Below, piece by piece: positions 1 to 64,000 of a stretch of 64,000 nt of DNA. This stretch comes from Cyanobacteriota bacterium SRBZ.bins.94.201705 (GTDB lineage Bacteria > Cyanobacteriota > Cyanobacteriia > Cyanobacteriales > Cyanobacteriaceae). The stretch is taken from positions 432,196-496,195 of the forward strand of contig JAUQQP010000044.1 in the NCBI GenBank assembly GCA_030549855.1, written 5' to 3'. Below the pieces are notes generated by a model, which was not told the origin of the DNA, did not search any database, and worked only from the letters and a program-made list of their open reading frames with translations. Made by a program: the position numbers and the translations under genes. Each line of letters begins with the position of its first letter. Position 1 is the first letter of the stretch.

Positions 1-96
1 TCCGGTCATTTTGGAGATGGGGGGATTTTCTTTTGGCTCTTATGGCGAGAAATAAGGCTATATTGGAAGAAAGTGACGAAAAGGAGTAGGTTAAAA

Positions 97-594
97 GTGA
101 GTACAAAACTGTATGACAGCAAAATCGACTTAAGTGCGGAAGTAAGGGAAAAAGTAATAGGTATACTAAACGTAACTCTAGCCACTACCATAGACTTGAA
201 AACCCAAACAAAACAAGCCCACTGGAATGTGAGGGGTACCAACTTCTATTCCCTCCATCAAATGTTTGACCAGATGGCAGGGCAATTGGAAGAATATATA
301 GACATGGTGGCGGAAAGGGTGACGGCCTTGGGAGGTGTGGCCTTAGGCACCGCCCGTATAGCCTCTCAGAATTCCCTCCTCCCAGAATACCCCTCCGAGA
401 TTGCCGAAGGACTACAACATGTAGCCGCTCTAGCCGAACGTTATGCCATCTATGCCGCCCATGTGCGAGATGCCATTGTCAAAACCGAGGAGTTAAAAGA
501 TGTAGACACCGCCGACTTGTACACGGAAATCTCTCGCACTATCGATAAGCATCTTTGGTTTCTAGAAGCCCATTTACACTCTTCTGGCGGCTAA
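97..594 (+). CDS. dps: Dps-family DNA-binding ferritin-like protein
   Basis: Iron-storing, DNA-protecting miniferritin of the Dps family, which oxidises Fe(II) with peroxide in the cytoplasm and shields DNA during stress. The 165-residue product has the Dps signature: a first helix followed by KQAHWNVRGTNFYSLHQMFD, in which the His and Asp are the inter-subunit ferroxidase ligands, then a downstream Glu-rich helix (QLEEYIDMVAERV). An in-frame GTG at 73 would add eight residues, but the GTG at 97 is preferred because AAGGAG lies about ten bases before it and the basic extension is not typical. It stands alone, ahead of pgeF on the same strand. The family is clear; I cannot tell which cyanobacterial Dps paralogue it is. 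Confidence 0.93.
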   Translation: MSTKLYDSKIDLSAEVREKVIGILNVTLATTIDLKTQTKQAHWNVRGTNFYSLHQMFDQMAGQLEEYIDMVAERVTALGGVALGTARIASQNSLLPEYPSEIAEGLQHVAALAERYAIYAAHVRDAIVKTEELKDVDTADLYTEISRTIDKHLWFLEAHLHSSGG

Positions 595-680
595 CTCTAA
601 TTCCCCCTGTCATGACAAGAAGGTAACCCCGCGGGGGCTGTTAACATATAAACTGTCCACACTAGCAACAGGATAAGCTA

Positions 681-1454
681 ATGCACCCGCAAAATGACCC
701 CTCCCTGTGGCAGTGGCAACAGACAGACAGGGGGCGTTATCTGACTTGTAGTTTGTTGGCCAAATGGCCTCATGGCTTTTTCACCTCCCATTTTCAAGGC
801 TGTCACCCCCGGCAACTAGTACAATACCTCCACCCCCAAGCCAAGGTTTACTGGCTAAAGCAAATCCACAGCAATATCATTGTTACTACCAGCCAGATGG
901 ACTCTTGTGAAACACAATTAGAGGGGGATGGCATTATCACCGAATCCCCCCTCCAGTCAGTATGGTGTGCCAGTGCAGACTGTACCCCTGTACTAATTGC
1001 CTCCCCCGACACTGGCAGAGTCATGGCGATTCATTCCGGCTGGCGGGGTAGTGCCAAGGAAATTGTGCCTAAAGCCATATCCTTGATGACATCTTTGGGT
1101 TGTAAAAAAGAAAATCTCCTCTTTGCCCTTGGCCCGGCTATCCATGGTAAAGTTTATCAAGTAGATGAAAACGTGGCTCTTGAGGTGTTAAAAACTGTTA
1201 TAAAAAATAGCTCCTCTTCTGCCGAAATTCTCCAAATTGCCTACGAAAATCAACTAGCCTACCCCGACTCCCTACCAGGAAAAGTAAGACTACACGTCAG
1301 TGCCGTTATTTGTCAGCAGATTCTACAACAAGGTATTGATTCCTCCCAAATTGCCATGGCCCCTTATTGTACCTATCAGGATGCCTCTGACTTTTTTTCC
1401 TATCGTCGCAGTGGGGAAAAAAAAGTACAGTACAGTGGTATCGTCTCTATCTAA
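681..1454 (+). CDS. pgeF: Peptidoglycan editing factor PgeF (YfiH/laccase-domain family)
   Basis: Member of the DUF152/YfiH family, once annotated as polyphenol oxidase or laccase. In E. coli the homologue corrects peptidoglycan precursors carrying a wrong amino acid. The 257-residue protein shows the family metal site: His63 in WLKQIHS, Cys101 in CASADCTPVL and His118 in AIHSGWRG. Length is normal. It lies 86 bases after dps and about 160 bases before rpaA, and there is no sign of a shared operon. It is cytoplasmic, with no signal peptide. Confidence 0.93.
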   Translation: MHPQNDPSLWQWQQTDRGRYLTCSLLAKWPHGFFTSHFQGCHPRQLVQYLHPQAKVYWLKQIHSNIIVTTSQMDSCETQLEGDGIITESPLQSVWCASADCTPVLIASPDTGRVMAIHSGWRGSAKEIVPKAISLMTSLGCKKENLLFALGPAIHGKVYQVDENVALEVLKTVIKNSSSSAEILQIAYENQLAYPDSLPGKVRLHVSAVICQQILQQGIDSSQIAMAPYCTYQDASDFFSYRRSGEKKVQYSGIVSI

Positions 1455-1497
1455 TCCACATTTTTACAAAGGTGGGGAGATGGTTGTTCAATTATTA

Positions 1498-1547
1498 GTT
1501 ACAAATGGTAAATAAATGTCTTCATAATCAGAAATATTGCGTATAAT
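1498..1547 (+). promoter_or_regulatory. Candidate rpaA promoter with HLR1-like element
   Basis: GTTACAAA at 1498-1505, two bases, then a poor second half GTAAATAA at 1508-1515 resembles the HLR1 element bound by RpaB (two copies of [G/T]TTACA[T/A][T/A] separated by 2 bases). A consensus TATAAT lies at 1542-1547, 26 bases after the element. The same spacing is seen at the three promoter units at 35.2-36.0 kb. The first half matches the consensus fully and the second only 5 of 8, so this is a suggestion. Confidence 0.4.
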
Positions 1548-1614
1548 TGTAAATAAAAAAAGTAAGACAAACTAAAAAAAAATTAACCTATTAACCATCA
1601 GCAGTGGGCGGATA

Positions 1615-2325
1615 ATGTCTCGAATACTAGTAATAGATGACGATCCAGCTATCACCGAATTGGTATCCATCAACCTGGAAATGGCTGGCTATACCCCTAT
1701 TCAAGCGGAAGACGGCATTAAAGGACAGGCACTAGCAGTACAAACCCAACCCGACTTAATCATTTTAGACATAATGTTACCAAAGGTAGACGGACTGACA
1801 GTATGTCAAAGATTGCGAAGAGACGAAAGGACTGCCCATATCCCAGTCTTAATGTTAACAGCCCTAGGACAAACACAAGACAAGGTGGAGGGATTCAATG
1901 CCGGTGCCGACGATTACCTTACCAAGCCCTTTGAAATAGAGGAGATGCTGGCAAGGGTAAAGGCACTTCTACGTCGCAGCGACAGGAGTCCACATCCCCC
2001 AGGACATGCGGAAATACTGAGTCATGGCCCCCTCACCCTTGTGCCAGAAAGACTTGAGGCCATCTGGTTTGGCAAGACAGTCAAACTCACCCACCTGGAA
2101 TTTGAACTACTCCATTGTCTTTTACAACGTCATGGGCAAACCGTATCTCCCCGTGAAATACTCAAAGAAGTATGGGGATACGACCCCGATGACGACATAG
2201 AGACAATCAGAGTACATATTCGTCACCTACGCACCAAATTAGAGCCAGACCCCCGCAAACCCCGTTATATTAAGACTGTATACGGTGCCGGCTATTGTTT
2301 GGACCTCAACGCCGAGGAAAACTAA
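1615..2325 (+). CDS. rpaA: Response regulator RpaA (OmpR family)
   Basis: OmpR-type transcription factor that takes the output of the KaiABC clock through the kinase SasA and controls energy-transfer and circadian genes in cyanobacteria. Residues 1-120 are a receiver domain with an acidic pocket at Asp8-Asp10, phospho-acceptor Asp52 ([12 protein letters not shown]), Thr82 and Lys104. Residues about 135-232 form the winged helix ending in [11 protein letters not shown]. The stretches NLEMAGY and [14 protein letters not shown] and the C-terminal winged helix are characteristic of RpaA rather than its paralogue RpaB. No kinase gene is adjacent, which is usual. The promoter upstream may carry an HLR1-like site. 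Confidence 0.92.
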
Positions 2326-2343
2326 TGCAATTTCCCCTTGTTC

Positions 2344-3030
2344 TCATTGATTTTTTTGTGGGTTGCTGAATCGGGGCAGTTGGACGGGCTTTCTCTTCTC
2401 TTCTCTTTCCACTTGATTCTCCTGTGTTTCCGGGGGATTTTTTAAGGGGAAATCTAATGGCAATTCCAGGGATTTTGTTTTATTTTTGCCAGCAATTTCT
2501 TCTGGATTTTCCTCTTGATACCTGTCTGCAGACCAAGAATTAATTTTTAGAGTATCAAAACTCTTGCCCAGGGAAACATTATTATTCCCCACAAGTTGTT
2601 CCAGGGCAGTTTTATATTCAATGGCGTATCTCTGTTGCCTTTGAAGTCTAATTTTTAACTCTCTATTCTCTTGTTCTAGTCTCCTCAATTGTACCTCTTT
2701 TTCATTACAATTTTCCTGTAAAAAGGAACATTCCCTTTCCAGTAATGCCACCTGTTTTTGCAATTTTTCAATTTCCTCCGTCAGCTGGCTAATATGTCTC
2801 TTATGTGCCTCTATTTCCTCTGTAAGTTGGGTTATTTTTTGCTGAGTATTGCTATTTTTCAGCTGTTGTCCAGTTTCACCGGCCTCAATTGGCTCTTTTT
2901 GTTGGGCAATAATGGATTCCAACTGGGCAATCCTACTCTTTAATTGCTCATTTTTTCTCCTAATTTTGCAGGCGACGGCATACCAATCAATGTCGTGGAT
3001 TGTCGTCTTGTGAGAAGAAGATTTGCTCAT
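2344..3030 (-). CDS. Coiled-coil protein of unknown function
   Basis: I do not recognise a family. The 228-residue product has a globular-looking start (residues 1-25, with a Trp-Tyr-Ala-Val-Ala patch), a long heptad-rich coiled coil from about residue 26 to 145, full of Gln, Glu, Lys and Leu, and a charged, probably disordered tail rich in Lys, Asn, Glu and Pro. There is no signal peptide or membrane segment. It is convergent with rpaA, their 3' ends only 18 bases apart. A structural or filament-forming role is possible but is not shown by the sequence. Confidence 0.75.
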   Translation of the reverse strand: MSKSSSHKTTIHDIDWYAVACKIRRKNEQLKSRIAQLESIIAQQKEPIEAGETGQQLKNSNTQQKITQLTEEIEAHKRHISQLTEEIEKLQKQVALLERECSFLQENCNEKEVQLRRLEQENRELKIRLQRQQRYAIEYKTALEQLVGNNNVSLGKSFDTLKINSWSADRYQEENPEEIAGKNKTKSLELPLDFPLKNPPETQENQVEREEKRKPVQLPRFSNPQKNQ

Positions 3031-3171
3031 AGGGGATAATTAAAAAAACACAAAGAAACCACCGCTACACAGGAAAACTAGAATCTACTCTAAGGTTAGC
3101 ATAACCAGTAGAGAGAGGAGGAAAGGGAAAAATTAAGAAATATAAATAGAACTTGACTGAAACTAAAGAAA

Positions 3172-3423
3172 ATGATAGAGTCTGAAAAAGCACAAGGCCA
3201 CAGAGAGCAGCCAGCTATGATTTTGCCATCATCCCTCCCATTAGAACTACAAAAATCCGCCAAAGAAGACGTAAGTGACTATGTAGCCCACCTCCAAGTA
3301 CACATGAGCCTTCAGGCGCGCAACCTGCTGCCAGGAATTGAACAGATGAAACAAAGTCGCGACAGTCTGTTGTACCAAACACAAGCCCAAGTAGAAAAAA
3401 TAACCTCTCGCCTATTGGCTTAA
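3172..3423 (+). CDS. Small hypothetical protein
   Basis: An 83-residue acidic and Gln-rich helical protein of unknown function, without membrane segment or Cys motifs. Support for reality: the ORF has its own Rho-independent terminator 27 bases after the stop, and sits between the divergent coiled-coil gene and sdhA. The initiation site is uncertain; the first ATG has only a weak purine stretch upstream, and an internal start cannot be excluded. Confidence 0.5.
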   Translation: MIESEKAQGHREQPAMILPSSLPLELQKSAKEDVSDYVAHLQVHMSLQARNLLPGIEQMKQSRDSLLYQTQAQVEKITSRLLA

Positions 3424-3449
3424 CCTGAACAAGAATTATCATAGAGGAG

Positions 3450-3476
3450 AGGGTGGGATTTGTCCCACCTTTTTCC
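3450..3476 (+). terminator. Rho-independent terminator before sdhA
   Basis: Perfect stem GGTGGGA / TCCCACC (3452-3458 with 3463-3469) with a four-base loop, followed by a T-run. It ends the small gene upstream and lies immediately before the sdhA ribosome-binding site, so it could also act as an attenuator of sdhA. Confidence 0.75.
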
Positions 3477-3493
3477 CACAAGGGGAAGAAAAA

Positions 3494-5233
3494 ATGTTGG
3501 AACATGACGTGGTAATAGTGGGGGGAGGCTTAGCAGGATGTAGGGCTGCCCTAGAAATAAAGCGTGTCAACAGTAATCTAGATGTAGCTATAATAGCTAA
3601 AACCCACCCCATCAGATCCCACTCGGTGGCAGCCCAAGGAGGAATCGCCGCCAGCCTCAAAAATGTTGACCCCCAAGACAGTTGGCAAGCCCATGCCTTT
3701 GATACCGTAAAAGGCTCCGATTATCTAGCCGATCAAGACGCCGTAGCCTATCTTACCCAAGAAGCCCCAGAAGTCATCATCGAGTTGGAACACATGGGGG
3801 TGTTGTTTTCCCGCCTGGAAGATGGGAGAATCGCCCAGAGAGCCTTTGGTGGACACTCCTACAGACGCACCTGTTACGCCGCCGACAAGACAGGACATGC
3901 CATCCTCCACGAATTGGTCAACAATCTGCGGCGCTACGGGGTAAAAGTCTACCAAGAATGGTATGTGTTGGACTTGATTGTGGCTAACCAGGGGAAAACC
4001 CCCGACATCCATGGGGTGGTCATGTATCACATCCACGACGGCCAAATAGCTGTAGTACGAGCCAAGGCAGTAATGTTTGCCACGGGAGGCTATGGCAGAG
4101 TGTTCAACACCACCTCCAATGACTTCGCTTCCACCGGCGACGGCTTGGCTATGGTGGCTAGGGCAGGACTACCCCTGGAAGATATGGAGTTTGTACAATT
4201 TCATCCTACAGGCCTATATCCAGTGGGAGTGTTAGTCTCCGAGGCAGTGAGAGGAGAAGGGGCTTATCTGCGTAACAGTGAGGGGGAACGATTTATGGCC
4301 CGTTATGCCCCCCAGCAGATGGAATTGGCCCCCCGAGACATCACCTCCCGCGCCATTGTCATGGAAATCCGCGCCGGCAGAGGCATAAACCCCGATGGCA
4401 CTAGTGGTGGCCCCTACGTACACCTGGATTTGACCCACCTGGGGCGAGAAAAAATCATGAGTCGACTCCCCTTTTGTTGGGAAGAGGCACATCGTCTGTT
4501 GGGCATAGACGCCGCAGTCCAACCTATCCCTGTCCGCCCCACTGTCCACTACTGCATGGGGGGCATCCCCGTCAACACCGATGGCCGCGTTAGGGCCAAT
4601 GCCAGCCAGTTAACAGAAGGATTCTTTGCCGCCGGCGAATGTGCCTGTGTTTCCGTCCATGGCGCCAACCGTCTGGGCAGCAACTCCCTCTTAGAATGTG
4701 TGGTGTACGGCCGACGAGTGGGTAGAGCCATAGCACACTATGTAGCACACAGGACTATGCCCCCCGTAGCAGAAAAGGAACACATACAGAAAGCTACAGA
4801 TTTAATTCAGAATCTCCTGGCCCAGCGGGGAGACATGAGAATCCACCAACTCAGGCAAAAAGTCCAAGACTGTATGACAGAATACTGTGGTGTCTTCCGC
4901 ACTGCCCTATTGATAGAAAAAGGCATCCAGGAAATCCAAAATCTCAAGGCGCAATACGAAAGAATTTATCTGGACGACAAGGGGAATTACTGGAATCAGG
5001 AACTAATAGAAGCCCTGGAGCTCAGAAATATTATCATAGTAGGAGAGGTCATTTTACACTCCGCCTACCACCGTCGCGAAAGTCGTGGTGCCCACTACAG
5101 AGAAGACTTCCCCCTCCGAGACGACCAAAATTTCCTAAAACACACCCTTGCCTACTACTCCCCCACCGGTGTCACCATAGAATATATGCCCGTTGTCATC
5201 ACCATGTTTGAACCACAGGAACGAAAATACTAG
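3494..5233 (+). CDS. sdhA: Succinate dehydrogenase/fumarate reductase flavoprotein subunit
   Basis: Flavoprotein of succinate dehydrogenase, oxidising succinate to fumarate and passing electrons towards the thylakoid plastoquinone pool. The 579-residue protein has the dinucleotide fold GGGLAG at 10-15, His43 in SHSVAAQGG (the covalent FAD attachment site), the HPTGLYP and SEAVRGEGAYL active-site segments around residue 237-260, and the C-terminal FAD/substrate loop ANRLGSNSLLECVVYGRR. The iron-sulfur subunit is not nearby, which is normal in cyanobacteria. The start is supported by a purine-rich ribosome-binding site after the terminator. thiS follows 16 bases downstream. Confidence 0.96.
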   Translation: MLEHDVVIVGGGLAGCRAALEIKRVNSNLDVAIIAKTHPIRSHSVAAQGGIAASLKNVDPQDSWQAHAFDTVKGSDYLADQDAVAYLTQEAPEVIIELEHMGVLFSRLEDGRIAQRAFGGHSYRRTCYAADKTGHAILHELVNNLRRYGVKVYQEWYVLDLIVANQGKTPDIHGVVMYHIHDGQIAVVRAKAVMFATGGYGRVFNTTSNDFASTGDGLAMVARAGLPLEDMEFVQFHPTGLYPVGVLVSEAVRGEGAYLRNSEGERFMARYAPQQMELAPRDITSRAIVMEIRAGRGINPDGTSGGPYVHLDLTHLGREKIMSRLPFCWEEAHRLLGIDAAVQPIPVRPTVHYCMGGIPVNTDGRVRANASQLTEGFFAAGECACVSVHGANRLGSNSLLECVVYGRRVGRAIAHYVAHRTMPPVAEKEHIQKATDLIQNLLAQRGDMRIHQLRQKVQDCMTEYCGVFRTALLIEKGIQEIQNLKAQYERIYLDDKGNYWNQELIEALELRNIIIVGEVILHSAYHRRESRGAHYREDFPLRDDQNFLKHTLAYYSPTGVTIEYMPVVITMFEPQERKY

Positions 5234-5249
5234 AACGCGTTTGTAACCC

Positions 5250-5453
5250 ATGATAACTATAACAGTCAACGGCGAATCCCAAACCTGTCAGGAAAATCTA
5301 TCCCTGCCTCGTTTGTTAGAGTATTTGGGATACAACCCCCGTCTAGTGGCAGTGGAATACAATGGCGAAATCCTCCACCGTCAAAACTGGGAAAAAACCA
5401 TCATCAAAGAGGGAGATAAACTAGAAGTAGTCACCATTGTGGGTGGAGGGTAG
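5250..5453 (+). CDS. thiS: Sulfur carrier protein ThiS
   Basis: Ubiquitin-like sulfur carrier for thiazole synthesis in thiamine biosynthesis. The 67-residue protein has the beta-grasp pattern MITITVNGE, then VAVEYNGEIL, and ends with VVTIVGGG, whose terminal Gly is adenylated and thiocarboxylated. It follows sdhA by 16 bases and may be cotranscribed. No thiG or thiE is in the window, and the next gene (era) is convergent. Confidence 0.93.
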   Translation: MITITVNGESQTCQENLSLPRLLEYLGYNPRLVAVEYNGEILHRQNWEKTIIKEGDKLEVVTIVGGG

Positions 5454-5477
5454 GGGTAGGGCTTGTTTATAATACCA

Positions 5478-6416
5478 TCAGTCTTCCAGACGATAGCCAA
5501 ACTCTGCCAGTCTCTGTTTGGACTGTCTCCACTTAGGTTCCACTTTCACAAATAGCTCCAAGTATACTTTACCACTGATGAGCGCCTGTATCTGTTCCCG
5601 CGCGGCAGTACCTATTTGTTTGAGCATATTCCCCTTATGTCCAATAATAATCCCCTTTTGAGAATCCCTCTCCACGGCAATAGAGGCATATATCTTGGTA
5701 ATCTTCTCCCCTTCCTCTATCTTCTCCACCGTAACAGCCACAGAATGAGGTATTTCCTCCCTGGTGTGAAGGAGAATCTGCTCCCTAATTAGTTCCCCAA
5801 TTATAAATCTTTCCGGTTGATCCGTTACTAAATCTGGAGGATAATAGTATGGACCATAATCCAGTCTGGCAATTAACTCCTCCTGTAACCTGTCTAATCC
5901 CTCCCCCGTAATGGCAGAAAATTTGACCATTGGCCATTTGCCATCACACAACAGCCTATAACTCTCATTGAGGCTGTCAGAGTCTTTCCCCTGCAAGTCT
6001 ATCTTGTTTAACCCCAAGATTACCTGGGTTTTAGTTCTCTGTAGGATTTCGGTAATATATCTATCACCTGGTCCCGCCGGCTGAGAGGCATCCACCACAA
6101 ATAACACCAAATCCACACTATCGATGGCAGAAATAGCATTTTGCACCAACACCTTCCCCAATTCGTGGTGGGGTTTATGAATACCAGGAGTATCCACAAA
6201 AATAATTTGGGCTTTATCGGTGGTGAGAATCCCCCTCAGGCGATTGCGGGTGGTTTGGGCTACCGGCGAGGTTATTGCCACCTTCTGCCCCACCAGTCTA
6301 TTCATTAAAGTAGACTTGCCTACATTCGGGCGCCCTATTATTGCCACAAAACCCGACTTGAAATCTGCTGGCGCCACCGGTATACTAGAGACCGTATTTT
6401 CTTCTCTATTGCTCAT
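5478..6416 (-). CDS. era: GTPase Era
   Basis: Essential GTPase that binds 16S rRNA and assists 30S ribosome maturation. The 312-residue protein shows G1 GRPNVGKS at 28-35, G3 DTPGIHKP, G4 NKID, and a C-terminal type II KH domain (SQKGIIIGHKGNMLKQIG). A TTG at 6422 would add two residues, but the ATG at 6416 is the likelier start. That start lies inside the last codons of the upstream gene on the same strand (11-base overlap), so the two are probably translationally coupled. Confidence 0.96.
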   Translation of the reverse strand: MSNREENTVSSIPVAPADFKSGFVAIIGRPNVGKSTLMNRLVGQKVAITSPVAQTTRNRLRGILTTDKAQIIFVDTPGIHKPHHELGKVLVQNAISAIDSVDLVLFVVDASQPAGPGDRYITEILQRTKTQVILGLNKIDLQGKDSDSLNESYRLLCDGKWPMVKFSAITGEGLDRLQEELIARLDYGPYYYPPDLVTDQPERFIIGELIREQILLHTREEIPHSVAVTVEKIEEGEKITKIYASIAVERDSQKGIIIGHKGNMLKQIGTAAREQIQALISGKVYLELFVKVEPKWRQSKQRLAEFGYRLED

Positions 6417-7536
6417 GGGCAAAAATACCTAAAACGTACTCCCCTTCATTGACCGTGTCATTAGTAGACACGTCGTAGACTATGCCCTCATCCACTGAAA
6501 CAACCTCAGTTATAGTGGGCATGGCCTCCCTTTTTTCAAAGCTAACCAGTTGATAAAGAGTTTCCCCTTTTCTGATTATACTACCTGCCGGCAGACGGTT
6601 ACGAATAATCCCACCTTTGGGGGCATAGTAGTGTTTCATTTGGCTTTTAGGGATAAGTTTTATTTTTCTTGCTATCGGTAACAGACGTATATTTAGTACT
6701 TTTTTAAAAGCTAAATAGTTGATTATTCCACTTACCCCCCTCTCAACTGATTCCTCTTCTATTTTCATCCCTGAACCTAATTCTAGTGTCCAAGATTCTA
6801 CATCAAATACGACTTTTTTCCCTTTCTCTGCCAACTTTTCCTCCAGTTTCAACCAGGGATTTAGAAACGCCTCGTCAAAAGCCTTCCCCTCTATTTCATC
6901 CACTAAAACCCCATAGTCAAATCCGAAATATTCTGCACTTTTTTCCCTCCCCTTAAAGGTGTATATATAACTTATTGCCGAAACACTTGAACTGTGGATA
7001 TCAATTACATAATCTGCCAAAGCAGACAATTTCTGGAGGAGATTTCGATATTTCTCCGAGAAAGACAAGCCCCTAATCCTATCCTCTTCCTCTATCTTTT
7101 TCTCCAGCTTCCTCCTTATTTTATCCTTGTATATTCTATAAATTTCTGCTTCAGATAAATCAAAATTCTCCTCCAAGAAGGAATCTATTTCCTTAGATAT
7201 TTCCGAGGAACAATCCCAGAAAATCCTATTCCAGTTTTGCCCGTCATGAGGATTAAATCTCCCCGTAGAGAAGAAATGATGTCGCTGATTTACCCCCACA
7301 GGATTACAAAGAGGGACTAGGATTATCTCACCATTTATATCCTGCGGCTGGAGGGAAGAAAAACACTTAATTAGTTCATATATTACCGCATTGCCCACTA
7401 TCTCCGCTCCATGTAAATTGGCCTGGATATAAACCTTCTTCCCCTCACTGTTGCCAACGAAGCGATAGACTTTTAACTGAAGAAAATCTCCACTTGCCAG
7501 GCTTTGTAAGTCAATTATCTCGATTTTGGGGTCCAT
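6406..7536 (-). CDS. Succinylglutamate desuccinylase/aspartoacylase-family protein
   Basis: M14-like zinc hydrolase of the AstE/AspA superfamily. Visible ligands are His42 and Glu45 (NLHGAEIVGNA) and His181 (VIDIHSS). The middle (about 125-155) holds a highly charged helical insert. The C-terminal 80 residues resemble a small beta domain (GGIIRNRLPAGSIIRKG), as in other members. The substrate cannot be read from sequence; family members cleave N-acyl or N-succinyl amino acids or carry unknown activities. Its 3' end overlaps the era start, an arrangement that suggests one transcript. Confidence 0.82.
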   Translation of the reverse strand: MDPKIEIIDLQSLASGDFLQLKVYRFVGNSEGKKVYIQANLHGAEIVGNAVIYELIKCFSSLQPQDINGEIILVPLCNPVGVNQRHHFFSTGRFNPHDGQNWNRIFWDCSSEISKEIDSFLEENFDLSEAEIYRIYKDKIRRKLEKKIEEEDRIRGLSFSEKYRNLLQKLSALADYVIDIHSSSVSAISYIYTFKGREKSAEYFGFDYGVLVDEIEGKAFDEAFLNPWLKLEEKLAEKGKKVVFDVESWTLELGSGMKIEEESVERGVSGIINYLAFKKVLNIRLLPIARKIKLIPKSQMKHYYAPKGGIIRNRLPAGSIIRKGETLYQLVSFEKREAMPTITEVVSVDEGIVYDVSTNDTVNEGEYVLGIFAHEQ

Positions 7537-7689
7537 TTTGTTTTATATTTCCTAAATAGCTATGACAGTTATTATCTCCTAAACAGAGTAGTAGGGAGGT
7601 TATTGGAATTTTGAAGACGGAAAAATATGAGGTATTTAGGCCTTTATAAAAGGGGAAAAAAGAGGAACAAAGAGAAGAAAGAAAATTAA

Positions 7690-9615
7690 TTAGGTTTGTA
7701 GAATTTTAGCGAATCTGCCTAGGGCTAGCAAGGGGAAATAATGACGGTACAGATGGTATCTAATATAAAAGTGTTGAGGAAAACCAGTACCAGTAAAATA
7801 TTTTTCCTCCCAGCTGCCGGTGGAAGTCTGGGTGTGGAGAAGAAAATTAATCCCCCTACAGATAGCCTCCTCTTCCCACTTGCCCAAGGCTTTGCCGGCA
7901 TCTATTAAGCCTATCAACGCCCAAGCGGTTTGAGAAGCCGTAGATTCGCCCTTTCCCTTCAAGGCAGGATTCTTGTAGCTTTCGCAGGTTTCCCCCCAAC
8001 CCCCATCTTCATTCTGACAAGACAACAGCCACCTCACCCCCCTCCTAATAGACTCTTGACAGGTTTGAGGGGCTATGGCAGATAATGCTGATAATGCGCC
8101 AGATGTACCATAAATATAGTTTACCCCCCAACGGCCAAACCAACTACCATCTTTTTCCTGCTGATGACAGAGAAAACTAATGGCCTTTTGTAACTTGTGA
8201 GGATTCAGGGAGAGGCCACAAGTAGCCACCATTTCTAACACTCTAGCAGTAATGTCGGCGGTGGGAGGGTCTATCATAGCCTTTAAGTCAGCATAAGGCA
8301 GCAAGTTTAACCAATCCGCAGTATTGTTGATGTCAAAAGCCGCCCAACCATAATTGTCAGACTGCATACTCTCAATCCAACGGAGACAACGCAAAATAGC
8401 CTCCCTTTTCAAATCCTCCTGTGGCAACTGTAGTTGGTGGAGTGTCATCACCACCACTGCCGAGTCGTCTATATCTGGGTAAAAACGATTTTCATATTCA
8501 AAAGCCCAGCCACCGGGTTGCCCATGGGGGTTTTTAACTGCCCAATCGCCATAATCCAGAATTTGCTTTTTCAGCAGCCATTCCCCACCCTTAACCAGTT
8601 GAGGATGATTAGGCTCAATACCAGATTCTACCAAAGCCCGCAAACTCCATGCCGTATCCCATACCGGGGAGACACAAGCCTGGACTACATAATTATCATG
8701 GGTTTCAATGGCAAAATTCTCCACCGCCTGCAGTCCCCGTGCTACCATGGGATCATTTACATGATAGTTGAGGGTTTTGAAGGCTAAAAGGGAGTTTATC
8801 ATGGCAGGGATAATGCCACCCCAGTCTCCCGTTGCCTCTTCCCTTTCAATAATCCATCTTTCTGCCGCCTCGATGCTTTCCTGTAAGAAGGGTACCAAAT
8901 TCAAGTCTTCTGCCAGTTTAAACAATCCATCCAAGTATACAAACACGTCTGTCCAGTCTCCATGAAGAGGCAACTGATAGCGGACATTCTCCTTCCCCTC
9001 GGTGTATAATTCATCTAGATTAATGGCAGGAGCTACTGGGAAAACTGGCTTTTTAGCAAAGACTATTAACAAAGGTACTGTACTACTTCTAGCCCAACTG
9101 GACATTTCATATATGGTGAAAAAGGGATTGGGGGGTAGTAACATAATCCAAGGAGGAATAGAGGGAATCCCCCGCCAGTCATAACAGCCGATAATGGCTA
9201 GATGGAATTTGGTAAAAACACGGGTTTTACTGATACCCCCCCTACTGAGAATAAACCGTCTTGCCTTTACTAAGGCTGGGTCATTTTTATCCACCCCCAA
9301 GAGTCTCAAAGCCATATAAGCCTCTACAGAGGTACTTAAATCTCCCCCATCTCCGTAGTACAGTTCCCACCCACCGTGTTCTCTCTGTTGAGAGCGCAAA
9401 TAGTGTTCAATTTTATGTAGCGGTTTCTGAGAGTCCACACCCCAGATTTTATAGAGTAACAAAGCCTCCGCTGTTATGGTAACATTAGACTCTAAATAGG
9501 CACACCAGTGTCCATCTTCTTTCTGCAACGAGAAAAGATAGTCTTGGGCTGTCTTGATGGCCTTTTTCAACGCGCCACTGTCTACTTTTTGTTTGTATTC
9601 CGTTTGTGTATTCAT
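7690..9615 (-). CDS. shc: Squalene-hopene cyclase
   Basis: Class II triterpene cyclase that converts squalene to hopene, the first committed step of hopanoid synthesis, in a monotopic membrane protein. The 641-residue sequence contains the catalytic acid motif DIDDS at 381-385, several QW repeats (for example QKEDGHW near 31, QEKDGSWFGRWG, QNEDGGWGE) and the substrate-channel region PPWIMLLPP. Length fits the family. The start codon is preceded by few Shine-Dalgarno-like bases. hpnJ, a later hopanoid gene, lies at 47.1 kb. A kinase-like gene diverges from it at 9.7 kb. Confidence 0.96.
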   Translation of the reverse strand: MNTQTEYKQKVDSGALKKAIKTAQDYLFSLQKEDGHWCAYLESNVTITAEALLLYKIWGVDSQKPLHKIEHYLRSQQREHGGWELYYGDGGDLSTSVEAYMALRLLGVDKNDPALVKARRFILSRGGISKTRVFTKFHLAIIGCYDWRGIPSIPPWIMLLPPNPFFTIYEMSSWARSSTVPLLIVFAKKPVFPVAPAINLDELYTEGKENVRYQLPLHGDWTDVFVYLDGLFKLAEDLNLVPFLQESIEAAERWIIEREEATGDWGGIIPAMINSLLAFKTLNYHVNDPMVARGLQAVENFAIETHDNYVVQACVSPVWDTAWSLRALVESGIEPNHPQLVKGGEWLLKKQILDYGDWAVKNPHGQPGGWAFEYENRFYPDIDDSAVVVMTLHQLQLPQEDLKREAILRCLRWIESMQSDNYGWAAFDINNTADWLNLLPYADLKAMIDPPTADITARVLEMVATCGLSLNPHKLQKAISFLCHQQEKDGSWFGRWGVNYIYGTSGALSALSAIAPQTCQESIRRGVRWLLSCQNEDGGWGETCESYKNPALKGKGESTASQTAWALIGLIDAGKALGKWEEEAICRGINFLLHTQTSTGSWEEKYFTGTGFPQHFYIRYHLYRHYFPLLALGRFAKILQT

Positions 9616-9712
9616 AACTACCAGTCACTGATTTAGCACGGGTTTATAATTATAACCCCCAGCAGAAGTATAAACCCCTCCCTACTAATCCCCACCCATA
9701 TCCTCATTGTCT

Positions 9713-10492
9713 ATGAAGGAAACAAACCACTTAAAGACGGAATTGGAAAAAACCAAAATAGCCTACCAGGAGGCAATAGAAAACAGTCGTTGGAAGGCTG
9801 GCTTTCTGGCTAGGATTGCCCACGAAATTCGTTCCCCTCTTAGCAGTCTAATAAGTCTACATCAGTTGATTATAAATGATTTGTGTGAGAGTGAACAAGA
9901 GGAAAAAGAATTTATTAACTCGGCCTATCAATATGCCAGAAACCTGATGGCCATAATTGATCAGCTGGTAGAGGTTTCCAAATTGGAGGCAGGAAGGTTA
10001 ACTTTAGAAATAGAAAATGTCCATTTAAAGGAGTTGTTAGAAGATGTAGTTAAAGTCATGAATTTGCAAGCAGAAAATCGCAATCTAAAGTTAGTGTTGG
10101 TAATGGATGAAAAGGAAAATATGGTAGTCAAAACTGACAGATTAAGACTGACAAACGTCCTATTTTTACTCCTGGAAACAGTTATTGCCTATTGTGAAAC
10201 GGGGGAGATTTCTGTAACTGCCAGTAGAGATGAGGGGGGAGTTGAGATTGTTATTGTCTTCCCCCCACAAAATTTTCCCCTCTGTGAGGATATTGATTTG
10301 TTAACCACCCCCATAGAGGAATTAAGAGACTTCAACAAACGCCTGCCACAACTGTCGCCAGGAATGAGATTTTTGTTGGCGGATTGTATCCTAAGCTTGT
10401 TAGGAGGTAGATTTTCCCTCAAAAGTAGCAAAGTCAATCAACAGGAGACTATCGGCTATAGCCTATTTCTTCCGTCTGCTGCGACTGTTTGA
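9713..10492 (+). CDS. Histidine kinase-like protein with degenerate ATPase domain
   Basis: The 259-residue protein begins with a short coiled helix and then a clear HisKA dimerisation domain with His37 in FLARIAHEIRSPLSSLISLH. The following region (about 130-255) aligns in order with a HATPase_c domain but lacks its catalytic boxes: the expected Asn of the N box is replaced in LLETVIAY, no DxGxG box is present, and only the last strand GYSLFLP is typical. It has no sensor or membrane part. It may be phosphorylated by, or scaffold for, another kinase; this is inference. The ATG at 9713 is preferred to a TTG two codons earlier. Its 3' end overlaps the convergent GNAT gene by 44 bases. Confidence 0.8.
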   Translation: MKETNHLKTELEKTKIAYQEAIENSRWKAGFLARIAHEIRSPLSSLISLHQLIINDLCESEQEEKEFINSAYQYARNLMAIIDQLVEVSKLEAGRLTLEIENVHLKELLEDVVKVMNLQAENRNLKLVLVMDEKENMVVKTDRLRLTNVLFLLLETVIAYCETGEISVTASRDEGGVEIVIVFPPQNFPLCEDIDLLTTPIEELRDFNKRLPQLSPGMRFLLADCILSLLGGRFSLKSSKVNQQETIGYSLFLPSAATV

Positions 10493-10931
10493 CTATCTGG
10501 CTGGGGGAGGGATGTCGCTGGTGATTGTATAAAACCATAGTGGTGGTGGGATTCTTGACAAAACCTATTTTTTCGTAGAATTTCTGTTGATAGGTTGTCA
10601 TCAAATAAATCCTCTCCACCCGGCTTAACAGAGGGTGACTGATTATGGTTTCCACCAGCTTTCTCCCCAACCCCAACCCCTGATATTGGGGATGAATCAC
10701 CACATCCCATATAACAGCCCTATATATACCATCAGAAGTAGCCCTGGCACAACCTATTAGTCTATCCCCATCCCACACGGAAACCACGGGATTACTGTTG
10801 TTGATGGCAGTTTCAATGTCGCTTAAATTGCGGTTTTTGGCCCAAAATGCGGTTTCCGTGTACAATTGTTGTAGCTGTCGTAGGTCTACTCTGGTTTTAT
10901 CGGCAGAGAATTCAATGTGGCTACAATTCAT
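10449..10931 (-). CDS. GNAT-family N-acetyltransferase
   Basis: GCN5-related acetyltransferase of 160 residues. The acetyl-CoA binding segment VVIHPQYQGLGLGRKLVE (about 78-94) is clear, as is the terminal FYEKIGFV. The sequence resembles the NSI/GNAT type shared by cyanobacteria and plastids, so a protein or small-amine acetylation role is plausible; the substrate is unknown. The ATG at 10931 has AAAGGAG nine bases upstream. The gene overlaps the convergent kinase-like gene at its 3' end, and its start overlaps the stop of a possible small upstream ORF. Confidence 0.87.
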   Translation of the reverse strand: MNCSHIEFSADKTRVDLRQLQQLYTETAFWAKNRNLSDIETAINNSNPVVSVWDGDRLIGCARATSDGIYRAVIWDVVIHPQYQGLGLGRKLVETIISHPLLSRVERIYLMTTYQQKFYEKIGFVKNPTTTMVLYNHQRHPSPSQIVKQSQQTEEIGYSR

Positions 10932-11073
10932 CAATACATACTCCTTTTTGTCTTGCTAAGGGATTCTCCATGCCAATGCCGCCGAGTCGAGGTGGGATTT
11001 TTTGTTCCGGCAATCTGTCCCAATCCATCGACCCATTCTCAATAGTAGCAAAGCCAATATTTTTTGGCGCCAC
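10921..11073 (-). CDS. Possible small ORF coupled to the GNAT gene
   Basis: A 50-codon reading frame starting at GTG 11073 and stopping inside the first codons of the acetyltransferase gene. Its product has a plausible composition (for example IGFATIENGSMDWDRLPEQK and PPRLGGIGMENPLA) and the frame stays open upstream of the GTG without another start. I recognise no family. It may be a small protein translated with the GNAT gene, the 3' remnant of a longer gene, or chance. The ribosome-binding site of the GTG is weak. Confidence 0.3.
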   Translation of the reverse strand: MAPKNIGFATIENGSMDWDRLPEQKIPPRLGGIGMENPLARQKGVCIDEL

Positions 11074-11151
11074 TGCCCAAGGGATTGTTAGGATAACTTG
11101 ACGGTTTTTTTGTTATCCTTGCCACTGATACATTCTAAAACCAAGGCTCTT

Positions 11152-11367
11152 ATGGAGAAACTACAATACGAAAAGATTGCCACTGTAACTCATATAGGCT
11201 CTAATCTTCTTATTGTAGGTTACAACCAGCAGTTTCAGTGGGCCTTCAGAATAGTCAACAAGATGGGGGAGATTGTGAGGGAGGAAACCCATTATACCAG
11301 TGCCATTTTAGCAGAACAAAAGGGTACTATTTGGATTCAACATCATCTTCTCGCTTCTTCAGACTAA
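11152..11367 (+). CDS. Small hypothetical protein
   Basis: A 71-residue protein with alternating hydrophobic strands (KIATVTHIGSNLLIVGYN, then FQWAFRIVNKMGEIVREETH) that suggest a small beta-sheet fold. No family is recognised. An upstream in-frame GTG/ATG would add 18 residues, but the ATG at 11152 begins the folded-looking part. It precedes the PGM1-type ligase gene by 146 bases on the same strand. Confidence 0.55.
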   Translation: MEKLQYEKIATVTHIGSNLLIVGYNQQFQWAFRIVNKMGEIVREETHYTSAILAEQKGTIWIQHHLLASSD

Positions 11368-11512
11368 TCCAGACAATAATTTTTCCCTTGTTTGTTAAGA
11401 AATATTTAGTTATTCTCACCAGCCCAAGAAGATATTTTACAAAATTCAAAAAAAACTACCTTAGGGCGATTCAGATATTATATTGGAAGGGTAGGGCTCA
11501 AGGAAAAACGTT

Positions 11513-13042
11513 GTGATTACAGGGGAAGACAAAGAAAAATTTGCCCAACTGCAGAATAAGTTAAAAGACTTTTGGGAGGATGGTGATATACTAGAACAGG
11601 ACGATCAGGATATTCTAGTCGTCCCATCTTTTAGTATTGATCAAAGGGTAGGGCAAAAAATAGCGGGTTTTTTACACTACGAAGAGAGGCTGTTGTTTTC
11701 CCTAATTAGACTCAGAAATCCTCAAACCCGTCTAATTTATGTTACCGCACAACCCCTCTCACCCATCATTATTGAGTATTACTTACAATTACTGCCGGGA
11801 ATACCATTTTCCCATGCCCGAGACAGACTTTTGTTGTTGTCTACTTATGACAATTCTTTAAAACCCCTAACCCAAAAAATCTTAGAAAGGCCTCGTTTAG
11901 TAGCAAGAATAAAGAATTTTTTGCGCCCAGATAAAAGTTTCATGGTATGTTTTAATTCTACGGTTTTAGAACAGGAATTATCTGTGAGATTAGGCATCCC
12001 TTTATTAGCCTGTAGTCCCGAGTTAAAATACTGGGGGTCAAAGAAAGGAAGCCGGGAAATTTTTGCTGAGTGTAATATTCCTCATCCTTTGGGGAGTGAT
12101 TTGGTTTTTTCCGTAGAAAAGCTGCTGGAAGAAATGGCAATTTTGTTGGAAAAAAAGCCCGTTATAAGTCAGGTAGTTATTAAGCTAAATGAGGGTTTCT
12201 CTGGAGAGGGTAATGCTATTTTGGATTTAAGAGAAATTTCCCATCTGATGAGACAAAACATATCCCTGGCCCAGAGGAGATATTTGATAGGAAAAATCAT
12301 CCATAAAGCAAAAGTCCAAGGGGAGGGAGAAACCTGGGAAACCTTCAGTCAACGTATCCCCGAGTTAGGAGTTATTGTGGAGGAATTTATAGAGGGAGAA
12401 GAAAAATATTCCCCTAGTGTTCAGGGTTATATTACCCCCAATGGCAGGGTGGAAATCCTCTCCACTCATGATCAGATTTTGGGAGGCGAAGATAAGCAGA
12501 TATATCTAGGTTGTCTTTTTCCAGCCCGAGATGAATACAGACTGCAACTACAGGAACTAGGTTTAAAAATTGGACATCAACTAGCTAAAAAGGGGGCAAT
12601 AGAGAGATTTAGTGTGGACTTTTTGGTAGTTAAAAAACAAGGGAAAATGAAGATATATGCCATAGAAATAAATTTAAGAAAAGGGGGGACTACGCACCCA
12701 TTTATGACACTAAAATTTCTGACCAATGGAGTTTATAACTATCAAGACGGTCTGTTTTATAGTCCAGAAAATAGACCAAAATACTATATTGCCTCCGACA
12801 ATCTTCAAAAACCACAATACCATGGTTTATTACCCAATGACCTGATGGACATTATCACCAAACATCGTTTACATTTTGACAGTAGCACCAAAACGGGCAC
12901 CATTTTTCACCTGATGGGGGCGTTATCAGAATTTGGAAAATTGGGCCTAACTAGTATTGGCAATTCCCCGGAAGAATCTTTGGCTATTTATGAAAATGTA
13001 GAAAGAGTTTTAGACAAAGAAACAGAGGAGATGAAATGGTGA
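11513..13042 (+). CDS. PGM1-type ATP-grasp peptide ligase/carboxylate-amine ligase
   Basis: ATP-grasp enzyme of 509 residues starting at GTG. The family is recognised from the central KLNEGFSGEGNAILDL segment, the VIVEEFIEGEEKYSPSVQGY metal/ATP region, and the C-terminal INLRKGGTTHPFMTLKFL block (about 388-405) that is typical of proteins related to the Streptomyces peptide ligase PGM1. Such enzymes join a carboxylate to an amine using ATP. PGM1 itself couples a modified amino acid to a ribosomal peptide. Substrates here are unknown. A methyltransferase follows 106 bases downstream and a small ORF precedes it, so a small-molecule or peptide pathway is possible but unproven. Confidence 0.78.
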   Translation: MITGEDKEKFAQLQNKLKDFWEDGDILEQDDQDILVVPSFSIDQRVGQKIAGFLHYEERLLFSLIRLRNPQTRLIYVTAQPLSPIIIEYYLQLLPGIPFSHARDRLLLLSTYDNSLKPLTQKILERPRLVARIKNFLRPDKSFMVCFNSTVLEQELSVRLGIPLLACSPELKYWGSKKGSREIFAECNIPHPLGSDLVFSVEKLLEEMAILLEKKPVISQVVIKLNEGFSGEGNAILDLREISHLMRQNISLAQRRYLIGKIIHKAKVQGEGETWETFSQRIPELGVIVEEFIEGEEKYSPSVQGYITPNGRVEILSTHDQILGGEDKQIYLGCLFPARDEYRLQLQELGLKIGHQLAKKGAIERFSVDFLVVKKQGKMKIYAIEINLRKGGTTHPFMTLKFLTNGVYNYQDGLFYSPENRPKYYIASDNLQKPQYHGLLPNDLMDIITKHRLHFDSSTKTGTIFHLMGALSEFGKLGLTSIGNSPEESLAIYENVERVLDKETEEMKW

Positions 13043-13148
13043 TAGCAGGCAGTAGTATTTGCCCTTCGCCCGGCAAAAATGGGACACGAATTCAGATGTT
13101 TTGGAATGTGCTAGTATACTGATATTATTTAGAGGAAAAATTGGAATT

Positions 13149-13778
13149 ATGGCTACCTTTTTACGGCCTCTTAGTTATAAATACCAGTGGTTATATGATA
13201 CCATTTCCAAGTTGGCCGCTTTGCCAGTGGGAGGAGAGAAAAAATTCCGTCAATTGGCACTGAGGCACCTAAATATAAATAAGGATACTAAAATTTTAGA
13301 CCTCTGTTGCGGCGCCGGGCAAACTACTAAATTCCTGGTACAATACAGCGACAATGTCATCGGTTTGGATATTTCCCCTCATGCTATAGAAAAAGCCAAA
13401 AAAAATGTAACCCAGGCCAAATACGTGGTGGCTGCCGCCCAAAAAATCCCCTTTGCCGATGGGGAATTTGACTTAGTACATACTAGCGTGGCTCTACACG
13501 AAATGACAACTGTAGAGTTGGAGGAAGTCTTCCAAGAAGTGTACCGCGTTTTGAAACCAGGCGGCTTATTCACCTTCATCGATTTGCACAAGCCTCATAA
13601 CCCCCTCTTTCTGCCAGGAATTATGACTTTTATGTGGCTGTTTGAGACAGAAACCGCTTGGCAGCTATTAGAAACCGACTTGCCGGCTAAACTGACTGCA
13701 ACGGGTTTCACCGACGTGGAAAAACAACTGTTTGCTGGGGGTAGTCTCCAAGTTATTCGGGCTAGAAAACCTGTCTAG
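13149..13778 (+). CDS. Class I SAM-dependent methyltransferase
   Basis: UbiE-like methyltransferase of 209 residues. Motif I is ILDLCCGAGQTT (49-60), followed by the acidic strand VIGLDIS, a motif II-like FDLVHTSVALHE, and the post-motif YRVLKPGGLFTFID. An upstream in-frame start at 13059 would add 30 residues that do not look structured, and the ATG at 13149 has AGAGGAAA upstream, so the shorter form is chosen. The substrate cannot be told. It may belong with the ATP-grasp ligase ahead of it. Confidence 0.85.
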   Translation: MATFLRPLSYKYQWLYDTISKLAALPVGGEKKFRQLALRHLNINKDTKILDLCCGAGQTTKFLVQYSDNVIGLDISPHAIEKAKKNVTQAKYVVAAAQKIPFADGEFDLVHTSVALHEMTTVELEEVFQEVYRVLKPGGLFTFIDLHKPHNPLFLPGIMTFMWLFETETAWQLLETDLPAKLTATGFTDVEKQLFAGGSLQVIRARKPV

Positions 13779-13876
13779 TTGTATACTTTATATTTCAAGA
13801 AGATATAGATTAAAAAAATGTAAAAAAAACAGTGAAAAAACCCCCAATCTCCCTAGGATTATTATACAATAGAAGT

Positions 13877-13948
13877 GGCGGAGACAAAGTTTCCGTTCAC
13901 TCCTCACACCATAAACCGCTCCTTTGGCGGGGGCGGATTCCTGTTTTT
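13877..13948 (+). ncRNA. yfr1: Small RNA Yfr1
   Basis: The ultraconserved Yfr1 core ACTCCTCACAC lies at 13899-13909 in a single-stranded linker between two hairpins, which is the defining architecture. The 5' stem is 13879-13885 with 13889-13895 (loop AAA). The 3' stem is 13116+800 style CCGCTCC 13916-13922 with GGGGCGG 13130+800, that is 13930-13936, followed by a T-rich tail, so it doubles as terminator. A minus-10 TACAAT at 13865-13870 places the start near 13877. Yfr1 is an abundant cyanobacterial sRNA that pairs with mRNA leaders of outer-membrane proteins and others. The position upstream of trxA matches the conserved location. Ends are inferred from the structure. Confidence 0.92.
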
Positions 13949-14063
13949 GGCTCTATTGTAAAGTTCTAGTAATAATCCCTCGGCAAGGTGTTCAGTCTCT
14001 GGTATGTTGGAATCTGGTACCATTTAAACTACTAGGTCGTTTTAGTTAAGGGAAGTAGGAAAG

Positions 14064-14387
14064 ATGTCCTTGGTTCAAGAGGTAAACGAATCTGACTTCA
14101 AAGAAGTAGTGTTAGAAAGCGACATACCAGTATTAGTGGACTTTTGGGCGCCATGGTGTGGACCTTGTCGTATGGTAGCGCCCGTAGTGGAAGAAATTGC
14201 TCAACAATATGAGGGAAGGGTGAAAGTGGTAAAGTTGAACACCGACGAGAATCCCCAAATCGCCAGTCAGTATGGGATTCGGAGTATCCCTACCCTGATG
14301 GTGTTCAAAAATGGCCAAAAAATAGATATGGTGGTAGGGGCTGTCCCCAAAACCACTCTCTCTAACACCCTGGAAAAATATCTTTAG
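14064..14387 (+). CDS. trxA: Thioredoxin
   Basis: Small dithiol oxidoreductase of 107 residues with the active site WCGPC at 31-35 (Cys32, Cys35), the buried Asp in VDFWAPW, and cis-Pro in [10 protein letters not shown]. It is reduced by ferredoxin- or NADPH-dependent thioredoxin reductase and regulates Calvin-cycle and other enzymes. Length and motif fit an m-type thioredoxin. Yfr1 is directly upstream and a hairpin terminator downstream, so it is probably monocistronic. Confidence 0.96.
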
Positions 14388-14415
14388 TCCTTCATCTCGA
14401 CTCCTAATCCATACC

Positions 14416-14450
14416 TCCCACGTTTTGCCCTGCGTGGGATTATTGTTTCC
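14416..14450 (+). terminator. Terminator after trxA
   Basis: Stem TCCCACG / CGTGGGA (14416-14422 with 14433-14439) followed by a T-rich stretch, 29 bases after the trxA stop. The T-run is interrupted, so efficiency may be moderate. Confidence 0.6.
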
Positions 14451-14471
14451 CCCAAAATTTGTTATAATGAG

Positions 14472-15527
14472 ATGTCCCTGTCCGTCACCTCTTCCGAATT
14501 GAAAGAAGGCCTGAAAAAACTACTAAAAACTATCCCTTCCTCCCGACACAATAAGTGGTTGAAACGCAGTCTGAAGGTTATTGTCAAGATTATTGAAAGG
14601 GATGAAATCGACCGCCTGGAATGGAAAATCCTCAGTGGTACCCTCAGAGACTTGGAAAAGGGCTTCCGGGTTTTCTCCAACTACAAAGATGTTCGGAAAG
14701 TAACCATATTTGGTTCAGCAAGGGCACCGGTAGACTCCCCAGAATACCAGTTGGCACAGGAATTTGCCCGGGAGGTTACCAAACTGGGGTTTATGGTGTT
14801 GACCGGGGCAGGGGGTGGTATTATGGAGGCTGGTAACAGAGGTGCCACTTCCTCCTACTCCTTTGGTTTGAACGTCAAATTGCCCTTTGAGCAAAGTGCT
14901 AATCCCTTTATAGCAGATGATCCTAAACTCATCAATTTCCGTTATTTCTTCACCCGTAAGTTATTTTTCCTCAAGGAAACTGACGCTATAGTGCTTTTCC
15001 CAGGCGGCTTTGGCACCCAGGATGAGGCTTTTGAAACTATTACCCTCTGTCAAACGGGTAGACAACCCCTAGTGCCTCTCATCCTCATGGATAAACCGGG
15101 GGGAGACTACTGGCATGAGTGGCATAACTACCTCCACAAACACCTGCTAGGGAGGGGATATGTGGACGAAGACGACCTGAGAATGTATCATATCACTGAC
15201 AATGTCCAGACTGCCTGTGACATCATCCAACAGTTTTATCGGGTATACCATTCTAGTCGCTACGTTAAGGACTTGTTTGTAATCAGACTCAATTATGAGT
15301 TGACGGATGAACAAATTGAACTGTTAAACGAGCATTTTAGCGACCTCCTCCTCAGTGGTAAGATAGAAAGAGGAGTGCCTAAAAAGGTCAAAGATAAGAA
15401 GGTAAACCTGCCTCACATTGTCCTACATTTGCAATCTAAGAAGTTTAGCCGTCTGTATCAGATGATTAACATGATTAATAGCTTCTCCTGTGAAAATGCC
15501 CCCTACTGTCTACCTCAATATCGTTAG
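14472..15527 (+). CDS. LOG-family protein (putative nucleotide 5'-monophosphate phosphoribohydrolase)
   Basis: Rossmann-fold protein of the LOG family, long misnamed lysine decarboxylase. Members of the type release cytokinin or other bases from nucleoside monophosphates. The 351-residue sequence has FGSARAP, the nucleotide loop LTGAGGGIMEAGNRGA (about 115-130) and the signature PGGFGTQDEAFE (about 177-188). It carries an N-terminal helical region of about 75 residues and a C-terminal extension of about 100 residues beyond the LOG core, as in the long cyanobacterial forms. The enzymatic substrate is not known. Its stop touches the end of the arsJ remnant on the other strand. Confidence 0.85.
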   Translation: MSLSVTSSELKEGLKKLLKTIPSSRHNKWLKRSLKVIVKIIERDEIDRLEWKILSGTLRDLEKGFRVFSNYKDVRKVTIFGSARAPVDSPEYQLAQEFAREVTKLGFMVLTGAGGGIMEAGNRGATSSYSFGLNVKLPFEQSANPFIADDPKLINFRYFFTRKLFFLKETDAIVLFPGGFGTQDEAFETITLCQTGRQPLVPLILMDKPGGDYWHEWHNYLHKHLLGRGYVDEDDLRMYHITDNVQTACDIIQQFYRVYHSSRYVKDLFVIRLNYELTDEQIELLNEHFSDLLLSGKIERGVPKKVKDKKVNLPHIVLHLQSKKFSRLYQMINMINSFSCENAPYCLPQYR

Positions 15528-16600
15528 CCTTGTACTTTCTCCGGTGACTTAACCGGTGGTAAAAAGAGGGAGATGAGGGAGGCAACCAATACAAACAAAC
15601 TGGACACCCACAGACATCCCTGTATGTCAAAAGTCTGATAGATTATACCAGAGGTGACTGTCCCTAGCAAACGCCCCCCAGAGTTGGCCATATAATAAAA
15701 ACCAACATTGAGGGTAACCTGGTCATGCTCCGTATAAGCTAAGACTAGATAGGAGTGTACAGCAGAATTGAAGGCAAAAACAATGCCAAAGACAATCAAC
15801 CCCCAGCTGATGACAATTTGGCCAGGTAATCCCGCCATGAAAGCAAGGGCAATGGCCGCAGGAATGATTGCCGGGCTGGTTTTGTCTTAAAATGGCAGGG
15901 GAAAGGGATTGGACTATACCATAGCCGATTACCCAACAAGCCATGTAACTACCCACTTGGCTGAAGTTCCCTTGTAACTTTTCGTAGAAAAAGAGAGGCA
16001 GCCCCACCACAAACCATACATCCCTGGCGCCAAAGAGGAAAAATCTGGCGGCGGAGAGGATATTAATGGCCTTACTCTTAGAAAACAGTTGTTGGAATTT
16101 GATTTTGGCTTTGACTTTGCCTTAGCCGGCAACAGGGGCGTTGCGGAAGCCGAAAAATTGTAGTAAGGCGGCACCTACGAAGAATCCTAACCCCTTGAGG
16201 GCATTTTTAGAGCCAGTGAGGATGGCCCCCCAACAGTCTGGATTCCGCCTCCTTGGGCACTACCAGCCGCACGGCACTTTTTGAACTCATTTTGGTTAAG
16301 TCTTTGGCAATGCCGGAAAGGGCTTGGGATGTCATCACATATACCACTTGGAATCCTACTGCCCAGTTAGTATTCACTAAAGCCAGCTAACATGGGCAAA
16401 AATTTGTAAGCCAATTCCCCCATAAAGGGTAAGTCGAATGCCAAAAAAAGCCCCTATCCAACCTCCCAGAAAGTTGGTGATAATACCAAAGGTCTCATAT
16501 AAAGGCAATTTGTACTGGGGTAAAACCGAGTTTGTGGAAGTGTAACAACACTAACATTCCCAACGCCCCGTAGGGCGTAGTTTTTAACACTTTTGTCCAT
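15524..16600 (-). pseudogene. arsJ: Decayed arsJ (organoarsenical efflux MFS transporter)
   Basis: Fragments of one MFS protein are spread over several minus-strand frames. In order: MDKSVKNYAL from ATG 16600, then shifted GALGMLVLLHFHKLGFTPVQ, a stop after IAFI, TFGIITNFLGGWIGAFFGIR, then SGIAKDLTKMSSKSAVRLVV near 16250-16320, then VGLPLFFYEKLQGNFSQVG, and finally the last helices ending near 15527. These match ArsJ, the exporter of 1-arseno-3-phosphoglycerate, and particularly its SGIAKDLTKMSxKSA signature. At least five frameshifts, stops or small deletions are visible, so it is not functional. The gapdh remnant directly upstream fits the classic gapdh-arsJ pair. Confidence 0.8.
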
Positions 16601-16778
16601 AATTTTCCCCACTTACTCATCCTGTCTACTAAACCATCATCATAGTCCCACTTATTGTCATGCCGGGCCAAAATTTTCACCTAGTGCCGTCAATAATCAT
16701 TTCCAGATGAGGATTTCCCCACTCCATCCTCAACGCCAATGGGCTAGTCCTACCAAAACCATTTATACCTATGCCCAT
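16601..16778 (-). pseudogene. Internally deleted gapdh remnant (ArsJ-associated GAPDH)
   Basis: From ATG 16778, behind an AGGAGA ribosome-binding site, the frame reads a GAPDH amino end, MGIGINGFGRTSPLALRMEW. It then jumps, after about 25 residues, to a GAPDH carboxyl end: a MIIDGTR block, a one-base shift, then VKILARHDNKWDYDDGLVDRM, corresponding to the VKxxAWYDNEWGY end of the family. Some 270 residues, including the catalytic Cys, are missing. Several conserved residues in the retained parts are also changed. In intact operons this enzyme makes 1-arseno-3-phosphoglycerate for ArsJ. The ends of this remnant run straight into the arsJ remnant. Confidence 0.72.
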
Positions 16779-17044
16779 AGTCTTCTCCTACTGTCATTAC
16801 TTCCATTGTCCCCCAACTGGACTCTCTTTGGTTTAAGGAGAGGTTAATATTTCTCTTGCCCCGGATTGGTTAGCCTCTTGCCTCTCCATCATGCTCTACT
16901 TGCCCCAAACAGTTGCAATTATTTTTCTTTTGGGTTATTCTTTATAATCAAAAAGATGATAATATTTTGCAATAGTTTTGGTGAAAGGGAGAGTAGGGTA
17001 TTGCTCCTTTCTATTTTTTTACAAGAAAGTCCAAGAGGTAGATT
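16779..17044. other. Intergenic region between gapdh remnant and hydrolase
   Basis: 266 bases between divergent units. AT-rich, with ATAATCAAAAAGATGATAAT near 16946-16965, an imperfect inverted repeat that could be a leftover operator of the decayed arsenic operon or part of the hydrolase promoter. No complete arsR-like gene is visible. Confidence 0.3.
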
Positions 17045-17815
17045 ATGGGTACGAAGCCAGAAGTAGTGTGGCTCAACACTAACCCCTATCTGAGCAGATT
17101 TAATCTGCCAGTTATTAAATATTTGTCGCAATATATGGACGTGGCTCATTGGGAATATGAGCTAACAGAAGACGAAAGCACCTCCCACCAGTTGGCTATT
17201 CAATTGTTGGATGACTATCTGGGATTGTTGAAAAAGCCAGTGCATCTGGTGGGGCACAGCACCTGTGGTTTTTTAGGACTACAATATGCTAGCAGGTATC
17301 CAGAAAAGGTGAAATCTCTGACAATACTGGGGGTAGGCGTTAACCCCGCCATAGACTGGGTGGGATATTATTACCTGCTACGACGCCATTTCAAATGCCC
17401 CCAGGAGGCAATTCTTAACCATGTGGGGAGATGTTTATTTGGCTATCGAAATCCATACTATCAAAAGTCGTTGGTGAAACTGTTACAAAAGGCACTGGTT
17501 TACTCTCTCTCCCCCCACTCATTGTATCAACGGCACAGTAGTTTTCCTGTTAAGACTATAAAGCCGCCGCTGATGGTGTGTGGTAGCAGGGGAGATCAAA
17601 TTGTATCATGGACAGAGATAGAAAAGTGGGAGTTGTATCTTAAACCAGGAGACTGTATTTATCAATGTCCAGGAGGATTACACTTCTTCCACTATTTTTA
17701 CCCCCAGTGGCTAGGGGAAAGGATATTGGATTTTTGGATTTCCCTGGGAGAGTATATTCCTAAAGGAGACAACTTTAAGAAGAATTTTCTGGCAACTTCC
17801 AGCCCAAACGGGTAG
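17045..17815 (+). CDS. Alpha/beta-hydrolase-fold protein
   Basis: Alpha/beta hydrolase of 256 residues. The nucleophile elbow is VHLVGHSTCGFLG with Ser72; the position two after Ser is Cys followed by Gly, so it deviates from the usual GxSxG. A likely catalytic Asp sits in CGSRGDQIVSW and His in CPGGLHFFHYF. The oxyanion/cap region includes RRHFKCPQEAI. The substrate is unknown; esterase or lactonase-type activity is possible. Its 3' end overlaps the convergent metalloprotease gene by 41 bases. The ATG follows an AAGTCCAAGAGG stretch. Confidence 0.82.
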   Translation: MGTKPEVVWLNTNPYLSRFNLPVIKYLSQYMDVAHWEYELTEDESTSHQLAIQLLDDYLGLLKKPVHLVGHSTCGFLGLQYASRYPEKVKSLTILGVGVNPAIDWVGYYYLLRRHFKCPQEAILNHVGRCLFGYRNPYYQKSLVKLLQKALVYSLSPHSLYQRHSSFPVKTIKPPLMVCGSRGDQIVSWTEIEKWELYLKPGDCIYQCPGGLHFFHYFYPQWLGERILDFWISLGEYIPKGDNFKKNFLATSSPNG

Positions 17816-18542
17816 GTTGCTGGTAGACCCTTTTAAGGGTGTTAATGTCCCTGAAGGAAATGGTGGGGATGTCTCGGGTGTGGGCATGGTACATTATATC
17901 CTCAGGATTGGGACTGTGCCCCCATATACCCAAGGCATGTCCTAACTCGTGGGTAATGTTGCTTTCCAGGTAGTCCAGATTCTGATGGGGATTGACACGG
18001 ATAATCATCTTGTGCCGTAGTCGGGAATCTTGCAGGTAAAATTGTACGGTGGTGATAGCCGCAGCTGCCCTAGGTAGGTCAAATAATCCTGTTTCTGGAT
18101 TTACCCTCAGCCTCCCCAGTGGTGGCGGTTGACGGTAGATGAGAATGTCAGCCTTTTCGGGATTGTCTGTTTCCTGAAGGGGGATATAACTATTCCAGGC
18201 AGCTATGGCCTTTTTCCCTGCCTCTACCCACTGTTGGAAGGCTTTAGCCGCCGAGGGAGAGAGGTTTAAGGGAGGGGATTGGAGATACACCTTTACGGGA
18301 AAATCATACCAGATTAGAGCCCCCACCGGATGGGACTGGAGATGGTCAAAATAATCCTCCTGGTTGTCACTATGCCAAGAAACAAGAGTAGGAGGCAAGG
18401 GATGGGGCTTTAGGGGAGGCAGAGACACCCTATCCCCCTTTGACCAACCTTTTTGACCTGTTAAGACTATGAGTAAACAGACTGAAACCAGAAGGGGAAG
18501 TAGGGAAAACCGTCTTTTTAACAACTGCAATTTCCTTAACAT
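17775..18542 (-). CDS. Exported matrixin-like zinc metalloprotease
   Basis: 255-residue protein with a basic N-terminus and hydrophobic segment (about 12-30) that looks like a signal peptide or anchor, a Pro-rich linker, and a metzincin-type domain. The zinc site is HELGHALGIWGH (198-209), followed by NPEDIMYHAHT, which supplies the Met-turn. The third His is one residue further on than in the strict HExxHxxGxxH spacing, a variant I believe occurs in bacterial matrixin-like proteins. It would act outside the cytoplasmic membrane; targets are unknown. It overlaps the convergent hydrolase gene at its 3' end and is divergent from ftsH. Confidence 0.82.
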   Translation of the reverse strand: MLRKLQLLKRRFSLLPLLVSVCLLIVLTGQKGWSKGDRVSLPPLKPHPLPPTLVSWHSDNQEDYFDHLQSHPVGALIWYDFPVKVYLQSPPLNLSPSAAKAFQQWVEAGKKAIAAWNSYIPLQETDNPEKADILIYRQPPPLGRLRVNPETGLFDLPRAAAAITTVQFYLQDSRLRHKMIIRVNPHQNLDYLESNITHELGHALGIWGHSPNPEDIMYHAHTRDIPTISFRDINTLKRVYQQPTRLGWKLPENSS

Positions 18543-18629
18543 AAGTTAACATAGAAATTAATAGGGACAAAGAGCAAAAAAGGCTTGTTGATAAAATAAA
18601 CAGAAAGATAAAAGGAGGCTATAACAAGG

Positions 18630-20477
18630 GTGAACAGGAATAACAAAAAATGGCGTAACGTCGGACTGTATGCCATTCTAGCGGTAGTGGTAATAGCCCT
18701 GGGCACTGCCTTTTTAGATCGGCCTCAGGGCAGCCAGTCCACTTGGAAGTATAGCGAGTTTCTCCAACAAGTACAGCAAGACAAGGTAGAAAGAGTAAGC
18801 ATTACAGCAGATCGCACCCAGGCCATTGCTACCGCCAAGGATGGGCAAAGATACCTAGTAAACCTACCAGAAGATCCCGAACTAATTGACATCCTCACCC
18901 AAAACGGGGTAGACATAGCCGTTTTACCCCAAAGTGACGACAGTTTCTGGCTCAGAGCCCTCAGTAGTCTGTTCTTCCCAGTCCTGTTGTTAGTAGGTTT
19001 ATTTGTATTATTACGTAGAGCAGCCAATGGACCAGGCTCCCAAGCCATGAATTTTGGCAAATCCCGGGCAAGGGTACAGATGGAGCCCCAAACCCAGGTA
19101 ACCTTTAACGACGTGGCTGGGATAGACCAGGCCAAACTGGAATTGGCAGAGGTAGTGGACTTCTTGAAAAATGGTGAACGGTTTACGGCAGTAGGAGCGA
19201 AAATTCCCAAGGGGGTACTGTTGGTAGGGCCTCCGGGCACTGGTAAAACTCTCCTGGCTAAAGCTGTGGCGGGAGAAGCAGGTGTCCCCTTCTTTAGCAT
19301 CTCTGGCTCAGAATTTGTGGAAATGTTCGTGGGGGTAGGCGCCTCCAGAGTCAGGGATTTGTTTGAACAGGCCAAGCAAAATGCCCCCTGTATCGTCTTC
19401 ATCGATGAGATTGACGCCGTAGGTAGGCAGAGAGGCGCTGGTTTAGGTGGTGGCAACGACGAAAGAGAACAAACCCTCAACCAACTCCTCACAGAAATGG
19501 ACGGTTTCGAGGGTAATACGGGGGTAATTGTTATAGCCGCTACCAACCGTCCAGACGTATTAGATCCAGCCCTGTTGCGTCCAGGACGTTTTGACCGTCA
19601 AATCGTAGTAGATCGTCCTGACTATGCCGGCCGTTGCGAAATTCTCAAAGTCCATGCCCGTGGTAAGAGTCTGGCCAGCGATGTGGACTTGGAAAAAATT
19701 GCCCGCCGTACCCCAGGTTTCACCGGTGCCGACTTGGCTAACCTCCTCAACGAGGCTGCTATTCTGGCTGCCCGCCGTAATCTGACGGAAATCACCATGA
19801 ATGAAATCAACGACGCCATTGAGCGGGTTTTGGCCGGGCCAGAGAAGAAAAACCGGGTAATGAGCCAGAAACGCAAAGAATTAGTAGCCTACCACGAGGC
19901 TGGCCACGCCCTAGTTGGGGCACTACTCCCTGACTATGACCCCATTCAGAAGATCAGTATAATCCCCCGTGGTCGTGCCGGTGGTCTTACCTGGTTCACC
20001 CCCAGTGAAGACCGTATGGAATCCGGTTTGTACTCTCGAGCCTATCTAGAAAACCAAATGACCGTTGCCCTCGGTGGCCGTGCGGCAGAGGAAATCGTCT
20101 TCGGCGAGGAGGAAATTACCACCGGTGCTTCCAACGACCTACAACAGGTTACCAGAGTAGCTCGACAAATGGTCACCCGTTTCGGGATGAGCGAGCGTTT
20201 GGGGCCTGTAGCCCTGGGCCGTCAAAATGGTAGTATCTTTTTGGGCCGGGAAATTGCCTCTGACCGCGACTATTCTGATGCTACAGCAGCAGCTATAGAC
20301 GAAGAAGTGAAGAAGATGGTAGACAAGGCCTATCAGAGGGCAAAACAGATTCTCCTAGAAAACCGTGAAATTCTTGACAAATTGGCCCAGATGCTCATGG
20401 AGAAAGAAACCGTAGACGGAGAAGAATTGCAACAGTTGCTAGATAGCAGTGATGTGAAACTGGCCACTGTTGTCTAG
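18630..20477 (+). CDS. ftsH: ATP-dependent zinc metalloprotease FtsH
   Basis: Membrane-anchored AAA protease. Cyanobacterial FtsH hexamers degrade damaged photosystem II D1 protein and other thylakoid proteins. The 615-residue sequence has a first membrane helix at about 10-28, a lumenal segment, a second helix near 108-127, Walker A GPPGTGKT at 200-207, Walker [10 protein letters not shown], the SRH region [19 protein letters not shown], and the protease site HEAGH at 422-426. The closest resemblance I see is to the FtsH2 (Slr0228) type. It starts at GTG, with AAAGGAGG about 12 bases upstream. A strong terminator follows. Confidence 0.96.
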
Positions 20478-20506
20478 GAGGCAACGGGTTTATCAGATAA
20501 CCAACA

Positions 20507-20539
20507 GCGGGGGATTCTTTCAATCCCCGCCTTTTTTTT
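20507..20539. terminator. Terminator between convergent ftsH and bioB
   Basis: GCGGGGGATT pairs with AATCCCCGC around a short loop, with a run of eight T on the plus strand. It ends ftsH and may serve bioB from the other side. Confidence 0.8.
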
Positions 20540-20554
20540 GTGACAGTCACTCAA

Positions 20555-21643
20555 TTAACGGACATTCACCGGTGCTTCCCCTCCTTCCAACCCCAATTCC
20601 GCTAACATAGCATGATCCTCTTCTGGGGGTTGGCCAAGGGTAGTCAGGTAGTTGCCAATTAGCATGGCATTAATGCCCGACTTCAGCCCTTGTTTTTGCC
20701 ATTGCCCCAACACCGCCTCTCTTCCCCCAGCATAGCGGAGGATTTGAGTAGGGAGGATAAAGCGGAAAATAGCAATGGTTTTCAGGGCTTCCAGGGGGTT
20801 TAACTTGGGAAGATGACCTAGAGGCGTCCCTTCTCTGGGATTGAGGAAATTAATAGGCACCGACTCCACTTCCAATTCCCTAAGGGCTAAGGCCAAATCC
20901 ACCCTGTCTTCCCAGGATTCCCCCATGCCAATTATACCACCAGTGCAGGCTTGAATCCCCACCGCCTTGAGATTCTTAACAGTTTCCACTCGATCTTGCC
21001 AGGTGTGGGTGGTGACAATATTCTTATAAAAATTGGCAGAGGACTCCAGGTTATGATTATAACGGGTAACACCAGCCTCTTTAAGAGCCCTGGCCTGTTC
21101 TAAAGTCAACTCTCCCAAAGCACAACAAGGCTTGAGACTAGTCTGGGCAATAATGTCTCTGACGGCTGCCAGTATTTCCTCAAATTCCTTCTTCTTGGGA
21201 CTATTATACTTTGGCCCTCTCCCTTGAGACACCAAACAAAAACGCCTCGCCCCAGCCGCCTCTGCCGCCAATGCCGCTGCCAGGATTTCCTCACGGGATT
21301 TAAGCCCATAAATAGGGACATCCTTACCCGGGTGATGGGCAGATTGGGCACAGAAACTGCAATTTTCTGAACAGTTGCCCGACTTGATGTTCATTATGCT
21401 ACAAAGGTCCACCACATTGCCGCAACAAGCCCGCCGGATGCGATCGGCATGTTCGCACAACAGGAGGATATTGTCTTCCCCTTCGATTTCCGTCAGCCGT
21501 AGTGCCTCCTCCCTATTCAACCGATAGCCACCAATAATCCTCTCACTCAGCTGTTGCAACCACTGTTCCAACTCCCTTTTAGGACAGTTTCTTACGTCTA
21601 TACCACTCACCAGCGTCCTCTCTCTCCTAATACTACAAGCCAT
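20555..21643 (-). CDS. bioB: Biotin synthase
   Basis: Radical SAM enzyme that inserts sulfur into dethiobiotin, the last step of biotin synthesis. The 362-residue protein has the cluster-binding CSENCSFC (Cys91, Cys95, Cys98) in MNIKSGNCSENCSFCAQSAH, then YNHNLESS and CTGGIIGMGES, all BioB hallmarks, with the cluster-II Arg in RYAGGRE. The N-terminal 40 residues are slightly longer than the E. coli enzyme. No other bio gene is nearby. The gene is transcribed towards ftsH. Confidence 0.95.
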   Translation of the reverse strand: MACSIRRERTLVSGIDVRNCPKRELEQWLQQLSERIIGGYRLNREEALRLTEIEGEDNILLLCEHADRIRRACCGNVVDLCSIMNIKSGNCSENCSFCAQSAHHPGKDVPIYGLKSREEILAAALAAEAAGARRFCLVSQGRGPKYNSPKKKEFEEILAAVRDIIAQTSLKPCCALGELTLEQARALKEAGVTRYNHNLESSANFYKNIVTTHTWQDRVETVKNLKAVGIQACTGGIIGMGESWEDRVDLALALRELEVESVPINFLNPREGTPLGHLPKLNPLEALKTIAIFRFILPTQILRYAGGREAVLGQWQKQGLKSGINAMLIGNYLTTLGQPPEEDHAMLAELGLEGGEAPVNVR

Positions 21644-21721
21644 GGATTATATCAAAAGGGGACACGGAGACGGCCCTCTGGCTCATCCCCATTATCCCCT
21701 ACGTGTATATATCTAAGCTCC

Positions 21722-24481
<2,760 letters not shown>

Positions 24482-24595
24482 TTATCTCCTCATTGCATCT
24501 AGATTAAATCCTTTTGGCATCTGATGGTCACTTTGTTAAAATTTATTACAGTTAGTTCCCCTTATTCTCAGTTTTTTCTAAACTGTCCTTACACC

Positions 24596-25603
24596 ATGAC
24601 CAATGGCCCCCTAGAACGGTTGGGAGTAGTCACTATCGGACGCAATGAGGGAGAAAGGCTAGTAGAGTGCTTAAAATCCCTCCAAAAACTGTTACCACCC
24701 ACCGTCCCTGTAGTATATGTAGATTCAGGCTCCACCGATGGTAGCCCAGAAACCGCCCGAAAGTTCGGCTATACCGTCCTCCCCCTAGATAGTTCCATCC
24801 CCTTTACTGCTGCCCGAGGCCGTAATACTGGGTGGAAATACCTAGTGGAACACTACCCCCACCTGGAGTACATTCAATTCCTCGACGGAGACTGTGAGTT
24901 GTTGCCCCACTGGTTGGAATCCGCCGTTTCCCGTCTGCAGGAAAACCCCCAGTTGGCAGTAGTCTGTGGCAGGGTTAAGGAGAAGTACCCCCACAAATCC
25001 GTATACAATCTCCTCATGGACATGGAGTGGAATACCCCCGTTGGTGAGGCTTTGTACTGCGGCGGCAATGCCCTTATCCGTGTAGAAGCCCTCAAACAGG
25101 TGGACGGATACAATTCTAGCCTAATCTGTGGGGAAGAGCCAGATATGTGCCTTCGTTTGCGGCAGAGAGGATGGAAAATTGAGCGCCTCCCCATAGATAT
25201 GGTCAGACATGATGGCGCTGTGTATCATTTTAGCCAGTGGTGGCGGAGAATGGTCCGTGGCGGTTGGGCCGTAGCCCAAGGTTTTCACCTTCATGGCCGC
25301 CCCCCCGAAAACTATAAAAAAAAGGAACTTTTTAGCGGCTTTTTCTGGGGCTTTTTTCTGCCTTTTTTCGCCGTATTTCTTGCTCCTTTTTCCAGTTATT
25401 ATAGCCTATTTTTGCTATTAGGATACCCAGCCCTCTTTTTTAAAATTTTCCTATCTCGTCGTAAATTTGATACCAGTAATAGACATGCTTTTATATATGC
25501 TTACTGGTGTGTTATATCAAAGTTTCCCCAGGCTATCGGCCAGACAAAATACTTGCTTACCCTCCTTAAAAGAGATAGAGTAAACATAATTGAATACAAA
25601 TAG
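24596..25603 (+). CDS. Glycosyltransferase family 2
   Basis: GT-A glycosyltransferase of 335 residues, starting at the ATG at 24596, because the upstream 24 codons look non-structural and the catalytic fold begins at LGVVTIGRNEGE. VYVDSGSTDGSPE binds the nucleotide sugar; FLDGDCELLPHWLE holds the DxD-like motif; CGGNALIRVEALKQVDGY and EPDMCLRLRQRGWKI are typical acceptor-side motifs. Two membrane helices lie near the C-terminus (about 245-290), so it acts at the cytoplasmic face of a membrane, probably in exopolysaccharide or glycolipid assembly. Sugar and acceptor are unknown. Confidence 0.88.
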   Translation: MTNGPLERLGVVTIGRNEGERLVECLKSLQKLLPPTVPVVYVDSGSTDGSPETARKFGYTVLPLDSSIPFTAARGRNTGWKYLVEHYPHLEYIQFLDGDCELLPHWLESAVSRLQENPQLAVVCGRVKEKYPHKSVYNLLMDMEWNTPVGEALYCGGNALIRVEALKQVDGYNSSLICGEEPDMCLRLRQRGWKIERLPIDMVRHDGAVYHFSQWWRRMVRGGWAVAQGFHLHGRPPENYKKKELFSGFFWGFFLPFFAVFLAPFSSYYSLFLLLGYPALFFKIFLSRRKFDTSNRHAFIYAYWCVISKFPQAIGQTKYLLTLLKRDRVNIIEYK

Positions 25604-25608
25604 AAAAA

Positions 25609-26472
25609 TCAAAAAGCCATGATTTTGCTAATCATAGACTTTGCTTGGGAAAGATAGCCACCCCCAAAAAGATTAAAATGATTGAGGATGTGATACAGAT
25701 TATAAATCACCTTCCGTTGTTGATAGCCAGCATCTAACGGATATTCCTGATTGTAGGCTTGGTAGAAAACCGGCGAGAAACCCCCAAATAATTCCGTCAT
25801 GGCAATATCCGCCTCCCTGTCCCCATAATAGAAAGCAGGATCAAATATTACAGGCGTACCATCTTTAGTAAAAGAGGCATTGCCACCCCACAAATCCCCA
25901 TGGAGAGGCGAAGGGTGTGGCTGTCTATTTCGCAGACAATCCCTAATCTTCTCAATTATCTTCCCAATGTCGAAGTTGGCGCCTCTGCCATTGGCCAATT
26001 CCAGTTGGTAGCCAATTCTTTTCTCAGCAAAAAAATCCGCCCAATTATCGCACCAATCGTTGATTTGCGGGGTTGAACCAATAGTATTATTCATTTTCCA
26101 ACCAAAACGTGTCTCTTTCTCGCATTTATGCAGTTGTGCTAGTTTTTTCCCCATCATTTGCCACGAATGACTATTGCCTCCCCCTAACTCCAAATATTCC
26201 AACACTAGATAACTCTGATTCCCCGCCACCCCATAACAGATAGGCTTCGGCACTAGAATAGTATTAGTATCATAGATTTCCCGCAAGCCTTCCGCCTCCG
26301 CCACAAACATATCTAGGCTAGAGGCATTATTCACCTTCACAAAGTAGCTTTTTCCCTCCCCCACCAGTCTATAAGCTTGATTGATACAACCGCCTCCCAG
26401 TGAATGCCGATGACGCAAGTTAAACTCTTCCTGAGTACTTCTACTTATAGCGTCACAAATTTCTGACCACAT
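25609..26472 (-). CDS. Fructosamine-3-kinase-family protein
   Basis: Kinase-fold protein of 287 residues. The family is visible from LGGGCINQAYRL (glycine loop), YFVKVNN (Lys), the LVLEYLELGG hinge, and the catalytic HGDLWGGNASF with the later FDPAFYYGDREADIAMTELFGG metal-binding block. Family members phosphorylate fructosamine or ribulosamine groups on glycated proteins, starting their repair. This activity is inferred from homology. The gene is convergent with the glycosyltransferase, with only five bases between the stops. Confidence 0.9.
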   Translation of the reverse strand: MWSEICDAISRSTQEEFNLRHRHSLGGGCINQAYRLVGEGKSYFVKVNNASSLDMFVAEAEGLREIYDTNTILVPKPICYGVAGNQSYLVLEYLELGGGNSHSWQMMGKKLAQLHKCEKETRFGWKMNNTIGSTPQINDWCDNWADFFAEKRIGYQLELANGRGANFDIGKIIEKIRDCLRNRQPHPSPLHGDLWGGNASFTKDGTPVIFDPAFYYGDREADIAMTELFGGFSPVFYQAYNQEYPLDAGYQQRKVIYNLYHILNHFNLFGGGYLSQAKSMISKIMAF

Positions 26473-26600
26473 TATCCTACTTTTGTCCCCTATTTACCAA
26501 AAACTCCAATCCTACCCACAAACAGTAGATTATGATAAACCATATCCCACCACTATAGTACAGATTTACACAACTACAGGCCTATAATTCTAAGCCTCTA

Positions 26601-27254
26601 CTATACAACTATCGTCCAGTGGCGAGGAGAAGACTGATAAATCTCCGCATTAAGCCATCCCACCGCCTCTGCTATACCTCTAACCTCATCCACTGTCAAA
26701 GCCGCATGGAGAGAATTTCTAAACAGCTGTTTCTGACGAGGGGAATAATCCAGATTAGCCTCTGCTACTATCCTCTCAATCTCCGCCTCACAACTTGGAC
26801 GCACTAAGTCTCTTATCAGAATAGCACCACCAGGCTTAATAAGACGATTAATTTCCCGAAACAAGTCCAAGGGGTTGGGAATGTGATGTACTAAACTGTT
26901 AGAGATGATAATATCAAAACTGTTATCCGGATAGGGGAGATTCTTGGCATCAGCCAGCTGCAGGGTAATTTGAGAAGACTTGCCTGCCGCCTGGATGTTT
27001 CTTTCTGCTATCGCCAACATTGAGGCTGCTAAATCCACCGCCACAATTTCCCATCCAGGACGTAGAGAAGCTAAAATGACTGGAATACGAGCAGTACCTG
27101 TCCCCAAGTCTAACACTTTTTTGTACCCCTTATCCCCCAACTTGCTGGCTAACAGGGCAAAGTCTGTGTTAACTTCTGTAAAGTCCATGCTGTCATATTC
27201 TTCCGCCTCCTGGGGGTCATCCATCACTTCTGGTTCTAAAATACGTTCTATCAT
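26601..27254 (-). CDS. Class I SAM-dependent methyltransferase
   Basis: 217-residue methyltransferase with motif I VLDLGTGTARIPVIL (about 48-62), an acidic residue in IVAVDLAASML, FDIIISNSLVHHIPNP and LIKPGGAILIRDLV. It is of the UbiE/COQ5-like type; the substrate is not evident. It lies upstream of the fructosamine-kinase gene on the same strand with a 128-base gap, and the large gene-free region begins beyond its start. Confidence 0.85.
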   Translation of the reverse strand: MIERILEPEVMDDPQEAEEYDSMDFTEVNTDFALLASKLGDKGYKKVLDLGTGTARIPVILASLRPGWEIVAVDLAASMLAIAERNIQAAGKSSQITLQLADAKNLPYPDNSFDIIISNSLVHHIPNPLDLFREINRLIKPGGAILIRDLVRPSCEAEIERIVAEANLDYSPRQKQLFRNSLHAALTVDEVRGIAEAVGWLNAEIYQSSPRHWTIVV

Positions 27255-28994
27255 GACTGATGATGACTACTAGTCCCTTTTAGTCTTTATTGTTGTCTGT
27301 TATGGTTTTTGGGACTATTGTAACTTCTCTTTCCCCCCTTTTTTTCCAGGCATACAAAAAACCTATGACAACACACCCTATTTCCCCACGCCACCTATGA
27401 AACACAGATAAATTAGAGCTAACACAGGTAAACTAGACAAAAAAAGATACATCCTGGCATTATACTCTCCTGCCGGTGTATTTTTTTCCTGTGACGACAG
27501 TTACAAGAATAAACCTGCTTAATACAACCCCCAATCAAATGACATAACCCCACTGGAAAAAAATCATTTCTCTAACATCTATGGGCACAATACTATACAA
27601 AAGAATGAATTTTATCCTCACCTAAAAGGATAGTACAGTAAAACCGGCAACAGTAATTTATCCCGTTTACCCCTGTCAATGATAAACCCCGTCAAACCCT
27701 CGAAAAAAACACTAAAATTCCCCACAATTTTAGGCCATGGATTAAAACGATAAGCCTCCCCCTAGCGTCTACAGATATACCTAATAAAAAAAGCATCCAA
27801 AATCCCTTACAAATACTCCATGACAAACCTCCCTACTCTCCCCCTCCCCACAGCAAACTTTCCCGCCAAAATCCAGAAAAACCACCCTATTAATTTTGCA
27901 CTATAAATACGAATGTTTGCCGTTTTTTGCTGCCGCTGTCTCTGTCACAAACAGGAAAAATAGTCTGGTATTCTCCTCTAAGAAACCTATCGACAACCGT
28001 AAAAATCTGTAGTTTTCTTGCTTTTAGCTAATGGATTGACCCCTAGGCGACACCTCCTTGCAAATGTGTTGGTTTATGGCATGATATTTAGAATTTTATC
28101 CCCTGTTTTTGACATCTGGTTACCCATTTTCCCCATTGGATTTCTATAGTATTGCTGACTGTTTATTGTTTATATTTTTTTATTGCTTATATTCTCTTTT
28201 CCCCATGGGAGATAGTTACTTTGCCGAATCCCTATATATTGTCTTTCCCCCTATGGGATACTATACTTGCTTTATCGAATTTGTCATACTGTCTCTCTGT
28301 GTGGAAGACTTGCTTTGCCGAATTATTTATATTGTCTGCCTATTTAGAAGACTTGCTTTGGCGAATTCAAAGATAAATCCAATTCACAGTCGCCGGCTTC
28401 ATCTGCCTCACTCCCTGTAAACCTACTGTGGTTTTTCATGAGAAACAATCCCGGGAAAACCTCATGAATCTCCCGGAAACTCACAAGAAGCCATTAAGCC
28501 GCAAACGGCATTGTCTATAAGGAAAGTTTAAGTAAATACACCGGAAAAACTCTAGAAATTCACAGGAAAAGGACAAATAAAAGCCTTTAATCAGCTGCCA
28601 ACTGGAATTCCAGCCTCACTTATACACATCCTGAAAACACACATCCTAAAAAAAGCGATAGCATGTAGGAGAGTACAAAATGGCTATTCCAGGGGTTAAA
28701 ATAAGCCTGGTATATGACCTAGTCAAGATGCTTACCATAGTTGTATTATAAATACTTTCTGTCTACCACCCCTGTCTTCTGCCACCCCATCGTAAATTTA
28801 ATTGTAAACAAATATATCTTAGGGATGTATTTAGTGTGTTAGACATCCCATTTAAATCCCCCACCCTCCTTATCCATGTTTCAACAGCCAAATAAAGCCG
28901 GTGACTATAGTATTTGTTGATTTATCATCAAATATCATAAATCGCCAGCATATTCCTGATTACTAAATAGTGCCAAGTGTGGTATTTTTAGCAG
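27255..28994. other. 1.7-kb gene-free region
   Basis: No convincing gene on either strand. AT-rich and C-run-rich sequence. The only structure I see is the degenerate tandem repeat near 28.2-28.37 kb and an inverted repeat TCATGAG...CTCATGA around a TCCCGGGA palindrome at about 28436-28467. The ORF of about 100 codons across the repeat has no coding features. Confidence 0.5.
28219..28366. repeat. Degenerate tandem repeat, about 43-51 bp period
   Basis: The block CTTTGCCGAAT recurs at 28219, 28270 (CTTTATCGAAT), 28313 and 28356 (CTTTGGCGAAT). Between consecutive blocks a second element ATATTGTCT or ATACTGTCT recurs. Spacings are 51, 43 and 43 bases. The last two units also share GAAGACTTG before the block. 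The copies are diverged, so this is an old tandem duplication or a series of protein-binding sites. Confidence 0.65.
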
Positions 28995-30266
28995 CTAGTT
29001 TTCCCTGATTATTTTGGCAACCATCTGGCATATTTTTGCCGCCGCGCCTCCCTCTCCCCTTACCTGTTTTAAACTTGATTTTATGGCAGCTAATTTCTCC
29101 GGATTTTCTAACATCTCAATCACTAACTCCCCCACCTTTTCCACCTTCAGATTGCCTATTAACTCTGGCACTATTTCTTTCTTCGCCCAAATATTTGGCC
29201 AGGCATAAAGCCTCTTGTTTTTGAGAGTGTATTTGACAACAAGCCAGTTAACTATTCTTGCCCAAATATCACCAATAACAGGTAAATTGGCTAACAAACC
29301 TGGCAAGCCATCCCAAGATTTCATTGCCGTTAATTGATAGGTGGGAATCAAGACAATCATGGGAATAGTTAAAGCGCCCAACTGTGCAGTATTTGCGCCT
29401 ACCGTAGTCAGACACAATTGGCATTTAGTCAACTCCTCGTAGCAGGGAAAACGGGTTATTAGTCTAATCTTTACCCCACCATCTGTCTGCAGATAAATCT
29501 GACTATTTTCCTCCACTAATTTCCCTTCGATATTTCCTAACTTGGCTATCAGAGGATTGTGTTTTTTTTGGGCATAAAAACCTAAAATTTCCGGAGTGAT
29601 AGTAGGCGCCACCGGGATTATAAAATCTATTTTCCCCCCCCATCTTTCCCACACATATTCTGCTATTGCCATGAGAAAAGGCACCCCCTGAACTAGTTTA
29701 CTAGGCTTTGAACCGGGAAGCAATCCAATTGTGACAAAATGACGGCAATTATACGATGGTGGGGAAGGAGGATTTGAAATACTAGTCTCGGCCATCAAGT
29801 CACCAACAATGGTACACTTGTGACGGAAGGCTGGGGGGATTTTCTCCACTACTTTTTGATTCATCGCCGCAAAATGGTCAATGTGACGATACCATCTAGC
29901 CTCCCACTCCGCATAAACTAGACTGCTATACCCCAATCTTTTAGCAATAACTAAGGCAAAAAACTGATCCCCCCCCAAGAATAACACTAAACCCCTCTCG
30001 TGCCAATCCCAATTCTCTCTTGTCTTACCCCATAACAAAAAGGAGAAAAACTCCCTAGCCGGCAACACCCTATCAATTTCTGGCCAAGCTTGAGCAATTT
30101 TGTGTTCATTCCCGGTAGAATGAGGACAGGGGGATAAAATCAAAGATATACGCAATTTTTCCTGGCATATCTCCTTTAAGGCGCGAATTCGCTTCACCAC
30201 TGGCAACACCCAGGTGGTTATCTCCCCAGGGCCATTAGACAGTATAATCAAATCAAATTCCGGCAA
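28995..30266 (-). CDS. Lipid-A-disaccharide synthase-related protein
   Basis: Glycosyltransferase-like protein of 423 residues related to LpxB, of a type common in cyanobacteria. It opens with LIILSNGPGEITTWVLPVVK, has the WEARWYRHIDHFAAMNQKV and LPGSKPSK segments of the LpxB/GT-B fold, and LCLTTVGANTAQLGALTIPMI near the C-terminus where the nucleotide sugar binds. Canonical LpxB joins two acyl-glucosamines in lipid A; cyanobacteria that lack standard lipid A still have this paralogue and its product is not established. No other lpx gene is close. Confidence 0.82.
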   Translation of the reverse strand: MPEFDLIILSNGPGEITTWVLPVVKRIRALKEICQEKLRISLILSPCPHSTGNEHKIAQAWPEIDRVLPAREFFSFLLWGKTRENWDWHERGLVLFLGGDQFFALVIAKRLGYSSLVYAEWEARWYRHIDHFAAMNQKVVEKIPPAFRHKCTIVGDLMAETSISNPPSPPSYNCRHFVTIGLLPGSKPSKLVQGVPFLMAIAEYVWERWGGKIDFIIPVAPTITPEILGFYAQKKHNPLIAKLGNIEGKLVEENSQIYLQTDGGVKIRLITRFPCYEELTKCQLCLTTVGANTAQLGALTIPMIVLIPTYQLTAMKSWDGLPGLLANLPVIGDIWARIVNWLVVKYTLKNKRLYAWPNIWAKKEIVPELIGNLKVEKVGELVIEMLENPEKLAAIKSSLKQVRGEGGAAAKICQMVAKIIREN

Positions 30267-31277
30267 TTGTCTCTCCCCTCCCTACTCTCAGGTTTACCTT
30301 TGGCCCATTGCTACCCCTATTGTCTATCTATAGACTATTGTTGGCTTATCTTCGGTCTGTTGTTGCTTTGTTTTGGGTTTTGCCTATTTTTGGTTTGTTT
30401 TTGGCTGTTGGTTTATTCTCCATCCCTCCGTTTACATTTTCGCCTTCTCACTATGTCATCGTAACCCCACTGCTTACTCACTAACTCCCAATATCCTGGG
30501 AAAAGCTTTTTATCATAACTGAGTTAGAAGATTACCACTTCCATAAGTGGCAGCTGAATGGCTTAAAACATGCTATAGTATCCTACAACGAAACCAAAAA
30601 CAGCCTAAGGCTGACTTCTTCTCAGTAAAGGACCATTTAAAAGTATAGCAGACCCCTTAAAGGGTATGCAGTAGAAGCTGAATGTCAACCAGTCTATGAG
30701 AATAAGGCAGGCTATAACCCGCAAACTCCCCAAAAGCTACCACTTCTATTAGTGGTTGGTAGTCCCCCCATAACAGCCTACCACAACTTTTATTGCCAAA
30801 CAACTAATTTCTCCCCCCTATTGGATAACCTCTGATAACCCCCTATAATGTGAGTTCTACCTTCAGGATTTAATACTAGTCAACAGATGATACATAACCC
30901 CTACCCCCATCCTCCAGAAGACAAGCCTCCACCCGATGAATACAATCCTTATCTCCAACCACCCCCCCTATCCAGGAGAGGGATAAGCCTTCTGGTTACC
31001 AATCCCTAATCCCTATTACCATTCTAACCCCCCACTGTCCATCAATAAAAAAACTAAAACCATAATCTATGTCCTTCATCCCGGCAACTATGATACAATC
31101 AAATTCTAAACACCTCGAATAATGGATGACTTAGGCAAGAAATTCTCGGATGGGGGGTTGTTTGTCTTATTTCAGAAACCTTAGATTCCAACTAACAATA
31201 GTCTGCCCAATCAGGCAATTGTCTGTCAAAAAATTAGCGTCTACGTATAGAAGATAACTCCTGGGAAGTGGTAGCCG
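30267..31277. other. 1-kb gene-free region with two related hairpins
   Basis: No gene is convincing. CCACTT-CCAT-AAGTGG at 30535-30550 and ACCACT-TCTATT-AGTGGT at 30739-30756 are two similar hairpins of the same sense. Near them a CAGCTGAATGG / GAAGCTGAATG element is also repeated (about 30551 and 30675). The rest is C-rich AT-mixed sequence. It includes the promoter region of the sensor kinase, which I cannot pinpoint. Confidence 0.45.
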
Positions 31278-34200
31278 ATGATGGGTGGGAATAATCCTAA
31301 GACAGAAAACAAAAATAATGAAGAAATGCATTTAGACTCCCAATTGCAAGGATGTTGTCAATTCCTACTGGAAAATTATGTGGATGGAATTGCCTTAGTG
31401 AAGGAGGAAAAATTTATCTACGTAAACAAAAGCTTTAGGCGACTTCTGGGTTATCAACAGGAAGAATTACTGGGAAAACACTGGTTGTCAATATATACCA
31501 CCCCCGAAAGACTAAAAATCCAAAGGGAAATACTCCCCCTGTTTCGGCAAAGGGATTTGTGGCGGGGAGACGTTAAAGCCTTAAGAAAAAACCAAGAAGA
31601 AGTCTGGGTAGAAGTCTGCTGGCAAAAAACCCCAGGGAATATTATCGCCTGTTACTATAAAGACGTCACCGACAGGAAGAAAATAGAAGAAGAATTAACC
31701 CGCAATCGTGACCTATTGGCTATAATCTCTAAAGCCCAATCTGAGTATATAACTAATGGAGACATTCAAAATCTCTTTGACAGTCTGCTGGAAAAACTAC
31801 TCCTGTTGACTGACAGCGAATTTGGTTTTATCGGCGAATTAAAATACCCCCAACAGGTAAATGACGATAACCCTCCCCAGGAAGATAAGCCTCGTCTCAA
31901 AATACACTCCCTAGGCAGCATTTCCCGAAACAATGGCAAATCTATACATCTCTACGATGAAAAACAGGGAAGAGGAATGGAAATGTCTGACTTCAACAAC
32001 CTCTTCGGACAAGTTATCCTCACTGGAAAACCAGTCATCTCCAACGATTATAGCACTGACCAGCGCAAAAAAGGCACCCCCAAAGGACATCCCCCCCTCT
32101 CTACCTTTATGGGATTACCCTTTATCCATCAAGGCAGAATAATAGGGATGGCTGGTTTTGCCAATCGTCCCGGCGGCTATAATGAAAAACTGGTGCAGTA
32201 TCTACAACCCTTTGTCTCTGTCTGTAGCAATCTGATTGCCTCCCACAAAAGCGATACCCTCCGCAGAGAGTCGGAGAAAAAATTACAGCTGCAGGAAAAA
32301 GAAGCCAGAAAACAGGAAAAATTCATCAGAAGTCTCTACAAAATTTGTGCCTCCCCCCTTCTAGACTTCCAGAAAAAATTACAAGTCATTTTCGCCTTGG
32401 GAAGAAGATTTTTCAGTATGGATGTAGCCATGCTGACAGAAATAGACGATGCCTATTGTTATGTGAAAGCATGGCAGTCTAGTAAAAAATACCGACAGTT
32501 ATTCCAGGGTGAAGTTAAAATCCCCAACGAGCATGCCCCATGCTTTATAACATACCAAAGTAAAGAGCCTTTTGCCATAGAATCCCTCAGCCAGTCTAAC
32601 TACTCCACCCCCCTCCGCCATTTGCGTGTTGAATCCTATGTAGGCGCCAGGGTTGAAGTTTTTGGTAATACATGCGGTACTCTTTGTTTCCTCTCCATTC
32701 ACCCCAAAAGGACAAAAATCACTAGTACAATCAAAGAACAAGTACGTTTAATGGCAAGATGGGTGGGTTACGAGTTGGAAAAGGAAAAGTCTCAAACCCT
32801 CATTGAGAATCAACTAAAACAAGAAATTCTCCTCCGCCGAATAATAGAAGACATTAGACTTAGTATAGACTTTGAGCAATTATTTCAAAATGCTGCAACT
32901 ACCCTCCTCAATGTCTTCCAGGCTAATCGCTGTCAGATATTCACCTACGACAACTCTCTCTCCCCTCCATTGAAACTGGAAGCAGAAGCCTGTAGTGAAA
33001 ACACCCCACCCATGTCTAGTTGTCTGATAGACTTAAGTCAAAACAACCCCCACTATGATGCCGTTGTCTCCTCCGACAGGGTGGTGGTTAGCAACAATGT
33101 CTACGAAGACCCACTCCTCAAGCCAATGATACCATACTGTCAAAAAATTGGATTAAAATCCATGTTGGCAGTGCGCACATCCTATAAGGGGGAGGTAAAC
33201 GGAATTATAGGTTTACATCAGTGTGATAGGTTTCGAGACTGGACGACAGAAGAAATCTCCCTCTTAGCTATAGTATCAGAACAGATGGGTATTGCCATTA
33301 GTCAAGCTAAACTTTTACAACAGGAAAAACAGCAAAGGGAATTATTGGAAAAACAAAACAAGGCATTGATAGAGGCGGAGAAAAAAGCTAAGGCAGCCAG
33401 CAAGGCAAAAACCGAATTCCTCGCCTGCATGAGTCATGAAATGCGCACCCCCCTTAATGGTATCATTGGCATGGCACAACTGTTACTTAGTACTGATCTT
33501 ACCCCCGAACAACGAGATTTTGTAGAGACTATCAATCAGAGTGGCAATATTCTTCTAACAATCATCGGAGACATCCTCGACTTGGTGAAAATAGAATCCC
33601 AGAAAGTGGAATTACAGTCAGAAGAATTCAACATCCACCACTGTATTGAGTCTGTGATTTCCACTGTCGAATTGGAGGCGGAGAAGAAGAAACTAAATCT
33701 GGTTTATATTGCCAATCCCAGAAGTCATTGTTGGTTTCGCGGCGATGTCAACCGTCTCAGACAAGTAATCTTAAACCTGGTTAGCAATGGTGTCAAATTT
33801 ACCCCCTCCGGAGAGGTAATAGTCAGATTCACGGTGGAAGATAAGGGAAATACAACAGCATTAGTGAAAATCTCCGTAGAAGATACAGGTATAGGCATCC
33901 CCCCCCAGCAAATGCAACGGATTTTTGAAGCCTTTACTCAGGTTGACTCTTCTTCCACTCGTCGTCATGGTGGCACTGGTTTGGGTTTGACTATTAGCAA
34001 AAAACTGGTAGAATTGATGGGGGGTGTTATCACAGTGGAAAGTCAGGTAGGTAAAGGGTCAAAATTTACAGTACTTTTACCCCTAGAAAAAGTATCCCCC
34101 CCCAAAGAGGAAGATAAAACTAGTCTAACCTCTTTAGCGCCACTGCAAGAAAAAACAGCAGTGATTATCTCCGATTTCCCCTCCACGGTGGAAATGCTAG

Positions 34201-34934
34201 TTTACCAAACACAATCCCTTGGATTGAAAATTCAAACCTGTCTCAGTGGCCAATTCTCCCCCTCTCTGCTAAAGGAGGCTGCCGTGGTAATAGTTGACCA
34301 TCCCCTGTTAAACTATGACCATCAAGCTTTATTCCACCTTCTCAGACAACACAATCCCAATCTTTACTTGTTATGGTTAATCCCTGTGAGTTTGAGAAAT
34401 CAACCACATCCCTCCCAAAAGGATAGCAAGTCTCGTTTAATTTCTAAGCCGGTAAAACAGTTTCAAGTTTACAACAGCCTAAAAACACTTCTATTCCCCG
34501 CCGCTAACACAGAAACAAAGGCAGACAATGACAGTCAGGGTAAACCGTCAATGAAAATTTTGTTAGTAGAAGACAACCCCGTCAACCAAAAAGTAACCAA
34601 GCTGATGTTGAAGAAACTGGGTTATACGGAGGTAGACGTAGCCGGTGACGGCAATGAGGCAGTGGAAATGGTACAACGAAACCACTATGATATCCTGTTA
34701 ATGGATGTGCAAATGCCGGGGGTAGACGGCATCACCGCCACTCGTCAGATTCGCAACTTGGGAGACAGAATTCACCAACCCTGGATTATAGCCATGACTG
34801 CCTCTGCCATGGAGGAAGATAGGATGGAGTGTTTACAAGCCGGTATGAATGATTATCTCCCCAAGCCGGTAAAGATTGAAGATATAGCCAAAGCCTTACA
34901 GGATGTTTCTGCCTCTGTTAGAGGGGATGGCTAA
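31278..34934 (+). CDS. Hybrid sensor histidine kinase, PAS-GAF-GAF-GAF-HK-REC-REC
   Basis: Cytoplasmic hybrid kinase of 1218 residues. Residues about 25-135 are a PAS domain ([20 protein letters not shown]). GAF-like domains follow at about 150-325, 350-500 and 525-690, the last with [15 protein letters not shown] see no bilin-binding Cys motif. The dimerisation domain has His720 in [17 protein letters not shown]. The ATPase domain contains [17 protein letters not shown] and [11 protein letters not shown] divergent receiver spans about 960-1075 (Asp in VVIVDHPL, Lys in ISKPVK, only one N-terminal acidic residue), and a canonical receiver lies at about 1094-1210 with Asp1143 in LLMDVQMPG. No membrane helices. 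The signal and partner are unknown. Confidence 0.92.
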
Positions 34935-35224
34935 GGCGGGATTGTAGTATTGCTGCCCCAAACAGAAAATAATAATTATCAGCAGTATATGGGGTATAAA
35001 TAGGAAGTCTTTGAAACCTGGAAACAAAGTCTACATGAGGCTTGTCATTCCCCAATGGCCCTGGTAGTTGGCATAAAATTAAGAAAAATTGCAAGAAATA
35101 GGGCCAACAACCTCCCTGTTTATCAGAAATCCATTCTAACAAATAATTGCCGGGGGTGGATGGTGACAGGGAGGCGACAGAGAAGCGACATTGGGGGATG
35201 AGGGATGGCGTTTATATTTTCTCC

Positions 35225-35242
35225 TTTACATTTGTTAATTTT
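35225..35242 (+). promoter_or_regulatory. HLR1-like site, unit 1
   Basis: TTTACATT (35225-35232), two bases, TTAATTTT (35235-35242). The first half fits the RpaB-binding HLR1 consensus perfectly and the second is partial. TATGAC at 35268-35273, 25 bases downstream, is a possible minus-10. Confidence 0.5.
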
Positions 35243-35279
35243 CACCACCGCGGCGGCAATTCCATGTTATGACAGGGGT

Positions 35280-35345
35280 ACGGGCGGCAGGAGAAGTGAC
35301 TACCAGGGTGGTGGTTGCGATAAATTTAATTGCGATTTAATTTCA
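35280..35345 (+). ncRNA. Candidate sRNA, family member 1 (degenerate)
   Basis: Downstream of the HLR1-like promoter is GGCAG (35286-35290), loop GAGAAGTGA, CTACC (35300-35304), then AGGG. The hairpin has one mismatched pair compared with units 2 and 3. No T-run follows closely; the next strong terminator is at 35443-35474. The 3' end given is a guess. This looks like the most diverged of the three copies. Confidence 0.4.
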
Positions 35346-35442
35346 ATATATACCTACAGGAGGGAAGTATGACTTGAGGTATTAGTGATTCGAGGGGCAA
35401 TAGTAAATGAAAATTAGTTAAAATAAAAGCTCCCTTAGGAGC

Positions 35443-35474
35443 AAGGCCAGTCAGCGGAGGATGGCCTTTTTTTG
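35443..35474 (+). terminator. Terminator between units 1 and 2
   Basis: AAGGCCA pairs with TGGCCTT around a 12-base loop, followed by a seven-T run. A small hairpin GCTCCC-TTAG-GAGC (about 35429-35442) precedes it. It could end a transcript from unit 1. Confidence 0.7.
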
Positions 35475-35476
35475 TC

Positions 35477-35494
35477 TTTACATTTCTTGATGTT
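35477..35494 (+). promoter_or_regulatory. HLR1-like site, unit 2
   Basis: TTTACATT (35477-35484), two bases, TTGATGTT (35487-35494). A minus-10 TAGAAT at 35521-35526 lies 26 bases downstream, the position expected for RpaB acting as activator. Confidence 0.55.
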
Positions 35495-35532
35495 TTCTTC
35501 TAAAGGGGGCGCGGTTGTGCTAGAATGATGTT

Positions 35533-35584
35533 ATGGACGGCAGGTAGGGAGAGACTGCCAGGGGGGCTCCTGGGCATTTTTTTA
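35533..35584 (+). ncRNA. Candidate sRNA, family member 2
   Basis: Short predicted transcript from the TAGAAT promoter. GGCAG (35539-35543) pairs with CTGCC (35555-35559) around an 11-base purine-rich loop. The 3' bases of that stem also begin a second stem CCAGG / CCTGG (35558-35562 with 35569-35573) followed by seven T, which is a terminator. The two hairpins share bases, so only one can form at a time. The same 5' hairpin recurs in units 1 and 3. I cannot assign it with certainty to a named family; Yfr2-type RNAs are one candidate to test. Confidence 0.55.
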
Positions 35585-35946
35585 ATGATAAATATTTTAT
35601 ATAAATAAGCGAGAAATTAGTAAGGAAAAGTGGGATATGGTATTGCAAAATGATGGTTAGGAGTGTTTTATTCATCTATTTACTGCTAATATTAATCAAA
35701 TAGGTCTTATTGTTAGATACATTTTTATTACATAAACATCAATAAGGCACAAAAGGCCAGTTTGCCGGGGATTCCCTCCTAAATTGCCATTTGCCTGTTA
35801 ACATAAGCCGTAATATTTGTTAAATTCGGCCAGATTCATCTAAGCCGTGAAGCATGAAGCTCCATCTCCTATAAGAGCAGTTCACTTTTTCCCTAGTTAC
35901 CTGCTGTTGTCCCAGACACCCCACATTCCCCCGTTACGACTTCTAC

Positions 35947-35964
35947 TTTACATTTCTTAATATA
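35947..35964 (+). promoter_or_regulatory. HLR1-like site, unit 3
   Basis: TTTACATT (35947-35954), two bases, TTAATATA (35957-35964), and a minus-10 TAGGAT at 35990-35995, 25 bases downstream. The arrangement is the same as in units 1 and 2. Confidence 0.55.
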
Positions 35965-36001
35965 TATAGCCAAGGCGCAATTGCTGTGGTAGGATAGAGG
36001 T

Positions 36002-36057
36002 GTTGGACGGCAGGAGAGGTGACTGCCAGGGCGGAGCATGGGTAAATTTTTATAGAT
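36002..36057 (+). ncRNA. Candidate sRNA, family member 3
   Basis: GGACGGCAG at 36005-36013, loop GAGAGGTGA, CTGCC at 36023-36027, then AGGGCGGAGC and a T-rich AT stem (AATTTTTAT...ATAAAAATT) that may terminate it. From minus-10 to stem the sequence and spacing closely follow unit 2. The loop is purine-rich with an AGGAGA-like core. Confidence 0.5.
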
Positions 36058-36210
36058 AAAAATTATTATTTAATAAAGATGACATAAGAACAGCAATAGG
36101 CGAATATAAGAAGAAATAAATGAAAATAAATAATAAGAAGAAGGGATAAGAATGGTGTACTGGAGAGGTGCCCTTGAAAAGGGGATGTGACAAACTTTTA
36201 TTAAAAAACA

Positions 36211-36240
36211 TTGACAAAGAAGGAAAAAGGCTGATAGGCT
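36211..36240 (+). promoter_or_regulatory. Possible psbB promoter
   Basis: TTGACA at 36211-36216, then 17 bases and a weak minus-10 (ATAGGC). This would give a leader of about 180 bases for psbB. The minus-35 is perfect but the minus-10 is poor, so this is tentative. Confidence 0.35.
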
Positions 36241-36426
36241 CCAACAAGGGGAAGAAAGAATTTTTCAGGGCCGAAACCCCCTTGCGGGAAGTTCTAAGAA
36301 AAGATAGAATTTTTAACATAAAATTTAAGAATATAGGGGCCCAATAACAAGAGCCTGGTTGTAGTAGACTAGGAAAACCACCACCCTTAACAAAAGAAAA
36401 TTAACACAAGAGGAGGAGCGTAGTCG

Positions 36427-37956
36427 ATGGGACTACCATGGTATCGAGTCCATACAGTGGTAATTAACGACCCGGGACGCCTGATAGCAGTACACCTGAT
36501 GCATACGGCACTGGTGGCCGGCTGGGCAGGGTCCATGGCGTTGTACGAATTGGCAGTATTTGACCCCAGCGACCCAGTATTGAACCCCATGTGGCGCCAA
36601 GGGATGTTTGTGCTCCCCTTTATGGCCCGTCTGGGGGTGACGGCATCCTGGGGAGGCTGGAGCGTAACTGGCGAAACGGGAGTAGAACCCGGCTTCTGGT
36701 CCTTTGAAGGAGTGGCCATCGCCCACATTGTCCTGTCGGGATTGCTGTTTTTGGCCGCAGTCTGGCACTGGGTATACTGGGATTTGGACCTGTTCTTCGA
36801 TCCCCGTACCGGTGAGCCAGCCCTAGACCTCCCCAAAATCTTCGGCATTCACCTGTTCCTCTCTGGCCTGCTCTGCTTTGGGTTTGGCGCCTTCCACCTC
36901 ACCGGTTTGTGGGGGCCTGGCATGTGGGTGTCCGATCCCTACGGTCTGACAGGACATGTGGAACCAGTGGCACCAGAATGGGGCCCAGCAGGCTTTAACC
37001 CCTTTAACCCCGGTGGCGTGGTCGCCCACCACATCGCCGCTGGTATCGTGGGTATCATTGCTGGCCTGTTCCACCTGAGCGTCCGTCCCCCCGAAAGACT
37101 CTACAAGGCCCTCAGAATGGGGAACATCGAAACCGTACTCTCCAGCAGTATCGCCGCAGTCTTCTTCGCTGCCTTCGTCGTTGCTGGTACTATGTGGTAC
37201 GGTAGCGCTACAACCCCTATAGAGCTGTTCGGGCCAACCCGTTATCAGTGGGACCAAGGCTACTTCCAACAAGAAATCCAACGTCGGGTGGAAGAAAAAC
37301 TGGCTCAAGGGGCAAGTCTGTCCGAGGCTTGGTCTTCTATACCTGAAAAACTGGCTTTCTACGACTACATCGGCAATAGCCCCGCTAAGGGAGGCCTCTT
37401 CCGCACCGGCCCCATGAATAAAGGAGATGGCATCGCCCAAGCCTGGCTGGGACACCCCGTATTCAAAGACAAAGAAGGGCGTGAATTGACAGTCCGTCGC
37501 ATGCCCAACTTCTTTGAAACCTTCCCTGTAGTCCTAGTAGACAAAGACGGCATCGTCCGTGCTGACATCCCCTTCCGTCGTGCTGAATCCCAGCTTAGTA
37601 TCGAACAAACAGGGGTTACCGTCACCTTCTACGGCGGCGAATTGGACGGCCAGACCTTCACTGATCCCCTGGACGTAAAACGTTTCGCCCGCAAAGCCCA
37701 ATTGGGTGAACCCTTCCGCTTCGACACCGAAACCCTCAACTCCGATGGGGTATTCCGCACTAGTCCCCGTGGTTGGTTCGCCTTCGCCCATGCTACCTTT
37801 GCCCTCCTGTTCTTCTTCGGACACATCTGGCATGGCGCTCGCACCCTCTTCCGCGACGTGTTTGCCGGTATCGACCCCGATCTAGACCCAGAACAGGTAG
37901 AATGGGGTGTATTCCAAAAAGTGGGCGACAAGACCACCCGCCGTGTAGAAGCCTAA
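36427..37956 (+). CDS. psbB: Photosystem II CP47 chlorophyll-binding protein
   Basis: Core antenna of photosystem II, binding chlorophyll a and beta-carotene and passing excitation to the reaction centre. The 509-residue protein starts [19 protein letters not shown] and has six membrane helices with the conserved His ligands ([63 protein letters not shown], the [18 protein letters not shown] helix) and a large lumenal loop at about 255-440. GAGGAG precedes the start. The psbB-psbT-nrdR-rps1 order is one I know from other cyanobacteria. Confidence 0.98.
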
Positions 37957-37974
37957 ATGAATATCTAATGGGTT

Positions 37975-38004
37975 AGGATAGAATTGTGCCCCCTTTTCTA
38001 TCCT
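37975..38004 (+). terminator. Hairpin between psbB and psbT
   Basis: AGGATAGAA (37975-37983) pairs with TTCTATCCT (37996-38004), nine perfect pairs, followed by a pyrimidine tract. It may terminate or attenuate psbB transcripts, or protect their 3' end, before psbT. Confidence 0.5.
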
Positions 38005-38039
38005 TTCCCCTTCTTTTCCCTATACATGGAGAGGTACAT

Positions 38040-38138
38040 ATGGAAGTAGTAGCCTATATCCTAGTCTTTGCCATGACCCTTGCGGTTCTGTTCTTCGCCG
38101 TAGTATTCCGGGAACCCCCCAGAATCGAAAAAAGATAA
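38040..38138 (+). CDS. psbT: Photosystem II protein PsbT
   Basis: 32-residue single-helix subunit at the PSII dimer interface. The translation starts MEVVAYILVFAMTLAVLFF and ends FREPPRIEKR, which is diagnostic. GGAGAGGT precedes the ATG. It lies 83 bases after psbB, the usual location, and is followed by a strong terminator. Confidence 0.97.
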   Translation: MEVVAYILVFAMTLAVLFFAVVFREPPRIEKR

Positions 38139-38193
38139 CTGCCCCCTGATGGCAGCAACTACAACAGTATTGTTCCATCCGCCCCTGCCCAAA

Positions 38194-38224
38194 CCGGGCT
38201 GTCCTTCCCGGGGGGCTTTTTATT
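38194..38224 (+). terminator. Terminator after psbT
   Basis: CCGGG / CCCGG stem with an eight-base loop, then GGGG and a T-rich run, 55 bases after the psbT stop. Confidence 0.75.
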
Positions 38225-38350
38225 TTATTTCTCCCTTCATCTAAAAAAATGTTAATAATACTTGCTAACATGGAAAAAATATGCTAAGCCTCCCCCAGGA
38301 GGTGTCCCCCAACACCAGGTAAATCGAATTAGGGGATTTTACATGGGATT

Positions 38351-38884
38351 ATGGAGTGTCCTTCCTGTCATTATAGTCAAACCAGGGTTATTGAATCCAG
38401 AACCACCGACAAGGGCAGAAGTGTTAGACGGAGAAGAGAGTGTTTACGTTGCCACTACCGCTTTACTACCTACGAGCGCATCGAATTCGTCCCCATCACC
38501 GTAATTAAAAAAGACGGAAGCACGGAGTCCTTCGACCGTACTAAAATCCTAAGGGGACTAGTAAGAGCCTGTGAAAAAACAGGAGTCAAGCTGGAAACCC
38601 TCGAAAGGGTGGTGGAAAAAATCGAATGGGAAATAGAACAAAAACGCCCCCGTGTTGTCACCAGCAAGGAAATCGGTGACCTCGTCCTCGCCCATCTCAG
38701 TCACATCTCCCAGGTGGCCTATATCCGCTTCGCCTCCGTCTATAAAAATTTTACCAGCATTGAGGACTTTGTGACAATGCTTCAAGAATTAGAAAACAAA
38801 ACAATGGAAGAGGAAAACCACAAAAATAGCCTCGAAGGAGAAACTTCCGGCCAAAATAACCAAAAAATACCGGAAAATCTCTAA
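38351..38884 (+). CDS. nrdR: Transcriptional repressor NrdR
   Basis: Zinc-ribbon/ATP-cone repressor of ribonucleotide reductase genes. The 177-residue protein has Cys3, Cys6, Cys31 and Cys34 in MECPSCHYSQ and RRRECLRCHYRF, then an ATP-cone from about 46 to 136 with VIKKDGSTESFDRTKILRGL. The C-terminal 30 residues are a polar tail longer than in E. coli. It sits between psbT and rps1 on the same strand. Confidence 0.96.
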   Translation: MECPSCHYSQTRVIESRTTDKGRSVRRRRECLRCHYRFTTYERIEFVPITVIKKDGSTESFDRTKILRGLVRACEKTGVKLETLERVVEKIEWEIEQKRPRVVTSKEIGDLVLAHLSHISQVAYIRFASVYKNFTSIEDFVTMLQELENKTMEEENHKNSLEGETSGQNNQKIPENL

Positions 38885-38924
38885 TTGCCTTCTTCACCCC
38901 CCGTCTGCTACAATCAGAATTTTG

Positions 38925-38930
38925 TATAAT
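38925..38930 (+). promoter_or_regulatory. Minus-10 box upstream of rps1
   Basis: A consensus TATAAT with a G two bases before it (TTGTATAAT) 228 bases before rps1. No good minus-35 accompanies it. This would give a long structured leader, fitting autoregulation known for S1 in other bacteria, but this is inference. Confidence 0.4.
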
Positions 38931-39158
38931 AAGAGCAGAATCAGAAATTGTGCCCCTTTGAAGGAAAGTGGGGCGCTACTAGGTCCTCCCATCAGCTCGC
39001 CAGGGGATGGTTTCCTGCAATGGAGAAAAAATCCCCCCCACTGGAAGGCTCGAGAAGGGATAGAATAGTAAATCTCATGTCCTAATTCGTCCAATCCTGT
39101 CGTTTTCAATTTCTTAGGAGGGATCAAAATTATCGCCACTCACAGCCAAACAGTAGAA

Positions 39159-40190
39159 ATGCCTATGGTCAATCAAACAGAAACCCGTAATGTAGATATT
39201 GGCTTTACCCGTGAAGAGTTCGCCGCTCTTTTGGAACAATACGACTACCGTTTCAGCCCAGGAGAAATCGTAGTGGGCACAGTTTTCAGCATCGAGCCCA
39301 AAGGGGCCCTGATTGATATAGGTGCCAAAACTGCCGCTTATATCCCCCTACAGGAACTCTCCATTAACCGGGTAGAATCCCCCACTGACGTCTTAAAACC
39401 CAATGAAACCAGAGAGTTCTTCATCCTGGCCGATGAAAACGAGGATGGGCAGTTGACTCTTTCTATCCGCCGCATTGAATATATGCGCGCCTGGGAGAGA
39501 GTCCGTCAATTGAAGGAAGAAGACGCCACAGTTTACTCCCATGTGTTTGCTACCAACCGCGGCGGCGCCCTGGTCAGAGTAGAAGGTTTGAGGGGTTTTA
39601 TCCCTGGTTCTCATATCAGCGTCAAAGACGCCAAAGAAGACCTGGTAGGACAAGAACTACCTTTGAAATTTTTAGAAGTAGACGAGGAGCGCAATCGTCT
39701 CGTCCTCAGCCACCGTCGCGCCCTAGTAGAGCGCAAGATGAATGGCCTAGAGGTAGGACAAGTGGTAGTGGGCACTGTCCGTGGGATTAAACCCTATGGG
39801 GCCTTCATCGACATCGGCGGCGTCAGTGGCCTGTTGCACATCTCCGAAATCTCCCATGAACACATCGAAACCCCTCAGGCCGTATTCAATGTCAATGACG
39901 AAGTTAAAGTAATGATCATTGACCTAGATGCCGAAAGGGGCCGTATCTCCCTGTCTACTAAACAATTAGAGCCTGAACCAGGAGATATGCTCAGAAATAG
40001 GCAACTGGTATTTGAAAAAGCCGAGGAAATGGCCAAGAAGTGGAAAGAAAAACAATTGGCCGCTGCGGCTGGGGAAGCCACTGTGTCAGAAGAAACTGTA
40101 GCACCAGAGGCAGAAGAAGCCATACCCCCCGCCACTGAAACAGTAGAAGAAGCACCCCCGGAAGCCGTCCAGGAAACCGCCGAAGAGTAA
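39159..40190 (+). CDS. rpsA: 30S ribosomal protein S1
   Basis: Cyanobacterial/plastid-type S1, which binds mRNA at the ribosome. The 343-residue protein has three S1 (OB-fold) domains at about 32-105, 120-187 and 203-272 (for example GQVVVGTVRGIKPYGAFIDI) and an acidic Ala/Glu/Pro tail. E. coli S1 has six domains; three is normal here. A second ATG two codons on is an equally possible start. The gene is convergent with the DUF3747 gene. Confidence 0.94.
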   Translation: MPMVNQTETRNVDIGFTREEFAALLEQYDYRFSPGEIVVGTVFSIEPKGALIDIGAKTAAYIPLQELSINRVESPTDVLKPNETREFFILADENEDGQLTLSIRRIEYMRAWERVRQLKEEDATVYSHVFATNRGGALVRVEGLRGFIPGSHISVKDAKEDLVGQELPLKFLEVDEERNRLVLSHRRALVERKMNGLEVGQVVVGTVRGIKPYGAFIDIGGVSGLLHISEISHEHIETPQAVFNVNDEVKVMIIDLDAERGRISLSTKQLEPEPGDMLRNRQLVFEKAEEMAKKWKEKQLAAAAGEATVSEETVAPEAEEAIPPATETVEEAPPEAVQETAEE

Positions 40191-40197
40191 AATAGTC

Positions 40198-40965
40198 CTA
40201 GTACTCAGAAAAGCGCTCAAAACGTGAGGCCTTCCGGTTTCTTTTTTGTGGTTTTTCTCCCCCCGCCGGAGGCGCCACAATTTCCCTCAATACCTCCCCC
40301 TTCCCACTCTCATTGCCCCCCTGTGGGGTATCGGTGACTTTGGGGCTGTTAGCCTCTGTACCTGTGCCATTGTTTTCCATCACAGGGGCTTTACTAGAGT
40401 CAAAACTAAAGTACACATGCCCTAACACCTTCCCCTCATAAGTCCTTTTTGTAAAACGCCAGCCAGGATTGAGAAAAATCTTCATGGGGCCGTTACTAAT
40501 ACCCCTGGTGCTGCCCACCATTATCGGCGGCGCTGAGGGGTTACGACGGTTGTACCCCATTAACACTACCTCCCCATCCCTCTCCACCAAAGCAAGAATA
40601 TAATCTAAACCATAGTCCTGTCCATCATAGCGGATGGAATACCCATTGGCATCAGTACTCCGACGGCAATGGCCAGTAAAGTCAAAATTTAGCAGCAATA
40701 AGTCCACAGTTACCGGGTTTTCCCCTACCTCCCGCCAACACCTGTTTTTGTTGGGAATCTGCTCAATCACCAGCAAATTGTATCTGTTTTCCCCAAAGGG
40801 TTGTGCCACGGCAATGAAATCCTCCTGTTTTACCTCGGTTTCCTGAAAAGTTACCGCTGTCGCCGCCTTTTCAAAAGGCACAACACCACTGCCTGTGGCT
40901 AATAAAAACACCGCTAAACCACGTACTAAACTGTTTTTCCACATACTCTCAACCCATTTATTCAT
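40198..40965 (-). CDS. Exported DUF3747-domain protein
   Basis: 255-residue protein with an N-terminal signal sequence (LVRGLAVFLLATGSG, cleavage likely after AATA). The mature part has the DUF3747 pattern: EDFIAVAQPFGENRYNLLVI, CWREVG, LLLLNFDFTGHCRRSTDANG and LNPGWRFTKRTYEGKVLGH. The family appears restricted mainly to cyanobacteria and has no established function. The C-terminal 50 residues are polar, Gly/Asn/Lys-rich. Two in-frame starts (40965, 40944) both keep the signal peptide; the further ATG at 41013 is less likely. Confidence 0.8.
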   Translation of the reverse strand: MNKWVESMWKNSLVRGLAVFLLATGSGVVPFEKAATAVTFQETEVKQEDFIAVAQPFGENRYNLLVIEQIPNKNRCWREVGENPVTVDLLLLNFDFTGHCRRSTDANGYSIRYDGQDYGLDYILALVERDGEVVLMGYNRRNPSAPPIMVGSTRGISNGPMKIFLNPGWRFTKRTYEGKVLGHVYFSFDSSKAPVMENNGTGTEANSPKVTDTPQGGNESGKGEVLREIVAPPAGGEKPQKRNRKASRFERFSEY

Positions 40966-41310
40966 GGCAGTGTCATTAGAAAATAAACCCCGCCTGCAAG
41001 GAAATATTGCCACAAAAACAACATCCCCGCAATCCGTAGGGGCTTATGGCAAGAGAATCAGATAAGCTAGGTGTATATACCCCTCTAGCCGCCGCCTGAT
41101 CCTCTTTCCCTGTTTGTTAATGTCAGACTATTATCCCCCTTTTTGAGTTCCAATTTCCTTTGCCAGGATTTAAGCACTACAAAGGCAATAAAATAATACC
41201 CCCCAGAGGGGAGTAAAAAACAAGAGAGAGAAAGAGATGCAAATCCAACCGCCGGCAGAGGACGGATGGTCCCATCCCAATAGTATTATAACTCTGCCGG
41301 AAATAGCCCC
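40966..41310. other. Intergenic region downstream of petF
   Basis: 345 bases between petF and the DUF3747 gene, both on the minus strand. It holds a CCCCCCAGAGGGG palindrome near 41200 that could be part of the petF terminator and the promoter of the downstream gene. Nothing else is recognisable. Confidence 0.4.
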
Positions 41311-41924
<614 letters not shown>

Positions 41925-43811
41925 ATGACATATCTACTACAAGCCCTGAAAAAATACTTCGGCTACGACAGCTTTAGAGAAGGCCAAGAGAAAATCATCG
42001 CCGATGCCCTCACTAACCGAGACTTATTGGTAATAATGCCCACTGGCGGCGGCAAATCCCTCTGCTTTCAGTTGCCCGCACTCCTTAGGCCAGGTGTTAC
42101 TATTGTCGTCTCCCCCCTCATCTCCCTAATGCAAGACCAAGTCCTATCCCTGCAAGAAAAGGGCATAAATGCCACTTACATCAATAGTACCCTCACCCCC
42201 CAAGAAATCAGAAACAGACAAAAACTCCTCTTATCAGGAAAATGTAAACTGTTATACCTGGCCCCAGAAAGACTAGTCAGTAACAGTTTTCAAGGCTTTC
42301 TTAATGTTTTAGCCAACTCCGTCTCCATCGCCTCCTTTGTTATAGATGAAGCCCACTGTATTTCCGAATGGGGACATGATTTCCGACAGGAATACCGTCA
42401 ACTACAACAACTGCGGCACCGTTACCCCCACACCCCTATTATGGCACTCACCGCCACTGCCACCCCTCGGGTACAACAGGATATTATTTGTCAGTTACAA
42501 CTGCGAAACCCCATAATACACCGTTTCAGTTTTAACCGTCCTAATCTGTACTATCAGGTGATACCAAAGGAAAGACCAGTATACCCCCAGCTTTTCCGAC
42601 TAGTCAACTCCCTCCAAGGCGCCGGTATTATCTACTGTCTTGCTAGGAAAACCACCGAGGATTTGGCCTATCGTCTCCAGCGAGACGGCATCCCCGCAGT
42701 GCCCTATCATGCCGGGTTAAGTGATGAAATACGCACCCATCATCAGCATTGTTTTTTACGAGACGAGGTAAGGATTATCGTAGCCACCGTTGCCTTCGGC
42801 ATGGGAATTAACAAGCCAAATGTCCGTTTTGTCATCCACCACGATTTGCCCAGAAATCTAGAAAGCTATTATCAGGAATCCGGAAGGGCTGGCAGAGATG
42901 GTAATCCCGCTACTTGTATCCTCCTATACAGCCCTCAAGATGAACACAAAATTAGGCATTTTATTAGACAAAAAAACACCTTAAAGGAACAAAAATTGGC
43001 CATACAACAGTTCCTTAAAGTAAAAGAATATGTAGAAACCCCCTACTGTCGTCGCACCGTTCAACTAGAATATTTTGGGGAAAAATTTAGAGGTAATTGT
43101 GGAGCCTGTGACAACTGTTTAACCCCAAAAAATTTAGAAGACTGGACTGTTGAAGCCCAAAAATTTCTCTCCTGTGTTGCCCGCACCGGTGAAAGATTTG
43201 GAATTACACATATTATTAACATTCTGAGAGGCGAGCAGACAAAAAAAATCTACCAATACGGCCATCATTTGCTCCCCACCTACGGCATCGGCAGAGATAT
43301 TAGCAGAATCCAATGGGAACATCTGGCACGAGGACTAATTTATCAAGGATTTCTAAATAAAACTAATGACGGCTATAACATCCTAAAATTGAATTCAGAA
43401 AGTTGGCAAATACTAAGGGGCAACAAAAGAGTTAAAATTTTCACCACTGATTTCCCTAAAAGAGAAACCCCCCGGCCAATCCCAAAAGAAGCCCTGCCAA
43501 TCCCCCTCCCCACCTCCAGCCAAATGAAAACCCTACAACTTCATCAGCAGGGTTTGGATATACAACAAATAGCCCGAAAAAGAGGAATAAAACCAGCTAC
43601 TGTTGTCGAACATCTATGTGAGTTGTTAAGACTAAATCAGCCGGTAGACCTAAACAGAATTGTCAGGAGAGAAAAGCAGGAATTAATCCGCCTAGCCAGA
43701 GAAAAATTAGGCAGTAAATCCCTCCGAATCCTAAGAGAATTTTTGGGGGAAAATTACAGTGACGACGAGATAAAACTGGTTATGGCTTGGTGCGATAAAA
43801 TGGGAAAATAG
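41925..43811 (+). CDS. recQ: ATP-dependent DNA helicase RecQ
   Basis: 3'-5' helicase in recombination and replication repair. The 628-residue protein has MPTGGGKSLCFQ (Walker A), VIDEAHCISEWGHDFR (DEAH), ATATPRVQ, and YYQESGRAGRDG (motif VI). Four Cys of the zinc subdomain are seen near 370-400 (for example GNCGACDNC), followed by the RQC winged helix. The C-terminus is a helix-turn-helix-like module (about 530-628) instead of a clear HRDC domain. Start preceded by weak purines. Confidence 0.93.
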   Translation: MTYLLQALKKYFGYDSFREGQEKIIADALTNRDLLVIMPTGGGKSLCFQLPALLRPGVTIVVSPLISLMQDQVLSLQEKGINATYINSTLTPQEIRNRQKLLLSGKCKLLYLAPERLVSNSFQGFLNVLANSVSIASFVIDEAHCISEWGHDFRQEYRQLQQLRHRYPHTPIMALTATATPRVQQDIICQLQLRNPIIHRFSFNRPNLYYQVIPKERPVYPQLFRLVNSLQGAGIIYCLARKTTEDLAYRLQRDGIPAVPYHAGLSDEIRTHHQHCFLRDEVRIIVATVAFGMGINKPNVRFVIHHDLPRNLESYYQESGRAGRDGNPATCILLYSPQDEHKIRHFIRQKNTLKEQKLAIQQFLKVKEYVETPYCRRTVQLEYFGEKFRGNCGACDNCLTPKNLEDWTVEAQKFLSCVARTGERFGITHIINILRGEQTKKIYQYGHHLLPTYGIGRDISRIQWEHLARGLIYQGFLNKTNDGYNILKLNSESWQILRGNKRVKIFTTDFPKRETPRPIPKEALPIPLPTSSQMKTLQLHQQGLDIQQIARKRGIKPATVVEHLCELLRLNQPVDLNRIVRREKQELIRLAREKLGSKSLRILREFLGENYSDDEIKLVMAWCDKMGK

Positions 43812-43857
43812 CTAAAATAAATATTGGCTGTAAAAAAATAGAAAGATAAAGGCATAT

Positions 43858-44919
43858 ATGCAATTCATAGACCAAGTAGAAATCGAAGTCCAAGGGGGAA
43901 AAGGGGGAGATGGAATTGTCGCCTTTAGGAGAGAAAAATATGTGCCTGCGGGAGGCCCCTCCGGAGGTAATGGCGGCCGTGGGGGAGATGTAATCCTAAA
44001 AGCAGTAAATCGACTACAAACCCTGTTGGACTTCAAATATGTCCGTCATTTTCGCGCCGAAAACGGCAAAAGAGGAGGCCCCAACAACTGTACTGGCGCC
44101 GACGGCAAGGACTTAATCATAGAAGTACCCTGTGGTACAGTAGTATACGATGCAGACACAGGGGAATTGCTAGTGGACTTGGTAGAAGACGGACAGACTT
44201 TTGTGGCAGCTAAAGGAGGCAAAGGAGGATTGGGGAATAGACATTTTCTCAGCAACAGCAATCGTGCGCCAGAATATGCCCTGCCAGGGAAGGAGGGAGA
44301 ATACCGTCGTCTCCGTTTAGAGTTAAAACTGATAGCAGAGGTGGGCATTATAGGACTGCCCAATGCCGGCAAATCCACCCTCATCGCCTGTCTGTCTGCC
44401 GCACGTCCTAAAATCGCAGACTACCCCTTTACTACTCTTGTACCTAACCTAGGAGTAGTACGCAAACCCACAGGAGATGGCACAGTATTTGCCGACATCC
44501 CCGGTTTGATTGAAGGTGCCTCCCGTGGAGTCGGTTTGGGGCATGATTTTCTCAGACACATTGAAAGGACAAAGGTTTTAGTCCATCTGGTAGATATCCA
44601 TAACCCCAATCCCCTCCATGACTATCAGGTTGTTCGTCAAGAATTACGTGCCTATGGCAAAGGTTTAGACGAACGTCCAGAAATCATTGCCCTTAACAAA
44701 ATCGACAGTGTGGACGAAGAAAGACAACAAGAAATCCTGGCCCAATTCCAGTCTTTCACCACCAATCCAGTTTTCCTCATCTCCGCCGTAACTGGCAAAG
44801 GATGTGATCGCCTTGTCCAAGCAGTATGGGATTTACTGGACTCCCTTCAACCCAAAGCCACAGACACCAGTCAAACCCTCTACAGTACCCCCCTACCTCC
44901 AGTAATGCCTCAACCCTAA
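43858..44919 (+). CDS. obg: GTPase Obg/CgtA
   Basis: Ribosome-associated GTPase for 50S assembly. Residues 1-158 are the glycine-rich Obg fold ([30 protein letters not shown]), then the G domain with GLPNAGKST, the [10 protein letters not shown] segment and NKID. It lacks the C-terminal OCT domain found in some bacteria and ends with a short Pro-rich tail. 46 bases after recQ; possibly cotranscribed. Confidence 0.96.
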
Positions 44920-44989
44920 TCCCAGTGACGTCCATAACGCCCCATTTTATCTTAAAACCCCCTTCTTAAAACCCCCACATCCAGTCTTG

Positions 44990-45478
44990 CTAGGGTTTCC
45001 AGAAAATCCTGCATCTCAACCCTCTCCGGATGGACGCCCACAAAACCCCCCTCTGGTAGCTACTAACCACCTGTTTCCCAGAAAAGTCCCTCTTTATTTG
45101 TTCTAACAGAGTCAGGTTTCGCTTCCTAGGTATTAAGGCAATAATCTCCCAATAATACCCCCTGCCATAGCCTCTCCCCTCGGCAACACACCGCAACAAA
45201 GCATAGTCTGCCGGATGTAAGACTTCTACCTCCCCGTTACCCCTCCTTACAACCCTGTAGTTACTAGGTACAGATATTTCAATGCCCGTAACTGTGGCAG
45301 TCTCACCCTCCTAGTAGAAGAAGGCTGTTGGCCAGAATACAACTGTTCCTCCCTCCGGACAATCATCCTCCTGGCGGCTGCCGTCAGCAAAAGATAAACC
45401 GTAGATAAGCCGACGGCAATCGTCTTCCGAATCCTCCCCCTGTTTGTCATTATTCCTCCTACACCTCCCATCCCCCAA
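44990..45478 (-). pseudogene. Broken gene of unknown function
   Basis: A minus-strand frame stays open from 45478 to 44990 except for one TAG at 45313. The part after the TAG is protein-like: TVTGIEISVPSNYRVVRR, GNGEVEVLHPADYALLRC, GYGRGYYWEIIALIPRKR, VVSSYQRGVLWASIRR. It has no ATG or GTG at its head. Upstream of the TAG the same frame has strong RNY codon usage. An alternative is a frameshift from another frame that starts at ATG 45450 behind a perfect AGGAGG. Either way, one event interrupts an otherwise plausible protein of about 150 residues. Family not recognised. Confidence 0.5.
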
Positions 45479-45487
45479 AAACCCTAA

Positions 45488-45509
45488 GGGGCACCCCTCG
45501 AGATGCCCC
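45488..45509 (-). terminator. Hairpin between HAD gene and broken gene
   Basis: GGGGCA (45488-45493) pairs with TGCCCC (45504-45509) around a ten-base loop; on the minus strand a short T-run follows five bases later. It may end the YqeG/HAD gene transcript, about 190 bases past its stop. Confidence 0.4.
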
Positions 45510-45694
45510 CTGTTATACGTATAAAGAATTACAGATATATAAGCCAGGATTTATATTTAGGGTCTTTATTCGGCTGACCCCAATATTATCTTCGACTCCT
45601 ATATTGCCACGTTTTTTTCCAACCCCCCATTTTCTTAATACTTTTTTTAGATTTTTAAGTTGTCTAGCAAAAAATGAAGGAATGCAAAGGATTA

Positions 45695-46198
45695 TTAACG
45701 TTTGCTAAGAGAGACGCCCAAAAGCTGGGACAACCAAACCTCAAAATTGCGAAGGGAAAACTGTTTACCCCCCATGGGCTCCACTAAAATGGTGAACAAA
45801 CCTAAACGATTACCAGCCAGAATGTCCGTAAATAGACGATCGCCCACCATAGCAACCTGATCAAGAGGGAGATTCATAGCCTTGACAGCCTGTAACAACT
45901 TGCGACGAGAGGGTTTAGCCGCCCCATGCAAGAAGGGCACCCCTAGATAGTTAGCAATCCTCTGTATGCGTCTGTAGCTGAAGTTATTACTGACAAGCCA
46001 AATAGCCACGTGGGGGCGTATCTGTTCAATCCAAGTTAACAGTTGGGGAGAAATGTCGGTTTCATTCCAGGGTACTAAAGTCTCATCCACGTCCAAAATC
46101 AAACCCTTCAGATTGTATCTTTTTAGTAGCTCAGGGGTAATATGAATAACTACATCTCCCAACACCAAGTCCGGCTGTAGGATTTTGGCTTTTGACAT
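45695..46198 (-). CDS. YqeG-family HAD IIIA-type phosphatase
   Basis: HAD-superfamily phosphatase of 167 residues. Motif I is LILDVDETLVPW (Asp36, Asp38), motif II is WLVSNN, the Lys is in AAKPSRR, and motif IV is MVGDRLFTDILAGNRLG. The closest characterised relatives are phosphatidylglycerophosphate phosphatases (yeast Gep4 and the plastid enzyme), so a role in phosphatidylglycerol synthesis is plausible. A longer ORF extends upstream to 46327, but the ATG at 46198 begins the conserved part. Confidence 0.87.
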   Translation of the reverse strand: MSKAKILQPDLVLGDVVIHITPELLKRYNLKGLILDVDETLVPWNETDISPQLLTWIEQIRPHVAIWLVSNNFSYRRIQRIANYLGVPFLHGAAKPSRRKLLQAVKAMNLPLDQVAMVGDRLFTDILAGNRLGLFTILVEPMGGKQFSLRNFEVWLSQLLGVSLSKR

Positions 46199-46395
46199 GG
46201 GGCATCTAATTACACAAAAAAGGCCATAGACGAAAGTTGCCAACAGGCCACGAGTACCAATTATACAATTTTTCCACAATGGCCCCCCTAGGAAAAGGGC
46301 ATAGCAGTTGGCAAAAATTAAACCCACACCCGTTGGTAGTTGCCCAAAAACAAGGTGTGGGGCGGCAGTTGTGATATGGGTTACGGGCAGCCCTT

Positions 46396-46887
46396 TTAGT
46401 TGTCAATCAGAGACAGATTGCCCCACTTGGGATCAGCATTGGCTTGAACTAAAATATAACCTGCTAAGGCTTTAATATCATCCTCCGTATAATTTCTGAT
46501 TTCCGGCCATAGATCAGGACGTTCTGTATTCATGTGTAATAACGATAAATCCTCCTCCCCATCATAGCTGGTGGGGTGTTTGATATAATCCATCAAGCCC
46601 AACAAATTGTCCCTGGCAGGGAGGGCATTGGCTAAAGCCTGTTTACTAAGTGTCACGTTGGGATTAGTCTTGGTTTTCCCCTGAATATGACACTGGGCAC
46701 AGTTATCCTTAAAAAGGGCTGCCCCCTTGGCTACCTCCTGGTTGGAAAGGGTGATCATATCCCCCTCCTCATTTAAGGGAATTGTCCGCACCTTTTCACT
46801 CAACTTCAGCGCGTTTGCCTCTCCCACAAAGGATTGCCATGCCAAGAGAATCCCCATCAGAAAAATGAAAACTCTTTTTTTCAACAT
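46396..46887 (-). CDS. psbV: Cytochrome c-550 (PsbV)
   Basis: Lumenal low-potential cytochrome that stabilises the PSII oxygen-evolving complex. The 163-residue precursor has a signal peptide with likely cleavage after GEANA, then LKLSEKVRTIPLNEEG, the haem motif CAQCH (Cys63, Cys66, His67), a PsbV-typical LMDYIKHPTSYDGEEDLS and the second haem ligand His in SLLHMNTERPDLWP. The C-terminal end, DPKWGNLSLIDN, is unlike the usual KWGGGKxxY ending, so PsbV2 cannot be excluded. The ATG at 46887 is chosen over a TTG three codons upstream. Confidence 0.85.
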   Translation of the reverse strand: MLKKRVFIFLMGILLAWQSFVGEANALKLSEKVRTIPLNEEGDMITLSNQEVAKGAALFKDNCAQCHIQGKTKTNPNVTLSKQALANALPARDNLLGLMDYIKHPTSYDGEEDLSLLHMNTERPDLWPEIRNYTEDDIKALAGYILVQANADPKWGNLSLIDN

Positions 46888-47093
46888 ATCCCTCAAACCC
46901 TTATATTTGCCTATTTTCCAGGTCTTGATTACACCCTAATTATTTTCCCTTAAAACTGCTTCCTCTATGAGAAATTATTGTAAACTTTTGTTACATTCCT
47001 TTCAGAGTATGGGGCAATGTAATCCCGACAGACGGGGATTGGAGAGAAGGCAAATAGTACAATGATAGGGAAAAATTGTGGTTGTGGGAGTGA

Positions 47094-48536
47094 ATGATGA
47101 AAAAAACCCTATTCCTTAATCCCCCCTCCTTCGACGGTTTTGACGGAGGCGCCGGTGCCAGATACCAGGCTAAAAGAGAAATTACCTCCTTTTGGTATCC
47201 CACTTGGCTAGCACAACCAGCAGCTTTGGTCAAGGGCAGCCGTCTGGTAGATGCCCCACCCCATGGACAAACCCTGGAAGACGTTTTAGCCATCGCCAGA
47301 GACTACGAATTGGTAATCATTCATACTAGTACCCCCACTCTAGCCAATGATGCTAAATGCGCCGCCGCCATCAAAGCCCAAAATCCAGACACCCAAGTGG
47401 GATTTGTAGGTGCCCATGTGGCAGTTTTACCAGAAAAAACCCTCCGAGACTATCCCGTTTTAGACTTCGTCTGTAGAAATGAATTCGACTTCACCTGTAA
47501 GGAATTGGCAGAAGGCAAAGACTTCTCTGAAATTAGAGGCTTGAGTTATCGTGACAAACACGGCAATATCATCCATAACCCCGAAAGAGAATTAATCCAA
47601 GATTGGGATTCCCTCCCCAGTGTCTTCCCCGTCTATGCAGAAAATCTCGACATCAACAAGTATTTCATCGGCTACCTCTTACACCCCTACATCTCCTTTT
47701 ATACTGGTAGAGGTTGTCCTGCTAAATGCACCTTCTGTTTATGGCCACAAACCATTGGTGGACACGTCTACCGCGCCAAATCCCCAGAAGCAGTGGGCAA
47801 AGAAATGGAAATAGCTAAAAGTCTTTTCGGGGATAGAGTTAGAGAATACATGTTTGACGACGATACCTTTACCATCAACAAGGAGAGGGCTATTGCTATT
47901 AGTGAACATATGAAACGACTTAAGCTTACCTGGAGTTGTAACGCCCGCGCTAACCTGGATTATGACACCCTCAAAAAACTCAAGGAAAACGGCCTAAGAC
48001 TACTACTAGTAGGATTTGAATCCGGTAACCAAAAAATCCTTGACGGCATCAAAAAAGGCATAAAACTAGAAGTAGCCCGTAAATTCATGGAATCTTGTCG
48101 TAAACTGGGCATCAAAGTCCATGGCACCTTTATAATAGGCCTACCCAATGAAACTCAAGAAACCATCGAAGATACTATTAGATTCGCCTGTGAAATTAAT
48201 CCCCATACCATCCAAGTATCCATTGCCGCACCCTATCCCGGTACAGAATTATACCAACAGGCCCTAGAAAACAACTGGCTTACCGACAGCCAACTAGTAG
48301 CCGACTCCGGCATTCAACTGTCTCCCCTCTCCTACCCCCACCTGTCTGCCGCCCAAATCGAAGAAGCAGTTGCCAGAATGTATCGTCGTTTCTACTTCCG
48401 CCCACAAGCTATAATCCCTATTGTTGCCGAAATGCTCAGTGACACCCAAATGTTTAAGAGACGACTGAGAGAAGCCAAAGAATTCTTCGCTTACCTTAAA
48501 GAGAGAAAACAAAAAGCTCAAAGAATGGCCTCTTAG
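47094..48536 (+). CDS. hpnJ: Hopanoid biosynthesis radical SAM protein HpnJ
   Basis: B12-binding radical SAM protein of 480 residues, required for the cyclitol-ether form of bacteriohopanetetrol in studied bacteria. The N-terminal 150 residues form a cobalamin-binding-type domain. The radical SAM triad is in YTGRGCPAKCTFCLWPQTIG (Cys208, Cys212, Cys215), an HpnJ-specific sequence, followed by MFDDDTFTINKERA. A second ATG directly follows the first. It complements shc at 7.7 kb. An ABC exporter gene follows 57 bases downstream. Confidence 0.92.
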   Translation: MMKKTLFLNPPSFDGFDGGAGARYQAKREITSFWYPTWLAQPAALVKGSRLVDAPPHGQTLEDVLAIARDYELVIIHTSTPTLANDAKCAAAIKAQNPDTQVGFVGAHVAVLPEKTLRDYPVLDFVCRNEFDFTCKELAEGKDFSEIRGLSYRDKHGNIIHNPERELIQDWDSLPSVFPVYAENLDINKYFIGYLLHPYISFYTGRGCPAKCTFCLWPQTIGGHVYRAKSPEAVGKEMEIAKSLFGDRVREYMFDDDTFTINKERAIAISEHMKRLKLTWSCNARANLDYDTLKKLKENGLRLLLVGFESGNQKILDGIKKGIKLEVARKFMESCRKLGIKVHGTFIIGLPNETQETIEDTIRFACEINPHTIQVSIAAPYPGTELYQQALENNWLTDSQLVADSGIQLSPLSYPHLSAAQIEEAVARMYRRFYFRPQAIIPIVAEMLSDTQMFKRRLREAKEFFAYLKERKQKAQRMAS

Positions 48537-48593
48537 CCTGTTAAAATTAACAACACGTCGGCTACTACTTACTCATCCCCCACTTAGACAGGT

Positions 48594-50336
48594 TTGAAAT
48601 TGCTATCCCAATCCAGCTATCGGTTACTCATCCCCCATATCCTCAAAGAAGCAAAAACTATTGCCATCGCCTTTGCCTGTACTATTGGTTTTACCACCTT
48701 CTGGCCTATTATGGCCTGGTTGGCAGGAAAAATGGCAGAGTATGTGGGAAGGGGAGACTTGGATTCTATTATTTCCCTGGCAGGATTGTCAGCTGTCGTC
48801 TTCCTCGTCAGGGGGTTTACTCAATATGGGCAAGATACTTTTATGGCAAAGGCTGCCCTTCAAATTGCCTTCGACTTACGTATACTAGTTTATGCCCATT
48901 TACAGACCCTTAGTTTAAACTATTTCCAATTAGCTAAAACCGGCGACTTAGCCTACCGTTTAACTGAAGACGTAGACAGAATTGGTGAGGTAATTAACAA
49001 GATTTTCCATCAATTTATCCCCAGCATCTTACAGCTGATTGTCGTCATCGCCTATATGTTTTTTGTTAACTGGCAACTTACTATTGCTACCCTCACCATC
49101 GCCCCATTAATGGCACTTTTAATTACCTGGTTTGGAAATAAACTGTTAGAATTAACCAGAAAAAGTCAAAATAGGGTTTCTAATTTATCCTCCCTCCTCA
49201 CCGAAGTCATTTCCGGTATTAGATTAGTACAGGCCTTCGCGGCAGAAGAATACGAAATACAACGCTTCCGTCTTGAGGCAGAGAAGACTAGAAAGGCCAA
49301 ACTCGCTGCAGAAAAAAATAGGGCCCTTCAATATGTGGTAGTGGGATTTCTAGAAGCGATGAGTATAATTTTCCTCTTTTTTCTCGGCGGCTGGCAGATT
49401 TCTCTAAACAACATGACTGGGGCCGATTTTATCAGCTATCTTACCGCCGTGGCTTTGCTAATAGATCCCATTGCCATAACTACCAGCAATTATAATGAAT
49501 TTAAACAAGGAGAAGCCTCAGTAGAAAGAGTATTTGAATTGCTGCAAATAAAGCCGTTAATTGTAGAAAAACCAGGAGCAATTGAACTAGAGAATATAGA
49601 AGGGAATGTGGAATATCGCCATGTATCCTTCAGCTACTCGCCCGGGAAAAAAGTATTAGAAGATATTAACATTACCGCAAAAAAAGGAGAAATAATCGCC
49701 CTAGTAGGGGCATCTGGGGCAGGAAAAAGTACACTAGTAAATCTTTTGCCCCGGTTTTATGATGTAGACGAAGGGGAGATATTAATTGATGGGATAAACA
49801 TTAAAGATGTAACCCTAAAAAGTCTGAGACAACAAATAGGAATTGTCCCCCAGGAAACTAATTTATTCTCGGGCACAATAGCAGAAAATATAGCTTTTGG
49901 GGCAACAAATTTTGACATGGAAGAAGTAGAGAAAGCAGCAATGATTGCCAACGCCCATGAATTTATCTGCCATCTGCCCCAAGGATATTATACCTATGTA
50001 GGGGAAAGAGGCGTAAGTCTTTCGGGGGGACAAAGACAAAGAATTGCCATTGCGCGCGCCATATTTCGGAAACCAAAAATCCTCATTCTAGACGAAGCTA
50101 CCTCTGCCTTAGACTCAGAATCGGAGGTATTGGTACAAGAGGCATTAGAAAGGATAATGAAAGACCGTACTGTATTTGTAATCGCCCACCGTCTGGCCAC
50201 AGTAAGAAAAGCCACCCGCATTCTGGTGTTGGAAAAGGGTAGAATCATAGAATCGGGGACTCATGAAGAGTTGCTAAGGCTAAACGGGAGATACGCCGCC
50301 TTCCATGCCCAACAATTCTACCATCAGACCCAGTAA
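48594..50336 (+). CDS. ABC transporter, fused permease/ATPase (MsbA type)
   Basis: Half-transporter of 580 residues with six membrane helices in residues 15-310 and an ATPase domain: Walker A LVGASGAGKST (about 371-381), Q-loop IVPQETNLFSGT, signature SLSGGQRQR, Walker B ILILDEATSALD, and H-loop IAHR. It belongs to the lipid/peptide/drug exporter group. The start is a TTG (48594), with a second TTG two codons on. Closeness to hpnJ suggests a hopanoid or lipid cargo, but this is conjecture. Confidence 0.9.
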   Translation: MKLLSQSSYRLLIPHILKEAKTIAIAFACTIGFTTFWPIMAWLAGKMAEYVGRGDLDSIISLAGLSAVVFLVRGFTQYGQDTFMAKAALQIAFDLRILVYAHLQTLSLNYFQLAKTGDLAYRLTEDVDRIGEVINKIFHQFIPSILQLIVVIAYMFFVNWQLTIATLTIAPLMALLITWFGNKLLELTRKSQNRVSNLSSLLTEVISGIRLVQAFAAEEYEIQRFRLEAEKTRKAKLAAEKNRALQYVVVGFLEAMSIIFLFFLGGWQISLNNMTGADFISYLTAVALLIDPIAITTSNYNEFKQGEASVERVFELLQIKPLIVEKPGAIELENIEGNVEYRHVSFSYSPGKKVLEDINITAKKGEIIALVGASGAGKSTLVNLLPRFYDVDEGEILIDGINIKDVTLKSLRQQIGIVPQETNLFSGTIAENIAFGATNFDMEEVEKAAMIANAHEFICHLPQGYYTYVGERGVSLSGGQRQRIAIARAIFRKPKILILDEATSALDSESEVLVQEALERIMKDRTVFVIAHRLATVRKATRILVLEKGRIIESGTHEELLRLNGRYAAFHAQQFYHQTQ

Positions 50337-50384
50337 AAAATACCATCAGTTATCATGTAAATACCACAGAGATAGCCAAAAACC

Positions 50385-50939
50385 ATGAGGCGTAAACCAC
50401 AAAGTCCCTACTCTAGGTATTATACTGATTCCCCCACCAGGAGCAAAAGCACCCCCCTTTCCCTGGACAAGATTAATTATACCCTAGTAGCCATCTGTGC
50501 CGGCATTTTTATCCTGGGGATAGGTGTGGGTATTGCCTTGAGTTCAGGACAAACTACAAGTAGTCCCAATGTAGCCTCGAGAGAGGTAATAGACAGAAGT
50601 GCCCCCAACCCAGAAATTTGCGTACAATTCGGCGCTAGTGCCATTGTATCCGACTTGCGGGTTTTTATCACCCTCAACCCCTTTAATGTTTACGTAACAC
50701 AACCTGTAATGCGACCTGGTTGCGTGTTGAAAAAGAACAACTGGTCCATTTTAGAACAAAGAAGACTGGTAACGGAAGAACAAGTCCGTCAGTGTAAAAA
50801 CCGCATGAACACGTTTGGTTTCACAGGTAGTCTGGATGCTAACCCGAAAATAGACTGTATCTATCAAAATGACGCGGCAGGCAATTTATTCCTAAATCCA
50901 GAAGGATCAGTAAATCCCAAACCCACAGAAGATTTTTAA
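50385..50939 (+). CDS. DUF3172-domain membrane protein
   Basis: 184-residue protein of the cyanobacterial DUF3172 family, of unknown function. Residues 1-30 are basic and cytosolic, one membrane helix covers 32-52 (LVAICAGIFILGIGVGIAL), and the rest is exported, with conserved ICVQFGASAIVSDLRVF, RPGCVLKKNNW, and three Cys. It follows the ABC transporter by 48 bases. Confidence 0.82.
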   Translation: MRRKPQSPYSRYYTDSPTRSKSTPLSLDKINYTLVAICAGIFILGIGVGIALSSGQTTSSPNVASREVIDRSAPNPEICVQFGASAIVSDLRVFITLNPFNVYVTQPVMRPGCVLKKNNWSILEQRRLVTEEQVRQCKNRMNTFGFTGSLDANPKIDCIYQNDAAGNLFLNPEGSVNPKPTEDF

Positions 50940-51018
50940 TAGGGAAAAAAATGAATTGGGAGGGAACAGTCCATCTATAATCAGACTAAATTAATGGAAC
51001 TTGCCAGCTATAGCAAAT

Positions 51019-52887
51019 ATGTGTGGAATAGTAGGTTATATTGGCACCGGCAACGCCCTAGAAATTTTACTAGAAGGACTGGAAAAATTAGAATACAGGG
51101 GATATGATTCAGCGGGAGTAGCCACAATTGTAGAGGGCAAAATAAAGGTAGTAAAAGCCAAGGGGAAGTTATACAATCTACGCAGCAAATTGGAAAAAGA
51201 AAAAAATGATTCCAGGATAGGGATTGGACACACCCGTTGGGCAACCCATGGCAAACCGGAAGAATATAATGCCCATCCCCACTGTGACGACAAAGGAAAA
51301 ATAGCAGTGGTACAAAATGGCATTATCGAAAACTTCCAACAGTTAAAAGAGGAATTGATAGCCAAAGGACACAAATTTGTATCCGATACCGATACAGAAG
51401 TAATTCCCCATCTTATTGCCGAATACTACTCTCCTGACAACAATGACTCCTTTTTGGAAGCCGTAATCAAAGCAGTCAATAGACTAAATGGGGCTTTTGC
51501 TATAGCCGTCTTACATGCAGACTATCCCGATGAATTGATAGTAGCCCGTCAAAGTGCCCCCCTGATTATTGGTTTTGGGCTAGGGGAATTCTTTTGTGCT
51601 TCAGATGTAACTGCTCTAGTAGCCCACACCAACACGGTATTATCATTAGAAAATGGAGAGATTGCCCGTCTTACCCCCCTGGGAGTGGAGGTATATGACT
51701 TTACAGGGAAACGACTGCGCAAGAGAGTGCGTCTGCTAGACTTCAATCCCACTGCCGTAGAGAAACAGGGATTCCGCCACTACATGCTCAAAGAGATACA
51801 CGAGCAACCAACGGTAGTGCGGAATTGTTTGGAAGCATATCTAGACGCCTCTTGGAAGGGGGAAGAAGGCAATCCTATATCCCTCAACCTAAAACCGGAA
51901 ATCTACGAAAATTTGGAACACATACAAATAGTAGCCTGTGGAACCTCCTGGCATGCCAGTCTGGTAGGCAAATACCTGTTAGAACAAATTGCAGAAATCC
52001 CCACCTTTGTCCAGTATGCCTCGGAATTTCGCTATAGTCCAACGCCATTGATGGCCAACACCCTGACTATAGGGGTAACCCAATCTGGGGAGACGGCAGA
52101 CACCCTAGCTGCCCTAGAAATGGAAAAACAGAGAAGGGCTCATCTAAAACCCCCCTACCACTCTCGTCTTTTAGGGATTACCAACCGTCCCGAAAGCACC
52201 ATTACTACAATAGTAGATCAGATCATTCACACCTATGCCGGGATAGAAATAGGGGTGGCAGCGACAAAAACCTTTACTGCCCAGGTAATTGCCTTTTATC
52301 TGTTAGCCTTGGACTTAGCCTGGAGACGGAAAACCATTACGCCACAGCGTCTGGGAGAAATCATCAAGGGTTTATGGCAATTGCCCAGTCAGATTGAACA
52401 CATTCTCCACTCCCAAGAGGAGGCCATCCAACAACTGGCACACCAATTCACCGAGACAACGGATTTCATCTTTATTGGCAGGGGCATTAATTTCCCCATT
52501 GCCTTGGAGGGGGCATTAAAACTCAAGGAAATCAGTTACATCCACGCAGAGGGCTATCCAGCAGGGGAGATGAAACATGGCCCAATTGCCCTCTTGGATG
52601 CCCGGGTGCCAGTGGTAGCCATAGCCATGCCCGGGAAGGTATACGAGAAAGTGATTTCCAATGCCCAGGAAGCCAAGGCAAGAGACGCCAGACTGATTGG
52701 GGTGTTGCCGGAAAACAGAGACGAAGACATATTTCAGGATAAACTATTTGTGCCGGAGGTGGAGGAGTTGCTGTCGCCCCTGTTGGCGGTGGTACCATTA
52801 CAACTGTTGTCCTACTACATTGCCTCCCTAAAGGGGTTAGATGTAGATCAACCCCGTAACCTGGCTAAATCTGTAACGGTAGAATAG
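51019..52887 (+). CDS. glmS: Glucosamine-fructose-6-phosphate aminotransferase
   Basis: Makes glucosamine-6-phosphate from fructose-6-phosphate and glutamine, the entry to peptidoglycan and amino-sugar synthesis. The 622-residue protein begins MCGIVGYIG; Cys2 becomes the N-terminal nucleophile, which fixes the start at 51019 rather than the TTG at 51001. The glutaminase domain has HTRWATHGKPEEYNAHPH, followed by two SIS domains (about 295-440 and 465-600) and the terminal LAKSVTVE. No glmS ribozyme structure is visible upstream. Confidence 0.97.
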   Translation: MCGIVGYIGTGNALEILLEGLEKLEYRGYDSAGVATIVEGKIKVVKAKGKLYNLRSKLEKEKNDSRIGIGHTRWATHGKPEEYNAHPHCDDKGKIAVVQNGIIENFQQLKEELIAKGHKFVSDTDTEVIPHLIAEYYSPDNNDSFLEAVIKAVNRLNGAFAIAVLHADYPDELIVARQSAPLIIGFGLGEFFCASDVTALVAHTNTVLSLENGEIARLTPLGVEVYDFTGKRLRKRVRLLDFNPTAVEKQGFRHYMLKEIHEQPTVVRNCLEAYLDASWKGEEGNPISLNLKPEIYENLEHIQIVACGTSWHASLVGKYLLEQIAEIPTFVQYASEFRYSPTPLMANTLTIGVTQSGETADTLAALEMEKQRRAHLKPPYHSRLLGITNRPESTITTIVDQIIHTYAGIEIGVAATKTFTAQVIAFYLLALDLAWRRKTITPQRLGEIIKGLWQLPSQIEHILHSQEEAIQQLAHQFTETTDFIFIGRGINFPIALEGALKLKEISYIHAEGYPAGEMKHGPIALLDARVPVVAIAMPGKVYEKVISNAQEAKARDARLIGVLPENRDEDIFQDKLFVPEVEELLSPLLAVVPLQLLSYYIASLKGLDVDQPRNLAKSVTVE

Positions 52888-52900
52888 AGATGTGCCCTGC

Positions 52901-53176
52901 CTAATAGCGGATTTCAAAATCCCTAAAGGTCTCCGGCGTCTGTATATCCTCAACTAATACATTTGTTACTACGGCAGAAGGAGAACCCACATGACACCAG
53001 TCTACCAGTTGCTGTAGCTTAGTATCCTCTGCGGTGGCGACAATTTCCACATCTCCGTTGGGAAGATTCCGCACATAACCCCGGATTCCCAACTCCCTCG
53101 CTTTCATCTGGGTGTACATACGGTAGTAGACGCCTTGCACCTTGCCAGAGACGGTAATCCTAACAGTCTTTGTCAT
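52901..53176 (-). CDS. acyP: Acylphosphatase
   Basis: 91-residue enzyme hydrolysing carboxyl-phosphate bonds. The active-site Arg19 is in GKVQGVYYRMYTQ and Asn37 in GYVRNLPNGDVEI. The first motif has YY where GF is usual, but the two catalytic residues are retained. The 3' end faces glmS, 13 bases from its stop. Confidence 0.93.
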   Translation of the reverse strand: MTKTVRITVSGKVQGVYYRMYTQMKARELGIRGYVRNLPNGDVEIVATAEDTKLQQLVDWCHVGSPSAVVTNVLVEDIQTPETFRDFEIRY

Positions 53177-53238
53177 AACAGAAACCTCTCAAGTAGCAAT
53201 ATTTACCCTAATACCATTAAAACTGCTGGGCAGATACC

Positions 53239-55089
53239 ATGAAACCGGAAAAAATGAAGGAGGAAACAAGCCTTTTGACATACATCAAGCAGGCCTACTC
53301 TTACTACGACTCGGGGGAGTATAAAAAAGCCCTAAGATGCCTGGCAAAGGTACTACCGCCGGACTCCCAGTTGGAGTATGATGACTATACTTTCGAGCTC
53401 ATCAATTTGCGGGGTAATATCTTTGCCAAGATGGGCCAGTATGAGAAGGCCATTGAAGACTACAAGAGGATACTGGATGTGGACGACGAACACTGGGGGG
53501 CACATCATAATCTAGGCAATGTCTATTGTGACCTAGGGGAATACGAGAAGGCGGTGCAAGAGTACAGCCGGGCCATTGAGCTTCTTTCCCCGATTGCTTT
53601 CAGCTACTTTTATAGGGCAACAGCTTACTGGCAACTGAAGGAGATAGACAAAGCCATAGAGGATTGTAACAGGGCCATTGCCCTAATGCCCACAGAGGCT
53701 CAGTTTTACTCCATACGGGGCAATTGTTACTCTGAATTCCAAGAATACCACAAAGCTTTAGAAGACTACACCAAGGCCATCCAGCTGAATCCCAACTGGG
53801 CTGAGACTTACTATAATCGAGGCATTGTTTATGGCCGGCTGAAGCAATACGACAAAGCCATAGAAGACTACAAAACCGCCATTGCCCTCGATGCCAAACA
53901 CTATGGTGCCCATCACAACCTGGGGAAGGTTTATCTGTGGCAGGGGGAGTATGACAAAGCCCTTGAAATGCTCAATAAGGCCGTAAGAATTGACCCCAAA
54001 AAACCACAAGGTTATGCCAGCAGGGCCGCGGTATATTTAGAGAAGGGAGAATTAGAGAAGGCCATAAGAGAGTTTTCCCGGGCTTTAAAACTGGCCCCCG
54101 ACGACGTCCTAGTCCTTAACGCCAGGGGTTCTGCCTATCACAGATTGGGGAAATACAGCCAAGCAATGAGAGACTACAACAAAGCCCTTGCCCTCAACCC
54201 CGACTATGTTAAAGCCTACCATAACCGGGGTCTACTCCACCTGGAAAAAGGACGGTACATGCAGGCCCTCAAAGACTACACTGAAGCCATCCGCCGCGAC
54301 GGGAGGGCAGTTGGGTTATATTTGAATAGGGGCAACGTGTACTACCAACTTGGAGACTACGAAAAAGCACTAGCAGATTACAATCAAGCCATCAAGATAG
54401 ATCCCCATTGTGCCGACGCTTATTACAACAGGGGAAGTGTGTACTACAATCTGCTAGACTACAAAAAAGCCATAAAAGACTACAACAAAGCCCTCAGAAT
54501 AAATCCCAAATATTCAGAAGCCTACCTCAATCTGGGGAATATCCACCATGACTTGGGAGACTGTGAATTAGCTATAAAATATTACAGCCAGGCTATCCAA
54601 GTGGCCCCCTCCCTGGTAGATGCCTATTACAACCGGGCTACTGTCTACATCGAGTTACAAGAATACCAAAAGGCCATAGAAGACTATACCCATTTGCTCA
54701 CCCTCAATCCCTATGATTCCCAAGCCTACACCAACAGGGCGGCGGCCTATGTGGAGTTAGGGGAGTACGAAAAGGCGTTGGCAGACTGTAACAAGGCCAT
54801 TGAACTAAATCCCACAGATGCCATTGCCTACAACAATCGGGGAAATGCCTACTCCGGCCTGCAGGAATACCACAAGGCTATTGAAGACTACAGCCGTTCC
54901 CTCCAAATAGCCCCCTCCGCTGACACCTACTACAATCGGGCCAAAGTCTATTTTTCCCTCCAAGAGTACGAAAAAGCCCTAGAAGACCTGTTCAAGGCCA
55001 GAAATACCGCCATCCGACAACGCAACGCCATGACTTATACCCAGGTGGAGCATTTAATTGAGACTATCCAGGGATTAATGGCAGAATAG
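53239..55089 (+). CDS. Tetratricopeptide-repeat protein
   Basis: 616-residue protein built from about 16 TPR units of 34 residues (recurring pattern YxNRGxxYxxLxxYxKAIxDYxKAIxLNP) from about residue 10 to 600. No signal peptide or other domain is visible, so it is a cytoplasmic scaffold for protein contacts. Partner unknown. The DNA of neighbouring repeats is clearly related but not identical, pointing to old internal duplications. It begins with an ATG 62 bases from the divergent acyP start. Confidence 0.88.
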   Translation: MKPEKMKEETSLLTYIKQAYSYYDSGEYKKALRCLAKVLPPDSQLEYDDYTFELINLRGNIFAKMGQYEKAIEDYKRILDVDDEHWGAHHNLGNVYCDLGEYEKAVQEYSRAIELLSPIAFSYFYRATAYWQLKEIDKAIEDCNRAIALMPTEAQFYSIRGNCYSEFQEYHKALEDYTKAIQLNPNWAETYYNRGIVYGRLKQYDKAIEDYKTAIALDAKHYGAHHNLGKVYLWQGEYDKALEMLNKAVRIDPKKPQGYASRAAVYLEKGELEKAIREFSRALKLAPDDVLVLNARGSAYHRLGKYSQAMRDYNKALALNPDYVKAYHNRGLLHLEKGRYMQALKDYTEAIRRDGRAVGLYLNRGNVYYQLGDYEKALADYNQAIKIDPHCADAYYNRGSVYYNLLDYKKAIKDYNKALRINPKYSEAYLNLGNIHHDLGDCELAIKYYSQAIQVAPSLVDAYYNRATVYIELQEYQKAIEDYTHLLTLNPYDSQAYTNRAAAYVELGEYEKALADCNKAIELNPTDAIAYNNRGNAYSGLQEYHKAIEDYSRSLQIAPSADTYYNRAKVYFSLQEYEKALEDLFKARNTAIRQRNAMTYTQVEHLIETIQGLMAE

Positions 55090-55104
55090 CCGTTACTCTT
55101 GTAA

Positions 55105-55139
55105 AAATAAAAACTACAAGAGCCAGAAAACTCTTGTAG
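55105..55139 (-). terminator. Terminator of rpsP-khpA
   Basis: CTACAAGAG (55114-55122) pairs with CTCTTGTAG (55131-55139), nine perfect pairs. On the minus strand a TTTTTATTTTT run follows, so it ends the rpsP-khpA operon. On the plus strand it lies 25 bases after the TPR gene and has no T-run. Confidence 0.75.
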
Positions 55140-55167
55140 CCTCAAGGGTTATACACTTGTAAACAAG

Positions 55168-55614
55168 TCAAAACCTAGATTTTGGGGTGCGACGACGACG
55201 TCGGAGACTCTTTTTGGGGTGGGGGTGGGCGCTACCAGCAATCCTGGGAGGGGGAGAGTGTACTAGGGAAGGACGAGGAGTCCTTCTTCTGGGGCCTTCA
55301 TTGTCTTCGTATAGTTCCAGATATAGGGTATCACCAGCTAACTGGGCCGCTGTCTGTAGGATGGTCTTAACTGCTTGTATATTCCTCCCCCCCCGGCCAT
55401 AGATTCTCCCCTTGTCCTCATCCTCGATGGCAAGCCGAATCCAGACTTTTCTGGTGCTGGGCACTAACTCGCAGTCACAGCTCAAAAGTTCAGGAGATTC
55501 CAACAGAGGTTCAATTAAAAAGCGGATCAAACCGTCATAATCTGGCCTGTTGCCCTCGCCGGGGGGAGTGTTTACAGGGGTAGTAGAATTAGAGTTCACT
55601 CCTAGGTTAAGCAT
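55168..55614 (-). CDS. khpA: KH-domain RNA-binding protein
   Basis: 148-residue protein with an N-terminal polar tail, a KH domain (about 30-105; the RNA-binding loop is [18 protein letters not shown]) and a long basic Arg/Pro/Lys tail. KhpA-type proteins bind many RNAs in other bacteria. The tail is longer than in the roughly 80-residue firmicute KhpA. Its ATG overlaps the end of rpsP by eight bases (ATGCTTAA), so translation is coupled. Confidence 0.9.
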
Positions 55615-55855
55615 TTACTTGTTCAAACACCTTTGCCTTGGCTAAAATACTACGAACAGTGTCAGTAGGTTGAGCACCTTGTTTTAATCTGGTAACAATA
55701 GCAGGTACATTTAATCTAGTTTCCTTAGTCCTGGGGTTGTAGTATCCCAACTCTTCCAACACCTTGCCATCACGACGAGCCCTGCTGTCCATTGCTACGA
55801 TTCTATAACTAGGTTCTCCCTTTTTCCCAAATCTCTTCAGACGTATTTTTACCAT
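55607..55855 (-). CDS. rpsP: 30S ribosomal protein S16
   Basis: 82-residue S16, starting [20 protein letters not shown] and containing GRRxGK-type YNPRTKET. Length and sequence are standard. It is the first gene of the rpsP-khpA operon. Confidence 0.97.
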
Positions 55856-55971
55856 ATCCTTTGACTTTACTTCCGCTTTTACTCTTACTGCCTTGGTTAC
55901 TATGATACTGAAAATTTAACCAAATTGGCACCCACAGGGGCGCCATGGAATATATTAAAACCCTTACCTAC

Positions 55972-57288
55972 TCATCGGCTAGTCTTGGGGGGTAAAAAGG
56001 CGAGAGGATCCATTGGTCTTACACCCCGGGGATGAATTTCAAAATGCAAATGGGGACCAGTGCTAAAGCCGGTACTACCCATTTTAGCTATTTGTTGTCC
56101 CTGGGTTACGTAATCTCCCCGACGTACAAGAATCTTACTATTGTGGGCATAGAGGGTGATGGTGCCATCAAAATGTCTGATTCTCACCAGATTGCCATAC
56201 CCCCCCGCATTCCAACCAGCTGAGATTACTATGCCATCAGCAGCGGCTACAATGGGGGTGCCCACTGGCCCAGCAATATCTATCCCCTTGTGCATTCTCC
56301 CCCAACGTCTGCCAAACCCTGAAGTTAATACCCCCCTCGCCGGCCAGATAAACCCCGGTATTGGCATTTCCCCCCCTCTTTCCTCGAGATTGGGGATTAC
56401 CAACCGCCGCTGGCTTGGTGTTTCTGTCTCCTGCTGGGGGGTACTCAGATCTGGCTCGTAGGGCTCAATGTTTATATTTATAGCACTCATCAGTCCCGAA
56501 GGGGTGGGTTTAGCCTGTTCCTCGTTGGCCCTTCTCGGGGTATTGGCAGAATTGGTGGCAACTCGGGGAGAAGGCGGGGGATTGTGCTTTTCCGTCTCAT
56601 CCTCAATGAAAACTGGTTCCTCTACCTCCAAAGGGATTCCTCCGCCAATTCCTCCATAGGGTTGGCTTGGCCAGGAAGAGGCAACAGGTACGACCTTTGT
56701 CCTGTCATCCGCCTTTTCCTGTGGTGCCTCTACCGCAATGGGAATTGCCATTTCTCTTGCCGTCTCCTGGGAGGAGGTATTTGATGGTGTTTCCACCGGT
56801 ATATTAACACTTACACTCTGCGCCACCACCTCCCCTTCAGGGGGTACTGGTGTACTGATGTTTGTAGTTTTAGACACCACGCCCTGGTCCATGTCCGTAT
56901 TTTGCGCTACCAGTCCGCCACCGGCAGAAAATTGTGTTATTTCTGTATTATTTATTTCCGGCAGAGGAGAGACTAGCCCTTCCCCAGAGGTTACGGCAGT
57001 CTCCCCGCCCCTATTCCCTTCACTGCCGACAAAATCTCTATTTTGGGAAGAGGATATGCTTTCATCCCCCATGGACTCAGAAATGCTACTAGAGGGGGAT
57101 TCATTCTTGACCAAAAGAGAGATTTGTTCAGCACTTTTAACTAATAGGGTTGGACGGGAAACCTCTTCACTTTCCCCACCAATTGATTCTAAAACAGTAG
57201 CCCTGGCCGAGTTGGGACTTAATACTAATCCCACCCCCAGCACTATCATTGTTTGAGATAATCCTTTTAATAGCTCCTTTGAATTCAT
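55972..57288 (-). CDS. M23-family (LytM) peptidoglycan metallopeptidase
   Basis: 438-residue exported protein. A signal-like hydrophobic segment covers about 8-30 (KGLSQTMIVLGVGLVLSPN). Residues 40-310 are a low-complexity Ser/Glu/Pro/Val/Thr linker. The C-terminal LytM domain (about 310-430) has HKGIDIAGPVGTPI and GPHLHFEIH, carrying the zinc ligands of the M23 family, plus GFGRRWGRM. It probably cleaves or anchors peptidoglycan in the periplasm; no LysM repeat is visible. The ATG at 57288 begins the signal segment; an ATG at 57315 would add nine residues. Confidence 0.88.
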   Translation of the reverse strand: MNSKELLKGLSQTMIVLGVGLVLSPNSARATVLESIGGESEEVSRPTLLVKSAEQISLLVKNESPSSSISESMGDESISSSQNRDFVGSEGNRGGETAVTSGEGLVSPLPEINNTEITQFSAGGGLVAQNTDMDQGVVSKTTNISTPVPPEGEVVAQSVSVNIPVETPSNTSSQETAREMAIPIAVEAPQEKADDRTKVVPVASSWPSQPYGGIGGGIPLEVEEPVFIEDETEKHNPPPSPRVATNSANTPRRANEEQAKPTPSGLMSAININIEPYEPDLSTPQQETETPSQRRLVIPNLEERGGEMPIPGFIWPARGVLTSGFGRRWGRMHKGIDIAGPVGTPIVAAADGIVISAGWNAGGYGNLVRIRHFDGTITLYAHNSKILVRRGDYVTQGQQIAKMGSTGFSTGPHLHFEIHPRGVRPMDPLAFLPPKTSR

Positions 57289-57841
57289 GAACAATACTCC
57301 CCTACTATTCATCACACGGCTATTGGCGGAGACTCCATTTCCTGGGGTACTAAATCAAGGATAAATATAGCAGTAGATGTGCATTTTTCAACAAATTATT
57401 GATATAAATTTCTTATATCTTTCCCTCAGTATTTCCCCTTTTTTCTTTCTCCCTTTTCTTTCCACTTCTACCTTCCCTTAGTTCCTCCAGCCTTAAACAT
57501 TTCTAGTTTCCTTTCGGTATCCATTTCCACAAAATCCCCCCTGATTTATTTGTCCCACTTATTTCTTCTCCCCACGGTAATCCCCTTTCTCTCTGTTTTA
57601 TCCCAATTTCCACTTAAGGGTAAATATCTAGGATTAGAGCCAAAATATAAAAAAACGAAGAAGAAAGAAAAAAAAGTTATTGCCGAACAAAATTAGCGGT
57701 ATTTTTAGTTAAAATAAGACCTGTGGCATTCAATTGGGGATTGTTTTCCGAGAAAAAAAGCCGGGATTAAGGCAAAAAGCCAGACCTATAAGTTTTTTAA
57801 ATTGTTTGTGTCGTTTAAACTTAAGGAAGGGAGAAGTACCT
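57289..57841. other. Divergent intergenic region, pyrimidine-rich
   Basis: About 550 bases between divergent genes. From 57415 to 57610 the plus strand is almost pure pyrimidine blocks (CTTTCCCTCAG..., CTTTCTCCC...). An AT-rich stretch with AAAAAACGAAG repeats follows near 57650-57700. Promoters of both genes must lie here; GTTAAAATAAG near 57708 is a candidate for the downstream gene. Confidence 0.4.
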
Positions 57842-58177
57842 ATGTCTTACTGTTTTGACATTGTGGGAATCAGTCCAATATTAGACTTCTTCTACTACCA
57901 ACAACAGATGGAACAAAATCCCCATCGCAGCAAAGCCTATTTAGGAAGCTATGAATGTACCCTGGACAGTTTCATTCAGTCTACAGAAATGATAGTCCAA
58001 AAACCCAACTGGGATTGGGACGAGGTAATAGAAAGCATTATCCAATTCTGGCTACAGCGACAAGAAGAAGTGGAACATTGGCGTCGCGCTTTCAGTGAGT
58101 GTAAGGAAGGCCATCTCCTTGTGGGGAGGATTGCCAATGTGGACTGTTTAAGAAAAGAATTTGTATCACTGTTGTAA
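57842..58177 (+). CDS. Small conserved-looking hypothetical protein
   Basis: 111-residue, mostly helical acidic protein, starting MSYCFDIVGISPILDFFYYQ. It is rich in Trp (four) and Glu, with the helix NWDWDEVIESIIQFWLQRQ. AAGGAAGGGAGA precedes the ATG, so a longer in-frame start at 57734 is not used. No family recognised and no membrane segment. It stands alone in the direction of rpoD. Confidence 0.62.
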   Translation: MSYCFDIVGISPILDFFYYQQQMEQNPHRSKAYLGSYECTLDSFIQSTEMIVQKPNWDWDEVIESIIQFWLQRQEEVEHWRRAFSECKEGHLLVGRIANVDCLRKEFVSLL

Positions 58178-59044
58178 TAATCATGTAAAAGAATAGGGAG
58201 GCAAAACAGAAAGGGCAAAACAAAGCTAGGCCTCCCCCCCCCAGTAAACCATTAAAGTTCCATGACAAATCCCCGGAAATTAGGAAGGGATTTGCCCAAA
58301 ATCCAAAAGGTTTGTTAACCTAGTGGTCAGGGATAATTTCTCTTGCTACTGCCAGAGTAGGTTTATGCCCCCCAACATAGTAAAAAGCTATCGTTATTTG
58401 ATGCCATTTTCTGTGAAATTCATTACAATATCTGAAGATTTTTCTGCTCAGACTGGTTAAAACCTTCAGGGAGGGTTGTTTATCCAGACGACCTTTCCCG
58501 GGGAAACAAAGTAAAGATAAAAGGACAAGGGTTTATGGAAAAAGGGAAAAAACAACCAACCAATTTACCCCTCTTTCCACCAGATGGCTACCCCCCAGTG
58601 GGTTTCTCTTGTCCCTCTTTACTTAATCGTCTATAACAAAAGTCTGAAAGTCCCTTTGCCTCTATATCCCCTCTGCCAATACACTTGATGGTGACAGGAA
58701 ACACGCTGCCGAGTCAACCACTACTTCACAGGTATGGGTGGGGTTTCAAGTCTCCTCCCCCAACTTTCCAGCCACCCCCTGGGCTGAGACTCCAGGAAGG
58801 GCTAAAAATATACCAGACTGTGTTATTAAATCCAGCAGAGAAAGGACACAGTCGGCTGAGTTTCCCGGAATAAAAACACCGATAATTTCGGGAATGACAA
58901 AAAACTGACCCATGGTTTCCCCGTTTGTTAGTCCTGTTGCCCATAACAGACGGGAGACTGTGAGGGGAGGTTGCAAGTACAGGTTTATCTTTCTGGCTAC
59001 AGACTGTCTATCCGCAATTACTTGACAAGAAAGAGGAAAACGCC
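58178..59044. other. Region upstream of the principal sigma factor gene
   Basis: About 870 bases. AGGTT-TGTT-AACCT is a perfect small hairpin at about 58308-58321. GGACAAG near 58523 and CTTGTCC near 58610 form a distant inverted repeat. No gene is convincing on either strand. The region must contain the sigA promoter(s), which in cyanobacteria often give long leaders. Confidence 0.4.
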
Positions 59045-60190
59045 ATGACGCAGGTTCAAGACATGTTCGCTACCGTCTCTCCCGACGATTTAGACCATAT
59101 GTTCGATTCTTCCTTCGCCGACAACTATCAAGATGACGACTTGCACCTAGACGATTTGACGGAAGAATTGCCCCCCTTAGGCGCTAAAAAGCCCCGCAAA
59201 ACCCAGGGGGGTAAACAACGAGGGCAGTCCAGAAAAAGGGCTGTTACGGAAGACTCCATCCGGGTATACCTCCAGGAAATCGGACGTATCCGACTTTTGC
59301 GGGCGGAAGAAGAAATCGAATTGGCCCGACAGATTTCAGATTTGTTGGAGCTGGAGTATGTTCGCAACACACTAAAGGAACATTTGGGACGGAATCCGAC
59401 GGACGAAGAGTGGGCTCAGGCCTGTAACATGCCCTCCCTGCGTCAGTTCTATCGTCGCCTCCACCTGGGACGACGGGCAAAAGATAAGATGGTACAGTCT
59501 AATTTGCGTCTGGTGGTGTCCATAGCCAAAAAATACATGAATCGGGGTTTGTCGTTCCAGGATTTGATTCAAGAAGGCTCATTGGGGTTGATTCGGGCAG
59601 CAGAGAAATTTGACCACGAAAAGGGTTATAAATTCTCCACTTACGCTACCTGGTGGATTCGTCAGGCTATCACCCGGGCTATCGCTGACCAATCCCGCAC
59701 TATTCGTCTCCCTGTACACCTGTATGAGACTATATCTCGCATCAAAAAAACTACAAAGATGCTCTCCCAAAAAATGGGACGCAAACCCACCGAGGAGGAG
59801 ATTGCCGAAGACATGGAGATGACCATCGAGAAATTACGATTCATCGCCAAGTCGGCTCAACTCCCCATCTCCCTAGAAACCCCCATAGGCAAGGAAGAAG
59901 ATTCTCGTCTGGGCGATTTTATTGAGGCGGATGGCGAAAACCCCGAAGATGAGGTAGCTAAAAATCTTTTGCGAGAGGATTTGGAAAATGTCTTGGACTC
60001 CCTTAGCCCCCGAGAAAGGGATGTACTACGCCTGCGTTATGGTCTAGATGACGGTCGCATGAAAACCCTTGAGGAAATAGGACAAATCTTCAATGTCACC
60101 CGAGAAAGGATCAGACAAATAGAAGCTAAGGCCCTCAGAAAACTCCGTCACCCCAATCGCAATAGCATCCTCAAAGAATATATACGTTAA
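59045..60190 (+). CDS. rpoD: Principal RNA polymerase sigma factor SigA (RpoD)
   Basis: Group 1 sigma-70 factor of 381 residues. The acidic N-terminus (region 1.1 remnant) is followed by region 1.2 [15 protein letters not shown], regions 2.1-2.4 ([55 protein letters not shown]), region 3, and region 4.2 [11 protein letters not shown]...[17 protein letters not shown]. Length fits the cyanobacterial housekeeping factor and not the shorter group 2 factors. GAAAGAGGAAAA precedes the ATG. Confidence 0.94.
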
Positions 60191-60206
60191 TCAAATGTAA
60201 ATAAAA

Positions 60207-61043
60207 ATGTTAACTAGTCGCCAAAACCCGCTGATAAAGGGGATAAGGAAGCTACACCACAGTAAATACAGACATAAAGAGAATTTATACCTTTTGGAGG
60301 GGACTAATCTGGTATCTGTGGCAGTGGCCCTATCATACCCCTTGAAGGTGGTTTTGGCTACTACAAGTTGGCAACAAAAACACCCCCAGTTGTGGTCACA
60401 ATTACAATCCCTGGCGGCAAAGGCGGAAACGGTATCTGAAGAGGCAATGGCCTGGTTGGCAACCACCGTCAACCCCGAAGGCATAGTGGCCGTTGCCCCC
60501 CGTTTCCCTGGCCACCATCCCCCCCCTAACCTCCAATTGGGACTGGTTTTGGAGCGGATTCAGGATCCTGGTAATATGGGGACTATTATCCGCACCAGTG
60601 TGGCCATGGGGGTGGATTTTCTCTGGTTAAGTCGGGATTGTGTTGACCTAGACCATCCCAAGGTTATGAGGGCCTCTGCCGGAGAATGGTTTAAAATTAA
60701 ATGGTCTGTGGTAGACAGTCTTGCCGAAGTTATTTCTCAATATCGTCATCAAGGCTATCAAATTGTGGCTACAGAACCAACGGGAAATATCTCCCTTTGG
60801 CATATGGACTTTTCTTCTCCCACCCTGATATTAGTGGGCAATGAGTCTCAGGGGTTGTCTTTTTCCCTGAAAACTATGGCTACCCACAGGGTGAAAATCC
60901 CTCTTTTAAATCAGGTGGAATCCCTAAATGTAGCTGTTGCTACTTCCCTGGTGCTGGCAGAATACCAAAGACAAAGACAATTACAGGATTCAAATCATGG
61001 TAACCCACACAATAGACTGGAATCAAGCGGGGGTAACCCCTGA
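60207..61043 (+). CDS. TrmH/SpoU-family RNA 2'-O-methyltransferase
   Basis: 278-residue SPOUT methyltransferase. The N-terminal 90 residues are a substrate-binding domain (NPLIKGIRKLHHSKYRHKENLYLLEGTNLV). The SPOUT part shows LVLERIQDPGNMGTIIRTS, LILVGNESQGLS and VKIPLLNQVESLNVAVATSL, the knot motifs 1-3. It methylates ribose in tRNA or 23S rRNA; the exact site is not told by sequence. 16 bases after rpoD, so possibly cotranscribed. Its end overlaps the next gene by 47 bases. Confidence 0.92.
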   Translation: MLTSRQNPLIKGIRKLHHSKYRHKENLYLLEGTNLVSVAVALSYPLKVVLATTSWQQKHPQLWSQLQSLAAKAETVSEEAMAWLATTVNPEGIVAVAPRFPGHHPPPNLQLGLVLERIQDPGNMGTIIRTSVAMGVDFLWLSRDCVDLDHPKVMRASAGEWFKIKWSVVDSLAEVISQYRHQGYQIVATEPTGNISLWHMDFSSPTLILVGNESQGLSFSLKTMATHRVKIPLLNQVESLNVAVATSLVLAEYQRQRQLQDSNHGNPHNRLESSGGNP

Positions 61044-61461
61044 GGATTACTGTGTTTTCGGGTTGGCCACCTGCTTTCTGAAACAAGACGGGGAATTACA
61101 AGAGGTAAAAATTATTGAGCCAATCCCCTCCGCCTTTCTGGAAACCCTTTTTAGGGGCATTCCCACCTCCTATCAGTTGGCAGTAGCTACCACCATAGGG
61201 GAAGTGATTGGGGAAAATGGCTATCAGATACCTCCCTCCTTCCCCCCAGACAGTCAGTTTTGTCAAGACTTCCTACAACGCAGCCTTGCCGCTACCCGCA
61301 CCTATAAGGCTAATCCCAATGCCAAAAAGTTAATCCCTCTGGGGGAAACGAAAACTGATTTTAACCACTCCCTGGAGAAGAAAAGACTACTCAATACCAT
61401 TAACACTGTTTCTGACCAGGATAACATTAAACAACACCCTTATACCCACAAAAGACTATAA
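60997..61461 (+). CDS. Conserved-looking hypothetical protein
   Basis: 154-residue protein of unknown function beginning MVTHTIDWNQAGVTPEDYCV. The first 110 residues look folded (VFGLATCFLKQDGELQEVKIIEPIPSAFLE, then SYQLAVATTIGEVIG) and the rest is polar. The start at 60997 lies inside the trmH-type gene in another frame, so translational coupling is likely. No family is recognised. Confidence 0.7.
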   Translation: MVTHTIDWNQAGVTPEDYCVFGLATCFLKQDGELQEVKIIEPIPSAFLETLFRGIPTSYQLAVATTIGEVIGENGYQIPPSFPPDSQFCQDFLQRSLAATRTYKANPNAKKLIPLGETKTDFNHSLEKKRLLNTINTVSDQDNIKQHPYTHKRL

Positions 61462-61581
61462 CGTTTCCCAGGATAACTATTAAAGCCACCGGGGGTGGGG
61501 TGTTTTTTTTTGTCAGGAGAGACAGATATAGGTAATAATAAACTAGCGAAAAATTGTCGACTACTGTGGAAAGAAAAACCC

Positions 61582-62136
61582 ATGCTTAAGTTGTACGGAG
61601 GTAGTAGAAGTAGGGCATCCATAGTTCAGTGGTATTTGGAGGAAATAGGGGTAGAATACCAGTTTGTACTCTTAGACATGGCCAGTGGGGAACATCTAAA
61701 ACCAGACTACCTAAAAATCAACCCCATGGGGAAGGTGCCTGCTATTGTAGACGGGGATTTTATCTTGTGGGAGTCGGGGGCAATTTTACTATATTTGGCG
61801 GAAAAATACGGGAAAGAAGGGGATAGTTTGGAGAAAAGAAGCATTATTAACCAGTGGATTTTGTTTGCTAATTCTACCCTTGCTACAGGACTGTTTTTAG
61901 AGGCCAATCGGGAAAGGGAAATGCCAAGACTACTCCCTCCTTTGGAAAAAATGTTTACTGAAAAGCCTTTTTTGTTGGGGGATAAACTGAGTGTAGCAGA
62001 TATTGCGGTGGGGTCCATGTTAGCCTATGCCCAGATTTTGGCTAAGGTGGACTTCTCCTCATACCCGGCTATTAAAGATTATGTTAACCGTCTGGCCCAA
62101 AGACCTGCTTTCCAAAAGACTATAGGCAACCGCTGA
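61582..62136 (+). CDS. Glutathione S-transferase-family protein
   Basis: 184-residue GST. The thioredoxin-like domain holds KLYGGSRSRASIVQWYLEE (active-site Ser), INPMGKVPAIVDG (cis-Pro) and LWESGAILLYLAEKYG (Glu-Ser glutathione binding). The helical domain ends KPFLLGDKLSVADIAVGSML (the N-cap box). It would conjugate or reduce substrates with glutathione; the class is not certain. The ATG at 61582 fits the fold; the ORF extending up to 61495 lacks features. Confidence 0.9.
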   Translation: MLKLYGGSRSRASIVQWYLEEIGVEYQFVLLDMASGEHLKPDYLKINPMGKVPAIVDGDFILWESGAILLYLAEKYGKEGDSLEKRSIINQWILFANSTLATGLFLEANREREMPRLLPPLEKMFTEKPFLLGDKLSVADIAVGSMLAYAQILAKVDFSSYPAIKDYVNRLAQRPAFQKTIGNR

Positions 62137-62290
62137 GGGGGATTGTAATATAACGACAAAAAGGGAAAATCCATTTAGTAAATTGTGGAAACAAAAGAAT
62201 ATTACCCCTGTCATTGAAGCAGAGGCGAAAAAAGTACCTAGCAGCAAGGGGGCAAACAAAGGTAGAGAGAAGAAAAAAGGGAGTATTTCT

Positions 62291-64000
62291 ATGAAAAAAC
62301 TATATGCTCTTGTTTTTAGTTTAACAACCTTCTTGTTGGTGACAGCCCCAGCCTATGCAGGTAGATTGTTATCCTGGCGTTTTGATACCAGTCAAAATCG
62401 TCTTATCTTCGTCACAGAGACGAGTGTTAAACCGGTAGCCCAGTTAATTCCCAATCCCACACGTCTAGTAATTGATTTACCTGGCACAATTCTGGGGAGG
62501 CCGAAAATAGAACAGAGTCTGGGCAGTGTAATTACCACTCTCAGGATAGGTCAATTTGACCCCAATACTACTAGACTGGTGATAGAATTGGCCCCAGGTT
62601 ATATTCTAGACCCAAGACAGATAAAAATCAGGGGGGTGTCACCCACCCAGTGGTTAGTAGAATTGCCCCAGCCACAGCCGGGAGAATTTCCCCTTCCCTC
62701 CGCCTCCCCCCAATCCCCACCGGCTAACCCCCAATCCCCACCGGCTAACCCTCAATCTCCACCGGCTAACCCTCAATCCCCATTACCCAATCCCATCCGA
62801 GTTACCAGCAATGGCCTGTTGATAGCACTAGGGGGGAATCCTCGTAATAAAATCACAGTACAAAGAGGTGACCGAAGGCGGCTATCCTTTGAGATAGAGG
62901 GATTAAGGGTAACCCCCAACTTATTACAATCCTGGCCTGTCAATAAATATGGGGTGGGGGAGTTGGAAATCAGCGAGAAAAACAATACTACCACCGTGAT
63001 AACTCTTAACCTCCATCCAGATAGTCCAGACTGGCAGGCTAGTTTTACCACCAGGGGGGAGTTGTTACTCTGGCCACAAGGGGGTATGACACAAGTAATA
63101 GACTTGCCGGTGGCCCCCCCAAAGCCTTCTAACCAGTCTGAGGGGGGGAGGACTTTAATAGAGGCCATCGAGGTGACCAACAACCAACTGTCTATAAGGG
63201 CCAATCTTCCCATCAGGGCCCGGGGTAGTTGGATAAATAACAATCGTATTTATGAAATCCGTGTAGACAATGCCTCCCTGGCGCCCAATTTTCAAGAGCC
63301 TATCCTGGTGGCGGAAAGTCCCATCTCCCGTATCAGGATTCTGCAACCAAGAAGTAATTCGATAATAGTACAAATAGAACCAGCCCGGGGGGTAAGGATA
63401 GGGGAAATAAACCAACTGAGTGGGGAGTATATATCTCTACCCCTTACTGCTAATCCCCCTTTTAATCCTCTAATGCCACCGGCCAATGCTCAATCCCCCC
63501 CCATACCTGTTACCACTTTTCCTTCTTCTGTTAACCCCTACGACTATACGCCCGGTGAGACTCTCAACCCCGCCAATAACAATCCCCCACCTGCAGAAAC
63601 GGCTCCCACTTTCCCCCCCCCACGCAATCAGCCAAATAACCGCAACCCAAGTAGGGAGAGGCTTCTGGTGGTAATAGATCCAGGACACGGTGGCAAGGAT
63701 GTAGGTGCGGTGGGAGTTGGGGGAATCTTCGAGAAAGACATAGTCCTTAGTATCTCCCTACAGGTAGCCCGTTTGTTGGAACAGCAGGGGGTGCAGGTGC
63801 GCCTTACCAGGAATGGGGACTATTTTATCAGTCTTCAGGAACGTTCGGAAATGGCAAATCGCCTCAATGCCGATATTTTTGTCAGCATTCATGCTAATTC
63901 TGCCGGCGCCAATAAGCCTAATGTAAATGGCTATGAAACCTACTACTATACCCCCCAAAGTCGTGCCCTAGCAGAGAGTATTCATCGCAACATTATCAGA
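62291..64000 (+). CDS. amiC: N-acetylmuramoyl-L-alanine amidase, AMIN domain (partial)
   Basis: Frame open from ATG 62291 through the window edge (570 codons). Signal peptide MKKLYALVFSLTTFLLVTAP, cleavage near AYA. Residues about 24-115 are an AMIN domain that targets AmiC-type amidases to peptidoglycan or septal sites. A Pro/Gln/Ser linker with a tandem repeat follows, then a second AMIN-like domain (about 290-390). Amidase_3 begins near 458 with VVIDPGHGGKDVG, EKDIVLSIS and VSIHANSA carrying the zinc ligands His, Glu, His. It cuts the sugar-peptide bond during cell separation. The C-terminus lies outside. Confidence 0.92.
   Translation, partial: MKKLYALVFSLTTFLLVTAPAYAGRLLSWRFDTSQNRLIFVTETSVKPVAQLIPNPTRLVIDLPGTILGRPKIEQSLGSVITTLRIGQFDPNTTRLVIELAPGYILDPRQIKIRGVSPTQWLVELPQPQPGEFPLPSASPQSPPANPQSPPANPQSPPANPQSPLPNPIRVTSNGLLIALGGNPRNKITVQRGDRRRLSFEIEGLRVTPNLLQSWPVNKYGVGELEISEKNNTTTVITLNLHPDSPDWQASFTTRGELLLWPQGGMTQVIDLPVAPPKPSNQSEGGRTLIEAIEVTNNQLSIRANLPIRARGSWINNNRIYEIRVDNASLAPNFQEPILVAESPISRIRILQPRSNSIIVQIEPARGVRIGEINQLSGEYISLPLTANPPFNPLMPPANAQSPPIPVTTFPSSVNPYDYTPGETLNPANNNPPPAETAPTFPPPRNQPNNRNPSRERLLVVIDPGHGGKDVGAVGVGGIFEKDIVLSISLQVARLLEQQGVQVRLTRNGDYFISLQERSEMANRLNADIFVSIHANSAGANKPNVNGYETYYYTPQSRALAESIHRNIIR
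62708..62785 (+). repeat. 21-bp tandem repeat in the amidase linker
   Basis: CAATCCCCACCGGCTAACCCC and slight variants are repeated in frame about three times with a partial fourth, encoding repeats of Gln-Ser-Pro-Pro-Ala-Asn-Pro. The copies differ by single bases, so copy number may vary between strains. It lies between the AMIN domains. Confidence 0.75.

Follow-up and report, generated by a model that had tools for sequence, protein, structure and literature searches.

A genus-restricted, highly expanded family of predicted short intergenic RNA genes with a covarying hairpin and two promoter classes in a cyanobacterium

Results

We analyzed a window of DNA (the whole stretch under study, 64,000 nucleotides in length) in which 3 similar units lie upstream of psbB. 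We conclude, with a probability of roughly 80%, that these units belong, as type I, to a new family of short intergenic RNA genes, which is restricted to one genus and extremely expanded within it. The genes are predicted to be about 50 bases long, and we infer from the sequence that the copies are transcribed and where their transcripts would start and end. The copies share the features by which bacterial small RNA (sRNA) genes are recognized: each has its own promoter and a conserved structure, lies between genes, and is independent of the gene downstream.

Three units upstream of psbB

The units were found at window positions 35225-36057 on the forward strand, in the place and order given in the initial annotation, with a box resembling the HLR1 motif, a −10 hexamer and a stem following each other in each unit. 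The box of unit 1 (TTTACATTTGTTAA, 35225-35238 +) is followed by a weak −10-like hexamer, TATGAC (35268-35273 +), that fails the −10 test, and by an RNA that our covariance model matches with 57.7 bits (35282-35334 +, stem starting at 35286). The stem of this unit, GGCAG/CTACC, has one broken pair, and the run of T residues (T-run) is absent; CTGCC had been reported for all units and is not what is read here. With its broken stem pair, poor −10 and missing T-run, the unit 1 RNA is probably a decaying copy. Units 2 and 3 look intact in their promoters and first hairpins. In unit 2, the box (TTTACATTTCTTGA, 35477-35490 +) and the −10 hexamer TAGAAT (35521-35526 +) precede a type I RNA at 35535-35583 + (68.4 bits), which consists of GGAC, a stem (35539-35543 pairing with 35555-35559) around an 11-base loop (35544-35554, GTAGGGAGAGA), a second hairpin, and a T-run at 35577-35583. 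Unit 3 carries a box that is exactly the family consensus (TTTACATTTCTTAA, 35947-35960 +), the −10 hexamer TAGGAT (35990-35995 +), and a type I RNA at 36005-36051 + (67.3 bits) with GGAC, a stem (36009-36013 pairing with 36023-36027) around the loop GAGAGGTGA (36014-36022), a weak second hairpin, and a T-run at 36047-36051. In these 2 units, 29-30 bases separate the end of the 14-base core box from the −10 hexamer; the previously given spacer of 25-26 bases is correct when an 18-base HLR1 is counted instead. Allowing up to 2 mismatches, the window contains 6 matches to the box TTTACATTTCTTAA where 0.95 would be expected, and no sequence among 100 shuffles had as many as 6.

Copy number, subfamilies and distribution

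The first additional copies in the genome of the window (G000, 2.87 Mb) came from a pattern search, and many more were found there and in the sole congener available (G001, a fragmented draft) with R1, a covariance model built from 10 copies. R1 describes the RNA part alone and begins downstream of the promoter. A second subfamily, type II, in which CCAAGACA replaces CCAGGG after the stem, was modeled separately (R2). Taking the union of both models at 25 bits or more, we count at least 76 copies in G000 (40 of type I and 36 of type II) and at least 50 in G001 (16 and 34, respectively); these numbers depend on the threshold and are lower bounds, as limited numbers of candidates were scored and G001 is fragmented. 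That the repeated architecture is not expected by chance, as had been argued from 3 units, is borne out by the same layout in the at least 76 copies of the genome.

Outside the genus, no convincing match was found in the sampled genomes (2 sets of relatives, 40 and 30 genomes; 293 genomes of the order; 386 of the phylum; these samples overlap). One other genome, G023, gave marginal matches only, with E-values of 0.03 and 0.0097 (the E-values of our models are rough). An exact pattern had no match in viral contigs, nor in GTDB contigs, among which near relatives of the window's genome are possibly not included, and a plasmid search gave no convincing match. The family was not found in Rfam 15, nor was a published description found in a partial search of the literature.

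A hairpin supported by covariation

In an alignment of 121 copies, 99.3% of the cells for the 5 stem pairs hold a standard pair, and in 57 cells both sides have changed, a combination that none of 500 shuffles equaled; control structures slid by 1-3 columns showed little covariation. Inside the loop there is an extra pair, as position 2 and position −3 are Watson-Crick partners in 117 of 122 copies (C-G in 47, U-A in 36, A-U in 34), compared with a mean of 39.6 and a maximum of 61 in shuffled controls. The loop classes GA..GUGA, GU..GAGA and GC..GG[GU]A, which seem arbitrary at first sight, are explained by this one further base pair. The first loop position is G in 120/122 copies and the last is A in all 122, the latter partly by construction since an A was required when stems were located; in an alignment made without this rule, it is A in 117/118. 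In every copy except one, G or U precedes this last A. These alignments predict a hairpin in which a stem of 5 pairs leads to an asymmetric G / (G/U)A element, then to the covarying pair, and is capped by an apical loop made up mostly of purines. When folded with standard parameters, only 40 of the 122 copies form this hairpin with a probability above 50%, and the favored fold is often one in which CUGCC is drawn into an extended terminator hairpin.

Of 126 copies, 98 have a T-run downstream of the hairpin. Many type I copies carry a second short hairpin ahead of the T-run, for which no convincing covariation was found. Outside the hairpin, GGAC and CAGGG (type I) and CAAGACA (type II) are highly conserved. 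The T-run is followed in both types by a weakly conserved A/T-rich block, with TCAA or GCAA at a constant distance of about 20 bases from the start of the T-run (e.g., locus L080, downstream of 2929 −); in one decayed copy (L239, G000 C50:9687), this block and the box are kept and the hairpin is lost. A leader peptide (AGGAG...GTG) was considered and rejected, being possible in only one class of type I loops; the remaining classes of loop lack a start codon.

Two promoter classes

Promoters are not part of the models, so that finding them next to the copies is an independent test. R1 yielded 76 test copies from both species. The box lies 28-32 bases ahead of a −10 in 33 of them, a TTGACA-like −35 is present with a spacing of 16-19 bases in 30, and a single copy has both; control positions at the same loci gave 1/13548 for the box and 93/13548 for the −35. 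Leaving out the 10 training copies, the counts are 26/66 and 28/66, respectively. Two classes thus stand side by side, one with a −10, a box about 30 bases upstream and no −35, and the other with a canonical TTGACA −35 and no box. Within G000, the box class accounts for 24 type I copies and one type II copy, and the −35 class for 11 and 25, respectively.

The initial annotation had called the box HLR1-type and the units a multicopy sRNA family controlled by RpaB. HLR1 is KTTACAWW-N2-KTTACAWW, and its activating position is about −66 to −45 (PMC13421787). The consensus of 37 boxes is TTTACATTTCTTAA(T/C). It contains the first half-site, KTTACAWW, with TTTACATT strongly conserved, and the 14-base box would lie at about −56 to −43 if transcription is assumed to start 7 bases past the −10. 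The second half-site is not found after N2: the consensus continues as TCTTAA(T/C), which places CTTAA one base out of register. Because the box fits just the first half of HLR1, control of the box-class copies by RpaB is plausible and no firmer than that; if it exists, it would not reach the −35 class through this box. The HLR1 designation therefore suits the first half of the box and not the second, and it does not extend to about half of the family, which is boxless with a plain −35. Of the description as an RpaB-controlled multicopy family, the multicopy part holds far beyond 3 units, with one promoter per copy. Canonical HLR1 sites are also present in G000. By eye, one was seen close to an ORF resembling phycocyanin beta and another close to an ORF resembling IsiA/CP43; a third, which matches the canonical HLR1 exactly (TTTACAAAAATTTACATT), immediately precedes the −35 of a type II copy (L314 / L109, G000 C47:10841).

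Genomic position and inheritance

We weighed whether the copies might be REP- or MITE-like dispersed DNA repeats, with hairpins serving as terminators or nucleoid sites and with promoter-like sequence that is incidental. Such repeats would account for many dispersed intergenic copies, some of them decayed, for a preference for 3′ gene ends, and for the fact that 16 close pairs of copies are convergent (41-349 bases apart, many with type I facing type II) and none are divergent. These pairs are situated on C7, C13, C14, C19, C21, C29, C30, C38 and C39 of G000, and on C41, C58 and C73 of G001. The comparison of the 2 species speaks against recent mobility, as 41 of 53 G001 copies adjoin the orthologue of a gene that flanks a G000 copy, on the matching side and strand (some share a G000 partner, leaving 37 distinct ones). 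The RNAs of syntenic copies have a median identity of 0.75, while their 100-base flanks (0.54 and 0.50) are at the random level. We curated 35 pairs of orthologous copies. All 35 match in type, and 18 of the 19 with an assignable promoter class match in that class as well; stem pairing was maintained by changes in both arms at 10 loci, and both partners of the loop pair were replaced 8 times. Since position, structure and promoter type of many copies are conserved across the 2 species, we take them to have been kept by selection since the species split. Stable positions amid randomized flanks, covariation around an asymmetric hairpin, and 2 mutually exclusive, precisely spaced kinds of promoter that are conserved between orthologous copies are not what a REP- or MITE-like repeat predicts, and neither terminal inverted repeats nor target-site duplications were seen by eye; we regard this explanation as unlikely.

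A different possibility is that the copies are leader or attenuator RNAs of downstream genes, psbB included, in which CUGCC switches between the hairpin and a terminator. CUGCC can indeed pair either with the upstream GGCAG or with the terminator arm, and folding favors the latter, for instance in unit 2. In 52 of 77 copies, the downstream ORF runs in the opposite direction, so the copies are not leaders. At psbB itself, about 560 bases separate the gene from the kinase gene in the sister species G001, with one decayed remnant of the array between them, yet the TTGACA segment closer to psbB is retained there. This segment, TTGACA followed by GATAGGCT (window 36211-36240 +), is common to G000 and G001, and is likely to be the promoter of psbB, independent of the sRNA copies. 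On this evidence, a leader or attenuator function is highly improbable. In the remnant (3′ part of L254 and L307, on C100), a box is followed by AAAAGGGGTGACTGCCAGGG, and the −10 and the 5′ stem arm are lost. The ORF upstream of the array (31278-34934 +, 1218 aa), which reads like a hybrid sensor kinase, has a G001 orthologue with 83% identity.

The Pfam content of 20 flanking genes is diverse and without a theme (hybrid kinase, M61 peptidase, RPE65-like, efflux protein, tRNA synthetases, SRP54-type GTPase, MlaE, porin, GH57, RRF and RibD). The link of the units to psbB is incidental; the earlier emphasis on an adjacent photosystem gene loses its meaning with such diverse neighbors of other copies and a single decayed remnant in the sister species. 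Conservation in relatives, the absence of which had been named as a refutation, was found for the hairpin and the promoter class at syntenic G001 loci, while of the psbB array the sister species keeps the decayed remnant. Altogether, the copies look like old, independently promoted small-RNA genes that are not tied to psbB.

Relation to known small RNAs

An identity with Yfr2, which had been raised as one candidate, did not survive comparison with Rfam, which gave no match in the unit region at the gathering cut-off and no cyanobacterial sRNA family there at E-values up to 10. The genome's own Yfr2/Cyano-1 (RF01701) RNA lies elsewhere, at G000 C11:81630-81697 (L285, about 1131-1198 −). Relatives of Yfr2 might neutralize Yfr1 by pairing with its conserved motif, and 2 observations would suit such a role for the units: complementarity is complete between one type I loop (GAGGAGUGA) and UCACUCCUC of Yfr1, and Yfr1 is in the window. 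We nevertheless consider this scarcely credible. The mean duplex energy of type I copies with the Yfr1 seed is −9.7, no better than the −9.9 obtained with the reversed seed, which led us to reject a decoy acting through the loop. The RNA at C11:81630 is a true Yfr2-type RNA with GTGTGAGGA and TCGAAACACGGCAAGACTCC; the motifs of Yfr2, the 5′ unpaired, Yfr1-complementary GTGTGAGGA and the central loop CGAAACA.GGCAAGAC, are both found in it and neither occurs in our family. Its loop also has CAAGAC, as does the CCAAGACA of type II, probably by chance. Yfr1 itself was located at 13878-13939 + (RF01116, 41.9 bits) with its conserved UCACUCCUCACACC motif.

The family is like NsiR1, FopS and Yfr2 in kind, and is unlike them in sequence, structure, copy number and promoter organization. 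NsiR1 of Nostoc, of about 60 nt, has 12 copies arranged in tandem, every one with a DIF1 promoter of its own (PMC9045159). It resembles our family as a short multicopy cyanobacterial sRNA in which each copy has its own promoter with a shared regulator-associated motif, but it occupies one locus, uses DIF1 and is heterocyst-specific, whereas we find at least 76 dispersed copies in 2 subfamilies and 2 promoter classes, with another sequence and structure. In Bacteroides, FopS comprises 14 dispersed copies, to which the RNA-binding protein RbpB binds (PMC11697453). It resembles our family as a dispersed set of paralogous sRNAs, in its case protein-bound and conserved among related species; FopS differs in having 14 members, belonging to another phylum and having demonstrated mRNA targets, while the present family has 5 times as many members. 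Yfr2 is likewise a multicopy cyanobacterial sRNA (RF01701; PMC2662882, PMC6778093), with a strong, light-stimulated promoter in Synechocystis (PMC2662882), but its conserved motifs and structure differ from those found here. PsrR1 of Synechocystis, an sRNA of the RpaB regulon, base-pairs with photosystem I and phycobilisome mRNAs (PMC13421787); the box of our family departs from the second half of the canonical HLR1, and the family has no Rfam match.

Discussion

How might so many copies act? We tentatively prefer a mechanism in which the copies would feed a single RNA pool whose hairpin is recognized by a protein, as a sponge or scaffold. What favors recognition by a protein is the pattern of change: paired bases have been exchanged together with their partners, while G1 and A9, which are unpaired and adjoin the stem, hardly vary. 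The 2 promoter classes could then supply a basal, constant share and a regulated share (perhaps by light or redox, through an RpaB-like factor) of the same pool. The complete picture, in which some 80 independent units of 2 types and 2 promoter classes jointly make up a single regulated pool, its hairpins having a new motif and binding a new protein partner, is more doubtful. A CsrB-type sponge of CsrA was rejected, as PF02599 is absent from G000, G001 and 13 relatives, and was found in control genomes.

The main rival, which we rate only slightly lower, keeps the same genes and promoters and differs in the mode of action: the RNAs would be trans-acting antisense sRNAs, pairing with mRNAs through GGAC, CAGGG or CAAGACA, or through the apical loop, with paralogues that share or divide targets. 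The multicopy sRNAs NsiR1 in cyanobacteria and FopS in Bacteroides act in this manner, and the high conservation of these 3 motifs outside the hairpin fits it. A shared seed in the loop would be predicted if the loop did the pairing, yet the apical loop sequence varies while its closing pair covaries.

If transcribed, the family would be among the most multiplied independently promoted sRNA families reported in bacteria (compared with 12 copies for NsiR1 and 14 for FopS, a limited comparison), in a small genome of 2.9 Mb and limited to one genus among the genomes sampled. The strongly covarying hairpin with its nearly invariant G and A could then serve as bait for a new cyanobacterial RNA-binding partner; CsrA, the best-known sponge partner, is absent. 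The family would, if transcribed, offer a natural test of why bacteria multiply their sRNA genes, be it for dosage, two-tier regulation, or division of targets.
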